A stretch of DNA of 41,682 nt from a virus, in the IMG/VR virus record IMGVR_UViG_3300028897_000222, positions 1-41,682 of that record; one strand, written 5' to 3'. The notes below the pieces were generated by a model that did not search any database, was not told the DNA's origin, and was given only the letters and a program-made list of their open reading frames with translations. The position numbers and the translations under genes are program-made. Positions 1-41,682 of the stretch are shown in pieces (the stretch's first letter is position 1; each line of letters begins with the position of its first letter).

Positions 1-1548
1 CTAAAGTGGAACGTTGGTGACGGTCCAAAGTGGAAGGAAATTACCATACGAAACGGGAAGTTGGGTAAAGATTTCTTTGGGGTATGGTTACTGTACCACT
101 TATCTGACTTGTTTAATGCCATGCCATTACAACAGATAAATGCCATTATCCCAAAACCACTATTGGAAAAGCACAACAAGGTATTTGACCGCATTTTTAA
201 ACTGATTAACAACACCAATGATGCGATAGAAACGCATGAAAACCTCAAGGGCGTGGCAAAAGATTGGGACCGCATGCTGTACTGGAATGTGCAGGAAGAC
301 ATGCGGTACGGTTCGCTGTTTGAGCGTTTAAAACGAACATTGCCTGATGCGATATGCAAAAATGTTAAACTTGGGTTTGACCGTGAAAAGAGAAAGTGGG
401 TTAATTCTCCTCCCCCCATGGAAATAGATGAGTTGATTGAGTTTATAAAGGAAAACAAGATAGGGCGGATGGCATCCGTCAACCATTACTTTCTCGAAAA
501 ATATTGGGATCACTACTCTGTTCATATATTGCAGTTGTTCGATTGGATGGGGATTGACTATTACATTATGGAGAACGACCCACCTGACATGAAGCCATGG
601 GGATTTCCCCGCAGGATGTTTACGGGGCGGGGCCGAACATACTTGTCTAATCTGCACATTCTAACTAAAGATTGGGACGAAAGATATAACAACAACGGTA
701 TGCATTATATAGCCATTCCGCAGGATTACGGTAGTGTTTCCCGCCAACGGGAATTGCGAGACGATTACAAGGTAGTGGTGCTATCAAATAGTAGGTGGGA
801 TGGCGTGCAGGCAATGCTTAGGTCCATAGAAACCATCATGAGATACATGGCAAACCCGTTAACGGAGTTGACCACGTGGTACATGAGCATGAGGCGCATT
901 TTCCTAAATGCCGATGAATTAGAATATGATAGGCTGGCAAAGATTAGTCTGTTGCACAATCTTTTTTTCATGGCGGCACAATGGTGCAAGTTTGAAATAG
1001 TAAAAAACCTGAACACCGACCGAACAATAGAGGTTTATGGGGACGTGGGATGGAAAAACGTGTGTCCGCAATACTACATGGGGTCCCTGAACAATGCCCA
1101 GATAGAGGAATTATTTGCACAGGACAATATCCTCTACCTCATGCTCAACTTTTCATACTCATATCTGGATGCGAGCGGGCCCGTGTATGACATGATACGC
1201 CGAAATGTGCCCTGGATAAACGTGCCCCCCATGGCCAGAACAAAGATATTTGGTAAGCTGAAATTCATAGAATACACGAATTACGACGAGTTAAATGAAC
1301 TCGTGACAGACGTAAGATCAGCATACAGGAAAGCCCTGTCTGGCATAAGGGCATACGATTATGTATTGCAATGCAGCGCCGATGAGGTGGTGCGGGTTTT
1401 GGCAGGTGAGAATAATTACAAGAGTGAAGTGTTTAACAACCACTTACGGGAGCATGAGTGGGAAACCAACAAAAACATAGACGACTATATGAACGAGAGG
1501 GAACCGTTCTTGCGGGCGTGCTATGACATGTTTAAGGTGAAGGAATAA
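1..1548 (+). CDS. Glycosyltransferase-like protein (CgeB/GT-B type), 5' end cut by window
   Basis: The reading frame is open from base 1, so the N-terminus is missing here; an internal TTG at 61 is unlikely to be the real start. About 515 residues are visible. The C-terminal third (about residues 330-420) has the look of the second Rossmann domain of GT-B/CgeB-like glycosyltransferases: a VYGDVGW strand, a YMGSL turn, then a stretch with ILYLMLNFSYSYLDASGPVYD followed by an INVPP loop. The nucleotide sugar would bind there. Sugar donor and acceptor cannot be told. A copy of the dispersed 16-bp palindrome lies in frame at 738-753. The gene ends in a TAATG overlap with the HNH gene. The 8 codons at 41659-41682 would supply a plausible missing first beta strand if the sequence is circular. 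Fold call is moderately sure, enzymatic role inferred. Confidence 0.6.
   Translation, partial: LKWNVGDGPKWKEITIRNGKLGKDFFGVWLLYHLSDLFNAMPLQQINAIIPKPLLEKHNKVFDRIFKLINNTNDAIETHENLKGVAKDWDRMLYWNVQEDMRYGSLFERLKRTLPDAICKNVKLGFDREKRKWVNSPPPMEIDELIEFIKENKIGRMASVNHYFLEKYWDHYSVHILQLFDWMGIDYYIMENDPPDMKPWGFPRRMFTGRGRTYLSNLHILTKDWDERYNNNGMHYIAIPQDYGSVSRQRELRDDYKVVVLSNSRWDGVQAMLRSIETIMRYMANPLTELTTWYMSMRRIFLNADELEYDRLAKISLLHNLFFMAAQWCKFEIVKNLNTDRTIEVYGDVGWKNVCPQYYMGSLNNAQIEELFAQDNILYLMLNFSYSYLDASGPVYDMIRRNVPWINVPPMARTKIFGKLKFIEYTNYDELNELVTDVRSAYRKALSGIRAYDYVLQCSADEVVRVLAGENNYKSEVFNNHLREHEWETNKNIDDYMNEREPFLRACYDMFKVKE
738..753. repeat. Dispersed palindrome, copy 1 (GCCAAC centre)
   Basis: TTCCCGCCAACGGGAA. 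The 6-bp arms TTCCCG/CGGGAA are perfect around a 4-base centre. It lies inside the glycosyltransferase-like gene and is translated as part of SRQRE. Confidence 0.9.
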
Positions 1549-2446
1549 TGCCACGCGGTATATTAAATAAACCAATTTGGATACCCTGCAAAAGGTGTGG
1601 GGAACCAATACTAAAAACATTTCATACTAAAAAATTTTGTGATTCATGTAGAAAAGAGCATAACAAAGAATATCATAGATTATGGGCAAAAAATTACAGA
1701 GAAAATAACAGAGATAAGGTAAAAGCAAATGCTAGAAAATGGAGAGAAAACAATAGAGACGCAATAAACATAAAAGCGAAAGAATATAGGGCAACCCACA
1801 AGGACGAAATAAACGAACGAAGACGAAATAATTATAAAAAAAATAGCGAGAAACATAAACAATATCAAAAGCAATGGCGTGATGATAACAGATATTGGTT
1901 TTTGAATTGGCGTAAAACAAAATATGAGGCTGAACCAGAACGACACAGAAAATATGCTATAGATTATTATCATAGAAATCCGGAAATATGTTTAGATAGA
2001 GCACATAAATGGCAAAATGAACACCCCGAACAGGTATTAGAATATAAGAGAAAGGAATATCACAAGAACAAACACAAACATCAGCAATACAAAAGGGCAA
2101 ATAGAGATAAAATTAGACGACAAAGGAAATTGTGGGTAGAAAAAAATAGAGAACATATGTACGAACAAAAGTAGCAAATAGGCGTGCTATGAAACATAAT
2201 GCAGAAGGTTCACATACGGCAGATGAATTTATTTCTTTATGCAAAGAGCATGACTGGAAGTGTGCTTATTGCGGAAAAAAGTTGAATAGCAAGACAATCA
2301 CAAGGGATCATATTGTGCCATTAACTAAGGGTGGAAATGATTATATAGAGAATATCGCACCAGCCTGCTTACATTGTAATGTATCCAAAAGCAATAAGAT
2401 AATTGAAGAATTTATGGAGAAAAAATTATGCGTAGTGGAGAGTTAA
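1548..2446 (+). pseudogene. HNH homing-endonuclease-like gene split by a one-base frameshift
   Basis: Two adjacent frames together make one HNH protein. The first (1548-2174) has a CxxC...CxxC zinc motif at residues 14-34, then a long Lys/Asn/Arg/Tyr-rich repeat region typical of the N-terminal part of phage HNH proteins. It stops at TAG 2172. The second frame, read from about 2168, continues with KVANRRAMKHNAEGSHTADE, then CAYCGKKL, DHIVPL, and CLHCNVSKSNK, a complete HNH domain with DH, N and the two CxxC pairs. Adding one A to the A4 run at 2167-2170 would restore a single frame of about 299 codons. No canonical slippery heptamer is present, so mutation or a sequencing indel is more likely than programmed shifting. 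An internal ATG at 2189 could still give the HNH domain alone (85 aa). The gene is inserted between a glycosyltransferase-like gene and head-tail genes, typical for a free-standing homing endonuclease. Confidence 0.8.
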
Positions 2447-2772
2447 GGCATAGAATCATCATTGAGAAAAAGACTGTTTCGGTTAGCACACAATATGGGG
2501 AAAGAACTGTTTCATGGTCTAGTAACATTGGAGCATATTGCGCAATATATCCCATGAGAGGTAACCTCTATTTTGCCAGTCAACAAACACAGGCAGGCGC
2601 TACGCATAGAATACGCATGCGTTATGCCACGCTTGCGGCAAGTACGGAAATAGCGCCAGGTTACTGTAGAGTAAAATATGGAGATCGTTACTTTACGATT
2701 CACAATGTGGTAAATGTAGATGAGAGAAATATAATGCTCGAACTCTATTGTTCGGAAGAGGTGGGCGGATAA
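2428..2772 (+). CDS. Head closure / head-tail joining protein (SPP1 gp16-like)
   Basis: At 114 residues this is the usual size of the family (Phage_H_T_join). It opens with LRHRIIIEKK, has a conserved Trp near residue 30, an AxxxHRIRMRY strand, and a C-terminal region matching the usual YF-I-NV-D-R-LEL-C-E pattern. Such proteins form a ring between connector and tail terminator. It overlaps the HNH gene by 19 bases and is followed, with TAATG coupling, by a gp10-like gene, which supports the call. The portal and connector genes expected just upstream are absent from the window. Confidence 0.72.
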   Translation: MRSGELRHRIIIEKKTVSVSTQYGERTVSWSSNIGAYCAIYPMRGNLYFASQQTQAGATHRIRMRYATLAASTEIAPGYCRVKYGDRYFTIHNVVNVDERNIMLELYCSEEVGG

Positions 2773-3299
2773 TGGCAAATATGGCTGAAATAACGGGAAC
2801 CAAGGCTCTCCATAAAGCTTTTATGGAAGTAGCAGAAATAGGCGCGACTCCATCGGTTGCCAAAACATTCAACCAAGCAACAAAATATGTAAGAAATGTT
2901 ATCAAAGGGGAAGCCCCAAAAGGACCAACTGGCAACTTAAAACGTTCAATTCAAAGTGACACAAGAAAGCGATTTTGGAGTAGTAAAATAGAACCTGCTG
3001 GTGCTGTGTATGTAGTGGGTAGGATAGCTCCTCATTTTCATTTAGTTCATTGGGGTACGGCAGGACGGCGAGTGAAAACTGCACGTAAAGTTAAAAAAGG
3101 CGAACGATTCGTTACTGCAACTGGAGAATATTGGACTGCTTTCTTTGATGGACGCTTTCACAGGTTAAAATCAATAGCACCAATGCCAGCGAATCCGTTT
3201 TTCACGCGAGGGGTTGATAAATCACGTAATAGAGCTACCCAAATGATAATGAGTGGAACACAAAAAGCTATAAGGGAAGCATGGCGGCAACAACGGTAA
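2772..3299 (+). CDS. HK97 gp10-like neck / tail-completion protein
   Basis: ATG 2772 overlaps the upstream stop (TAATG), which decides the start; 175 residues. It has the layout of the HK97-gp10 family: an N-terminal helical region with a conserved VRNVIKGEAPKGPTGNLKRS turn, then a VGRIAPHFHLVHWGTAGRR segment typical of the family, and a C-terminal helix after PANPFF. These proteins act at the neck between head and tail. Position between head closure and DUF3168-like genes fits. Confidence 0.75.
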   Translation: MANMAEITGTKALHKAFMEVAEIGATPSVAKTFNQATKYVRNVIKGEAPKGPTGNLKRSIQSDTRKRFWSSKIEPAGAVYVVGRIAPHFHLVHWGTAGRRVKTARKVKKGERFVTATGEYWTAFFDGRFHRLKSIAPMPANPFFTRGVDKSRNRATQMIMSGTQKAIREAWRQQR

Positions 3300-3335
3300 T
3301 TGGCAAGCATTTTGCACTATTTGAAATAAGATAAT

Positions 3336-3737
3336 ATGGGTGACGCAGGAGTAGCAATATACGGTAGATTACGTAACACAACGGGAATAACTGGCATTGT
3401 GAATACGAGAATTTATCCCGTTGTTTTACCACAATCTGGGGATTTGCCTGCCATAACGTTCAACAAGGCATCTGATGTTGGAATTCATGCATCTGGTCAG
3501 GATCCCAATATACATAGTCCAAGATGGCAAGTTCATGGTTGGTCTACGAGTTACACACAGGTTCGCAATTTAGCGGACCAAATAAAAGAATGTTTACGTG
3601 ACTATTCTGGCAGTACATGGGTAGCAGTCCAAAGATTTTTCTTTGATGGGGAAATTGATTTAACCGAAGTAGATCCCCTGGATCAATCCGTTATTTATCA
3701 TACTGTGGCAGATTTCATATGCTGGTATAGCAGTTAG
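3336..3737 (+). CDS. Tail completion / tail terminator protein (DUF3168-like)
   Basis: 133 residues. The N-terminal YGRLRNTTGITGIVNTRIYP and LPAITFNKAS segments followed by a WQVHGWSTSYTQVRNLADQI helix are characteristic of the DUF3168 tail-terminator family, which caps the tail tube at the head end. It sits between gp10-like and tail-tube genes as in most siphoviruses. A terminator follows it, so distal genes may be transcribed at a different level. Confidence 0.72.
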   Translation: MGDAGVAIYGRLRNTTGITGIVNTRIYPVVLPQSGDLPAITFNKASDVGIHASGQDPNIHSPRWQVHGWSTSYTQVRNLADQIKECLRDYSGSTWVAVQRFFFDGEIDLTEVDPLDQSVIYHTVADFICWYSS

Positions 3738-3765
3738 AAAAAATATAAATAGAAAATAATAATAA

Positions 3766-3800
3766 GGATCGTGCGGGCGAATCTGTACGGTCCTTTTTTT
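3766..3800 (+). terminator. Rho-independent terminator between tail completion and tail tube genes
   Basis: A 9-bp stem (3766-3774 with 3785-3793, including two G-U pairs) with a 10-base loop is followed directly by seven Ts. It lies inside the late structural operon, 13 bases before the next start codon, so it probably attenuates rather than fully stops transcription, or a new promoter or antitermination is used. Confidence 0.75.
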
Positions 3801-3813
3801 ATGGAGCAGGAAT

Positions 3814-4641
3814 ATGGCAGAGAAAGTATGGAAAAACTGCGGAATCTTTTTTGATGGCTGGAACTTCACTGGAGATTCCAACACACTTACATTGAATCAC
3901 ACGCAAGAAGTGGTTGACGCAACCCCGTTTGGTTCCTCGTGGCGCAAAAGAAAGGGTGGCCTTATAACGGCGGATATTAGCGTGGGTGGATTCTGGAACG
4001 CCAAGGGTGAGGTGTCCACTGGTTTGGGCGGGGCGCAGACCGTCCCAACGTCGGGAGCTGTAGATGCCCCTATATTCAGTCGCATAGGTGGCACAACGGG
4101 ATCGGTTTCTATTTTGCCAGAGGGAACCAATTTCGGGCGGCGGGCATACTTAACACAGGCGGTTGCCGGGGAATACAACATTTCAGGCACAATCGGGGAC
4201 ATGCTCGGGTTCACGCTCAACCTGTACTCTAATTACGGCAAGGTAATTCGTGGCAAGGTTTTGAGAGAGGGCATTGCAAGCACGGGGATAAATAGCAATT
4301 CGGGCAACACTACTTCATGTAATGTATGCGGGCAGAACACCACCACTGTAAAATTCTATGCCGCAATTCACGCCCTGTACACCACGGCAACCAATAAGGA
4401 CATGAGCGTGTGCATTATGGGTTCGAGTGAATCGGACTTCGGCACCGAAACAACTATGCTTCACTGGGCGTGTGCGAACTGGGATAGCAGCATGGGAGGC
4501 AAGAGTAAGTGGGGTTCCACGAAAATGCCGTCAACGAAACTTAGATTTTTCAGACTACATTTTGGATCCAGCGCTGGCACGACTGACCCGAAATGGAACA
4601 TAGTAGCCACGGCTGGAATAGATTCAACCGCATCAACTTAA
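3814..4641 (+). CDS. Tail tube-type protein 1 (likely major tail protein)
   Basis: 275 residues, ATG preceded by a GGAGCAGGA ribosome site. The N-terminal pattern (DGWNF...LTLNHTQEVVDATPFGSSWR...GGLITADISVGGFW) matches tail-tube folds, where a strand, a D-T-G turn and a G-L strand repeat. The rest is rich in Gly, Ser, Thr and aromatic residues, including a late CNVCG pair. It resembles the next gene in this N-terminal pattern, so the phage has two tube-fold proteins. Which one forms the tube shaft is uncertain; this longer one may carry an extra surface domain. Confidence 0.6.
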   Translation: MAEKVWKNCGIFFDGWNFTGDSNTLTLNHTQEVVDATPFGSSWRKRKGGLITADISVGGFWNAKGEVSTGLGGAQTVPTSGAVDAPIFSRIGGTTGSVSILPEGTNFGRRAYLTQAVAGEYNISGTIGDMLGFTLNLYSNYGKVIRGKVLREGIASTGINSNSGNTTSCNVCGQNTTTVKFYAAIHALYTTATNKDMSVCIMGSSESDFGTETTMLHWACANWDSSMGGKSKWGSTKMPSTKLRFFRLHFGSSAGTTDPKWNIVATAGIDSTAST

Positions 4642-4665
4642 TAACTAACTGGAGGAATTAAAACA

Positions 4666-5094
4666 ATGGCAGAACTTGTATTTAAGGCGCCTTTTATGAG
4701 ATTTGGCAACCCTGCTTCACCGACCACAACATTATGGTCATACGTGAGAGCGGTAACATTGAATTACAGTGCAGACATTCTAGATAAAACGGCATCCGGT
4801 GACGACTTTCGTTGTCGCATTGCTGGTTTAAAGCAGTGGAGTGTGACTGTTGAGTTCAACGATGACTACGCAGATGGCATGATTGATGACTACTTTTTCA
4901 CCAAGATAGGAAAAAGTTCAACGGATTGCTGGATAGCTTTCCGCCCAAGCACATCGGCGGTAGCCAACACTAACCCGGAATACAAGGGACTTACATACCT
5001 AGAAAGTTTCCCGACGGGTGGCACGGTTGGAGACTTGGCAACCAAGACATTGACATTCATTGGGGATTCAACATTAGCTAGGGTTGAAACGTAA
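4666..5094 (+). CDS. Tail tube-type protein 2
   Basis: 142 residues behind a strong GGAGG site. It has VTLNYSADILDKTASGDDFR, then GLKQWSVTVEFNDDY and a C-terminal GDLATKTLTF strand, a layout found in siphovirus major tail proteins. Its LN-x6-D-x-T-x2-G-x3-R-x4-GL arrangement parallels that of the preceding gene. It is the compact version and a good candidate for the tube subunit itself. It lies directly before the chaperone pair, the usual place for the major tail protein. Confidence 0.6.
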   Translation: MAELVFKAPFMRFGNPASPTTTLWSYVRAVTLNYSADILDKTASGDDFRCRIAGLKQWSVTVEFNDDYADGMIDDYFFTKIGKSSTDCWIAFRPSTSAVANTNPEYKGLTYLESFPTGGTVGDLATKTLTFIGDSTLARVET

Positions 5095-5119
5095 CAAAAC
5101 CTAGTGAAAGGAGTTTGAT

Positions 5120-5470
5120 ATGAATATCAAGGAAACTATCAAGGCGGCTAAAGACATCCATGACAAGCATGTAGAAATGCCCGAGTGGGGTGTAACCATA
5201 GAGGTACGCACCATGACTGCACGGGAAAGGGCAAACCTGTTTACATCCTGCATGGACAAGAAGGGAAACGTTATCCACGACAAGTTTCAGGCGGGAGTGA
5301 TTATCGCCTGTTGTTTTGACCCGGAAAGCGGAGAAAAACTTTTTGCGCCCGCAGACGAGTCGTTAATCATGGAGAAGTCAGCGGGGGCAGTGGAACGATT
5401 GGCTAATGCTGCCATGGAGATAAGCGGTCTCAGTCCAGACGCAATGAAAGAGGCCGAAAAAAATGTCTAA
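5120..5470 (+). CDS. Tail assembly chaperone G (upstream frame)
   Basis: 116 residues, AAAGGAG site 9 bases upstream. It contains the VRTMTARERANLF helix and a C-terminal LANAAMEISGLSPDAMKEAE segment typical of short tail assembly chaperones (lambda gpG analogues), which bind the tape measure during tail assembly. The last codons carry an A7 slippery run at 5457-5463; a fraction of ribosomes is expected to shift into the -1 frame and extend the protein. The position between major tail protein and tape measure is diagnostic. Confidence 0.8.
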   Translation: MNIKETIKAAKDIHDKHVEMPEWGVTIEVRTMTARERANLFTSCMDKKGNVIHDKFQAGVIIACCFDPESGEKLFAPADESLIMEKSAGAVERLANAAMEISGLSPDAMKEAEKNV

Positions 5471-5532
5471 ACCCGAGCACTGGCGATCCTACGCATAAAT
5501 ATTTTCTTCACTCACTCGCTGAGACGCTCGGG
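5458..5532 (+). promoter_or_regulatory. Programmed -1 frameshift signal: slippery A AAA AAT plus downstream stem
   Basis: The heptamer A AAA AAT (5458-5464) fits X XXY YYZ in the frame of the upstream gene. Seven bases later CCCGAGC (5472-5478) can pair perfectly with GCTCGGG (5526-5532), a 7-bp stem at the spacing typical of frameshift-stimulating structures. The long 47-base loop leaves room for a pseudoknot. The -1 frame is then open to 5673 and encodes chaperone-like sequence. Confidence 0.8.
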
Positions 5533-5673
5533 AAAACTTTAAACGAATTACTTGATAGTCTTGACAGCCAAGAGATAACCGATTGGATGGCATACTTCAA
5601 GGTAAAGAGATTTTTAGAAAAGCGTGCGGAACAACTAGCACAAGCAAGAATGAAACGCGGAAGACGATTATAA
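5464..5673 (+). CDS. Tail assembly chaperone T extension (expressed as G-T fusion by -1 frameshift)
   Basis: This 69-residue frame has no start codon near its 5' end; the only ATG in its first two thirds is internal. It begins exactly at the slippery site of the G gene. Its sequence (THKYFLHSLAETLGKTLNEL, then DWMAYFKVKRF and a basic C-terminus) matches the second halves of siphovirus tail chaperones, which have a LAE-LGKT-EL and EWMAYF pattern. The fusion would be about 184 residues. It ends at TAA 5671-5673, abutting the tape-measure ATG at 5674, as gpGT does in lambda. Confidence 0.8.
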   Translation, partial: CLNPSTGDPTHKYFLHSLAETLGKTLNELLDSLDSQEITDWMAYFKVKRFLEKRAEQLAQARMKRGRRL

Positions 5674-8562
5674 ATGCCCAGTAACCAACAAACTCTCTTT
5701 GTCCGTCTCGCATTACAAAGCAGGGAATTTACTTCTGGTATGCGTAGTTCTGCCAAAAGAATTAATGCATTGAGTGGCAATGTGGGTGACCTTAGTAAGC
5801 GCATGATAAACTTAAAGAATGTTGCAGTTGCCGCTTTTGCTGGGTGGGGTGTGTCTAAAGTTGCTGATAGTTTCCTTGAGGCAGCGAAAGAAGCAGAGGG
5901 TTTCCGTGTTCGGTTGAATACCCTTCTTGGGAGCGTCCAAGAAGGTGGACGCATGTTCCAAGAGATGTCTGAATTTGCCAGTCAAGTGCCATACCAGTAT
6001 CGAGAAATCATGCAAGCAGCGACTTCACTTTCTGGTGTTATGCGGGGAGGCGTGGATGAAGTAAAACGCTGGATGCCCATGATAACCGACCTTGCCGCTG
6101 TTACGGGGTTAACATTACAGGAAACTACAGGACAAATTATACGCATGTATTCTGCGGGGGCGGCAGCAGCAGATATGTTTCGCGAACGTGGCGTACTTGC
6201 AATGATGGGTTTTCAGGCGGGTGTAAGTTATTCTGCCGAAGAAACCAGAAAAATGATGTTTCAAGCATGGGAGGCGGCAGATAGTCAATTCAGGGGCGTT
6301 ACCAATGAACTCGCTAAAACATGGTCTGGAACAATGTCCATGTTTCAGGATTTGTGGTTTCAATTTCGTAACATGGTTATGGATAGCGGTCCATTCCTTG
6401 TAATGAAGGAACAGGCACAAGCATTACTTGCATATATAAATAAACTCAAAAGTGAAGGCAAACTAGAAGAATGGGCTGTTGCCATTGCTAAAGCATTTAT
6501 AAATTCCATGAGAACAGTTGTTGGCGCTATTCAATTGGTGCATGAAGCATACAAAGCATTACAATGGGGTTTCGCTCAACTCATTGCATGGTTAATAGAC
6601 AAAGCGGCTGATTTTTATCAAATTCTTTATGACATAAGTCACAAGATTAGCGTAGAACTTTCACGCCCATATGCACAAATAACACATGAATTGCGTCGTC
6701 AAGAACAAATATGGAAAGAAGTTGCTAGAGGAACTGCCGAAGATTTTGATGCCTTAAATAAGAAGTTTGATAAATTAATTGCAGGACTTGACAAGGCAAC
6801 GACTAGTTTCAAAACCATGGGGACTGAAGGTGAGAAAGCCATCAAAAAGATTAGACGTGAAACTGAAAACCTCACCAAAAGTAAAGCATGGAAAGAGATG
6901 GCCTCTAATGCAAAGAAAATGCATGAGGCAAACCTTAAAGCTCTTGAGGTTGCAAAAGAAAAGGAAGTTTTAATTGAAATAGAGACCCTTGAGAAAAAGA
7001 AAAAAGAAAACGAAAAAACTTTAAAAAAGCAAGAAGAGGATTACAAGCGCTTCCTCGAAAACATCCACGACCAAACTGCAGACGTATTCTATGACATTTT
7101 TTCGGGTCAACTTAATTCCTTCGGTGATTTTCTCTCCCGCATGAAAGACTATTTTCTCCGTTTTCTTGCCGAACTTGCCGCTGCAGCGATAGCAAAACCC
7201 ATAGTAGTGCCCATTGTTGGCAGTCTTTTGGGTGGTCTTGGTTTTGGTGGGTTGGGTGGCACTGCCATGGCCGCTGCAGGATTGGGTGGGACAGGTGGAG
7301 CTTTAGGTGGTATTGGGGGATTGGGCAGTTTAGGTGGTCTCATTCCAGGTGTTAGCGGTTTTCTTTCAACCCCCATGTGGACATCGGCAACGGCAACGGG
7401 ATATATGGCACCCGGAACATCTGCTGCAATGTATGGCATGGCTCCTACCTGGGGAGCGGCACTTGGTGCTGCTGGTCTTGCCGGGTTAGGTTATTCAACG
7501 CTCGGGCCCATGTTTGGGTTGCCACAAGGTAAGTATAGCGGGTTGACTGCAGGGTTAGGCGGTGGCCTCGGTTATGTTGGGGGGAGTGCAGCAGGTGCAG
7601 CATTAGGTGGTACTTTGGGTTCGGCAGTTCCAATAGTTGGAACAATAATAGGTGCGCTTCTCGGTGGGGTCTTAGGTAGTCTCGGTGGTGCAGAGTATCC
7701 CCCGATGACTTACACCATGGAGGATATCAACAACTACCTACGTAGTGGACGTGCTGGTGGTATGGTTACGGGCCCTGGAGCCCCATGGAACGAAACTGGC
7801 GTATGGTATCACCCTGTTGTGCAGGCATATATAGATACACGCAATGCCGTAGTGACCGAATTTAAAACGCAGATGGACACCTTCACGCAGTCTCTTGCCC
7901 CGGAGATAGCGGACATATTTGGTGAGTCTTTCAGGAATATAGATTTTTCATATGCACTTTCGGGACGCAAGTCGGCACAAAACTTACAATCTGACGTTGA
8001 AGCATTTGCAACAAATTACGTTGATTACCTAAATAACCAAGTTGCAAATGCGATGCAACAGGCAACCGTTGCGTCTCAAACCATTGAACAAATAAGGACA
8101 TCGGCGGCAGGTTATGCGGCTTCGTGGACACAGTTTGAAATGGCCATGATGACGGGGCAACTTGCTCCCGTACAGAGTGCTGGCACATTTGGTCGATATT
8201 ATTCGGAGCTTCTAGCTGGGGCACGAGCAGGAGGTCCGGCAGAATATCAGGCATTATTACAGTATGCTAGTGGAACATACTTGCCATTTATGAAGGCATA
8301 CGGACCCTCAGATTATGCCACAACATTTGGTGGCGTTATGGGTACGCTGGGTGGTATGGCAACAACGAAAGAAAGCGAATACGAGACAATGAAGCAGGCC
8401 GTCATAGACGGAATCATTGCAGGTTTAAGCGGGGCAACGGTTGAAATAGACGGAGAGGTTGTTGGACAAGTTGTTGTCAATCAGGTGGCAAGTGGGAACG
8501 TGACGAACGAAACAGGGATGTCGATATACAATCAAATTTTTAGCGGTGATTGGGGTGTCTAA
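5674..8562 (+). CDS. Tape measure protein
   Basis: 962 residues. The N-terminal quarter matches the tape-measure N-terminal domain (RLNTLLGSVQEGGRMFQEM, then FASQVPYQYREIMQAAT and LAAVTGLTLQETTGQIIRMY). A Lys/Glu-rich coiled coil follows at about 430-470, then a long Gly/Ala-rich hydrophobic region at about 490-680 likely to cross or insert in the host membrane during injection. By the usual rule of about 0.15 nm per residue the tail would be near 140 nm. It directly follows the chaperone extension and ends in a TAATG overlap with a distal tail gene. Confidence 0.93.
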   Translation: MPSNQQTLFVRLALQSREFTSGMRSSAKRINALSGNVGDLSKRMINLKNVAVAAFAGWGVSKVADSFLEAAKEAEGFRVRLNTLLGSVQEGGRMFQEMSEFASQVPYQYREIMQAATSLSGVMRGGVDEVKRWMPMITDLAAVTGLTLQETTGQIIRMYSAGAAAADMFRERGVLAMMGFQAGVSYSAEETRKMMFQAWEAADSQFRGVTNELAKTWSGTMSMFQDLWFQFRNMVMDSGPFLVMKEQAQALLAYINKLKSEGKLEEWAVAIAKAFINSMRTVVGAIQLVHEAYKALQWGFAQLIAWLIDKAADFYQILYDISHKISVELSRPYAQITHELRRQEQIWKEVARGTAEDFDALNKKFDKLIAGLDKATTSFKTMGTEGEKAIKKIRRETENLTKSKAWKEMASNAKKMHEANLKALEVAKEKEVLIEIETLEKKKKENEKTLKKQEEDYKRFLENIHDQTADVFYDIFSGQLNSFGDFLSRMKDYFLRFLAELAAAAIAKPIVVPIVGSLLGGLGFGGLGGTAMAAAGLGGTGGALGGIGGLGSLGGLIPGVSGFLSTPMWTSATATGYMAPGTSAAMYGMAPTWGAALGAAGLAGLGYSTLGPMFGLPQGKYSGLTAGLGGGLGYVGGSAAGAALGGTLGSAVPIVGTIIGALLGGVLGSLGGAEYPPMTYTMEDINNYLRSGRAGGMVTGPGAPWNETGVWYHPVVQAYIDTRNAVVTEFKTQMDTFTQSLAPEIADIFGESFRNIDFSYALSGRKSAQNLQSDVEAFATNYVDYLNNQVANAMQQATVASQTIEQIRTSAAGYAASWTQFEMAMMTGQLAPVQSAGTFGRYYSELLAGARAGGPAEYQALLQYASGTYLPFMKAYGPSDYATTFGGVMGTLGGMATTKESEYETMKQAVIDGIIAGLSGATVEIDGEVVGQVVVNQVASGNVTNETGMSIYNQIFSGDWGV

Positions 8563-8978
8563 TGGCGTACGTGTATGAAATGTGGGATTACCTTTCGCCA
8601 AGCACGGCGGATTATAATTCCTCCAATCTAAACATAACCCCACAGCACGTGTTGACTGAAACAGGCACCAAGAATCAGGTGATACACCTCGGGGATGACA
8701 ACAGTGAGGAACGCATAACCTTAAGTGGTAGCACGGCAATGTTTTATGTAACCTTGCAATGGACCGTGCTAACCACAACGGATGCAAGCAAGTTATTCAA
8801 CTGGTACAACTCCACTGCATTGGCAAATGCGAGGGGGCGTAGTTTCAGGTGGTCACACCCAGATGATGGGCACATATACACAGTGCGGTTTGATAGTGAT
8901 TTGTCACGATTAGGGCAACCAGGGAATTTGTTTAGCATCCCCACGGTGACATTGAAGGTATTGGGTAGAGCAACATAG
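8562..8978 (+). CDS. Minor/distal tail protein
   Basis: 138 residues; the ATG at 8562 overlaps the tape-measure stop (TAATG), which decides the start. Beta-rich, with a LFNWYNST segment in the middle and a C-terminal YTVRFDSDLSR...TVTLKVLG pattern like small distal-tail proteins that sit between tape measure and tail hub. The next gene starts directly after its stop. Exact family not recognised; role inferred from position and composition. Confidence 0.55.
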   Translation: MAYVYEMWDYLSPSTADYNSSNLNITPQHVLTETGTKNQVIHLGDDNSEERITLSGSTAMFYVTLQWTVLTTTDASKLFNWYNSTALANARGRSFRWSHPDDGHIYTVRFDSDLSRLGQPGNLFSIPTVTLKVLGRAT

Positions 8979-11900
8979 ATGGCATTATCCCTTACAAAAA
9001 CACAGGAAGACCTTATAACAGCAACCAATAAGAAAGTGTCTTGGTTGTTTGATGTTTCGCAATATGGAGATGAGTTTTTTACAACTGCGCAGGCGGCAGC
9101 AGCAGATGGGGTAATAGAGACAAATGCAACAACTGGATGGATCTCCAATTATGACACATTTGAATCCTCATCGGTAGAATCATCACGGGGGACATACTCT
9201 ATTCATGCTGTGCGCACAACGACTGGGACTTACTGTGTTGGAGGATATAATCCCAATAGCACTGTAGTAGCTGGCAGAAGATATAGAATTGCATTCGATG
9301 TTAAGATAATCTCTGGGTCACCCAACATTTATGCTGAGCATGGGCCCGTATGGGGTGATAGGTTAATTGCTGCTTGTGCTGATTCTGAGTGGGTATCTTA
9401 TGTTTTTTACGTAACTGCCCCGTCCACTAGCACATGCGTTCGGGTTGGTTTTTATACCGAACAAAATTTTGAAGGATACCTTGATAATGTGTCTATCAAA
9501 GAATGTCGTGAGGAACATTGGTCTACTAGGGATTGCAACGAACTTAGTGGAACTACAATTTATGATAGCGAGATAAATTGGAATATTCCTATTCATTGGG
9601 ATGGCGAAGAAACACGTTCTTATGATTTCAAGATAATGGACTTTAATGGCGTTGAAATGTCTCGCTCTAAGTCCGAAATAGGGCTTATCACACCAAACGA
9701 ATTATCATTTTGGGTAAGCAATAAAGATAACAGCATGAATCCCTCACAATTTGAGGGGGGAACTGTAAAATTATCACTTCGCATATCCGATGGCACGAAT
9801 GAAGAAGTGGTTAGACGCTGGCGCTTTCGTATCAAGCGAGCTGAACTTGGATATCAGAAATTTCGTTTGGTATGCGAAGATTTTCTGCAAAAGTATCTGC
9901 GTGGTAACTATCCTAACTTGCGCCTCCTGAAAGATTTATTTCCCTCAGATGACACCGATTTCAATAGCAATGTTTGTTTGCCCGTCCCAATAGGTTCTGC
10001 ATATATCCCCCTGCGCTCGGTTTATGTTTCAAGTGGTATCACAGCAACAAGCTCCGATGTGGTGGTTAAGGCCACAAGTGAAGGGGCAAGGTGTAAGTTC
10101 CTGTGTGATAAAGCCAATGCCTTTGACAATTTCGAGGTAGGTCGAAACATAACCACTACGGGGTTTAGCAATGCAGAAAACAATGGCACCTTTATCTTAC
10201 TCCGGGCACAATCCTCTGCCATTGAGGTTGGGCATGATACGGGTCTTGTTGGCGAAACCCTATCAGGTAGCACGGGACAGTTTAGTATGGGGTCGCGCTA
10301 TTACGTTCTAGGCAGTACCAAACATACTTATAATATAGCTAATGTACGCTCCCCCCGTGCGTGGGGTAGAAAGAGTGAGTGGGCAAGTGGGTCGTACAGT
10401 TTCAATCAATACACGAAGGCGTCTCCCGTTGACGGGAATAATTACAGGATGTTTCACGCAATCATAGCCGATGTGGACAATGACGGCACGGCGGATGCCC
10501 CCGGTTTATGGCGACAGGGAGACCATTTCCTTGACATGCCCACGCAATTCACGCGGTCTGACACGAGCGGGTTAACAAACCCTGCAGATGCTATTCATTT
10601 CACGCTAAAAGACATGGGCGTTGACCAGAACGATTTGGATTTGGCAACGTTTGACACCGCCAAAACGACCTATACGTCTTGGAGTCACAGTGGTTTCAAT
10701 GGTGGGTACTACCAAAAACAACCACGCAGATATGTATTATTACAGTTGCTCGCCATGGCACACTCAAACGTCATTGTTGGGGAGGGTGTGGAGTTGCATC
10801 CCATGTCGGCCACCTCACAGAAAACCATAAACAAATCGCACATAGTCAGAACGGCGGACAGAAGTGAGGGAACGTTTCAATACAGGGATGTGCGACCAGA
10901 AGAAATCCATGATAGTGGTGAGGTGGCGTGGCAGGAATCAGGAGAAGCACAGGATAAGCTAATCAGGACGCTTGTGGCGGGGAGTAGCGATAACTCCAAC
11001 AAATTATACCCAAGTGGCGAAGTATTGTCAGTGCCATTCGTTACGGACAGCCAAGACGTGCAAAAAATAGGCATGCTTTACTATCAGCGCAAGCACAACA
11101 ATCAGGCGCAGATAACCATGGTATTGAAGGGAACATGCCTTGAATTGCAACCAGGGGACGTTATTACCATATCTCACGCGGACTACGGCGGAACGCATGT
11201 GTGTGTGATTGATAGCATAAAAATAAACAAAGACTGTTCCATGACGGTGAGAGCTACAAAATATTCCGTGACACTTCAAGATTGGGATGATTTATCTCCA
11301 TCGGCAATGGTGGTATGGGAAGATGATAGCAACAAGGTATGGCAAGTGCCTGTGGCTGGGCCATTAACTGCACAGAATTTGGGTCAAGATGCTTATGAAA
11401 TGTGGGCAAAGGGATACGTTATTGTAGGCCCAACAACAAACAAGGGGGAATATAACAACATACAAACGGCTGTTAATGCTTTAGTTGATACCGATAGAAA
11501 TGGGCTTTATCTACTATCTGGTACATATAATTTAACAACAGCAGTACATTTATCAAATCGTAATATTGAGATTATAGGTGAATCACAAGAAGGTGTTGTT
11601 ATAACAGTTAGTAGCGGTAGATCAGCATTTAAATTACGGAAACCAGACAATAAAAGCATTTATTTTTCAAATTTTAAAATCAAAAATTTAAGCTCAACTG
11701 AATCAACAGCACTAACTGGAGATTTAATATTTGTTTCTTCGGCAGCACCAAACAATAATATCCACCTAGATAGACTTTATTTTGACATGAAAAGAACTGG
11801 CATCCTCGGAGATGGTTCGGGTGATGTAGCTTTTAGGGCTAAAGAGGCAAACAAAATAATTATAGAAAGATGTGTAACAACGGGTGGAGCTATCGGATTT

Positions 11901-12611
11901 TTGCCTTGCACGGGTTTAACGCTATCTTTTAATTCGCTTACAATCAACAACAATAAAATTAGCCATGCTGGACAGACTGGGGTTTTTGTTTATAGTACCG
12001 GACGACGAAATATAAATGTATCTGATAATCAATTTATCAATATTGCAGCACAAGCAGTCCAGGTTAGTGGCGACCATGCATTGTTTCAAGGTAACACGGT
12101 ATTAGTTTCAAGTGATCTAGTTCCCACGGGACACGCTGGCATTGTTTACGTTTGTGATGTAATTGGGGCAGAAGTACAAGCAGTGGGGAATAGTGTTTCG
12201 GTATTATCGTCAGGCGACACTAGATGGTATGGCATGCGTGTTAGTGGTAACAACTGTATATGTAGCAATAACAAGATCACGGTTAAAAATAAAACCACCT
12301 CTTCTACTGTAGGATTATATGTTGGGGGAAATGACGTTGTAGGCGCAAATAATACAGTAGTAGTTTTACAGGCAACAGAGGGTGACACTTGTCAAGGAAT
12401 AGTGTTACACGGGAACCGTACAGTGTTTACGGGAAATCAATTGCGCATGGGGGGATATGCAGGTAATGACGGTCCCGAAGGAAAACATTTAGGTATTGGG
12501 GTGACAGGTTCAAATAATAATATAGTTGCCAATATTATTGAAAATGCAAGCACCGGGTATAAGGTTGTAAGTGGTTCTGGAAATACGACCGCACATAATA
12601 GATATTTATAA
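8979..12611 (+). CDS. Tail hub / tailspike fusion with beta-helix C-terminus
   Basis: 1210 residues in three visible parts. Residues about 1-25 start the hub and are interrupted by a beta-sandwich at about 40-175 (an N-x-TGW start and SYVFYVTAPSTSTCVRVGFY, ending GYLDNVSIKE) that looks like a carbohydrate-binding module. The hub proper runs to about 790 with RWRFRIKRAELGYQKFRLVC and LPVPIGSAYIPLRSVYV, as in siphovirus tail-tip proteins. From about 830 a tailspike-like right-handed beta-helix follows: NIQTAVNAL, then repeated N-rich turns and G-N-N motifs to the end. Such helices bind or cut host surface glycans. Hub and spike are usually separate genes. An imperfect palindrome copy lies at 10424-10437. 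Confidence 0.75.
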   Translation: MALSLTKTQEDLITATNKKVSWLFDVSQYGDEFFTTAQAAAADGVIETNATTGWISNYDTFESSSVESSRGTYSIHAVRTTTGTYCVGGYNPNSTVVAGRRYRIAFDVKIISGSPNIYAEHGPVWGDRLIAACADSEWVSYVFYVTAPSTSTCVRVGFYTEQNFEGYLDNVSIKECREEHWSTRDCNELSGTTIYDSEINWNIPIHWDGEETRSYDFKIMDFNGVEMSRSKSEIGLITPNELSFWVSNKDNSMNPSQFEGGTVKLSLRISDGTNEEVVRRWRFRIKRAELGYQKFRLVCEDFLQKYLRGNYPNLRLLKDLFPSDDTDFNSNVCLPVPIGSAYIPLRSVYVSSGITATSSDVVVKATSEGARCKFLCDKANAFDNFEVGRNITTTGFSNAENNGTFILLRAQSSAIEVGHDTGLVGETLSGSTGQFSMGSRYYVLGSTKHTYNIANVRSPRAWGRKSEWASGSYSFNQYTKASPVDGNNYRMFHAIIADVDNDGTADAPGLWRQGDHFLDMPTQFTRSDTSGLTNPADAIHFTLKDMGVDQNDLDLATFDTAKTTYTSWSHSGFNGGYYQKQPRRYVLLQLLAMAHSNVIVGEGVELHPMSATSQKTINKSHIVRTADRSEGTFQYRDVRPEEIHDSGEVAWQESGEAQDKLIRTLVAGSSDNSNKLYPSGEVLSVPFVTDSQDVQKIGMLYYQRKHNNQAQITMVLKGTCLELQPGDVITISHADYGGTHVCVIDSIKINKDCSMTVRATKYSVTLQDWDDLSPSAMVVWEDDSNKVWQVPVAGPLTAQNLGQDAYEMWAKGYVIVGPTTNKGEYNNIQTAVNALVDTDRNGLYLLSGTYNLTTAVHLSNRNIEIIGESQEGVVITVSSGRSAFKLRKPDNKSIYFSNFKIKNLSSTESTALTGDLIFVSSAAPNNNIHLDRLYFDMKRTGILGDGSGDVAFRAKEANKIIIERCVTTGGAIGFLPCTGLTLSFNSLTINNNKISHAGQTGVFVYSTGRRNINVSDNQFINIAAQAVQVSGDHALFQGNTVLVSSDLVPTGHAGIVYVCDVIGAEVQAVGNSVSVLSSGDTRWYGMRVSGNNCICSNNKITVKNKTTSSTVGLYVGGNDVVGANNTVVVLQATEGDTCQGIVLHGNRTVFTGNQLRMGGYAGNDGPEGKHLGIGVTGSNNNIVANIIENASTGYKVVSGSGNTTAHNRYL
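10424..10437. repeat. Dispersed palindrome, imperfect copy (GTTGAC centre)
   Basis: TCCCGTTGACGGGA with the outer T/A pair broken on the left. It lies in the tail hub gene and is translated as part of SPVDGN. It is the only copy in the structural region downstream of the connectors. Confidence 0.6.
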
Positions 12612-12623
12612 AGGAGGATAATC

Positions 12624-12908
12624 ATGAAGGTAATTTTAAGATTGATAATTCCCATAATAATGCTAACCCTAATCGCCTGTAGTGGTGGGGGCGGAGGAAC
12701 CAACGGCAATGCTTATGCAGACGAATGGGATAGTGTTGAAGTGTTGGGCATTGAACGGATAAATTTACCGTCTACAACCTATGTCTATTCTGTTTGCGTG
12801 GAGGGTTGGTTATGGGTTTTAACCATAAAGGGCGATGCGTTTAGTATGCAACAAGCGTTTGATGATGGAGTTTATTCTGGGCAGGCGGCAATCCCGTGTG
12901 TTCCGTGA
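12624..12908 (+). CDS. Small lipoprotein
   Basis: 94 residues behind a strong AAAGGAGG site. A signal peptide ends in a lipobox (LIAC, Cys19), followed by Ser and a run of Gly, so the mature protein should be lipid-anchored; Ser at +2 favours the outer membrane in Gram-negative hosts. The rest holds a few aromatic residues and two Cys. It follows the tailspike; phage lipoproteins of this kind sometimes block receptors against superinfection, but nothing here proves that. Confidence 0.65.
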   Translation: MKVILRLIIPIIMLTLIACSGGGGGTNGNAYADEWDSVEVLGIERINLPSTTYVYSVCVEGWLWVLTIKGDAFSMQQAFDDGVYSGQAAIPCVP

Positions 12909-12916
12909 GGATATAA

Positions 12917-13501
12917 ATGTCAAAAACAGTATATATAAAATTAGGAACAACCGATGGTGGCGCCAACGACATAGATGGTATAGACGGCAACTCTATCACT
13001 AAAAACGATATAGTCTTTATGCTGGATAGCACGGCACGTCTATCAAGCATCTATGTGGCAACTACGGAGGGTGCAAGCGAGGATTCACCGCGCATAATCA
13101 CGCCAGATAGTAACTCAAGCGATTGGAACTGGTGCATGTTTTCACCACTAACACACATCAGGGAGAGTACTGGCAAGAACAGCACATTGTTAAATTATGG
13201 TGTGAATATTATCAGGTCAACAGCAAAAACGGTTCATTCATTGCGCAGGCCGAGGATAGGGTGCCAAACGCATATCATATTTGACACTTCCAGTTATGTA
13301 TCCATTAGGTTGAGTACGCATCCTGGAACCTATGGTGTAAAACTAAACACAACAAATGTTAGCGTTGTGAAATCAACGCAGACTGCAATAACAAAGAAGC
13401 GGTTGCCCTACCTGAACATTGCGGCATTAAGTTCAGCAAAATGGTACACAATAAGTTACGGACCCACAACACGTTCTTTGAATTTTACAAGTTCGACATA
13501 G
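12917..13501 (+). CDS. Tail-associated protein
   Basis: 194 residues. The start (DGGANDIDGIDGNSITKNDI, then a strand and SEDSPRIITPD) resembles a region in phage tail and fibre proteins that follow the hub. The rest is Ser/Thr-rich and beta-prone. No catalytic motif is seen. Likely a minor tail or fibre-associated protein because it lies between the spike and the lysis genes. Confidence 0.5.
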   Translation: MSKTVYIKLGTTDGGANDIDGIDGNSITKNDIVFMLDSTARLSSIYVATTEGASEDSPRIITPDSNSSDWNWCMFSPLTHIRESTGKNSTLLNYGVNIIRSTAKTVHSLRRPRIGCQTHIIFDTSSYVSIRLSTHPGTYGVKLNTTNVSVVKSTQTAITKKRLPYLNIAALSSAKWYTISYGPTTRSLNFTSST

Positions 13502-13512
13502 GGAATACATAC

Positions 13513-13758
13513 ATGGCATTAACATCAACTGAAATAGCGGAAGCAATAGTTAGCAAATGGCCAAACGCAACTCCCGACAAAGTTATTGCAATGTTGGACG
13601 AGGTGCGAACCATATTTGACCAGAAACTAAGGGAACGCAACGACGCAATAAACACCAAAGTTAAGCAGGGATACGATTGGACCGTTGGTGATTTATGGAA
13701 TTATCACAACGACCCAGAACACTGTGATGTAACGGTAGCATTTAGTTCGAAGGCATAG
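13513..13758 (+). CDS. Small protein between tail and lysis genes
   Basis: 81 residues if started at ATG 13513, 11 bases after the previous stop; an in-frame ATG at 13441 would overlap the previous gene and is less likely. It has a helical N-terminus (STEIAEAIVSKWP) and a C-terminal WTVGDLWNYHNDPEHCD segment. Not recognised. It may still belong to the tail module. Confidence 0.5.
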   Translation: MALTSTEIAEAIVSKWPNATPDKVIAMLDEVRTIFDQKLRERNDAINTKVKQGYDWTVGDLWNYHNDPEHCDVTVAFSSKA

Positions 13759-13760
13759 AC

Positions 13761-14018
13761 ATGACACTCACCGGATTGGAGCAGGCATTAATAGGGTTTG
13801 TTATTTTGGTTATCGGGGGCGGGGGCACTAAAGTTGCATTAAACAAGATAAATGGCAAAAAATTGAACAGTTTGGATAAAAAATTCGTGCCAAGAGAGAT
13901 ATGCACAACGCAACATGAGAGCCTGGAAAGAGTTCTGAAATCGGAATTCAACCACCTCAAAGAATCCACAAAACGTTTAGAGAAGAAGTTAGACAAACTC
14001 AACGGCAAAAATGCCTAA
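13761..14018 (+). CDS. Small membrane protein with C-terminal coiled coil, holin/spanin-like
   Basis: 85 residues: an N-terminal hydrophobic segment (about 8-26, Gly-rich at its end) followed by a basic turn and a charged helical region (about 50-85) with heptad character. This one-membrane-segment plus coiled-coil layout occurs in XhlA-type and spanin-type lysis accessory proteins. It starts the cluster that contains the endolysin. Role inferred from layout and position. Confidence 0.5.
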   Translation: MTLTGLEQALIGFVILVIGGGGTKVALNKINGKKLNSLDKKFVPREICTTQHESLERVLKSEFNHLKESTKRLEKKLDKLNGKNA

Positions 14019-14199
14019 ACGAAAGCGCAAATGTGACGATTGCCGCCACATGATTTTCAACGAGATAGTCAAGATACGGCGATACATGGAAACCATAGGC
14101 AAGCGTCGCCTTGATATAGAAGCCCTGTACGGCAAAATCGGCCAATCCATGGGCGAAATAGAAGAATTCATGAATGAGCAGACCAAGGGAAAGAAATAG
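14011..14199 (+). CDS. Small basic protein in lysis cluster
   Basis: 62 residues, overlapping the upstream gene by 8 bases and sharing GTG/TAG bases with the endolysin gene. A basic N-terminus (PKRKRKCDDC) leads into an amphipathic helix. CxxC may bind metal. Not recognised. Confidence 0.5.
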   Translation: MPKRKRKCDDCRHMIFNEIVKIRRYMETIGKRRLDIEALYGKIGQSMGEIEEFMNEQTKGKK

Positions 14200-14582
14200 T
14201 GGACTTTCCCGTAGTAGAGGATGAGGTGGGCAATTATCTCTTCAACGCAGAACAGATAAAATGCCGTTGCGGTTGCGGATACAGGGTGGATTATGCGCCC
14301 CTATTGGTGAAACTGGGAACCGCCCAACTAAATGCGGGATTCTCTTTCAATATAAACTCATGGTGCCGATGCTATAACCACAACCGTGATGTTGGAGGAA
14401 GTGAAACTAGCTCACACCGCAAGGGTTATGCCGTAGACATAGAAACAAAGAACAATTGGTACAGATACAAGATTCTACACGCTCTGTTTCAGGCAGGGTT
14501 TAAGAGAATAGGCATTGGCAAAAATTATATACATGCCGATGTAGATCCGAATAAGGGGGAAATGATTATATGGTTATATTAA
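14199..14582 (+). CDS. Endolysin, peptidase M15 family
   Basis: 127 residues from GTG 14199, which overlaps the upstream stop. The zinc-binding set of the M15_3 family is complete: S-x-H-x2-G-x-A-x-D (SHRKGYAVD; His73, Asp80) and HAD (His112, Asp114) near the end. An N-terminal CRCGCG cluster (23-27) is common in this family. The enzyme would cut peptide cross-bridges (D-Ala or L-Ala-D-Glu bonds) of host peptidoglycan at the end of infection. No signal peptide is visible, so a holin is needed; candidates lie on either side. Confidence 0.9.
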   Translation: MDFPVVEDEVGNYLFNAEQIKCRCGCGYRVDYAPLLVKLGTAQLNAGFSFNINSWCRCYNHNRDVGGSETSSHRKGYAVDIETKNNWYRYKILHALFQAGFKRIGIGKNYIHADVDPNKGEMIIWLY

Positions 14583-14938
14583 AACGAATTGCGCCAATTC
14601 TGGTATTGGTGTTGGCATTATCGTTTATCGCAGGGTGTGCCGCATTCAAGTCTGGGGCAACCAATGAGGAACGGTATTACGCTGCCCTGAAATGGTTTAA
14701 CGATAATTATGAGGAATACCTTGACCTTTACGATACGATGCCAGCCACGGTGAAGGCGGACTGGAAAAGCAGCTATCATCCAATCTTTGACCATGGTGAC
14801 CTAGCATTAAAAGCGTGGTCTGCCGTTCTTGGTACTGAAACTGCAGAGGGAAAAGAGCGGGTATGGTTAACGTTTAAAAAAGAGATTATCAAGGCATTGT
14901 TTACACTTGGTATCATAGAGATTGAAGGAGGAGCGTAG
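14570..14938 (+). CDS. Lipoprotein overlapping the endolysin gene, possible outer-membrane spanin
   Basis: 122 residues, start inside the last codons of the endolysin. A basic N-terminus, hydrophobic core and lipobox (FIAGC, Cys23) mark a lipoprotein with Ala at +2, which favours the outer membrane. The mature part is helical and acidic and has no Pro-rich linker; it is longer than most o-spanins. Its overlap with the endolysin suggests a lysis role. Confidence 0.55.
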   Translation: MVILKRIAPILVLVLALSFIAGCAAFKSGATNEERYYAALKWFNDNYEEYLDLYDTMPATVKADWKSSYHPIFDHGDLALKAWSAVLGTETAEGKERVWLTFKKEIIKALFTLGIIEIEGGA

Positions 14939-14939
14939 A

Positions 14940-15149
14940 ATGAATGGCGTAGAGGAAACTGAAAAAGTTGAAAGCAAGGGTATTGTTCTCACGCCTGCAA
15001 TGTTTCTTTACATAAGCATGGCCATAAGCAATATCATTCGTGCTTTAATGAACGAGGCGTCTGAAATGACGCCAGAGGAATTGGCATTGGCAACAGCAAC
15101 AGAAGAACTCAGAAAAGAACGATTAAGCCAGAGAGCAAAGGAGAGTTAA
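14940..15149 (+). CDS. Small protein in lysis cluster
   Basis: 69 residues, ATG preceded by AAGGAGG. A moderately hydrophobic segment (about 16-33, LTPAMFLYISMAISNIIRAL) is followed by an acidic/basic helix. It could be a membrane-associated lysis accessory. Not recognised. Confidence 0.55.
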   Translation: MNGVEETEKVESKGIVLTPAMFLYISMAISNIIRALMNEASEMTPEELALATATEELRKERLSQRAKES

Positions 15150-15154
15150 CAGAC

Positions 15155-15562
15155 ATGAAAGAACAGCTTATATCTACCCTTGCCCCCATTTGTATTAGTT
15201 TGGCGGGCATACTTGGCACGTGGATACTGTATGAGGTGCGCAGATGGGTGAGGGCAAGAACGAATAATGAACTCGCGTTTGCCGCCATAGAGGACATATC
15301 AGTTGTGGTTAAAACCGTGGTCACTGAACTAAACCAGACATTTGTAGCGGCGGCAGAGGATGGTGTATTCACGCCCGAGGAACGAGCGGAAATGAAGGCA
15401 ATGGCTCACGCTATGGTTGTGGCGCAGATACCGCCACTAATCAAGCGGAACGCCATACGTTTGGTGAATAATTTCGACGATTGGGTAAACAGCAGGATAG
15501 AAAGGGAAGTTGTAAAAGCTAAATACGAGGCACTGTTCCCTTACGAGGCAGCGCCCAAATAA
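15155..15562 (+). CDS. Putative holin (LLH-type layout)
   Basis: 135 residues. One N-terminal transmembrane helix (about 7-26) is followed by a long amphipathic region with an EDGVFTPEERAEMKAMA helix, as in the phage holin LLH family where a single membrane segment precedes a cytoplasmic helical domain. It lies within 600 bases of the endolysin. It would form the lesion that releases the endolysin. Confidence 0.5.
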   Translation: MKEQLISTLAPICISLAGILGTWILYEVRRWVRARTNNELAFAAIEDISVVVKTVVTELNQTFVAAAEDGVFTPEERAEMKAMAHAMVVAQIPPLIKRNAIRLVNNFDDWVNSRIEREVVKAKYEALFPYEAAPK

Positions 15563-15580
15563 AAGAAAGAGGGGGTGATT

Positions 15581-15670
15581 ATGTGTCAGCGTTTGACACG
15601 AGCTAATGAGAACCCTTTTAACAATTTTAACGGTTTTATTGTTTTCTACGACAGCATTAGGCAACAATGA
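15581..15670 (+). CDS. Possible 29-residue leader ORF overlapping the next gene
   Basis: ATG 15581 has the better ribosome site (GAGGGGGT, 6 bases upstream) and reads 29 codons, overlapping the secreted protein gene that starts at 15606 in another frame. It may only bring ribosomes to that weaker start (translational coupling). No sequence features suggest a function. Confidence 0.3.
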   Translation: MCQRLTRANENPFNNFNGFIVFYDSIRQQ

Positions 15671-16007
15671 ACCCTTTGCACCCGCCCCCAAGGAACCCGT
15701 TGTTACAGTTGATGAAATAGAGCGACACTGGCACTTTGCTTTTGAAAACGAACATTGGGCATTCATAGAAACCTACTATACCAACCCTGATTCTGATCAC
15801 GACACACTTGCTGCATGCATAGTTAGACTACCCCCTATTGCGGGGGGAGTGTTGGTGTCGCTTATCTTTCTGGATAGAAAGCGAAACCTATTTTTATACG
15901 ATTTTGTTGGGGATAAATGGATTGTAAATATGGAGAAATGGGAACCGATAGCCATAAAAGAATGGTATCAAGGTTTCAATAAGGCATTGGGTTTTAAAAC
16001 AATTTAA
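15606..16007 (+). CDS. Secreted protein of unknown function
   Basis: 133 residues with a clear signal peptide (hydrophobic 3-17, likely cleavage after TALG). The mature part has a Pro-rich start, then aromatic-rich sequence (ERHWHFAFENEHWAFIETYY) and a hydrophobic segment near 85-95. Not recognised. It begins a group of three exported or membrane-anchored proteins downstream of the lysis genes. Confidence 0.55.
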   Translation: MRTLLTILTVLLFSTTALGNNEPFAPAPKEPVVTVDEIERHWHFAFENEHWAFIETYYTNPDSDHDTLAACIVRLPPIAGGVLVSLIFLDRKRNLFLYDFVGDKWIVNMEKWEPIAIKEWYQGFNKALGFKTI

Positions 16008-16034
16008 TCAAACAAACAGAATGGTGGAAAAACA

Positions 16035-16613
16035 ATGAAAATTAAGTTTATTGCGTTTTGGTGTATTGCATTTGCATTGGTAATTTTAAGTCATTATGCA
16101 AGCAGACAATATAAGGACATAACATTTTGTGGTGTGAATCCAAACGATTGTCTTACATTTACTATTCCAGAAGAATATCCAGATTTTGTCAATGAGTTTG
16201 AACATACTACTCTATGTTTTGGCGCGGGAATGTTTCGCGCTCAATGTATCTGGCATGATGGCGATCCCAGGGAACGCACAGAAGATGGGTATCCCGTTGG
16301 AGTTCGATACTATTACAGGATGATATTTTGGAGTGGTACACTGTTGGCAGATTGCGTCCCAATAAGTCTACAGATTGATGATTTCCATGAACCCGAAAAA
16401 AGCAGATATTACGTCTACGATGACAAAAAGAACTTAGAAGAAAAAACTGAATATGAATATGCGATGTATTACTACGACATTGACGGATACCCAAGGGTTA
16501 CGGAAGAAGAATATTATTTGGAAAAAGAACGAGTGCAAAAAGAATGGGATGAATTCGTTAAAGAACAGGAAGAAAAAGAAACGAAAGAAGCACTTGGACA
16601 GAAAGATGCTTAA
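16035..16613 (+). CDS. Membrane-anchored protein with charged C-terminus
   Basis: 192 residues. An uncleaved N-terminal anchor or signal (about 3-20) precedes a Cys-containing globular region and a Glu/Lys/Tyr-rich C-terminal helix (about 135-192). Not recognised. Overlaps the next gene by 8 bases. Confidence 0.55.
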   Translation: MKIKFIAFWCIAFALVILSHYASRQYKDITFCGVNPNDCLTFTIPEEYPDFVNEFEHTTLCFGAGMFRAQCIWHDGDPRERTEDGYPVGVRYYYRMIFWSGTLLADCVPISLQIDDFHEPEKSRYYVYDDKKNLEEKTEYEYAMYYYDIDGYPRVTEEEYYLEKERVQKEWDEFVKEQEEKETKEALGQKDA

Positions 16614-16995
16614 AGCAACATATAGAATTGTTCTTTGTGCCATTGTATTTTGCGTTTTTTGTGCCTTTTCTAAATTCGATATGTATTACGGTTATGTAGT
16701 GAACTATACAGACAAGAAGATAGCAGTATGTTTGTCTAGGGGCGAAAAAGAAATTGGTTGTGCCAGCCTCTTATCCGAAAAAGATTCCCTGAAATCAAAG
16801 AATCAAAGTGGGAATCTGATGCCTAATGCTTGGCAAATCTATATCCATGCGGGGACCCTATACAAATTAGAATATGCTTACTTTGATGCCCCAGAAGATA
16901 TTAAGGAGCAAACGTTTATTATAGACCGCAAAGAATTGGAGAAGTTCGAAGGACCCTTTGAAATTCAAATAACGAACGATCATGGAAACCGCTAA
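16606..16995 (+). CDS. Membrane-anchored protein of unknown function
   Basis: 129 residues if started at ATG 16606; the frame is open further upstream, but that part overlaps the previous gene. A Cys-rich hydrophobic anchor (about 7-20) precedes a beta-rich extracellular or periplasmic domain. The order of anchored proteins here looks like a surface or exclusion cassette, but that is only inferred. Confidence 0.5.
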   Translation: MLKATYRIVLCAIVFCVFCAFSKFDMYYGYVVNYTDKKIAVCLSRGEKEIGCASLLSEKDSLKSKNQSGNLMPNAWQIYIHAGTLYKLEYAYFDAPEDIKEQTFIIDRKELEKFEGPFEIQITNDHGNR

Positions 16996-17128
16996 CGACA
17001 TGGAACGCCAGCGCCTTGAGCTGTTAAGGAGTTGTATGGACGACAAGATACAACGGATAGAGTTGCATATAAAGGAATTAAAGAACCTCATTGGAAAGTA
17101 CAGGGAACTCATAAGCGGGAACGAATGA
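16982..17128 (+). CDS. Small coiled-coil protein (48 aa)
   Basis: ATG 16982 overlaps the previous gene by 14 bases. The product is almost wholly helical with Leu/Ile at heptad positions (RQRLELLRSCMDDKIQRIEL). Likely a dimeric coiled coil; function unknown. Confidence 0.5.
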   Translation: METANDMERQRLELLRSCMDDKIQRIELHIKELKNLIGKYRELISGNE

Positions 17129-17129
17129 T

Positions 17130-17369
17130 ATGACGTGTATGCTTCATACCAAAACAGACGGAACTTTTGACATAGAGGGTTTTCCAGAAATACCGCATGA
17201 ACCGTTTGACGTTGATGAGGTGGGAGCGTGGGGAATCAGAACCCACAAGCAATTGTATTTTTGTGGAATGTGTGGTGGATATTTGGTGAAGACTACTGTT
17301 TCGCTTGCAGGGAATGTGACGAGCGAGGAAATTGAGTTTGCAGGATGGAACAAAAACGAAATAAGGTGA
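17130..17369 (+). CDS. Small CxxC protein
   Basis: 79 residues with a CGMCGG pair (about residues 45-50) and an acidic N-terminus with several Pro. One zinc-ribbon half is visible only. Not recognised. Confidence 0.5.
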   Translation: MTCMLHTKTDGTFDIEGFPEIPHEPFDVDEVGAWGIRTHKQLYFCGMCGGYLVKTTVSLAGNVTSEEIEFAGWNKNEIR

Positions 17370-17566
17370 AAAAGAAAAAGCAGGTTCCCGGTAATTGCTT
17401 GAACTGTAAGCATGCCATATTAAAGTCGGGCACATACTATTGCATCCCCAAGAGTTGCACGATCATAACCTTTGATATCAAGGACTGTGATAGCTGGGAG
17501 AAGAACAGTGCCAAAAATATCGTAAAGAAAAAATCCCAGAAAGCCACCCTAGATAGATTAAAGTAG
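17345..17566 (+). CDS. Small cysteine-rich zinc-binding-type protein
   Basis: 73 residues; basic N-terminus, then CLNCKHA...YYCIPKSC...DCDSW. This C-x2-C...C...C arrangement ending in DC-x-SWE is seen in many small phage and bacterial proteins of unknown role. Another window protein has a similar ending at 41540-41590. Overlaps the previous gene by 25 bases. Confidence 0.55.
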   Translation: MEQKRNKVKKKKQVPGNCLNCKHAILKSGTYYCIPKSCTIITFDIKDCDSWEKNSAKNIVKKKSQKATLDRLK

Positions 17567-17567
17567 A

Positions 17568-17765
17568 ATGGGTAATTTTTATAACCTATACCTAGAAACG
17601 CAATACCCAAACGCAAGCAAAAAAACGTTGGCACGAAAGATAGGCATTGATTCCAAAGTATTATCGGCCTTCATGCGTGGCGGTCAAAAGAAACGTCTGA
17701 AATATGCACACGAGCGCAAACTGTGTGAATTTGCAGGCGTGAATACAAGAGAATTGTATAGATAG
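17568..17765 (+). CDS. Small HTH DNA-binding protein
   Basis: 65 residues. ASKKTLARKIGIDSKVLSAF reads as helix-turn-helix (helix 2 TLARKIG, turn, recognition helix SKVLSAFMRG), with basic residues behind it. It could be a late or early regulator. It is followed at once by a strong inverted repeat (17765-17842) that may be its target or its transcript's structured 3' end. Confidence 0.55.
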   Translation: MGNFYNLYLETQYPNASKKTLARKIGIDSKVLSAFMRGGQKKRLKYAHERKLCEFAGVNTRELYR

Positions 17766-17842
17766 CTTGCCACAGAAACCAGGTTCCAGGCTAACGCATT
17801 TGCAAGCACGATGGGACGGGGTTTTTCCCAACTGTGGCAAGC
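17765..17842 (+). ncRNA. Structured intergenic element closed by a perfect 11-bp stem
   Basis: GCTTGCCACAG (17765-17775) pairs perfectly with CTGTGGCAAGC (17832-17842). The 56 bases between contain GGTTCCAGG, CGCATTTGC and GGGACGGGG, with further short pairings such as AAACC with GGTTT. No T-run follows, so it is not a standard terminator. It is tRNA-sized but lacks a recognisable cloverleaf. It may be a structured RNA, a processed 3' end, or a protein-binding site. Confidence 0.5.
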
Positions 17843-17852
17843 CTAGAAATAT

Positions 17853-18077
17853 ATGAAAAAAGAAACTGATCATAGCGATTTCATGTTTACATTGGTTGCC
17901 CAATATGACCCCGCGCAGGGCATCATATTTAGATGGCTTGCAAACCATATCTATTTCGGGATGGACAAGGAGACCGCAAACGATGTGTTTGTGGAACTCA
18001 AGGATGCCGCCATAGAGATAATGAAAGAACGCGGGTTGGTGGCGAACCGAGACGGGCAATTCTACGGACTGCACTAG
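17853..18077 (+). CDS. Small protein of unknown function
   Basis: 74 residues, mostly helical with mixed charge, ending NRDGQFYGLH. No motif recognised. It is the first gene after the structured element and abuts the next gene. Confidence 0.5.
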   Translation: MKKETDHSDFMFTLVAQYDPAQGIIFRWLANHIYFGMDKETANDVFVELKDAAIEIMKERGLVANRDGQFYGLH

Positions 18078-18078
18078 C

Positions 18079-18429
18079 ATGGGTGACCAAGCATACAAGC
18101 AACGGCATAAGGCGCAGGGGTTGTGCCGGGAGTGTGGCAGAAAGGCGATACCCGGCGAGTCACGCTGCGGGTTACACAACACGAATCACCGCAGGCAATG
18201 CAAAACATGGCGGGAGAATAACGTAGAAAAGTACAGGGAGTATGGCAGGCAAATGCTCATTTCCCGTCAACGGGAAGGCAGATGCAAGCATTGCGGTAAA
18301 CCGTTAGACCCAGAGGTCGATGAAGGCTTCAAAAATTGTGTGAATTGCAGACTGCAACTTTACAGGTTGCGAGGCGTAAACCCAATGGGAGTAAACAATG
18401 ATATTATTGGAAAGGAAGGTTCCATCTAA
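18079..18429 (+). CDS. Zinc-ribbon protein with several CxxC pairs
   Basis: 116 residues with four Cys pairs: CRECGRKA, CGLH, CKHCGKPL and CVNC, and an internal RENNVEKYREYGRQ repeat like the N-terminal repeats of phage HNH proteins. It lacks the catalytic DH, so it may be a degenerate HNH-family or simply nucleic-acid-binding protein. A palindrome copy (18261-18276) is translated as SRQREG between two zinc motifs. Confidence 0.5.
   Translation: MGDQAYKQRHKAQGLCRECGRKAIPGESRCGLHNTNHRRQCKTWRENNVEKYREYGRQMLISRQREGRCKHCGKPLDPEVDEGFKNCVNCRLQLYRLRGVNPMGVNNDIIGKEGSI
18261..18276. repeat. Dispersed palindrome, copy 3 (GTCAAC centre)
   Basis: TTCCCGTCAACGGGAA, a perfect member, in frame inside the zinc-ribbon gene 18079-18429. 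Confidence 0.9.
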
Positions 18430-19279
18430 TTTCAATCTATTTTTATTTAGTGATGAACATATAGGTAATCGGTCATTTTCGTGGGATGGATGGAATAAGT
18501 TGGTAGACATGATGTTGTCCCCATATGATGGTTTGCCTGCCCGTGTCAATTTTGGAGTTGACGGTGGTGATTTTGCAGAATCAATTTACTTAGATGACCC
18601 TCGTTTTGAACCTGAATTTCATGTATTACCAGATGGCAAAGAGGTTAAAATTCCCTCTGCTTTTAAACAAGTTGAAGAAGGCGTACAAATGCGATTGCCC
18701 ATAGCAGATAGACTTGTAACTGTATTGGAGGGGAATCACCCAATGAAATTATGGCGGATTGGTAATATGACTCAAGAGTTGTGTAAACGATTAAATGTTA
18801 AATATGGCACTTGGAGTTGCAAAATAACATGGAAAGATAAACACGGAAAGCCATTATTTAAAAGCTATCATACCCATGGTAAAAAATTAATAAAAAGTGG
18901 AGCTAAAGACCCAAAACAACGAATCAATAATATGCGTCTTTCCCTAAAAGAACATCTAAGATACAAATTTGCCGATACAATGCTTATGTGTAAATCTCAC
19001 ACTCATTTATTGCTAGTCTGTAAACCAGAATCAGAACTTTACCTAACCGATGATGGCGCCAAAATAAAACAGAACTATACATCCGTTAATCAAACAGACA
19101 AATTCATACATTCTGACCAAAGATTTTATGTTAATACAGGCTCTTTCCTTAGATTATATGGCGTGATGGGAGCTAGTTCCTATGCTGAAATAGCTGAATA
19201 TGACCCCATACAAATAGGATTTGCAATAGCAAAAATAAGAGACAGAAAATTGATTGATGTAGATGAGGTGCCTCTATAA
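18398..19279 (+). CDS. Calcineurin-like metallophosphoesterase
   Basis: 293 residues. The metal ligands of the family are present in order: DEH (Asp19, His21), GGD (Asp58), GNH (Asn113, His114), a HTHG segment (158-161) and SHTH (201-203). Phage enzymes of this kind act on nucleic acids or nucleotides as phosphodiesterases. It overlaps the previous gene by 32 bases and is coupled (TAATG) to a mini zinc ribbon. Its last codons (DVDEVPL) are repeated at the end of that next ORF. Confidence 0.85.
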   Translation: MILLERKVPSNFNLFLFSDEHIGNRSFSWDGWNKLVDMMLSPYDGLPARVNFGVDGGDFAESIYLDDPRFEPEFHVLPDGKEVKIPSAFKQVEEGVQMRLPIADRLVTVLEGNHPMKLWRIGNMTQELCKRLNVKYGTWSCKITWKDKHGKPLFKSYHTHGKKLIKSGAKDPKQRINNMRLSLKEHLRYKFADTMLMCKSHTHLLLVCKPESELYLTDDGAKIKQNYTSVNQTDKFIHSDQRFYVNTGSFLRLYGVMGASSYAEIAEYDPIQIGFAIAKIRDRKLIDVDEVPL

Positions 19280-19404
19280 TGAGAACATGCCCACGTTGCG
19301 GATGGACAATGCAGTTAGAGAATGACACTTATATGTGCATAATGTGCGGATTTAAGACCATTTTAAGCGGCAACTGGAGAGACATAGATGAGGTGCCACT
19401 ATGA
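19279..19404 (+). CDS. Mini zinc-ribbon protein 1 (41 aa)
   Basis: ATG 19279 overlaps the metallophosphoesterase stop. CPRCGWTM...YMCIMCGFK gives two CxxC pairs 14 residues apart, a complete zinc ribbon. The C-terminus (DIDEVPL) repeats that of the upstream gene, also at DNA level. A near-identical mini ribbon follows the next gene. Confidence 0.6.
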   Translation: MRTCPRCGWTMQLENDTYMCIMCGFKTILSGNWRDIDEVPL

Positions 19405-19760
19405 CGCATGAAGATGCAACAAAATGGTTGCATAGATTTTATAGGGCAATGAAACAACCACAAGTACGTGCCCGAATCAAGCGTGATATGAAATACGGAG
19501 AATATGATGATCTTGATAGCTGCAAGAATCCAGACAAAACATTTACTGGGCTCCATGACCCATTCGATAATGTATGTAGAATTTCCCTGAACCCAAACAA
19601 GCGTAGGGCGGGTGGTATTGTCAGAGCCGTAATACATGAGTTATTACACGAGGTAGAAAATGACAAACCGCATACATGGATAAACCCGATGGAACTAGCT
19701 ATTTATGAGGCATTATCAGACAGACAATTAACCAACTTGATGAAAAAGGTATTTAGATGA
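19401..19760 (+). CDS. HExxH zinc metallopeptidase-like protein
   Basis: 119 residues. HELLHE (His79, Glu80, His83) lies in a helix preceded by IVRAVI, as in small ImmA/SprT-like peptidases; a later Glu (about 98-103, ELAIYEAL) could be the third ligand. It might cleave a host or phage regulator, or act as a DNA-associated protease. It overlaps the mini ribbons on both sides, which suggests they work with it. Confidence 0.65.
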   Translation: MTHEDATKWLHRFYRAMKQPQVRARIKRDMKYGEYDDLDSCKNPDKTFTGLHDPFDNVCRISLNPNKRRAGGIVRAVIHELLHEVENDKPHTWINPMELAIYEALSDRQLTNLMKKVFR

Positions 19761-19846
19761 CTTTACCAGAGTGTCCAATGTGTGGGTGGTTCATGACAAG
19801 GACAAGCACTGGATATGTTTGCGGAATTTGTGGGTATAGGTATTAA
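19757..19846 (+). CDS. Mini zinc-ribbon protein 2 (29 aa)
   Basis: ATG 19757 overlaps the peptidase stop. CPMCGWFM...YVCGICGYRY matches mini ribbon 1 closely, so these are paralogues. It ends the rightward gene group; the converging leftward operon ends 82 bases on. Confidence 0.55.
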   Translation: MTLPECPMCGWFMTRTSTGYVCGICGYRY

Positions 19847-19928
19847 GGTTGCTTCATAAACCTAAAAGTTAGCACTTGACATCACAGCACAATAACCGTA
19901 GTTTCGTTATGTGTTACTCACGTTTTTG

Positions 19929-20123
19929 TCATTTACCCACAAGAAGGATTTGTTTGGCCTTATCCCACCAATCCCAATCTGTGCCCAATAGAGTTTTTTC
20001 ATCTAATTGCCTGATTTCGCCTAACCGTCTCTCCAACTCTTCCTCATCAATGGCTTTCAATTCAGGATGATAAATGGTAATATCTCTATCATCCGGAAGT
20101 TCCATAATCACATATTTTTCCAT
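19929..20123 (-). CDS. Small acidic protein, last gene of leftward operon
   Basis: 64 residues, GGAGG 8 bases before the ATG. Mostly acidic helix with a C-terminal DWDWWDKAKQI segment. Not recognised. The 82-base gap to the converging gene shows no convincing terminator. Confidence 0.55.
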   Translation of the reverse strand: MEKYVIMELPDDRDITIYHPELKAIDEEELERRLGEIRQLDEKTLLGTDWDWWDKAKQILLVGK

Positions 20124-20176
20124 CTCATTCCTCCCACTTCCGTACCGTCTAACTCAATAATATCCCGAATATTCAT
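20108..20176 (-). CDS. Possible 22-residue ORF overlapping the next start
   Basis: ATG 20176 follows GAGGGG and reads 22 codons, stopping inside the next gene. Its last codons contain the ribosome site of that gene, so it may couple translation. Doubtful as a functional protein. Confidence 0.25.
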   Translation of the reverse strand: MNIRDIIELDGTEVGGMRWKNM

Positions 20177-20197
20177 CCCCTCAACCTCTCTCTTTGC

Positions 20198-20851
20198 TCA
20201 CTGAGTATTTTTCATTTCCTCATTCAATTGTGGTATGGCATCCTGCAACGCTTTTGCCACTTTGTCTGAGTTGGTTTTCGTTATCTCATTTGCATGTGTT
20301 ACGCCCCCGACCGCTCCCAGTATTGCGTAATATCGCTCCTCGCCTTTCTTTTCGTCTATGGCTTTCAGGCTTTTCTTGAGCGCCTGAAATTTCTTTATGA
20401 CGGCGGGAGCTATCAGGGTGTCTTTCCCGCCAACGGGAACGGGGTCTTTCTTTTCGGGTTTGTGCTGCCCTACCTCCCCGTCCGTATCTTCCTCTGTGAC
20501 AATGCCCAGAAACCCTCCAAGGGCATAGCGGCGAAAATAGGTGACTATCTTTCCCAATTCTTGCGGGTCCTGCTTGGCGGGCGTCATACCGAAAAACGCC
20601 TTAATCCACTGCCCCGACTCGTGCGCTATGGTGGTAGATACCCCCACCTGCCCCTCGTGCGTGTCAGGGGCTTGTATGACGGCGAGACCGTGCTTTTTGA
20701 GCAGGGGGCGGGTTTGTTCCCACACGGAGTGGAGAGAGGCGTACTTTGAGTGATAGAAGGGATTCTCGCTATCCATCTTCACAGGTTTGATTTCCGCCTG
20801 AAGTGCTATCAGGGCGGCGGTGAGTTCGGTTATTTCTTGGGATTGTTCCAT
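20198..20851 (-). CDS. erf: ERF-family single-strand annealing protein
   Basis: 217 residues. The core (NPFYHSKYASLHSVWEQTRP, LLKKHGLAV, then TTIAHESGQWI and a VTYFRRYALGGFLGI helix followed by an acidic EEDTDGE) is diagnostic of the ERF superfamily of phage recombinases, which anneal complementary single strands during recombination and genome circularisation. It pairs with SSB and a RecB/Cas4-like nuclease upstream in the same operon. A palindrome copy (20424-20439) is translated as PVPVGGKD in the linker after the core. Confidence 0.9.
   Translation of the reverse strand: MEQSQEITELTAALIALQAEIKPVKMDSENPFYHSKYASLHSVWEQTRPLLKKHGLAVIQAPDTHEGQVGVSTTIAHESGQWIKAFFGMTPAKQDPQELGKIVTYFRRYALGGFLGIVTEEDTDGEVGQHKPEKKDPVPVGGKDTLIAPAVIKKFQALKKSLKAIDEKKGEERYYAILGAVGGVTHANEITKTNSDKVAKALQDAIPQLNEEMKNTQ
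20424..20439. repeat. Dispersed palindrome, copy 4 (GCCAAC centre)
   Basis: TTCCCGCCAACGGGAA inside the ERF gene, in the linker between the conserved core and C-terminal part, where an insertion would be tolerated. Confidence 0.9.
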
Positions 20852-21069
20852 TATTTTTGCTCCTTCGCAAATGAATCATTGAAATCTATACCCCACTTTT
20901 TACAAAACTTTTTAGCACCATTACGGTCTGTATCCCTAATAAATCGTGTTGGAAATCGCAATCGCGACCCCTGATAATATCTATCTATTACCCAAGAAAT
21001 ACGATAAGTTTGATACCCAATGCTTTGACAAGAATGTCCATAACTCTTGTTTGGAGTATATCGCCCCAT
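20851..21069 (-). CDS. Small basic protein between SSB and ERF
   Basis: 72 residues from ATG 21069, which has AAGGGAG just upstream; an earlier in-frame ATG would overlap SSB. Arg/Tyr-rich start (YGHSCQSIGYQTYRISW) and a C-terminal RDTDRNGAKKFCKKWGI helix. Not recognised; basic character and place in the recombination operon suggest DNA binding. Confidence 0.55.
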   Translation of the reverse strand: MGRYTPNKSYGHSCQSIGYQTYRISWVIDRYYQGSRLRFPTRFIRDTDRNGAKKFCKKWGIDFNDSFAKEQK

Positions 21070-21070
21070 A

Positions 21071-21409
21071 TTATTCTCCCTTATTGCCAAGCATCTGCAT
21101 AACTTGGGCAACTATTTCTGTTGTGTATCGCTTGACCCCCTCGCGGTCTTCCCATGAGCGCGTCTGCAGGCGCCCCTCAATGTAGACCTGAGACCCCTTG
21201 CGCAGATACTCCCCGCATATTTCCCCGAGGCGGGCCCAGGCAACGATGTTTATATATTCAACTTTTTCTTGTTGCTGTCCATCTTTATCTTTATACTTAT
21301 CATTACACGCTATTGAAAAATTACAAACCGCAGTCCCGCTTGCTGTGTACCGTAAATTCGGTTGGTCTGTGCAATTACCAATGCCTATCCATTTATTTAC
21401 TGATGCCAT
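21071..21409 (-). CDS. ssb: Single-stranded DNA-binding protein
   Basis: 112 residues from ATG 21409 (MASVNKWIGIGNC), chosen because it starts the OB fold and has GGAGG upstream. The OB-fold signature is clear: RYTASGTAVCNFSIACND, then EYINIVAWARLGEIC, YLRKGSQVYIEGRLQTRSWE and EIVAQVMQML. It binds ssDNA in replication and recombination. The acidic C-terminal tip (DDDIPF in host SSBs) is missing, so recruitment of host partners is probably lost. Confidence 0.93.
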   Translation of the reverse strand: MASVNKWIGIGNCTDQPNLRYTASGTAVCNFSIACNDKYKDKDGQQQEKVEYINIVAWARLGEICGEYLRKGSQVYIEGRLQTRSWEDREGVKRYTTEIVAQVMQMLGNKGE

Positions 21410-21438
21410 TACACATGCCTCCATCAACCACGATTTTT

Positions 21439-22323
21439 TTACTTGGCACTTATTTCCTCCTTATACTGCCTACAAAACGGGCGGGCGGCACAATATTCCT
21501 CACACCGCACGGATTGCCCAGGTCTCTCCTCAATATATATTCCTGTTGGTGAAGTTAAATTTATTATCATCCAATCTTCTGCTTCTTTTTTGCTATTAAG
21601 CACTCGTAATGCCGACTTTCTGCCTTTCCTCATAACTGCCCATGTTGTATCCCTTACCCAACGGTCTTCCCTGGAGCATGGTGGCAATTCTTCATCGGGC
21701 GATTCAAGTGCTTTCTTGTATATGGATATGCGGTTACGTAGAAAATCTGAGGACTGATTATCACTCCATATTGGTACGTCAACTATGTGCAATGGGATGG
21801 GTGGGTATTTCTTGTCGGTCTTTGCCTTGTTCTTTTGCCAATCCCGAAAGCGCAGAATAGAGCGCAAGCGGTCAATCTTTAGGGCAAAATTGCATCGAGC
21901 GGCGTAGGCATAGCAATTGAGCTGTTGCTCCCACTCGTCCCGCCCCCCGAATATGTAAGACCACACGCTCGTGCGCTTGTAATCGTAAAGGGTAAATGGG
22001 TGATAGAGGTCGAGGCGCATGTAGATAGTCCAGTTATCTAGTGTTAGCGACATGGGGACTTCCTTGATAACGTTCCACATGTTCGTATCCTCAAGCACCT
22101 TGTGGTCGGCTATGCCGTCCAGGGCCCAGGCACGGTCACTTGCGTCCTCTTCTATCTCATCATCATGGCGAGCCATGAGTAGGGCTATCTGTGGGGGCAT
22201 AAGCAATTTTGTGAGACCCACATGCTTTGGGGTGAACTTGAATTTGCGCTCAAGGCCGAGAGATTCGCCTAATAGAGCACGATAGATAGGTTCTGGTAGG
22301 TTATGTTTGTTTGTGACTAGCAT
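21439..22323 (-). CDS. Cas4/RecB-like PD-(D/E)XK exonuclease with Fe-S cysteines
   Basis: 294 residues. The nuclease motif is visible as Asp105 and DYK (Asp114, Lys116), followed by an EQQLNCYAY helix that carries the QxxxY motif. Four Cys (216, 274, 278, 284: CEEYC-x5-C near the end) are spaced as in Cas4/AddB-type nucleases that bind a 4Fe-4S cluster. It would resect DNA ends so that the ERF protein can anneal the strands, the role of an exonuclease-annealase pair. Encoded directly upstream of SSB and ERF. Confidence 0.82.
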   Translation of the reverse strand: MLVTNKHNLPEPIYRALLGESLGLERKFKFTPKHVGLTKLLMPPQIALLMARHDDEIEEDASDRAWALDGIADHKVLEDTNMWNVIKEVPMSLTLDNWTIYMRLDLYHPFTLYDYKRTSVWSYIFGGRDEWEQQLNCYAYAARCNFALKIDRLRSILRFRDWQKNKAKTDKKYPPIPLHIVDVPIWSDNQSSDFLRNRISIYKKALESPDEELPPCSREDRWVRDTTWAVMRKGRKSALRVLNSKKEAEDWMIINLTSPTGIYIEERPGQSVRCEEYCAARPFCRQYKEEISAK

Positions 22324-22770
22324 TTAACAAAACCATTCTCCAAAATTAAAGAATTGAATGGGACATTCCTCTAATATTTTTTGAAATTCCCCAATATTAT
22401 ATCTCCGCCCATATTCATCTATTATTTCTTTTTTTCGGGAATTTAACTTATCTAAACGATTACGTGGCATTGCCCATGTGAAGGATGCACAACTTTTAAC
22501 ACCTGTCTTTTTCTTTGGAGTGGATTTGTTGAAACCCAATTCTCGACCCGCAGAGGATTCTTCAATGGGTTCTTTTGCTGGTCTTTTGCCACATACTGGA
22601 CATCTATTATATTGACCAATACCATGGTGGACATTTTTAATGCCACCTTTCGTTAGAGTTGTTTTACAATCCCAACAATACCATCCAGCAGCAGAACGTT
22701 TACCAATATGATATTCTGGATCCATAGAATCGTAATCATCATCAGACAATAAATAGAAATTAGTTCCCAT
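22324..22770 (-). CDS. GTNxY-type phage protein with zinc motif
   Basis: About 148 residues. The start MGTNFYLLS, then HIGKRSAAGWYCWDC is typical of a widespread phage family that begins GTNYY and carries HIGKxSxGW. A CPVCGK pair follows the HxxG region, and the C-terminus has the WAMPRNRLDKL and EFQKILEECP helices. ATG 22776 lies closer to AGGAGG and could also be used (2 residues longer). Function unknown in the family. Confidence 0.6.
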   Translation of the reverse strand: MGTNFYLLSDDDYDSMDPEYHIGKRSAAGWYCWDCKTTLTKGGIKNVHHGIGQYNRCPVCGKRPAKEPIEESSAGRELGFNKSTPKKKTGVKSCASFTWAMPRNRLDKLNSRKKEIIDEYGRRYNIGEFQKILEECPIQFFNFGEWFC

Positions 22771-23023
22771 TACCATCTTTCCTCCTAGCAAGATATTTTC
22801 TCACCATCCCCAAAACTTTACTCCATACCTCCGTTTTCACATATGGAAACAGATACCCCACAACTTGAGCATAGAGCATTCGGCGCTCATCATCTGGTTG
22901 CGCCATTATCAAGTCTAGCACTTTTCCGTAGGCATTCACTGAGGGTGATGGTTTCTCCCGTGCTTCGGGCGATGCATCCAACATGCCTAACTCTCGTTGT
23001 ATGGTTGATGATACGGTGGACAT
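22760..23023 (-). CDS. Small helical protein
   Basis: 87 residues, AGGGGG before the ATG. Helical C-terminal half with basic end (GMVRKYLARRKDGNGN). Not recognised. It overlaps the next gene by up to 17 bases and shares 134 bases with another frame (22890-23099). Confidence 0.5.
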   Translation of the reverse strand: MSTVSSTIQRELGMLDASPEAREKPSPSVNAYGKVLDLIMAQPDDERRMLYAQVVGYLFPYVKTEVWSKVLGMVRKYLARRKDGNGN

Positions 23024-23099
23024 ACGTTATTTCCCCCTTTTCCGTGTGGTGGGTAATGTTTAGGAAGGATTTTCCGCAAACCGGGCAGATGGATTTCAT
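22890..23099 (-). CDS. Possible zinc-finger protein overlapping the previous gene
   Basis: 69 residues with AAGGGAG 7 bases before the ATG. CPVCGKSFLNITHH...HTTRVRHVGC gives a C2...H/C zinc-finger pattern, all within the part not shared with the other gene. Its 3' part overlaps gene 22760-23023 by 134 bases. The good ribosome site and finger favour a real gene, the overlap argues against it. Confidence 0.45.
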   Translation of the reverse strand: MKSICPVCGKSFLNITHHTEKGEITYVHRIINHTTRVRHVGCIARSTGETITLSECLRKSARLDNGATR

Positions 23100-23111
23100 C
23101 GCAGGCTCCCT

Positions 23112-23186
23112 TCATAGCAATATGATTAACACCGCAAACAACATCCCAAAACAAAAATAGATTAACCTCGTTACGTCTCTATACAT
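23112..23186 (-). CDS. Possible 24-residue membrane peptide
   Basis: ATG 23186 lies 7 bases after a palindrome copy and overlaps the end of gene 23171-23716. The peptide is one transmembrane helix (FCFGMLFAVLIILL) after a short charged start. Only GGGAAAAGA serves as ribosome site. Plausible but weakly supported. Confidence 0.35.
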   Translation of the reverse strand: MYRDVTRLIYFCFGMLFAVLIILL

Positions 23187-23716
23187 TTATCTTTTCCCGT
23201 TGACGGGAATAATTCCATCCTATTACGATTGCTTTTAACTTGGTTATGCCACAGGTGTATAGATTCATTGAGTTGTTTGACGCTCCAACCATTACATTCG
23301 TTATGCAAAATACTATATTCCAAAAAGTATGGGAGACCATCTTCATTGTGGAATAACCCATCAAACATTTCATATTGCTCTTCCGTGTCTTGTTCTTGCA
23401 AGAAACCACCAAGGACTCTCCCAATTTTACGTAGGATTTCTACGGACAATGTGTGATAACGAAAGGAAAGCATTGTGCTTATACCTAATGGTGTATTAAC
23501 TCGCATATCAACCCACATAGTTATATCTTGGTGTTCAGTTGCATGTGGATGTAAATTTGAATTTTCATTAAGCATAAATGTTACATAATAGCATGGTGTA
23601 TTCTCAAGGGCAGTTCGAATTGAAACTTTTTCAACTTTCAAATGATGTTCCAATACATTTTTAATATCACCTAAATTCCACCTATTGTTAATATAAAGTC
23701 TAGTGTCTACTCCCAT
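23171..23716 (-). CDS. Protein of unknown function (181 aa)
   Basis: ATG 23716 has AAAGGAG 8 bases upstream, and that site lies directly beside palindrome copy 6. Mixed alpha/beta, with LGDIKNVLEHHLKVEKV, TMWVDMRVNTP and LRKIGRVLGGFL segments; ends in FPSTGKDKCIET encoded by palindrome copy 5. Not recognised. Confidence 0.55.
   Translation of the reverse strand: MGVDTRLYINNRWNLGDIKNVLEHHLKVEKVSIRTALENTPCYYVTFMLNENSNLHPHATEHQDITMWVDMRVNTPLGISTMLSFRYHTLSVEILRKIGRVLGGFLQEQDTEEQYEMFDGLFHNEDGLPYFLEYSILHNECNGWSVKQLNESIHLWHNQVKSNRNRMELFPSTGKDKCIET
23194..23209. repeat. Dispersed palindrome, copy 5 (GTTGAC centre)
   Basis: TTCCCGTTGACGGGAA at the 3' end of gene 23171-23716, 7 bases upstream of a possible 24-residue membrane peptide. 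Confidence 0.9.
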
Positions 23717-24002
23717 TGTTATCTCCTTTCCCGTTGACGGGAATGCTCCTGAACAATGGGCACCAACGATTGTGGCGCCAGAAACCATATTCCCGCCTCT
23801 GATAATTCCACTCACTGGAAAGTATCCCATGGTAGGCGTGCGCCCACGCAAACAATTCGCTTGCTATGGGATCATACCCGTTAATGGGGTTTGACTGCAC
23901 CCTTGGCGTCCCGCCCCACAGGAGAGACATGGCAATGAACGTGGAGGCGATTATAGTCACGCTCAAGAGTAAAGTTGTTATGAATTCCCTGATAAACCTC
24001 AT
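23700..24002 (-). CDS. Membrane-anchored protein (100 aa)
   Basis: Start chosen at ATG 24002, coupled to the previous stop. One N-terminal transmembrane helix (about 6-28, TLLLSVTIIASTFIAMSLLW) is followed by an aromatic-rich soluble part. The last residues (SIPVNGKG) are encoded by palindrome copy 6. A half palindrome (AACGGGAA) abuts its start codon. Function unknown. Confidence 0.5.
   Translation of the reverse strand: MRFIREFITTLLLSVTIIASTFIAMSLLWGGTPRVQSNPINGYDPIASELFAWAHAYHGILSSEWNYQRREYGFWRHNRWCPLFRSIPVNGKGDNNGSRH
23728..23743. repeat. Dispersed palindrome, copy 6 (GTTGAC centre)
   Basis: TTCCCGTTGACGGGAA at the 3' end of gene 23700-24002 and directly upstream of the AAAGGAG ribosome site of the next leftward gene (start 23716). 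Confidence 0.9.
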
Positions 24003-24166
24003 TTCCCGTTGAGAATCTCCCACGCCTTTTCACATTTGAGTTGCCTGATGCCCCGCACGTTCTCATTCTTGAGACACACCCTCTCACCCCTATTGATATA
24101 GTGGCGACAAAGGCGCTCAGTCACGCGGGGACGGTTTCGCCTTTGCTTGCAAACGTAGGTGTTCAT
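23999..24166 (-). CDS. Small Arg- and Cys-rich protein (55 aa)
   Basis: ATG 24166 to TGA 23999, overlapping the next gene by 4 bases (ATGA). It has an Arg-rich start (CKQRRNRPRVTERLCRH) and four Cys that could bind zinc. Nucleic acid binding is likely from charge. An RNA-binding antiterminator role, as for lambda N, is only a thought from place and Arg-rich motif. Confidence 0.5.
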   Translation of the reverse strand: MNTYVCKQRRNRPRVTERLCRHYINRGERVCLKNENVRGIRQLKCEKAWEILNGK

Positions 24167-24435
24167 TGTTCTTTCTCTTTTGCTTTGGATAGGGCTTGTC
24201 TAGCTAATTCACTTACATCACTTTCTTTTCCATTATTATCAAGATATTTAATCATATCATCCAACGCCTCCACAAGCTCATCATGCATATTGACACAATG
24301 CACGATGTGTTTGGCGTTGGCTGTACCACTTGTGTTTTGACCCCCGCAATATGCAATTTCTCTTTCCTTTAAATCAAAAATTCTATCTGGGAAAAGATTA
24401 TTGCCCCGTTGCCACGGTGTAGGTGTATGTTTCAT
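24163..24435 (-). CDS. Phage early protein (DUF-type, 90 aa)
   Basis: First full-size gene of the leftward operon. It follows a pattern common in phage early regions: a HTPTPWQ start, an ANAKHIVHCVNMHDELVEALDD helix and a charged C-terminal helix. Function unknown in the family. The leader upstream is about 275 bases long and holds two tiny ORFs. Confidence 0.65.
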   Translation of the reverse strand: MKHTPTPWQRGNNLFPDRIFDLKEREIAYCGGQNTSGTANAKHIVHCVNMHDELVEALDDMIKYLDNNGKESDVSELARQALSKAKEKEQ

Positions 24436-24452
24436 GGCGTCCCTCTTTTTCG

Positions 24453-24473
24453 GATACCTTTTTATATTAAGGG
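24453..24473 (+). repeat. Switch-flanking repeat, left copy
   Basis: GATACCTTTTTATATTAAGGG. It matches 25089-25108 (GATACCTTTATATTATAGGG) apart from small indels. Both copies read in the same direction and flank the switch region. The core is partly palindromic (CCTTTATATTATAGG). Confidence 0.5.
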
Positions 24474-24539
24474 CCCCGCCCCGCAGGGAAGCTTAAGAGC
24501 GAGGCCCCAGTTAGGAGGTAAAGTTATGAATGAAAAAGG

Positions 24540-24611
24540 TTAGGTTGTTAGGTTTCCCCTTTCCGCATGGTTGTCAGCCATCATTAACTGTATGCCTCCC
24601 TTCCGGCACAT
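24540..24611 (-). CDS. Possible 23-residue leader ORF 2
   Basis: ATG 24611 follows GGGGAGGGG closely and reads 23 codons. An internal ATG pair has its own GGGAGG at better spacing. No homology can be judged; possibly a leader peptide of the leftward operon. Confidence 0.3.
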   Translation of the reverse strand: MCRKGGIQLMMADNHAERGNLTT

Positions 24612-24623
24612 CCCCTCCCCGCG

Positions 24624-24710
24624 TTATACCCAATCTGCTCGGTCTTTCCTTGCATGAAGGTCGGCGTATGGATAGTTGAACGACGGGGCGAGAGACCTTT
24701 GTGTTTCCAT
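24624..24710 (-). CDS. Possible 28-residue leaderless ORF 1
   Basis: Its ATG (24710) lies where transcription from the leftward promoter should start, so the message would be leaderless. The 28 codons end at TAA 24624. It stands first in the leftward operon. Real translation is unproven. Confidence 0.35.
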   Translation of the reverse strand: METQRSLAPSFNYPYADLHARKDRADWV

Positions 24711-24717
24711 GTTGAAT

Positions 24718-24746
24718 ACCATAGAAAACTTTTCAAGTCATGTCAA
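24718..24746 (-). promoter_or_regulatory. Leftward early promoter
   Basis: On the minus strand TTGACA (24746-24741), a 17-base spacer and TATGGT (24723-24718). Start of transcription is expected near 24711, at or next to the ATG of a 28-codon ORF. It would drive the recombination operon down to 19929. Confidence 0.7.
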
Positions 24747-24794
24747 GCAGAAAATAGGCTAAATTTAATTTATTTTATATAATGATATTCTAAA

Positions 24795-24813
24795 AAATAA
24801 ATGCTATTTATTT
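24795..24813. promoter_or_regulatory. Operator-like inverted repeat
   Basis: AAATAAATGCTATTTATTT: perfect 8-bp arms around GCT, 12 bases upstream of the rightward -35 box and about 50 bases from the leftward one. The size suits a dimeric HTH regulator such as the product of 24864-25046. Confidence 0.6.
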
Positions 24814-24824
24814 CTTTTGGGGGG
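24810..24824 (+). repeat. ATTTCTTTTGGGGG repeat, copy 1
   Basis: ATTTCTTTTGGGGGG directly abuts the rightward -35 box. The same 14 bases occur at 25361-25374 before another early gene. It may be a second regulator site. Confidence 0.5.
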
Positions 24825-24854
24825 TTGACAAAAAGAAATATTTTCAATTAAAAT
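24825..24854 (+). promoter_or_regulatory. Rightward early promoter
   Basis: TTGACA (24825-24830), 18-base spacer, TAAAAT (24849-24854). The ATG of the HTH gene is at 24864, so the transcript has at most a few leader bases; no ribosome site is seen before this ATG. The upstream stretch 24755-24815 is very AT-rich. Confidence 0.75.
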
Positions 24855-24863
24855 GGTTGTACT

Positions 24864-25046
24864 ATGAAAACTGAATTTGAAATTCTCCTTAAACACTACG
24901 GAACAAAAGAAGCTCTTGCCAATGCGCTTGGAGTGTCTGTGAGGCATGTTTACAATATAGAAAAGGGCAATCATGTGGGGCCAGGTACAAGAACCGCCAT
25001 GTCACTTTTGGTTCGAAATTTAAGGACAAATGAAGCCGAAAGATAA
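24864..25046 (+). CDS. Cro-like HTH regulator
   Basis: 60 residues. TKEALANALGVSVRHVYNIE is a clear helix-turn-helix (Cro/YdaS-like: residues about 13-33) followed by a short basic tail. It is the first gene after the rightward promoter, on an almost leaderless message, and a terminator follows. By position it is a Cro or repressor equivalent acting on the divergent promoters. No separate larger CI-type repressor with a peptidase domain is visible in the window. Confidence 0.75.
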   Translation: MKTEFEILLKHYGTKEALANALGVSVRHVYNIEKGNHVGPGTRTAMSLLVRNLRTNEAER

Positions 25047-25082
25047 ATTTAAAATCGGTACTAAAAAGCAAGCGGAAAAGGG

Positions 25083-25128
25083 GCGTCCGATACCTTTATA
25101 TTATAGGGCGGGTTTCGGGCGCTTTTTT
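25083..25128 (+). terminator. Terminator after the Cro-like gene
   Basis: GCGTCCGA (25083-25090) pairs with TCGGGCGC (25115-25122), 8 bp with one U-G, followed by six Ts. It corresponds to lambda tR1 by position, so the downstream replication genes probably need antitermination or another promoter. Its loop contains the right copy of the GATACC repeat. Confidence 0.7.
25089..25108 (+). repeat. Switch-flanking repeat, right copy
   Basis: GATACCTTTATATTATAGGG, within the terminator loop; partner of 24453-24473. Confidence 0.5.
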
Positions 25129-25169
25129 GTGCCCGGATTCTGGCAGGTGCGGGCCGAAAGGAGAATTTT

Positions 25170-25349
25170 ATGTCCAAACGTATCATAAAAAGTATTGGAT
25201 TAACATTTTTAGGCATAATTAGCATTATAGCATTGCTGTTTTTGCTGTGTGGCGTTGGTCCATTGCTTTCTTGGCTTATTGGGTCAACAAATCTCCAATC
25301 CTATATTGCCTATCCTTTTGAAGTTTGGGAGAAAATACTTGGAATTTAG
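25170..25349 (+). CDS. Small membrane protein (59 aa)
   Basis: GAAAGGAG 5 bases before ATG 25170. One long hydrophobic segment (about 10-37, LTFLGIISIIALLFLL and onward) with basic N-terminus. Function unknown; early phage membrane proteins often alter host functions. Confidence 0.6.
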   Translation: MSKRIIKSIGLTFLGIISIIALLFLLCGVGPLLSWLIGSTNLQSYIAYPFEVWEKILGI

Positions 25350-25360
25350 TGGGTTTAAAT

Positions 25361-25374
25361 ATTTCTTTTGGGGG
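25361..25374 (+). repeat. ATTTCTTTTGGGGG repeat, copy 2
   Basis: Identical to 14 bases at the rightward promoter (24810-24823); here it lies 9 bases before the start of gene 25383-25607. Its G-run could also serve as ribosome site. Confidence 0.5.
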
Positions 25375-25382
25375 CAACCGAT

Positions 25383-25607
25383 ATGGTGAGTAACCTAGAA
25401 ATATTGCTTGACGACATAGAGGGACTAATTCGAGTCCGCAAGGCGGGGCGCCCGATGACCTCCATGTTTCTGCCCTACCCGAACACTCACCACGTGGATT
25501 GCGGGTGGAACATGCAGCATGAGTTACACCTAGACATGGCAGCGGCGGTCGTGGGGAAGGACGGGATAAGGAGCAGATATTTTGAGCATTGGCGGGAGTT
25601 GCTGTGA
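25383..25607 (+). CDS. Small protein of unknown function (74 aa)
   Basis: Start at ATG 25383 after GGGGGC. Acidic N-terminal helix (NLEILLDDIEGLIRVRKAGRP), then a His-rich middle (NTHHVDCGWNMQHELH). Its TGA abuts palindrome copy 7. Not recognised. Confidence 0.5.
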   Translation: MVSNLEILLDDIEGLIRVRKAGRPMTSMFLPYPNTHHVDCGWNMQHELHLDMAAAVVGKDGIRSRYFEHWRELL

Positions 25608-25623
25608 TTCCCGTCAACGGGAA
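25608..25623. repeat. Dispersed palindrome, copy 7 (GTCAAC centre)
   Basis: TTCCCGTCAACGGGAA starts at the base after a TGA and ends where the next ribosome site (AAAGGAG) begins. Confidence 0.9.
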
Positions 25624-25635
25624 AGGAGAATAACC

Positions 25636-25815
25636 ATGAGTAAAATTTTAAAAAAGCTAACAAAAATACAGAAAAAAATTCACCATATTGACAAAGGATT
25701 AGATTCCCCTACTGGTTTACACCCGAAAGTAGCAGAAAAAATCGTGAAGGATTTACTAAAGGATGCTGCTGATTTTTTAGCAACACCAGATGATAGTACA
25801 AAAGGAAAGGAATAA
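25636..25815 (+). CDS. Small helical basic protein (59 aa)
   Basis: AAAGGAG 8 bases before ATG 25636. Lys-rich N-terminal half (SKILKKLTKIQKKIHH), then KVAEKIVKDLLKDAADFL. Not recognised. Coupled to the next gene by TAATG. Confidence 0.55.
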   Translation: MSKILKKLTKIQKKIHHIDKGLDSPTGLHPKVAEKIVKDLLKDAADFLATPDDSTKGKE

Positions 25816-25967
25816 TGAACGAAACCGAAACCCTAGAGCGCAAGATATTTCTAAAGCGCCAATACCTGCAGATACTCGACGACCAGGAGGACAATATCTG
25901 CACGGAGCGGAATAAGGTGCTAGGAGAAATTGAGGAGTTGGTGGAGAAATTAGAGGGGCGGGAATGA
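25815..25967 (+). CDS. Small coiled-coil protein (50 aa)
   Basis: ATG 25815 overlaps the previous stop and its own stop overlaps the next ATG. Entirely helical, Glu/Lys/Leu-rich with heptads. Function unknown. Confidence 0.55.
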   Translation: MNETETLERKIFLKRQYLQILDDQEDNICTERNKVLGEIEELVEKLEGRE

Positions 25968-26242
25968 GATACCTATTAATAATATGCACTGCACTCCTGT
26001 TGGCGGGAACTGCCTATGCAGGGCAGACGGCCAGCGATAGCGTGAGGATAACTGTGCGGTGTATAAAGCCTCCCCAACCAGACACCGTGACCGTAACAGA
26101 CGGGCACGGGAAGGAGGTGGAGGAGCAATATGACCCCGCGATTCACGGCGATCCAGGAATATGGGTGCAGTTTATTGATGAAATAGAATACGAGGAAACG
26201 TGGATGGATAGAATGAAGAAGCTTTTTAGCGAAGGAGATTAA
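25964..26242 (+). CDS. Small secreted protein
   Basis: 92 residues with a textbook signal peptide (hydrophobic 3-16, likely cut after AYA at 19). The mature part is acidic with CIKPPQPDTVTVTDGHGK. Probably periplasmic. ATGA overlap with the previous gene. Function unknown. Confidence 0.6.
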   Translation: MRYLLIICTALLLAGTAYAGQTASDSVRITVRCIKPPQPDTVTVTDGHGKEVEEQYDPAIHGDPGIWVQFIDEIEYEETWMDRMKKLFSEGD

Positions 26243-26246
26243 ACCA

Positions 26247-26525
26247 ATGAACAGAATAACATGTGAAGACTGCGGCAAGGAATTCAGTGATTCACATAAG
26301 GCAACATTTAATATCACTGATAAAATAAATAGAATAGACGACGTATGCTTTACTTGGCGCATTAGCGTTGTTCCAGATAAGTGGACATCGGGACAACTAA
26401 AATACGATGACATTGATGCTCCATCTTTCTGTCAAAGTTGTTGGGAGCTTCGCTTGCTAAAATTGCTTTGGGAACGGGTAAAATACAGGAATGAAATAAA
26501 GCTACGAAACGATCTTGGTTTTTAG
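26247..26525 (+). CDS. Zinc-binding-type protein
   Basis: 92 residues; CEDCGKEF at the start and CQSCWELR near residue 70 form two CxxC pairs around a beta-prone middle, a split zinc ribbon. Not recognised. Confidence 0.55.
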   Translation: MNRITCEDCGKEFSDSHKATFNITDKINRIDDVCFTWRISVVPDKWTSGQLKYDDIDAPSFCQSCWELRLLKLLWERVKYRNEIKLRNDLGF

Positions 26526-26561
26526 GCTAATGGGAGGAGACCCGCTAAAAAACGCGACCAC

Positions 26562-26607
26562 GGGAGGCACTTGCGCTTTTTGTTCCCTCCTTGCGTGAGT
26601 GCTTCCC
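26562..26607 (+). promoter_or_regulatory. Long RNA hairpin before gene 26641
   Basis: GGGAGGCACTTGCGC (26562-26576) pairs along all 15 positions, with three G-U pairs, with GCGTGAGTGCTTCCC (26593-26607). The 16-base loop holds CCCTCC, the complement of the GGGAGG at 26532-26537. A palindrome variant overlaps the 3' arm. No T-run follows, so this is more likely a translation or stability element than a terminator. A 22-codon ORF (26530-26598) runs through it. Confidence 0.6.
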
Positions 26608-26618
26608 GGTGGCGGGAA
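26603..26618. repeat. Dispersed palindrome, variant copy 8 (GGTGGC centre)
   Basis: TTCCCGGTGGCGGGAA; arms intact, centre diverged. Intergenic, 22 bases upstream of gene 26641-27351. Confidence 0.75.
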
Positions 26619-26640
26619 TGAAGGAAGTGGAATCAATAGA

Positions 26641-27351
26641 ATGAGAAAAACAAAAGTTATTCCATATGCTGATGCAAAAAGGCATGCCGTAGATTTGCTA
26701 CGAACCCATATGTATGACTTACAGTGTAGCACTAAACGGGGAACTGGACCAGCCTTGATAGATACAATTTTCCGTAAATATGGCGGGCAAATGTCCCTTG
26801 ATGATAAGACAGGAAAGGCAGCCATCAGTGTAAAAATTGGGTCGCCATTAGCTATTAGCTTAGGTTTTGGCTTGTGTGTTGTCTGCAATGAACGCATTGG
26901 AGAAAAACGAACCCATCCCAAGTTTCATTTCCGGATTCGGGCTGGCCAACTAAAACATTATGATGAGTATATCTGTGATAGGTGCTTCAAGGATGTCAAG
27001 GAGATATGGCAACCCATTATCAAGGGCTTTGAGGATGAAGACATAGAGAGGCATCGTGCATATGAAATCCGTCGAATAGAACATGAACGGAAAAACCAAA
27101 TCAAACTACAAAAACAAAAACTCGATGTTATGAATCAAGCTATTGAATATATCCGAGATGAAAAACTGTGTGATAACACGGGAGATATGAATTTATTAGT
27201 TCAAGACCTACAGGAATTTATTGATGATATTAATTACGCTTGGCAAGTTCCCAATAACGGAGAAGATTTATTGAGGCAATATCAATCAAGTCTTGAAAGG
27301 GGGAAACATCATGAAAGTCCAGTTAAAAAATGTACATCCAAATCCATTTAG
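26641..27351 (+). CDS. Protein with CxxC pairs and coiled coil, upstream of ParB-like gene
   Basis: 236 residues from ATG 26641. An N-terminal region of mixed structure, then CVVCNER (about 80-86) and CDRCFKD (about 117-123) as a zinc ribbon, then a long charged helix (about 135-190). Overlaps the ParB-like gene by 41 bases. Not recognised; zinc ribbon plus coiled coil suggests a DNA-associated role. Confidence 0.5.
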   Translation: MRKTKVIPYADAKRHAVDLLRTHMYDLQCSTKRGTGPALIDTIFRKYGGQMSLDDKTGKAAISVKIGSPLAISLGFGLCVVCNERIGEKRTHPKFHFRIRAGQLKHYDEYICDRCFKDVKEIWQPIIKGFEDEDIERHRAYEIRRIEHERKNQIKLQKQKLDVMNQAIEYIRDEKLCDNTGDMNLLVQDLQEFIDDINYAWQVPNNGEDLLRQYQSSLERGKHHESPVKKCTSKSI

Positions 27352-28366
27352 GGATATCCAAAATTACCCAATCAATCGGGCTAAAGTTGAATCCCTAAAA
27401 CAGAAAATTAACCATACAAGTTTCTGGGAAAACCTAATTGGGCGGCGAGTTAAAAGCAATGGCAAAATGCAAACACAAATTGCATACGGACATCATAGAT
27501 TGCTTGCTCTCCAAGAACTTTATGGGGATAAGTATGAATTTGACCTTAGGATACGACCATTCACAGATACGCAAATGATTCAGATTATGGCAGCAGAGAA
27601 CGATGACGATTGGAAGATGAATCCATTAGTTGTCATGGAAACGGTAAAGGTTGCAAAGCTCTGGCTAGAAGCAAATCGAGATGAGTTTACTGTGGTTGTC
27701 AAAAACCATAGTAAGCTCCCCGAAAACATAAAAGCGAGAATGCTAAAACCTGATTATGACATTGGTGGTCGTGCAGTTGCCGAGTTTCTTGCATGGCCCG
27801 AGTCAAGGTGTAAGGAAGCTCTCAAGAATCTTCGGGCCACAGGAGAACTTCCTGAGAAGGAAGCGAAGGGGGATGGCAAAGAGCCATCGAAGCGTCAGGA
27901 GATTGCCAAGAAAGTTCTTGATAAAATGCCCACCCTTGACCATGCGACTCGATTTGTTAGGGAAGTTGAAAGACATAGGTTATCCCCCAAGGGACAACAA
28001 AGAGTAGCCAACAAGATTGCCTCTAGCAAGGAAAGCATTGGTTCAAGGGATATAAAAAAAGAAGTTCTCAAGGAGAGGGTAAGGGAACTTGATGCAAAAT
28101 CAAACGATAAAGATTTAAAAAGAAAGCAAAGAAACTTCGAGGATTTCCTTAAAGAATGCCGCAGAGATGCTGATAAATTTGAACGTAAAGTACAGATCCT
28201 GCTTGATTACAAGGAAGCATTTGATTCGCAGTATTATAAACAAACCTTTGAGGCTTTTGATTTTAAGTTTTCAGCAACGAAGTTGATGGTTTCATTGGCT
28301 AAGTTGTTTGGTGATAATCAGGCCAAGAAAGTCAAAGCTCTCTTGCCTGCCAAAAGCAAATCTTAA
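27311..28366 (+). CDS. ParB-like nuclease/partition-domain protein
   Basis: 351 residues; ATG 27311 follows GAAAGGGGG. The N-terminal 110 residues match the ParB/Spo0J-like domain: VHPNPFRD start, GHHRLLALQEL (box like GxRRxxA), and MAAENDDDW in place of ENxQR. A possible HTH follows (GGRAVAEFLAWPESRCKEAL, about 153-175). The rest is basic and helical. ParB domains bind CTP and can slide on DNA from a 16-bp palindromic site. No ParA is seen, so it may be a regulator or nuclease instead of a partition protein. Confidence 0.65.
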   Translation: MKVQLKNVHPNPFRDIQNYPINRAKVESLKQKINHTSFWENLIGRRVKSNGKMQTQIAYGHHRLLALQELYGDKYEFDLRIRPFTDTQMIQIMAAENDDDWKMNPLVVMETVKVAKLWLEANRDEFTVVVKNHSKLPENIKARMLKPDYDIGGRAVAEFLAWPESRCKEALKNLRATGELPEKEAKGDGKEPSKRQEIAKKVLDKMPTLDHATRFVREVERHRLSPKGQQRVANKIASSKESIGSRDIKKEVLKERVRELDAKSNDKDLKRKQRNFEDFLKECRRDADKFERKVQILLDYKEAFDSQYYKQTFEAFDFKFSATKLMVSLAKLFGDNQAKKVKALLPAKSKS

Positions 28367-28384
28367 ATCATGGAGGGTATCATT

Positions 28385-28858
28385 ATGGCACATAAAAGGG
28401 GATATGAAAGTCCATTAAAGGGAACCGGGTTAAAGGGTGAATTGAAGACTATTTTTATGAACAATTTTTTTGGTGATAATGTCTGGTTGCATCAAGACGA
28501 CCTTTATGCGACCCTCTATGGGAAGTCACCCGTTACCCCAAAACAAAAAAAAGGTCTCATGGGTTGTATAAAAAGAGCAATTGGGTCAGTTAGGGAAGAA
28601 CTAGAAAAACAGGGATATTGTCTTATCGGTACAAGGGATAAAAAAGATGGGCGCAAAAAAACGAATTACAAGTTAGCAAAGGAAGAAGATATCGTGCAGA
28701 CGATGGATGAGCTACGCGAGAGGAAGAGAAGAGAACAAAGCCTTAGTCAATCATTCAAAAGAGGTGCCAACGGTGCTGTCGGCAGCAAAGCCTTGAATTC
28801 TAACCTGGTTGAAATGATTGGCCGTGACCCAGATGCCCATATTCCCTTAAATGATTGA
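28385..28858 (+). CDS. Protein between ParB-like and helicase genes
   Basis: 157 residues from ATG 28385, which has GGAGGG at good spacing; ATG 28370 contains that site and is rejected. A basic N-terminus leads to a likely winged-helix part (WLHQDDLYATLYGK, KGLMGCIKRAIGSVREELEK, then GRKKTNYKL as wing). Possible DNA-binding replication accessory. Confidence 0.5.
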   Translation: MAHKRGYESPLKGTGLKGELKTIFMNNFFGDNVWLHQDDLYATLYGKSPVTPKQKKGLMGCIKRAIGSVREELEKQGYCLIGTRDKKDGRKKTNYKLAKEEDIVQTMDELRERKRREQSLSQSFKRGANGAVGSKALNSNLVEMIGRDPDAHIPLND

Positions 28859-28882
28859 TGTTCTTTTTAATGTTATTAACCA

Positions 28883-30232
28883 ATGATATCCACCCTCCCC
28901 TACAACATAGACGCCGAACAAAGCATCCTCTCCGCCATGCTCCTTAATCCAAAGTGCAGGGCAAAGGTGCGAACCATTTTATCGGCAGAAGATTTCTACA
29001 AGGAGACACACCAAGCGTTGTATCCTATAGTATCCATAGAAGATTTAGACCTTGTAGGCATTTGGCATGAATTGGAAAAGCAGGGATTGACGGATAGGGC
29101 GGGCGGGAAAAAGTATCTGCAAGAATTGGCAGGGAAGGTTTCAACAAGTGCGCAGGTCATGAATCATGTGGGGATTGTGAAAGAGTTATCCACCCGCAGA
29201 AAACTTGTTAACCTCTGTTATCAGGTTAGTGATGGATGTCAAGAAAAGTGGCATGACAACAACGAACTCATAAGACAATTACGGGAAGGCATTATATCTC
29301 TTGAAACACAAGATGATGGATTTAAACCCTATGTAGACATATCCAATGTTTATGATGCCGAACGATGCCTAAAAGAATATTACGAATATATACGGAACCA
29401 AAAGAAGAACCGATTCATCACTGGAATTGGTGAGATAGATTATCGCATTAGGGGAGTGGCAGGCGGAGAAGTCCTTTTTGTGATTGCTCGGGCTGGAACA
29501 TTCAAGACGGCCATATTGCAAAACATGATTTTTAACTACACGCAAAACTCTGCTTGGGCAGTCGCCTTTTTTTCCATAGAAATGCCTGTATCCACAATTG
29601 CAGAGCGTTATCATGAAATCATACACGGTTCTAGTGGGCAAGACATAGAGGACATATATGCCAATGTCGAAGCAGAATCAGTGCGTGAGAGATTGGAAAA
29701 AATTTACATAGAGAAATTAAAGAACGTTTATATTATCCCCACCCATATCTCCATTCAAGACATACCATCTTACATGAAAGTCATCCAAACAGAAAAGAAA
29801 ATCAAGATTGGTGTGATAGGCGTTGATTACCTTGGTTTGATGGAGGGTGAGGGGCGTGGAGAATATGAGATAATATCCAATTTAGCCAAGAATTTAAAGA
29901 CTATGGCAAAGAAATTGAATGTACCCGTAATCGTGCTTTCTCAGACCTCCCGGCGGGGCGGTAGCGGAGATGTAGAATTGACCATGGATATGGGGCGCGG
30001 GTCAGGAGCAATAGAGGAAGCAGCAGATTTCGTGCTTGGTTTGTATCAGGACGGCAAAGAATTGATATGCAAGATATTGAAAAACAGAAAGGGAGCAAGT
30101 GGCAGTAGGTGGCGCCTAGATTTGGATCCCACAAACTTACGGATTGGTCATTGGGCGGAAGAATGGACACCAAAAGCGAAAGAAGGGAAAGGTTATGGTT
30201 CTACCAACTCTTCTTTATACAAAGATGATTAA
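28883..30232 (+). CDS. dnaB: DnaB-type replicative helicase
   Basis: 449 residues. N-terminal domain starts YNIDAEQSILSAMLLNP as in DnaB. The RecA-like core has GEVLFVIARAGTFKT at about 193-207 as the Walker A region, IGVDYLGL (about 311) as Walker B, VIVLSQTSRRG and EEAADFVLGLYQD. The Walker A loop reads AGTFKT, with Phe where DnaB has Gly before Lys-Thr. It would unwind DNA at the fork and is followed by an initiator-like gene. No good ribosome site precedes ATG 28883. Confidence 0.9.
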   Translation: MISTLPYNIDAEQSILSAMLLNPKCRAKVRTILSAEDFYKETHQALYPIVSIEDLDLVGIWHELEKQGLTDRAGGKKYLQELAGKVSTSAQVMNHVGIVKELSTRRKLVNLCYQVSDGCQEKWHDNNELIRQLREGIISLETQDDGFKPYVDISNVYDAERCLKEYYEYIRNQKKNRFITGIGEIDYRIRGVAGGEVLFVIARAGTFKTAILQNMIFNYTQNSAWAVAFFSIEMPVSTIAERYHEIIHGSSGQDIEDIYANVEAESVRERLEKIYIEKLKNVYIIPTHISIQDIPSYMKVIQTEKKIKIGVIGVDYLGLMEGEGRGEYEIISNLAKNLKTMAKKLNVPVIVLSQTSRRGGSGDVELTMDMGRGSGAIEEAADFVLGLYQDGKELICKILKNRKGASGSRWRLDLDPTNLRIGHWAEEWTPKAKEGKGYGSTNSSLYKDD

Positions 30233-30964
30233 GTGCGAGCTAGATATATTAAACCAGGGTTTTTCCAGAACGATATTTTGGCAGAATGCGAACCGTTAGC
30301 AAGAATATTATTTTCTGGTTTATGGGGATACGCCGATAAAGAAGGTCGTTTTGAGTGGAGACCCAAAAAAATAAAGGCAGTTATCTTACCATATGATGAG
30401 TGTAATGTGAATGGATTATTGGAACAATTAGAACAGAAAGGATTCGTTTTTCAATATTCAATAAACGGAAATACGTATGGATGTATCCCGCATTTTCTTG
30501 AACACCAAAACCCACACCCCCATGAAGCACGTTCCCGTATCCCACCACCAGATGATGAGATTTTCCAAAAATATCAATGTCATGAAATGTCATTACATTT
30601 ACATGACATGTCATGCAACAGTAATCATAGTTATAGTTATAGTTATAATAATAATGAAGAAGATAAACTACCGAATGTGCCACACGCCAAAATTATCAAA
30701 TTGTGGCATGAGATATTGCCAGAATTACCGAACATAAAACAGTGGACATCTACTAGACAGGCATTACTTAGGTCACGGTGGAAAGAAAACCCAGAAAGGC
30801 AAGACGTTGATTGGTGGAAAGGTTTTTTTGAATATATCAGGGGATGCCCGTTTTTGATGGGTGCGGTTGACCCAAAACCAGGGCACAAGAGATTTTTTGC
30901 AAGGCTTGATTGGGTATTAAAGGAGTCAAATTTCTTAAAGATATTAGAGGGCGTTTATGAGTAG
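30233..30964 (+). CDS. Replication initiator-like protein (lambda O-type position)
   Basis: 243 residues from GTG 30233, which directly follows the helicase stop; the family begins RARxIKPGFF so this start is right. N-terminal winged-helix pattern: KPGFFQNDILAECEPLARIL, WGYADKEGRFEW and LLEQLEQKGFV. C-terminal domain WWKGFFEYIRGCPFLMG...LDWVLKESNFLKILEGVY as in phage initiators and helicase-loader types. The linker between them (about 115-143) is low-complexity and its DNA contains phased repeats that look like the origin. Together with DnaB this forms the replication module. Confidence 0.75.
   Translation: MRARYIKPGFFQNDILAECEPLARILFSGLWGYADKEGRFEWRPKKIKAVILPYDECNVNGLLEQLEQKGFVFQYSINGNTYGCIPHFLEHQNPHPHEARSRIPPPDDEIFQKYQCHEMSLHLHDMSCNSNHSYSYSYNNNEEDKLPNVPHAKIIKLWHEILPELPNIKQWTSTRQALLRSRWKENPERQDVDWWKGFFEYIRGCPFLMGAVDPKPGHKRFFARLDWVLKESNFLKILEGVYE
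30577..30659. other. Probable replication origin (phased repeats plus AT-rich stretch)
   Basis: ATGTCAT occurs at 30577, 30587 and 30608, that is 10 and 21 bases apart, one and two helical turns. An inverted copy (ATGACAT) lies at 30603-30609. An AT-rich tract with three direct copies of TTATAG follows (30621-30650). Iterons next to an AT-rich unwinding element inside an initiator gene is the arrangement of the lambda origin in O. Confidence 0.65.
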
Positions 30965-30994
30965 TGGAGGTAGGGCACCAAAGGATGGAGTTTG

Positions 30995-31588
30995 ATGAGG
31001 CGGATTAAGCGAAATACAAAAAGCAGATTATCAAGTGGTGGTAATCGAGTTGTTTATGGATTATTTAAATGTGATTATTGCGGGAAAATTGTGGAATTGG
31101 ACTACAGTACTGGGAGACGACAAAAATCCTGTGGTTGCTTGAAATATAGACCACGCCCAAAACATGGTTATACTTCAGGCGGACATATACCACCACTTTA
31201 TAATACATGGAGAGCAATGAAGCAAAGATGTTTATGTGGAAATCATCCTTCATATATTGGTTATGGAACTAATGGAATAAGTATTTGTGATGAATGGATT
31301 GATAGTTTTGAAACTTTTGCAAAATGGGCAGAAGCAAATGGTTATAAAGAAGGATTAATGATTGATCGAATTGACAATGAAAAGGGTTATTTTCCAGAAA
31401 ATTGCAGGTGGGTTACAGCGTTAGAAAGCGGAAGAAACAGAAGGAGTGTAAAATTAAGTAAACAAATGGCTGATGAAATACGGTTTTTATATGCCACAGG
31501 GAAATACTATCAATATGAAATTGCAGAAAAATATGGTGTATGCCAACAAATGGTTGGAAGGATTGTTAATGGCAAAGCGTGGCGGTAA
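30995..31588 (+). CDS. HNH/AP2-type homing endonuclease-like protein
   Basis: 197 residues from ATG 30995 after GGAG. N-terminal CxxC...CGC zinc site, then the family signature YNTWRAMKQRC, GISICDEW, FETFAKWAE, LMIDRIDNEKGYFPENCRWV. The C-terminus has a resolvase-like HTH (YQYEIAEKYGVCQQMVGRIV) for DNA binding. Such genes are mobile and often lie between phage genes. Confidence 0.75.
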   Translation: MRRIKRNTKSRLSSGGNRVVYGLFKCDYCGKIVELDYSTGRRQKSCGCLKYRPRPKHGYTSGGHIPPLYNTWRAMKQRCLCGNHPSYIGYGTNGISICDEWIDSFETFAKWAEANGYKEGLMIDRIDNEKGYFPENCRWVTALESGRNRRSVKLSKQMADEIRFLYATGKYYQYEIAEKYGVCQQMVGRIVNGKAWR

Positions 31589-31850
31589 AGGACCAAAAAT
31601 AAAAGGGAACAAACTGGAATGGGATGTCGTTCGTCTTGCACGAGACCAAGGTTTGCGGGCGGGTCGCTCCATATTGAGTTTAGGCGTGGACGTGCGGATA
31701 AACGATAAAAAGATATCCTGCAAGCGCCGGAAGAAATTCACGGGCATGCTCAAGGAGTTTGTGGCGGAGTTGGACGGGCATGACGCGGTATTCTGCCGAG
31801 AGGATAGGGGCAAGATAGTCGTTATCAAGTATTTGGGGTGGGATCAATGA
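31569..31850 (+). CDS. Holliday-junction-resolvase-like PD-(D/E)XK nuclease
   Basis: 93 residues from ATG 31569. Glu17, GVD (Asp41) and SCK (Lys52) are arranged as in small Hjc-type resolvases (E...GxDV...xxK), with AGRSILSLGVDV and later EFVAELDGHDAVFCRED. In phages such enzymes resolve branched DNA before packaging. Overlaps the homing endonuclease gene by 20 bases. Its stop abuts palindrome copy 9. Confidence 0.68.
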   Translation: MAKRGGKGPKIKGNKLEWDVVRLARDQGLRAGRSILSLGVDVRINDKKISCKRRKKFTGMLKEFVAELDGHDAVFCREDRGKIVVIKYLGWDQ

Positions 31851-31866
31851 TTCCCGTCAACGGGAA
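31851..31866. repeat. Dispersed palindrome, copy 9 (GTCAAC centre)
   Basis: TTCCCGTCAACGGGAA starts at the base after TGA 31848-31850 and ends 5 bases before ATG 31872. Confidence 0.9.
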
Positions 31867-31871
31867 AGCAC

Positions 31872-32090
31872 ATGAATTACCACTGCATAAGATGCGATAA
31901 CACATGGGATTATGATTTACCGGGCAAGGGTGAAAGCCATGGTCTCTGCACCGATTGCCTGCGCGAGTGCCTCATCCCGACCGTGCGGAGAAAGCAGCGC
32001 AACGAGGGCAACCCCGATTGCTTTGGTAGGGCGGGAGCATATTGTGACCAGCTTAAATGCAAATATAGGAGCGTGTGCTTAAAGAAATGA
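31872..32090 (+). CDS. Zinc-ribbon protein (72 aa)
   Basis: CIRCDNTW and CTDCLREC form a ribbon; two more Cys pairs follow in the C-terminal part (CFGRAGAYC...CKYRSVC), giving ten Cys in total. The palindrome replaces most of the 5' gap, leaving only GGGAAAG as ribosome site. Not recognised. Confidence 0.55.
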   Translation: MNYHCIRCDNTWDYDLPGKGESHGLCTDCLRECLIPTVRRKQRNEGNPDCFGRAGAYCDQLKCKYRSVCLKK

Positions 32091-32314
32091 AGGCGATTCT
32101 CGAATTTAACCTACCAGAAGAACAGGACGAGCATTATTTGGCGATCAATGGTGCGGGGTTTTACGCGGTATGCTTTGACTTGGACCAGCAATTGCGGGCC
32201 TGGTTGAAATATGGGCACGATTTTGCGGGGGCGGAGCATACGCTAGAAAAGTGCAGGGAAAAATTGAGAGAATTATTTGAGACGCACGGTGTCAATTTAG
32301 ACTCTGTTAGCTAA
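32087..32314 (+). CDS. Small phage protein of a common family (75 aa)
   Basis: ATG 32087 overlaps the previous TGA. The start KAILEFNLPEEQDE and the paired helices LDQQLRAWLKYG and TLEKCREKLRELFETHGV are common among small phage proteins of unknown function. Acidic. Confidence 0.6.
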   Translation: MKAILEFNLPEEQDEHYLAINGAGFYAVCFDLDQQLRAWLKYGHDFAGAEHTLEKCREKLRELFETHGVNLDSVS

Positions 32315-32335
32315 AACGAAAGGAGGACCAAACAA

Positions 32336-32509
32336 ATGATAGACCACCACAAAATGGACATTCTCTTGCGTCGCATGGAGCGGGCGGCAGAGGAAATTGA
32401 GAAAATGATACCCGATTTCACGTGGGAGTATGCCTACACAGTGAAAGAAAAGGTAAAAAGGAGTGGTAAACTGGTTGGTGAAACCTATCCCGAAACCAAA
32501 AAGGTATGA
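32336..32509 (+). CDS. Small helical protein (57 aa)
   Basis: AAAGGAGG 9 bases before ATG 32336. Helical N-terminal half (DILLRRMERAAEEIEKM), then a basic end. Overlaps the HNH gene by 47 bases. Not recognised. Confidence 0.5.
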   Translation: MIDHHKMDILLRRMERAAEEIEKMIPDFTWEYAYTVKEKVKRSGKLVGETYPETKKV

Positions 32510-32750
32510 GAATCAGGCATATTTGGACTGGGTGAGGGCTCACCCCTGCGCATCGTGTGGGAAAGGTGGGCCCTCAGATCCACACCACTTCGGTAGGGGA
32601 GGTGTGGGAACCAAGAGTGACGACACCTGGGTTGTGCCACTGTGCAGAGTTTGCCATACCCTACAGCACGGGGGTAACGGCATGAGCAGAGAGGAAATGC
32701 TGTGGAACGCCCTAGACTTGATAACGGAGTATTGGAAACAAAATGAATGA
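32463..32750 (+). CDS. HNH-family nuclease-like protein
   Basis: About 95 residues from GTG 32463; TTG 32475 is at better distance from AAGGAG and may be the real start (91 aa). The pattern CASCGKGG-SDPHHFGRGGVGTKSDD-VPLCRVCHTLQH is the zinc-finger HNH of small phage recombination nucleases (Ref/NinG-like). Expected to nick or cut DNA. Sits among replication and recombination genes. Confidence 0.68.
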   Translation: MVNWLVKPIPKPKRYENQAYLDWVRAHPCASCGKGGPSDPHHFGRGGVGTKSDDTWVVPLCRVCHTLQHGGNGMSREEMLWNALDLITEYWKQNE

Positions 32751-33345
32751 TTATTTTGAATGCCCTGTCAAACGGGACAGAATAAAACCTGATGTATGTG
32801 CTGGTCGCATAAGCGGGGATTTCAAGTGTAGTGGCGATTGTCCGCATGGCGATAATACGGTTAAAGCGCTCGTTCCCGCCAACGGGAATGATGGTAAAAT
32901 TAAATATGATAATTTACGTTTAACACTGGAAGGTAAATTCACAGAAAACCTTGCAAGAAAAACATGTGATGCTCTTTTGGGTATGACACAAAGTACACCT
33001 TTTTGGTGGGGTGATTATCTTTTGTTTTGCGAAGCATATTTAAGTGATAAAGCATCACAATTTTTTCCAGAACATATCAACAAGAAAACATTGCAAAATG
33101 CTATGTGGGTTTGTAGGGCGATTCCACCAGACAGGCGTAGAACAGAGTTAGAATTTACCCACCACAGTGAAGTGGCGGCGTTGGAACCCAATGAGCAAAA
33201 GCGCTACTTGTCCCTTGCTGTAGATGAAGGCATGTCTTGCAAGGAATTGCGGCAGGCGATAAAGGGCCCCAAGGAAGAAAAACCCGAAAAGGAGTTTCGC
33301 TGCCCAAGGTGCGGGCATGCGGGACCGAAGGGGGAGTTTGAGTGA
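32743..33345 (+). CDS. Putative DNA-binding protein with C-terminal zinc motif
   Basis: 200 residues. Residues about 55-170 match a phage/actinobacterial pattern: TPFWWGDYLLFCEAY, TLQNAMWVCRAIPPDRRR, FTHHSEVAALEP and a GMSCKELRQAIKG helix; these proteins are ParB-related or plasmid-replication-like by general look. The C-terminus adds CPRCGHAG. A palindrome copy (32873-32888) encodes VPANGN between the Cys-rich start and the core. Confidence 0.5.
   Translation: MNDYFECPVKRDRIKPDVCAGRISGDFKCSGDCPHGDNTVKALVPANGNDGKIKYDNLRLTLEGKFTENLARKTCDALLGMTQSTPFWWGDYLLFCEAYLSDKASQFFPEHINKKTLQNAMWVCRAIPPDRRRTELEFTHHSEVAALEPNEQKRYLSLAVDEGMSCKELRQAIKGPKEEKPEKEFRCPRCGHAGPKGEFE
32873..32888. repeat. Dispersed palindrome, copy 10 (GCCAAC centre)
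   Basis: TTCCCGCCAACGGGAA inside gene 32743-33345, in the linker before the conserved core. Confidence 0.9.
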
Positions 33346-33521
33346 ACAAAAGTATAGTGCCATTTTTTATAGCTTTATTGGAGTGGTTTGTTGCTGTTTA
33401 TTGTTTTTTAACAGCTATAACGTTTTCTTTCGGTGTTAATTTTTGTTTGTGGTTTACATTAGCGATTGCGGCATGCATTAGCGGATTTTATGTAATTATT
33501 GATTATTATATTTTAAATTAA
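33342..33521 (+). CDS. Small membrane protein (59 aa), GTG start
   Basis: GTG 33342 overlaps the previous TGA and follows GGGGGAG. Two hydrophobic helices (about 5-28 and 33-54) with little between them. Unlike its neighbours it is very T-rich. Function unknown. Confidence 0.6.
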   Translation: MNKSIVPFFIALLEWFVAVYCFLTAITFSFGVNFCLWFTLAIAACISGFYVIIDYYILN

Positions 33522-33523
33522 AT

Positions 33524-33754
33524 ATGGACATAACCCCAGACGAACTAACAGAAATGGTCAAACAACTCGCAGAGCGTGTGCAGGATGATTACCCCGCCAC
33601 AAGTAGCATATTATGGTCTTTAGCAGGTTCGCTTATAGCGGGCAAGGAGGCGGAGATGGCTACGTATTTGAGAAACTGGAATTTGGCGATGGTGGAATAC
33701 TGTAAGGCGATGCGGGAGAAAATAAGGAGTGAAAAGAATGGCGCGAGCACCTAA
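33524..33754 (+). CDS. Small helical protein (76 aa)
   Basis: Helical throughout, acidic N-terminus (DITPDELTEMVKQLAERVQ) and basic end. Overlaps the HNH gene by 17 bases. Not recognised. Confidence 0.5.
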   Translation: MDITPDELTEMVKQLAERVQDDYPATSSILWSLAGSLIAGKEAEMATYLRNWNLAMVEYCKAMREKIRSEKNGAST

Positions 33755-34082
33755 GTTGCCCTGCAGATACCCCGGATGCGGTCAATTAGTGGAACGGTCG
33801 GGATACTGTGAGGAGCACAAAAAACTTGTTAACCAACAATACGAGGCGACACGAGAAACGGCGGTAAAGAGGGGATATAATACCAGATGGCGGAACGTGC
33901 GAAAAATTATGCTAAATCGTTTTCCTATCTGTCAAATATGTGAAAGTCGGGGCGAAACGACTCCTGCCACGCTAGTGCACCATGTAGACCGCAACCCGAA
34001 AAATAACGATTTTGACAACCTCTTGTGTCTTTGCGTGAAATGCCATGAAGCAATTCACAAACATGAAAGGTGGGGGAAATAG
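33738..34082 (+). CDS. HNH endonuclease
   Basis: 114 residues from ATG 33738 after AAGGAG. N-terminal zinc site (CRYPGCGQLV...YCEEH), RGYNTRWRNVRKIML, CQICESRG, LVHHVDRNPKNNDFDNLLCLCVKCHEAIH: complete HNH with HH, N and H. HNH proteins of this type usually lie next to the terminase genes and help DNA packaging in HK97-type phages; here no terminase follows. Confidence 0.82.
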   Translation: MARAPKLPCRYPGCGQLVERSGYCEEHKKLVNQQYEATRETAVKRGYNTRWRNVRKIMLNRFPICQICESRGETTPATLVHHVDRNPKNNDFDNLLCLCVKCHEAIHKHERWGK

Positions 34083-34083
34083 A

Positions 34084-34278
34084 ATGGCAACGCTTTTGTG
34101 GGGCATTATAGAACATTATCAGTCTGATACAAGTTCATATGCTGTTATTAGGGAAGCATATAATGAGAAATGGAAAGCAGAAGAAAACCTTAGTAAGTTT
34201 TGCAATGACCAATTTAGATATTTTGCAGTAAGTCCTATCCAAGCTGATGTTTTAAACAATTATGGAGTAAGAGAATAA
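34084..34278 (+). CDS. Small protein (64 aa)
   Basis: ATG 34084 after GGTGGGGG. Contains SSYAVIREAYNEKWKAEENL helix. Not recognised. Confidence 0.5.
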   Translation: MATLLWGIIEHYQSDTSSYAVIREAYNEKWKAEENLSKFCNDQFRYFAVSPIQADVLNNYGVRE

Positions 34279-34284
34279 GGCAAA

Positions 34285-34458
34285 ATGACCGATAGCAAAA
34301 TATGGGACGATCAAGAAATGCGCTGCTCATGGTGCGGCCAAGTAATAAACGATGATTCCTGTTACGTGGGTTGGGGTGATAGTGAGGAAATAGAATACGT
34401 GTATTGCTGTATCCAATGCAAGGATGAGCACAGGGCGCAAAGATGGAGAGAGGAATGA
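34285..34458 (+). CDS. Zinc-ribbon protein (57 aa)
   Basis: CSWCGQVI and CCIQCKDEH around an acidic middle form a ribbon. ATGA overlap with the next gene. Function unknown. Confidence 0.55.
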   Translation: MTDSKIWDDQEMRCSWCGQVINDDSCYVGWGDSEEIEYVYCCIQCKDEHRAQRWREE

Positions 34459-34859
34459 GCCGTATAAGGGATTTAATAGCCATATCTGCGGGTTTGGCGG
34501 TTTTGTTGGGTATTTTTTGGTCTCCAAGCGATGCAAAACGTCTTCACCCCGAAAAATACTATCAGGATAAGTGGTGTGCCGAACAGGGCGGGCAAACTGA
34601 GGTTGTGTTACCAGACAGAACTCGTTGTGATTGCCTAACAGATACTTATGCCGTGGAGTTTGATTTTGCCAACAAATGGGCAGAGGCGATAGGACAGGCA
34701 CTATACTACTCTCTGCAGACAGGCAAGCGGGCGGGGATAGTGTTGATAGTGGGGGAAGAGGATTGGCGTTATTGGGTTCGCCTCGGGACAACCGTACATC
34801 ATTTTGACTTGCCCATAGATATTTGGCGCATTCCCGTTGACGGGAAAGAGGAGGAATAA
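34455..34859 (+). CDS. Exported PD-(D/E)XK-like protein
   Basis: 134 residues. An N-terminal signal (hydrophobic 7-20, possible cleavage after SPSDA) is followed by HPEKYYQDKWCAEQGG, VVLPDRTRCDCLTDTYAVEF and DFANKWAEAIGQALYYSL, then RAGIVLIVGEE and RYWVRL. The D-x(n)-E-x-D...K-x3-EAIGQ...Y set resembles restriction-endonuclease-fold nucleases of an exported family. It might degrade DNA in the periplasm, or just share the fold. Its last residues (IPVDGKEEE) come from palindrome copy 11. Confidence 0.6.
   Translation: MSRIRDLIAISAGLAVLLGIFWSPSDAKRLHPEKYYQDKWCAEQGGQTEVVLPDRTRCDCLTDTYAVEFDFANKWAEAIGQALYYSLQTGKRAGIVLIVGEEDWRYWVRLGTTVHHFDLPIDIWRIPVDGKEEE
34831..34846. repeat. Dispersed palindrome, copy 11 (GTTGAC centre)
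   Basis: TTCCCGTTGACGGGAA at the very 3' end of gene 34455-34859, directly before the AGAGGAGG ribosome site of gene 34861. Confidence 0.9.
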
Positions 34860-34860
34860 A

Positions 34861-35115
34861 ATGCCATACATAAAAGAGAGTCAGCGCAAAGTATTTAGGC
34901 CATTATTAAGCGATTTGCCGTATATGCGCAATAAGGGTGAACTGGAATATTGCATATTTTTCCTTATGCAACGCTACATGGATGAAAAACCCCGAAAATA
35001 TACTCATTTACATGATGTGGTATATGCCGCCCAACACTGTGCGGACGAATTTCGGCGCAGGTTTCTTGACGAGAGGGAAGACCAGGCAAGGGAAGAAAAT
35101 GGAGACGTGGATTAA
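34861..35115 (+). CDS. Small phage protein, DUF6899-like
   Basis: 84 residues, GAGGAGG 8 bases before the ATG. Starts PYIKESQRKVFRPLL and continues GELEYCIFFLMQRYM...CADEFRRRFLDERED...ENGDV, a pattern shared by many small phage proteins of unknown role. Confidence 0.65.
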   Translation: MPYIKESQRKVFRPLLSDLPYMRNKGELEYCIFFLMQRYMDEKPRKYTHLHDVVYAAQHCADEFRRRFLDEREDQAREENGDVD

Positions 35116-35272
35116 ATTCTTAGCGACTGGATTTCCAGCATTGGTGATATGTCTTAGTTTTGCAGCGGGGATTTCTTTGTGGTTAGTAGACAAACATGGG
35201 ACGGCACTGTATTGGGTATTTGTGGGGTTGGTAAATTTGTCTGCACATTTTCTGATTCCGAGGTGGGGATGA
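35099..35272 (+). CDS. Small membrane protein (57 aa)
   Basis: ATG 35099 overlaps the previous gene by 17 bases. Two hydrophobic helices (about 9-30 and 37-53, LYWVFVGLVNLSAHFL). ATGA overlap with the next gene. Function unknown. Confidence 0.55.
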   Translation: METWIKFLATGFPALVICLSFAAGISLWLVDKHGTALYWVFVGLVNLSAHFLIPRWG

Positions 35273-35508
35273 AATATTACAATTGGCGAAAAGATTTTAG
35301 TGACACAGAAAGAGAAACTATAGTTCAGGAAATGGCTAAAATTGTTGTGGGGTATATTTACCAAACAGCAGAAGAGCAAATTGCCGAAGTTTTTGATAGT
35401 ACCAAACCAACTTTTTGCGGGCAAGATAAAATAATATTACCGTGGACAATTGAAATACTTGGAAACGATATTTTAGCACAAGTTGGGAAATTAAGATTTG
35501 AAAAATGA
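35269..35508 (+). CDS. Small protein (79 aa)
   Basis: ATG 35269 follows GAGGTGGGG. Helical first half (ERETIVQEMAKIVVGYIYQ), beta-prone second half. ATGA overlap with the next gene. Not recognised. Confidence 0.5.
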   Translation: MKYYNWRKDFSDTERETIVQEMAKIVVGYIYQTAEEQIAEVFDSTKPTFCGQDKIILPWTIEILGNDILAQVGKLRFEK

Positions 35509-35714
35509 GTGACTACCACTACAACAAAAGCATCCAGAACATCCGCAGGGCGATAGTGACCCTAGCCAAACAGAGATTTCTTAAGGAATGCTTTCAGAAT
35601 AGCGTAGCTGCGGTAAATGCCGTAAACATGGACCTAATGGGAGAGATGTGCCAATGGTTGCGGGCAGAATTGGATTATCAGGAATTGCATAGCAAGGAGT
35701 GGCATGAAGAATAA
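35505..35714 (+). CDS. Small helical protein (69 aa)
   Basis: Helical throughout with a basic first half (SIQNIRRAIVTLAKQRFLKE). Overlaps the next gene by 11 bases. Not recognised. Confidence 0.5.
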   Translation: MSDYHYNKSIQNIRRAIVTLAKQRFLKECFQNSVAAVNAVNMDLMGEMCQWLRAELDYQELHSKEWHEE

Positions 35715-35877
35715 TATGGATTTTAAAGACATAGAAAAACAATGTGAAAACTGTGAACATATACTTATCCGGCTAGAAGTAGACGGATGGTGTTATATGT
35801 TTAAAGATCCCATTGAAAATTGCACTAAATTCAAACCTATGAATTTAGATTGGTTACTAAAGAAAAATGAAGACTGA
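35704..35877 (+). CDS. Small Cys-containing protein (57 aa)
   Basis: AAGGAG 6 bases before ATG 35704. CENCEHI...WCYMFKDPIENCTKF follows the same small-protein pattern (CxxC-H, C, NC-x-KF) as the ends of genes 17345-17566 and 40940-41599. Overlaps the next gene by 11 bases. Confidence 0.55.
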   Translation: MKNNMDFKDIEKQCENCEHILIRLEVDGWCYMFKDPIENCTKFKPMNLDWLLKKNED

Positions 35878-36268
35878 CATAGAATATCTAGCCTGCCCGT
35901 ATAGTCACCCTTCTAGCGAAATAAGGGCAATGCGCTATGAAATGGTCAACAAGGTGGCGGGAAAGCTGATTTCCGATGGTCGGATAATATTCAGCCCCAT
36001 ATCGCACTCCCACTCCATACAGGTGAGTTCCACCGATACGGATTCGTGGGACAAGTGGAGCGTGCAGGATTTTGCGTTTCTGGACGTGAGCAAACGGCTT
36101 TTAGTGCTTACTTTGCCGGGATGGAACAAGTCACGGGGCGTAAAAGACGAAATGGCGAGGGCGAGGCGAAAGAGGATACCGATAGGATATTTAAACGTGG
36201 TGGGAGAGGAGATTCCCGTTGGCGGGAAAACTTTATGGCGAGGCCGCCAGCACACAATAGGAGGGTGA
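35867..36268 (+). CDS. DUF1937 protein, nucleoside 2-deoxyribosyltransferase-like
   Basis: 133 residues. Family signature at once: YLACPYSHPS, VNKVAGKLISDGRIIFSPISHSHSIQ, then DSWDKWSVQDFAFLDVSKRLLVLTLPGW and SRGVKDEMARA. The fold binds nucleotides; related enzymes exchange bases on deoxyribose. A possible role is nucleotide salvage or base modification. Palindrome copy 12 is read as EIPVGGKT near the C-terminus. Confidence 0.82.
   Translation: MKTDIEYLACPYSHPSSEIRAMRYEMVNKVAGKLISDGRIIFSPISHSHSIQVSSTDTDSWDKWSVQDFAFLDVSKRLLVLTLPGWNKSRGVKDEMARARRKRIPIGYLNVVGEEIPVGGKTLWRGRQHTIGG
36213..36228. repeat. Dispersed palindrome, copy 12 (GTTGGC centre)
   Basis: TTCCCGTTGGCGGGAA in the 3' part of the DUF1937 gene; reverse complement of the GCCAAC form. 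Confidence 0.9.
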
Positions 36269-36269
36269 G

Positions 36270-36491
36270 ATGAACGGAGATAATGAACCCTTAGTAACTG
36301 TAATTAGTGTTGAGGGATGGATAGAACCTGGCACATACGAGATTAGTTCAGATTTCAGCACAATTATAGCGTGTTGTATGAATGCTCATATGTATGAGAA
36401 ATGTCATGACGCCGAATTTAATGGTGTTGCAAACCCTGTATACGTGAGGGTAACGGCAAGCATAAAGTTGGAGGAGCTAAGATATGCGTAA
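36270..36491 (+). CDS. Small protein (73 aa)
   Basis: Strong AGGAGGGT site. Beta-prone start (VTVISVEGWIEPGTYEIS), four Cys/His in the middle. Overlaps the next gene by 8 bases. Not recognised. Confidence 0.5.
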   Translation: MNGDNEPLVTVISVEGWIEPGTYEISSDFSTIIACCMNAHMYEKCHDAEFNGVANPVYVRVTASIKLEELRYA

Positions 36492-36726
36492 ATATAGACG
36501 AATACCAGAAATCATAGAAGCCATAGAGTTCAAAGCTGGTACCAAAGAATGGCCGGAGGGAATACAATATAACCACTCAGAAAAAAGCTATATGGTGTGG
36601 AATGCCCTCCATAAATCTTGGATCAAGTTGAAGGATGGCGATTATGTGAGGATGGATAACCCAAGAGATCGTTATCCCATTGACCGGAAAACATTCATGA
36701 AAACTTATGAGTTTTACAGTGATTAA
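36484..36726 (+). CDS. Small phage protein of a common family (80 aa)
   Basis: The pattern RRIPEIIEAIEF, WIKLKDGDYVRMDNPRDRYPIDRKTFMKTYE is widespread among phage proteins, where a GD[YW]I-x(n)-P-x4-F-x3-Y ending is typical. Function unknown. Confidence 0.65.
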   Translation: MRKYRRIPEIIEAIEFKAGTKEWPEGIQYNHSEKSYMVWNALHKSWIKLKDGDYVRMDNPRDRYPIDRKTFMKTYEFYSD

Positions 36727-36731
36727 TCGTG

Positions 36732-36920
36732 ATGGCGACGTGCAAATACATGAATAATTGTTCTCATGAAATGCAAAACCTTCCATATTTAGAATGGCAC
36801 CTAGATGCTGAGCGCAGGCGGGCCAGGGGGGAGCGACAAAAGAAATGCCCAGTTTGCAAGAAGTGGATATGGCAAACATTATATTTTAGACATAAAGGAG
36901 TAACCAGCACAACACAATAG
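36732..36920 (+). CDS. Small zinc-binding-type protein (62 aa)
   Basis: Two Cys early (CKYMNNCSH) and CPVCKKWIW late with a basic stretch between (ERRRARGERQKK). Likely one zinc site and nucleic acid binding. Not recognised. Confidence 0.5.
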   Translation: MATCKYMNNCSHEMQNLPYLEWHLDAERRRARGERQKKCPVCKKWIWQTLYFRHKGVTSTTQ

Positions 36921-36931
36921 GAGCGTGAGAG

Positions 36932-37030
36932 ATGCCAAGAATGACACACAAAGATGTTTATGCGTCATATCAAGCTGCTGTGGCGAGAGAGATGTTTATA
37001 GAAAAGATAATGGAAGATAAAGAAAAATGA
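36932..37030 (+). CDS. Small helical protein (32 aa)
   Basis: GGAGCGTGAGAG before ATG 36932. One amphipathic helix (KDVYASYQAAVAREMFIEKI). Its stop overlaps the radical SAM start (ATGA), so it may serve as a translational leader for that gene. Confidence 0.45.
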   Translation: MPRMTHKDVYASYQAAVAREMFIEKIMEDKEK

Positions 37031-39129
37031 AATTCCTAATGGTCGCTCCCAAATTCGTATCTAAAATAGGGTTGTATTATGATTTCCCTATAGGGGTAGC
37101 CTATATTTCGGCTGTGCTCAAGCAGGCGGGGTTCGATGTAGAGACCATAAACCTATGTCACAGCAAATTACAGGTCGACCAGGCGCTTGAAAAGGTCATA
37201 AACGAAAAGTGCATAGACGTGGTTGGCATTGGTGGTCTCTCGCCGCACTTTCACATGGTGAATGACATATTAAAAGAATGCAAAAAGGTAAATCCAGACA
37301 TAATCACAATTGTGGGTGGTGGTTTAGTCAGTTGCGAGCCAGAAATGGTTTTAGAAATGCTTGATGCCGATATAGGCGTTTTAAACGAGGGTGAAATTAC
37401 GATACAAGCACTCGCAGGCAAATTAGTGGACGGCAAATCGCTTGATTCGGTAAAAGGCATTGTTTACAAAGATAAAAACGGCACAATAAGGCGCAATCCG
37501 CCCAGAGAGCGGATACAGGACTTAGATACACTTCCATGGCCCGATTATGAGGGTTTTGAGTTAGGCAGATACTTAGATTTGCAGTGGCCCAATGATATGG
37601 ACGCTCTAAACTTCTATGAGGATCCCCGTGTGGCGCCACTGATAGCAAGCAGGGGGTGCCCTTATCCATGCACATTTTGCTTCCATCCAATAGGCGATAA
37701 ATACAAGCAGCACTCCCTAGACAACATATTTGAGCACATTGAATATCTCATAAAAGAGTACCAGATAAACGGCTTGTTTATGTTGGATGAGTTATTTGCC
37801 ACGAAAAACAACCATAAGCGCCTAAAGGAGTTTTGCCACAGAATAAAGGAATATCCCCTCCAGTGGTTTGCCCAATTGCGGGTGGATTCGGTCAACAGGG
37901 AGATTTTGCGACTGTGCAAGGATAGCGGGTGCAACCTTATCAGTTACGGCATAGAAAGCGCCTCCAACAAGGTGCTAAAGAGCATGAAAAAGCACATTAC
38001 GGTCAAACAGATAAATAAGGCACTGGAGGAGACGTATCAAGCAGGAATAGGCAATAAGGGCAACCTGATATTTGGCGATAAGGCCGAAACCGTCGATACC
38101 ATAAACGAGAGTCTAAAATGGTGGAGCGAAAACATAAAATATCAAATTCAACCATCGGCACTGAGCGCCTATCCGGGCACCCCGCTATATCACTACGCCG
38201 TAAAAAAGGGTCTCATAAAAGACAAAAAAGCGTTTTTGAAATACAACCAGTGGGTTAACGTGACCAATATGACACAAGAAGAGTTTAACGCCATGGTAAA
38301 CGTCATTACGGTGTCCAGACGGCACATATGTCGGATACCAGCCAAAGTGTTGTCCTGCAAGGAGTTATACGGGGATGAGATAAAGGGCAAGGCGTATTCC
38401 TTTGAGGTTCAGTGTCCCCACTGCGGGCAAAACGTGAAATACGAAAAAATGAACAGCTCTGGAACGGGTCTGTCAATTTACAACATCATATATTGCAAGG
38501 CGTGCCACCAGAAGTTTAATACGTTGCCCTTCAACATAGAGAAAACCATAGCGGACTTTTTGGACATGGTGGGTGATGACGAGTTTGCAATATGGGACAA
38601 CGTGAACATGCTGACCGCCATGAACGTGCGGTTGATGGAGCGGGTAAACTATGTTATTCCAAGGAATGCAAAACCAGAAGAGGTGAGAAACTCGGTAAAA
38701 CACGTGCTTTATACGGTGAACAAAAAATTTGAAAGAAAGCAGTTTAGTCAAGTTTTGGGTCTAAGGGTGCGTGGAATAAACGTGGTTCCCCTCTATCTGT
38801 ATACTCATGTTGAGGATGCCATGGAAGTGATGATTCAGTTGGCCTCAATAGGAATACAAAAACAGGAAACGGACGTGGTGGCGTTACGGCAAGAACTGGG
38901 TTTGGCGGCCATGAGGGAATGCAAGGCCGAATACCCTTATGCAATGTTTGCGGAAGGATACACGGCAGACGTTTGGGACAGTAAGGAACACAAAGACAAA
39001 ACGGCCATCTGGTTTATTCCCGTGCAGGTTGGGGAGAAGGTGACCGCAATGTTTGGGTTTGAAATGCCCAACTCAAAATGGAACATCGGATTTCAGATAC
39101 CAAAGGATTTTATGCTACGTGAATTTTAA
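37027..39129 (+). CDS. B12-binding-domain radical SAM protein
   Basis: 700 residues. Residues 1-150 form a cobalamin-binding-like Rossmann domain (FPIGVAYISAVLKQAGFDVE, DVVGIGGLSPHF, IVGGGLVSCEPE). The radical SAM domain follows with CPYPCTFCF (Cys211, 215, 218) binding the 4Fe-4S cluster, then LFMLDELFA and ISYGIESAS. From about 460 a zinc ribbon (CPHCG...CKACH) and a C-terminal domain of unknown fold are added. Such enzymes do radical methylations or rearrangements. The substrate is unknown; nucleic acid is possible given the ribbon. Next to a DNA methyltransferase. Rare in a 40-kb phage. Confidence 0.88.
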   Translation: MKFLMVAPKFVSKIGLYYDFPIGVAYISAVLKQAGFDVETINLCHSKLQVDQALEKVINEKCIDVVGIGGLSPHFHMVNDILKECKKVNPDIITIVGGGLVSCEPEMVLEMLDADIGVLNEGEITIQALAGKLVDGKSLDSVKGIVYKDKNGTIRRNPPRERIQDLDTLPWPDYEGFELGRYLDLQWPNDMDALNFYEDPRVAPLIASRGCPYPCTFCFHPIGDKYKQHSLDNIFEHIEYLIKEYQINGLFMLDELFATKNNHKRLKEFCHRIKEYPLQWFAQLRVDSVNREILRLCKDSGCNLISYGIESASNKVLKSMKKHITVKQINKALEETYQAGIGNKGNLIFGDKAETVDTINESLKWWSENIKYQIQPSALSAYPGTPLYHYAVKKGLIKDKKAFLKYNQWVNVTNMTQEEFNAMVNVITVSRRHICRIPAKVLSCKELYGDEIKGKAYSFEVQCPHCGQNVKYEKMNSSGTGLSIYNIIYCKACHQKFNTLPFNIEKTIADFLDMVGDDEFAIWDNVNMLTAMNVRLMERVNYVIPRNAKPEEVRNSVKHVLYTVNKKFERKQFSQVLGLRVRGINVVPLYLYTHVEDAMEVMIQLASIGIQKQETDVVALRQELGLAAMRECKAEYPYAMFAEGYTADVWDSKEHKDKTAIWFIPVQVGEKVTAMFGFEMPNSKWNIGFQIPKDFMLREF
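39106..39129 (+). repeat. 3' end of the radical SAM gene, duplicated at 39837
   Basis: Encodes DFMLREF-stop. The same eight codons recur at 39837-39860 with three synonymous differences (Leu, Arg and Glu codons), just after the methyltransferase gene. Confidence 0.75.
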
Positions 39130-39833
39130 TGCGAGAACTCAGTTTATTTAGTGGTGCGGGGGGAGGATTACTAGCAACTAAGCATTTATTGGGATGGACA
39201 ACTGCAGGATATGTTGAAATTGAACCATACTGTCAGGCAGTCTTGGCTCAAAGAATCGCTGATGGATACCTTGATCCTGCCCCCATCTTTGGGGATATCA
39301 GGCAATTCATCTCGGAAGGTTATGCCGAAGCATATCAGGGGATGGTTGATGTCATTACGGCAGGAGTTCCATGCCAAGCCTTCAGTATCAGTCGGCTTAA
39401 AAACCTTAAAACAACAGCCCCAGATTATTTCCCAGACACCCTTGAATGCGTTCGCTTGGTTAGACCATCGTATGTGTATTTGGAGAACGTTCCAAATCTC
39501 CTTAATAACTCTAGATTTGGGAAAATTCTCACAAAATTGGCCTTCTTGGGGTACAACACATCTTGGGGTTGCATTTCAGCAAAAAGCGTGGGAAGCAACC
39601 ACACAAGAAACCGATTGTGGATTGTTGCCTACCCCGCAAAAAAGGGACAGTACCCGAAAGCGATCAATCAAAGGCGACAGATTACCAGATGTTCTTGGTG
39701 GTTTACCGAACCCCGCATATCTAGAGTGGATGATGGGGTGGCCTATGGGGTGGACAGACGTAAAATGCTTGGGGAAGGACAGGTTCCAAGAGTGGTTGAG
39801 GTTGCATGGAAAATATTAAGCAATAGTACATAA
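39129..39833 (+). CDS. DNA cytosine-C5 methyltransferase (Dcm-type)
   Basis: 234 residues, TAATG overlap with the radical SAM gene. Motif I ELSLFSGAGGG at the start, motif IV GVPCQ (catalytic Cys82), motif VI ENV (119-121), motif VIII HTRNRLWIV (about 158-166), motif X GVDRRKMLGEGQVPRVVEVA near the end. The target-recognition region is short. It would methylate C5 of cytosine, often to evade host restriction. The DNA from about 39620 also reads in frame +1 as LLPTPQKRDS...GGLPNP and EWMMGWPMGWT, which are typical C-terminal motifs of other phage methyltransferases. Confidence 0.88.
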   Translation: MRELSLFSGAGGGLLATKHLLGWTTAGYVEIEPYCQAVLAQRIADGYLDPAPIFGDIRQFISEGYAEAYQGMVDVITAGVPCQAFSISRLKNLKTTAPDYFPDTLECVRLVRPSYVYLENVPNLLNNSRFGKILTKLAFLGYNTSWGCISAKSVGSNHTRNRLWIVAYPAKKGQYPKAINQRRQITRCSWWFTEPRISRVDDGVAYGVDRRKMLGEGQVPRVVEVAWKILSNST

Positions 39834-39836
39834 AGG

Positions 39837-39860
39837 GATTTTATGTTGCGGGAGTTTTAA
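39837..39860 (+). repeat. Diverged copy of the radical SAM 3' end
   Basis: Codes for DFMLREF-stop with synonymous changes, without an upstream reading frame of its own. It marks the downstream border of the methyltransferase and looks like the remnant of a related radical SAM gene. Confidence 0.7.
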
Positions 39861-39863
39861 GGA

Positions 39864-39879
39864 TTCCCGTTGACGGGAA
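39864..39879. repeat. Dispersed palindrome, copy 13 (GTTGAC centre)
   Basis: TTCCCGTTGACGGGAA, intergenic, 3 bases after the radical SAM remnant and 29 bases upstream of gene 39909. Confidence 0.9.
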
Positions 39880-39908
39880 AGATAAATGTTAAATGAAAGG
39901 AGATAATT

Positions 39909-40187
39909 ATGACAGAAGAATTTAAGGCAATATTAGAATTAGTAAGAAGTACAGGTCAAGGAGCGTTTTACCTTGCAGTAGTTTATTTTGTTTACATGTT
40001 TTTCAAGTCTTTAGTGCCACTTTTTATTCTCGGGTTTTTAGGTGTGTTAGGTTTTAAAATAGGCAAAGCGGCTATGGCGGCATATGGTTTTGGTGCAGAT
40101 ATTTGTAAAATGTTTAATAAGAATATTTACTATGGAAGAGATAGATGCGAAGTCCGTGATAAAATATTAAATATGTTAAAAGAATGA
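39909..40187 (+). CDS. Membrane protein (92 aa)
   Basis: GAAAGGAG 7 bases before the ATG. Two hydrophobic segments (about 18-32 and 38-62) then a charged cytoplasmic tail with two Cys. Function unknown. Confidence 0.6.
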   Translation: MTEEFKAILELVRSTGQGAFYLAVVYFVYMFFKSLVPLFILGFLGVLGFKIGKAAMAAYGFGADICKMFNKNIYYGRDRCEVRDKILNMLKE

Positions 40188-40540
40188 CAACCACTACCAA
40201 TCTATCAGGATACCCAAAACCTCGGCGTTGCGAGTTCTGCGGAGAAATGTTCACCCCAAAGAACAGCAAGGCACACCATGCCAAGACGTGCGACAAACCA
40301 GAATGCAAGCACATGCGGTACTTAAAGAAAATCACCCTCAGTTATGCATCAAACGGTGCGGGCCCGTCCAAGAATGCCAAGAGAAAGGCAGGGCTATTAA
40401 ACAGGGTAAAGAGCATAAGGAGACCGTGTGTGGAGTGCGGAATGGAAGCCTACCCCAACTACTGGCGGTGCCATACCTGTGCCAAGCGGAGAGCGAGCGA
40501 AATGGCGTGGCCGGATATGCCTTACTATATGAATGGGTGA
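40184..40540 (+). CDS. Zinc-finger protein (118 aa)
   Basis: N-terminal CEFCGEMFTPKNSKAHHAKTC-type finger with a following DKPEC, then a basic middle, then CVECGMEA and CHTCAKRR. Two zinc sites; resembles phage proteins with a 'CxxCG-x-F-PKNxxAxxxxxTC' start. Likely nucleic-acid-binding. Confidence 0.6.
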   Translation: MTTTTNLSGYPKPRRCEFCGEMFTPKNSKAHHAKTCDKPECKHMRYLKKITLSYASNGAGPSKNAKRKAGLLNRVKSIRRPCVECGMEAYPNYWRCHTCAKRRASEMAWPDMPYYMNG

Positions 40541-40544
40541 AAGT

Positions 40545-40736
40545 ATGAGAAAACTTAAAGAGTTTAACTGTCATTATATTCTATTAGACCCTAAACCAGG
40601 CACAAATATAGGCGCTTGCATAGTAGAAGCAGAATTGGTAGCCCTTGAAGAAAATGCAAATGTGCATTTCATGTTTAATAACAAGTTGTATCGTATCTAT
40701 TTTAATGACCTCATTGCTGCGTTTAGGGAGGAATAG
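40545..40736 (+). CDS. Small protein (63 aa)
   Basis: Start at ATG 40545 just past the previous stop. Beta-prone, C-terminal YRIYFNDLIAAFREE. Not recognised. Confidence 0.5.
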   Translation: MRKLKEFNCHYILLDPKPGTNIGACIVEAELVALEENANVHFMFNNKLYRIYFNDLIAAFREE

Positions 40737-40741
40737 ATTTT

Positions 40742-40936
40742 ATGATAGACGAAATAACTGCTAGATTAATCACGAAAGCAAATAAATACGGGTTAAATGG
40801 ATATATTGTTTGGCAAGTAATACCATCAAGAGATGCGACACAAGATCCAGTGGATGGTGCTATGTGGGTTGTTGAAAGCAAGGAAAACTATATGCGAGGC
40901 AAGACCGCATCAGACGTTATGTGGTGGGAGAAATAG
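40742..40936 (+). CDS. Small protein (64 aa)
   Basis: GGGAGG upstream of ATG 40742. Contains NKYGLNGYIVWQVIPSRD and ends DVMWWEK. Not recognised. Confidence 0.5.
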   Translation: MIDEITARLITKANKYGLNGYIVWQVIPSRDATQDPVDGAMWVVESKENYMRGKTASDVMWWEK

Positions 40937-40939
40937 ACA

Positions 40940-41599
40940 ATGAGTGAACAATACATAAGTATGTGTAATTGTCCAGATATTCAGGGGCAGTGGGTACCGA
41001 AAGCGGGTGACCATTATGTATTAGGATGCAAAAAAGACAAAACGCCAGCTATATTGATTTTGGGGTGCCACTGGGAAGAATGCAGGGGTTGCCAATATGA
41101 AGTCACAAACTGGAAGGATGAATGTGTATGGCTCCCACGCCAAGACCAATTGCAGGAGATGGCATATAATGCTAAAACCTTGGGCACTGAAGTACACCTT
41201 GCCAAGTCTGCCATAGGCAAACATGGCGCTATGTTTTGGTGGGCTACCCATAATATGTATTATGCTTTACAGTTTAAGAATTCCATGGAACAGCTATGGT
41301 TAGCATATGTAATGTACGAAAAATACAACAAAAAATGGAATGGTAAGGAATGGGTGAAAGGGAGAAGGAAAATGAGTAAATGCATACTTGGCACAAAGGA
41401 CACAAGAAAACCCAAAGAAAAGGTCTACTGCAAGGATTGTAAGCACCTCGGCTATTTAGATAATTCTGATTACAAATGGCTAAATCCGCCTCTGTGCATG
41501 AGAGTAAGGGTAGATACTTGGTTGGAACTAAAACCAGGCGACCCTGCAAAAATAAACGCACACAACGATTGCAAGGAGTTTGAGGCAAAGGATGTATGA
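40940..41599 (+). CDS. Two-part phage protein with C-terminal Cys motif
   Basis: 219 residues. The first 150 follow a common phage pattern: QGQWVPKAGDHYVL, WLPRQDQLQEMA and NSMEQLWLAYVMYEKYNKKWNGKEW. A second part (about 150-219) has CKDCKHLGY, LCMRVRVDTW and NDCKEFE, the small CxxC-x-H...C...DC module also seen in other window genes as separate proteins. It looks like a fusion of two phage families. Function unknown. Confidence 0.6.
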   Translation: MSEQYISMCNCPDIQGQWVPKAGDHYVLGCKKDKTPAILILGCHWEECRGCQYEVTNWKDECVWLPRQDQLQEMAYNAKTLGTEVHLAKSAIGKHGAMFWWATHNMYYALQFKNSMEQLWLAYVMYEKYNKKWNGKEWVKGRRKMSKCILGTKDTRKPKEKVYCKDCKHLGYLDNSDYKWLNPPLCMRVRVDTWLELKPGDPAKINAHNDCKEFEAKDV

Positions 41600-41681
41600 T
41601 TTTCTAATGAAACCAGATAAAATATTAGGAAAGAATAAGGGGGAGTGGGGTATAATTAATGAGAATAGGTTTGATTGTTAA
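41592..41681 (+). CDS. Possible 29-residue ORF
   Basis: ATG 41592 overlaps the previous stop and runs to TAA 41679-41681, overlapping the start of the next gene in another frame. Ribosome site only GGCAAAGG. May couple translation. Confidence 0.3.
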   Translation: MYDFLMKPDKILGKNKGEWGIINENRFDC

Positions 41682-41682
41682 C
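41659..41682 (+). CDS. Start of a gene cut by the window end, glycosyltransferase-like N-terminus
   Basis: ATG 41659 after GGGGGAGTGGGG; eight codons (MRIGLIVN) before the window ends. This is the usual first beta strand of a GT-B domain. Joined to base 1, the frame continues with LKWNVGDGPKW into the gene at 1-1548. Confidence 0.6.

Follow-up and report, generated by a model that had tools for sequence, protein, structure and literature searches.

Two overlapping reading frames of a phage locus probably encode the subunits of a split C5-cytosine methyltransferase

Results

The locus lies in a virus record from IMG/VR; the full 41,682 bases of this record are referred to here as the window. 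Frame 0 encodes a protein, alpha, whose start codon overlaps the last base of the stop codon of the upstream gene (TAATG) and which contains motifs I, IV (PCQ), VI (ENV), VIII (RNRLW) and X, so that the catalytic motifs expected of PF00145, namely I, IV (PC), VI (ENV) and VIII, are found within one protein. This frame ends in ...RISRVDDGVAYGVDRRKMLGEGQVPRVVEVAWKILSNST before its stop codon at 39831-39833. The +1 frame of the same bases is free of stops from 39175 to 39819, almost the length of the gene, and its tail reads CGLLPTPQKRDSTRKRSIKGDRLPDVLGGLPNPAYLEWMMGWPMGWTDVKCLGKDRFQEWLRLHGKY up to the stop codon at 39817-39819. A first-pass annotation of this DNA had noted two readings over the same bases at the end of the gene, and both are present as described. 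The overlap in the tail is therefore real, but its confinement to 39600-39833 is not, as this interval covers the last third of the gene; since the +1 frame is open from 39175, the flagged tail is only the last part of a second ORF, here called beta, that is almost as long as the gene itself.

Table 1. Coordinates of the coding features and predicted protein segments at the methyltransferase locus
Feature	Position	Strand	Basis and remarks
Alpha, C5-cytosine methyltransferase catalytic subunit	39129..39833	+	234 aa; PF00145 1.5e-27, phrog_363 2.2e-46
Alpha residues 187-215, disordered linker	39687..39773	+	pLDDT < 50; same DNA encodes beta motif IX
Alpha motif X region (VDRRKMLGEGQVPRVVEVAWKIL)	39747..39821	+	alignment; overlaps beta C-terminus; helix 220-231 in model
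Beta, +1-frame ORF, predicted target-recognition/motif IX subunit	39211..39819	+	202 aa from ATG 39211; phrog_1008 3.2e-15, phrog_35493, phrog_26627
Likely beta start codon	39211..39213	+	82 nt after alpha start; ATG formed by alpha Gly-Tyr-Val-Glu codons
Beta segment GLLPTPQ...GGL, putative TRD region between motifs VIII and IX	39616..39705	+	family segment test SN 0.09 vs NS 2.02
Beta motif IX, PNPAYLEWMMGWPMGWTD	39706..39759	+	match to motif IX of single-chain C5-MTases

The AlphaFold2 model of window alpha (pLDDT 83) comprises a confident C5-methyltransferase core over residues 1-178, weaker near 81-100, together with the motif X helix, and its best PDB fold matches are C5-methyltransferases (DNMT1/MET1, M.HhaI and M.HaeIII). 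Neither a recognition domain nor a small domain was found in this model, and motif IX was absent from alpha, also in a scan with a motif matrix; the chain that holds the core thus provides neither the recognition domain nor motif IX. Motif X in window alpha reads GEGQVP (39771-39776, residues 215-216), where nearly all relatives have GNGQVP or GNAQVP. A 28-nt direct repeat, 82% identical between copies, lies on both sides of the methyltransferase gene: the upstream gene ends in the first copy (39102-39129; KDFMLREF and stop) and the second (39833-39860) follows alpha, as if the methyltransferase gene had been inserted as a cassette.

The +1 run of the window spans 214 codons, a length reached in 0 of 20,000 synonymous-codon shuffles of the gene (mean 81, maximum 192; p<1/20000), and none of the 27 other window ORFs of at least 150 aa showed a comparable +1 excess in the same test. 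The open tail alone is common by chance, being kept in 41% of synonymous shuffles. Searches with tblastn using either frame led to the same distant-phage loci, in two corresponding frames, and the +1 tail matched the protein profiles phrog_35493 (1.7e-11), phrog_26627 (9e-10) and phrog_1008 ('DNA methyltransferase', 8e-7).

Viral contigs and bacterial genomes supplied 240 further loci; together with nine phage loci, these gave 247 usable genes, which come from phages, prophages and bacterial chromosomes. Nearly all of these genes keep the +1 frame open over nearly their whole length, with 0-2 stops against 3-9 expected from shuffles, and stops abound in the +2 frame. After redundancy reduction to 92 clusters at 75% identity, the +1 run was significant at p<=0.01 in 76 clusters. 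Strong beta similarity was present in 51 clusters, and across these the +1 frame has 102 stops against 329 expected and the +2 frame 695 against 683 expected; G+C is below 50% in 11 of these clusters. Chance or an effect of G+C content is ruled out by the synonymous shuffles, the +2 control and the AT-rich members, which extend down to ~39% GC.

Selection on the two frames was assessed in 32 independent pairs by classing isolated substitutions according to their effect in both frames, with the observed number taken relative to opportunity. Substitutions silent in both frames scored 3.28, alpha-silent, beta-changing substitutions (SN) 1.19, alpha-changing, beta-silent substitutions (NS) 0.52 and those changing both proteins 0.11. 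Alpha-silent substitutions that create a stop in the +1 frame were seen once against ~37 expected (0.03), and with the +2 frame as a control the first two classes scored 1.34 and 1.13 and stops 0.69, indicating no selection. Both frames are therefore under purifying selection in the family. Segment by segment, the core is constrained in alpha (NS 0.20, SN 1.20), with 0 stops in the +1 frame along it against 30 expected. Between motifs VIII and X this is reversed: SN substitutions numbered 6 against 70 expected and NS substitutions 142 against 70, so that conservation is strong in the +1 frame and frame 0 drifts. The last segment, the tail, is constrained in both frames. The reversal in the segment from motif VIII to motif X would be difficult to account for if it were not the +1 protein that functions there. 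At the level of the family, then, the gene is dual coding and constraint is partitioned between the frames. Evidence from the window's own lineage is thinner, consisting of six pairs, and is clearest in the tail, where constraint runs in the same direction as in the family; no clear beta constraint was detected in the core or N-terminal part among these six pairs.

These results bear on whether the +1 frame is a fossil or a product of chance, an untranslated shadow cast by the conserved gene in frame 0 or left by a frameshift in the past. Real shadow similarity does exist, since the beta profile gives weak matches over single-chain C5-methyltransferases, in which the +1 frame has internal stops and the tail is absent. 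The +1-specific avoidance of stops and constraint, the clean +2 control and the reversal between motifs VIII and X all speak against this explanation, to which we give hardly any credence.

The conserved end of beta, NPxWVEWLMGWPxGWT, aligns with motif IX of single-chain C5-methyltransferase controls, e.g. FTPNEVERVQGFPVDWT. Using a motif IX matrix built from six single-chain controls, with the control windows picked by eye, the best match of beta falls in NPxWVEWLMGWP in ~70 of 91 clusters, and median scores were 18.8 for beta, 4.0 for shuffled sequences and 2.8 for alpha; the score of window beta itself is marginal (232/5000 shuffles). In four loci (L013, L017, L089 and L213) alpha stops after motif VIII and beta continues in frame from motif IX into motif X (ENRVxRLKAIGNGQVP). 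Because the +1 ORF holds IX and X in one frame in these loci, an ancient frameshift, which the first-pass annotation had invoked as a link between two methyltransferase subfamilies, fits as the evolutionary origin of the arrangement, but not as such a link. Profile searches of Pfam and PDB with beta returned no methyltransferase, no Pfam family and no solved relative, and the AlphaFold model of beta was of poor quality (pLDDT 67) and had no PDB match. The profile phrog_1008 is labelled 'DNA methyltransferase' yet matches the +1 product, over much of beta, and not the catalytic frame; as the matched product is without catalytic motifs, the label was probably inherited from the overlapping gene.

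Beta is most likely the target-recognition and motif IX subunit, as judged from its motif and the segment in which it is conserved. It might instead be a genuine overlapping gene product that has nothing to do with target recognition and serves, for instance, in counter-restriction or regulation, a reading that would accord with the lack of a solved relative or Pfam family and with an N-terminal half that is new sequence over the catalytic core. We regard this as improbable, since motif IX is found in beta, which in four loci also contains motif X in the same frame, the parts absent from alpha are exactly those present in beta, and beta was not found apart from alpha in the loci examined.

Separate initiation of beta appears well supported at the level of the family. 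In the majority phage class, 126 of 134 members carry NTGAATG, which would place the beta ATG 4 nt after the NTG of alpha (ATG in 73, GTG in 35 and TTG in 18), and a single Shine-Dalgarno sequence precedes both starts. Seven other members of this class have TTAAATG, most with a Shine-Dalgarno-like match a few bases before the beta ATG; with TTA at the alpha position, alpha must start upstream in these members. The window's clade falls outside the majority class, and here the first beta ATG is often 70-85 nt inside alpha, formed by the codons for Gly-Tyr-Val-Glu. No strong Shine-Dalgarno sequence was found before ATG 39211, so we infer the start at this position, and separate initiation of beta in the window phage is only plausible.

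Programmed +1 frameshifting was weighed against separate initiation. A slip after motif VIII would fuse the core to the recognition segment and motif IX, beside the unshifted product, and it is consistent with this that the two parts so joined to the core are set exactly one frame ahead of it, that natural indels yield fusions of core and tail (in L101, L146 and the Llama phage group) and that the N-terminal half of beta is not clearly constrained in the window's clade. However, the beta ATG is invariant in the majority class, and the core is also without +1 stops, which a late slip would not require. We therefore consider frameshifting unlikely, albeit the least unlikely of the alternatives. 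The first-pass annotation had also proposed that both ends are made here; this is supported for the family, as purifying selection acts on both frames, but rather than two alternative ends of one protein, the two readings are better regarded as two proteins of a split enzyme.

Several loci carry natural variants of the gene. In L101 (1474-2279) and L146 (2100-2895) one frame switch swaps the halves, giving alpha-N joined to beta-C, and alpha-C; the switch in L101 sits at a run of G, and both switches may be sequencing errors or real variation. In Mycobacterium phage Llama (L004, 1441-2200, genes 74/75) the methyltransferase consists of two overlapping ORFs and the third frame holds a tail of the beta type (NPVWIEWLMGFPPNWT); a split methyltransferase of this type recurs in several independently deposited related phages. 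One in-frame stop interrupts alpha in L176 (2426-3214), where the overlapping beta ORF is intact. In an E. coli prophage (L287, 1503-2264) the record lists alpha as a pseudogene that contains an internal stop, and beta is also stopped in the same region, so both appear broken.

Alpha accompanies beta in every viral locus that the beta profile retrieved, and no standalone beta was present among the 80 viral loci picked by this profile. A broader beta profile yielded 36 bacterial loci, all of which overlap alpha one frame back, and again no standalone beta was found in these 36 loci, drawn from ~745 bacterial genomes of three phyla plus seven seed genomes. Genomes with a beta-profile match numbered 16 of 249 in the Pseudomonadota, 3 of 247 in the Bacteroidota and 6 of 249 in the Bacillota, counts in which a few matches are only a single-chain shadow and only the best candidates per genome were scored. 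The proposal that the +1 ending belongs to a separate methyltransferase subfamily does not survive, because in every locus examined WVEWLMGWPxGWT comes from reading a gene of this same kind in the +1 frame; the co-occurrence of both endings in every such locus rules out two separate subfamilies. Ten annotated public records were checked, and these name alpha alone in eight cases, beta alone in two and both in none.

Discussion

Taken together, the locus very probably encodes an overlapping alpha/beta split, i.e. heterodimeric, C5-cytosine methyltransferase in frames 0 and +1. Alpha would be the catalytic body, in which motifs I-VIII serve to bind SAM and to catalyse the reaction, and would also contribute the motif X helix. 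A disordered linker would take the place of a target-recognition domain, and beta would fill this gap with the VIII-IX recognition segment and motif IX. Each protein would have its own start codon, within NTGAATG in the majority phage class and at the internal ATG 39211 in the window phage, and the two may assemble on DNA as one C5-methyltransferase with which the phage could modify either its own DNA or that of the host, probably as a defence against restriction. We infer the translation and assembly of the two proteins, the identity of the target reader, its part in specificity and the anti-restriction role.

The overlapping arrangement may well be the normal state of a large prokaryotic clade of C5-methyltransferases, marked by a C-terminus of the RVxxGVxxRVDRLKxLGNxQVP type, so that many annotated solitary enzymes would be half-annotated; this wider claim is made with less assurance than that for the locus. 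The specificity subunit of many phage and bacterial 'cytosine methyltransferases' would then be the other frame, to which prediction of specificity would shift. This would account for methyltransferases that look incomplete and would mend annotations naming one protein of two. Long same-strand overlapping genes are considered rare in prokaryotes, and this would be an old and widespread pair of them. Our search of the literature, covering largely open-access papers, found no description of overlapping frames in phage C5-methyltransferases. Split C5-methyltransferases are already known; what seems new within the searchable literature is how far the two genes overlap and how deeply the overlap reaches across phages and bacterial phyla, together with the evidence for recognition in the +1 protein and the near-universal half-annotation.

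Single-chain C5-methyltransferases of the M.HhaI type share the catalytic core and motif X with alpha, but their single chain also contains the recognition domain and motif IX, both of which alpha is without. M.EaeI is also an alpha/beta split C5-methyltransferase. The natural two-polypeptide enzyme M.AquI has motifs IX and X in its smaller subunit (PMC3404938); the beta proteins of L013, L017, L089 and L213 resemble this subunit in carrying both motifs, whereas in most members of the present family motif X stays in alpha. M.EcoHK31I requires two polypeptides, with motifs I-VIII and X in the larger and motif IX only in the smaller, and its predicted recognition domain is placed in the larger subunit (PMC3404938). 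The window family likewise has motif IX in a separate smaller polypeptide and motifs I-VIII and X in the larger, a likeness in the described arrangement of motifs. The beta subunit of M.EcoHK31I is said, in work by Lee et al. from 1995, to be read in another frame inside alpha, and here, too, the smaller subunit is encoded inside the gene of the larger one in a different frame. Unlike the description of M.EcoHK31I, the selection test between motifs VIII and X points to recognition in beta, and the alpha model offers only a disordered linker. The phage class differs further from M.EcoHK31I in that beta spans nearly the whole alpha gene and the ribosome-binding site is common to both.
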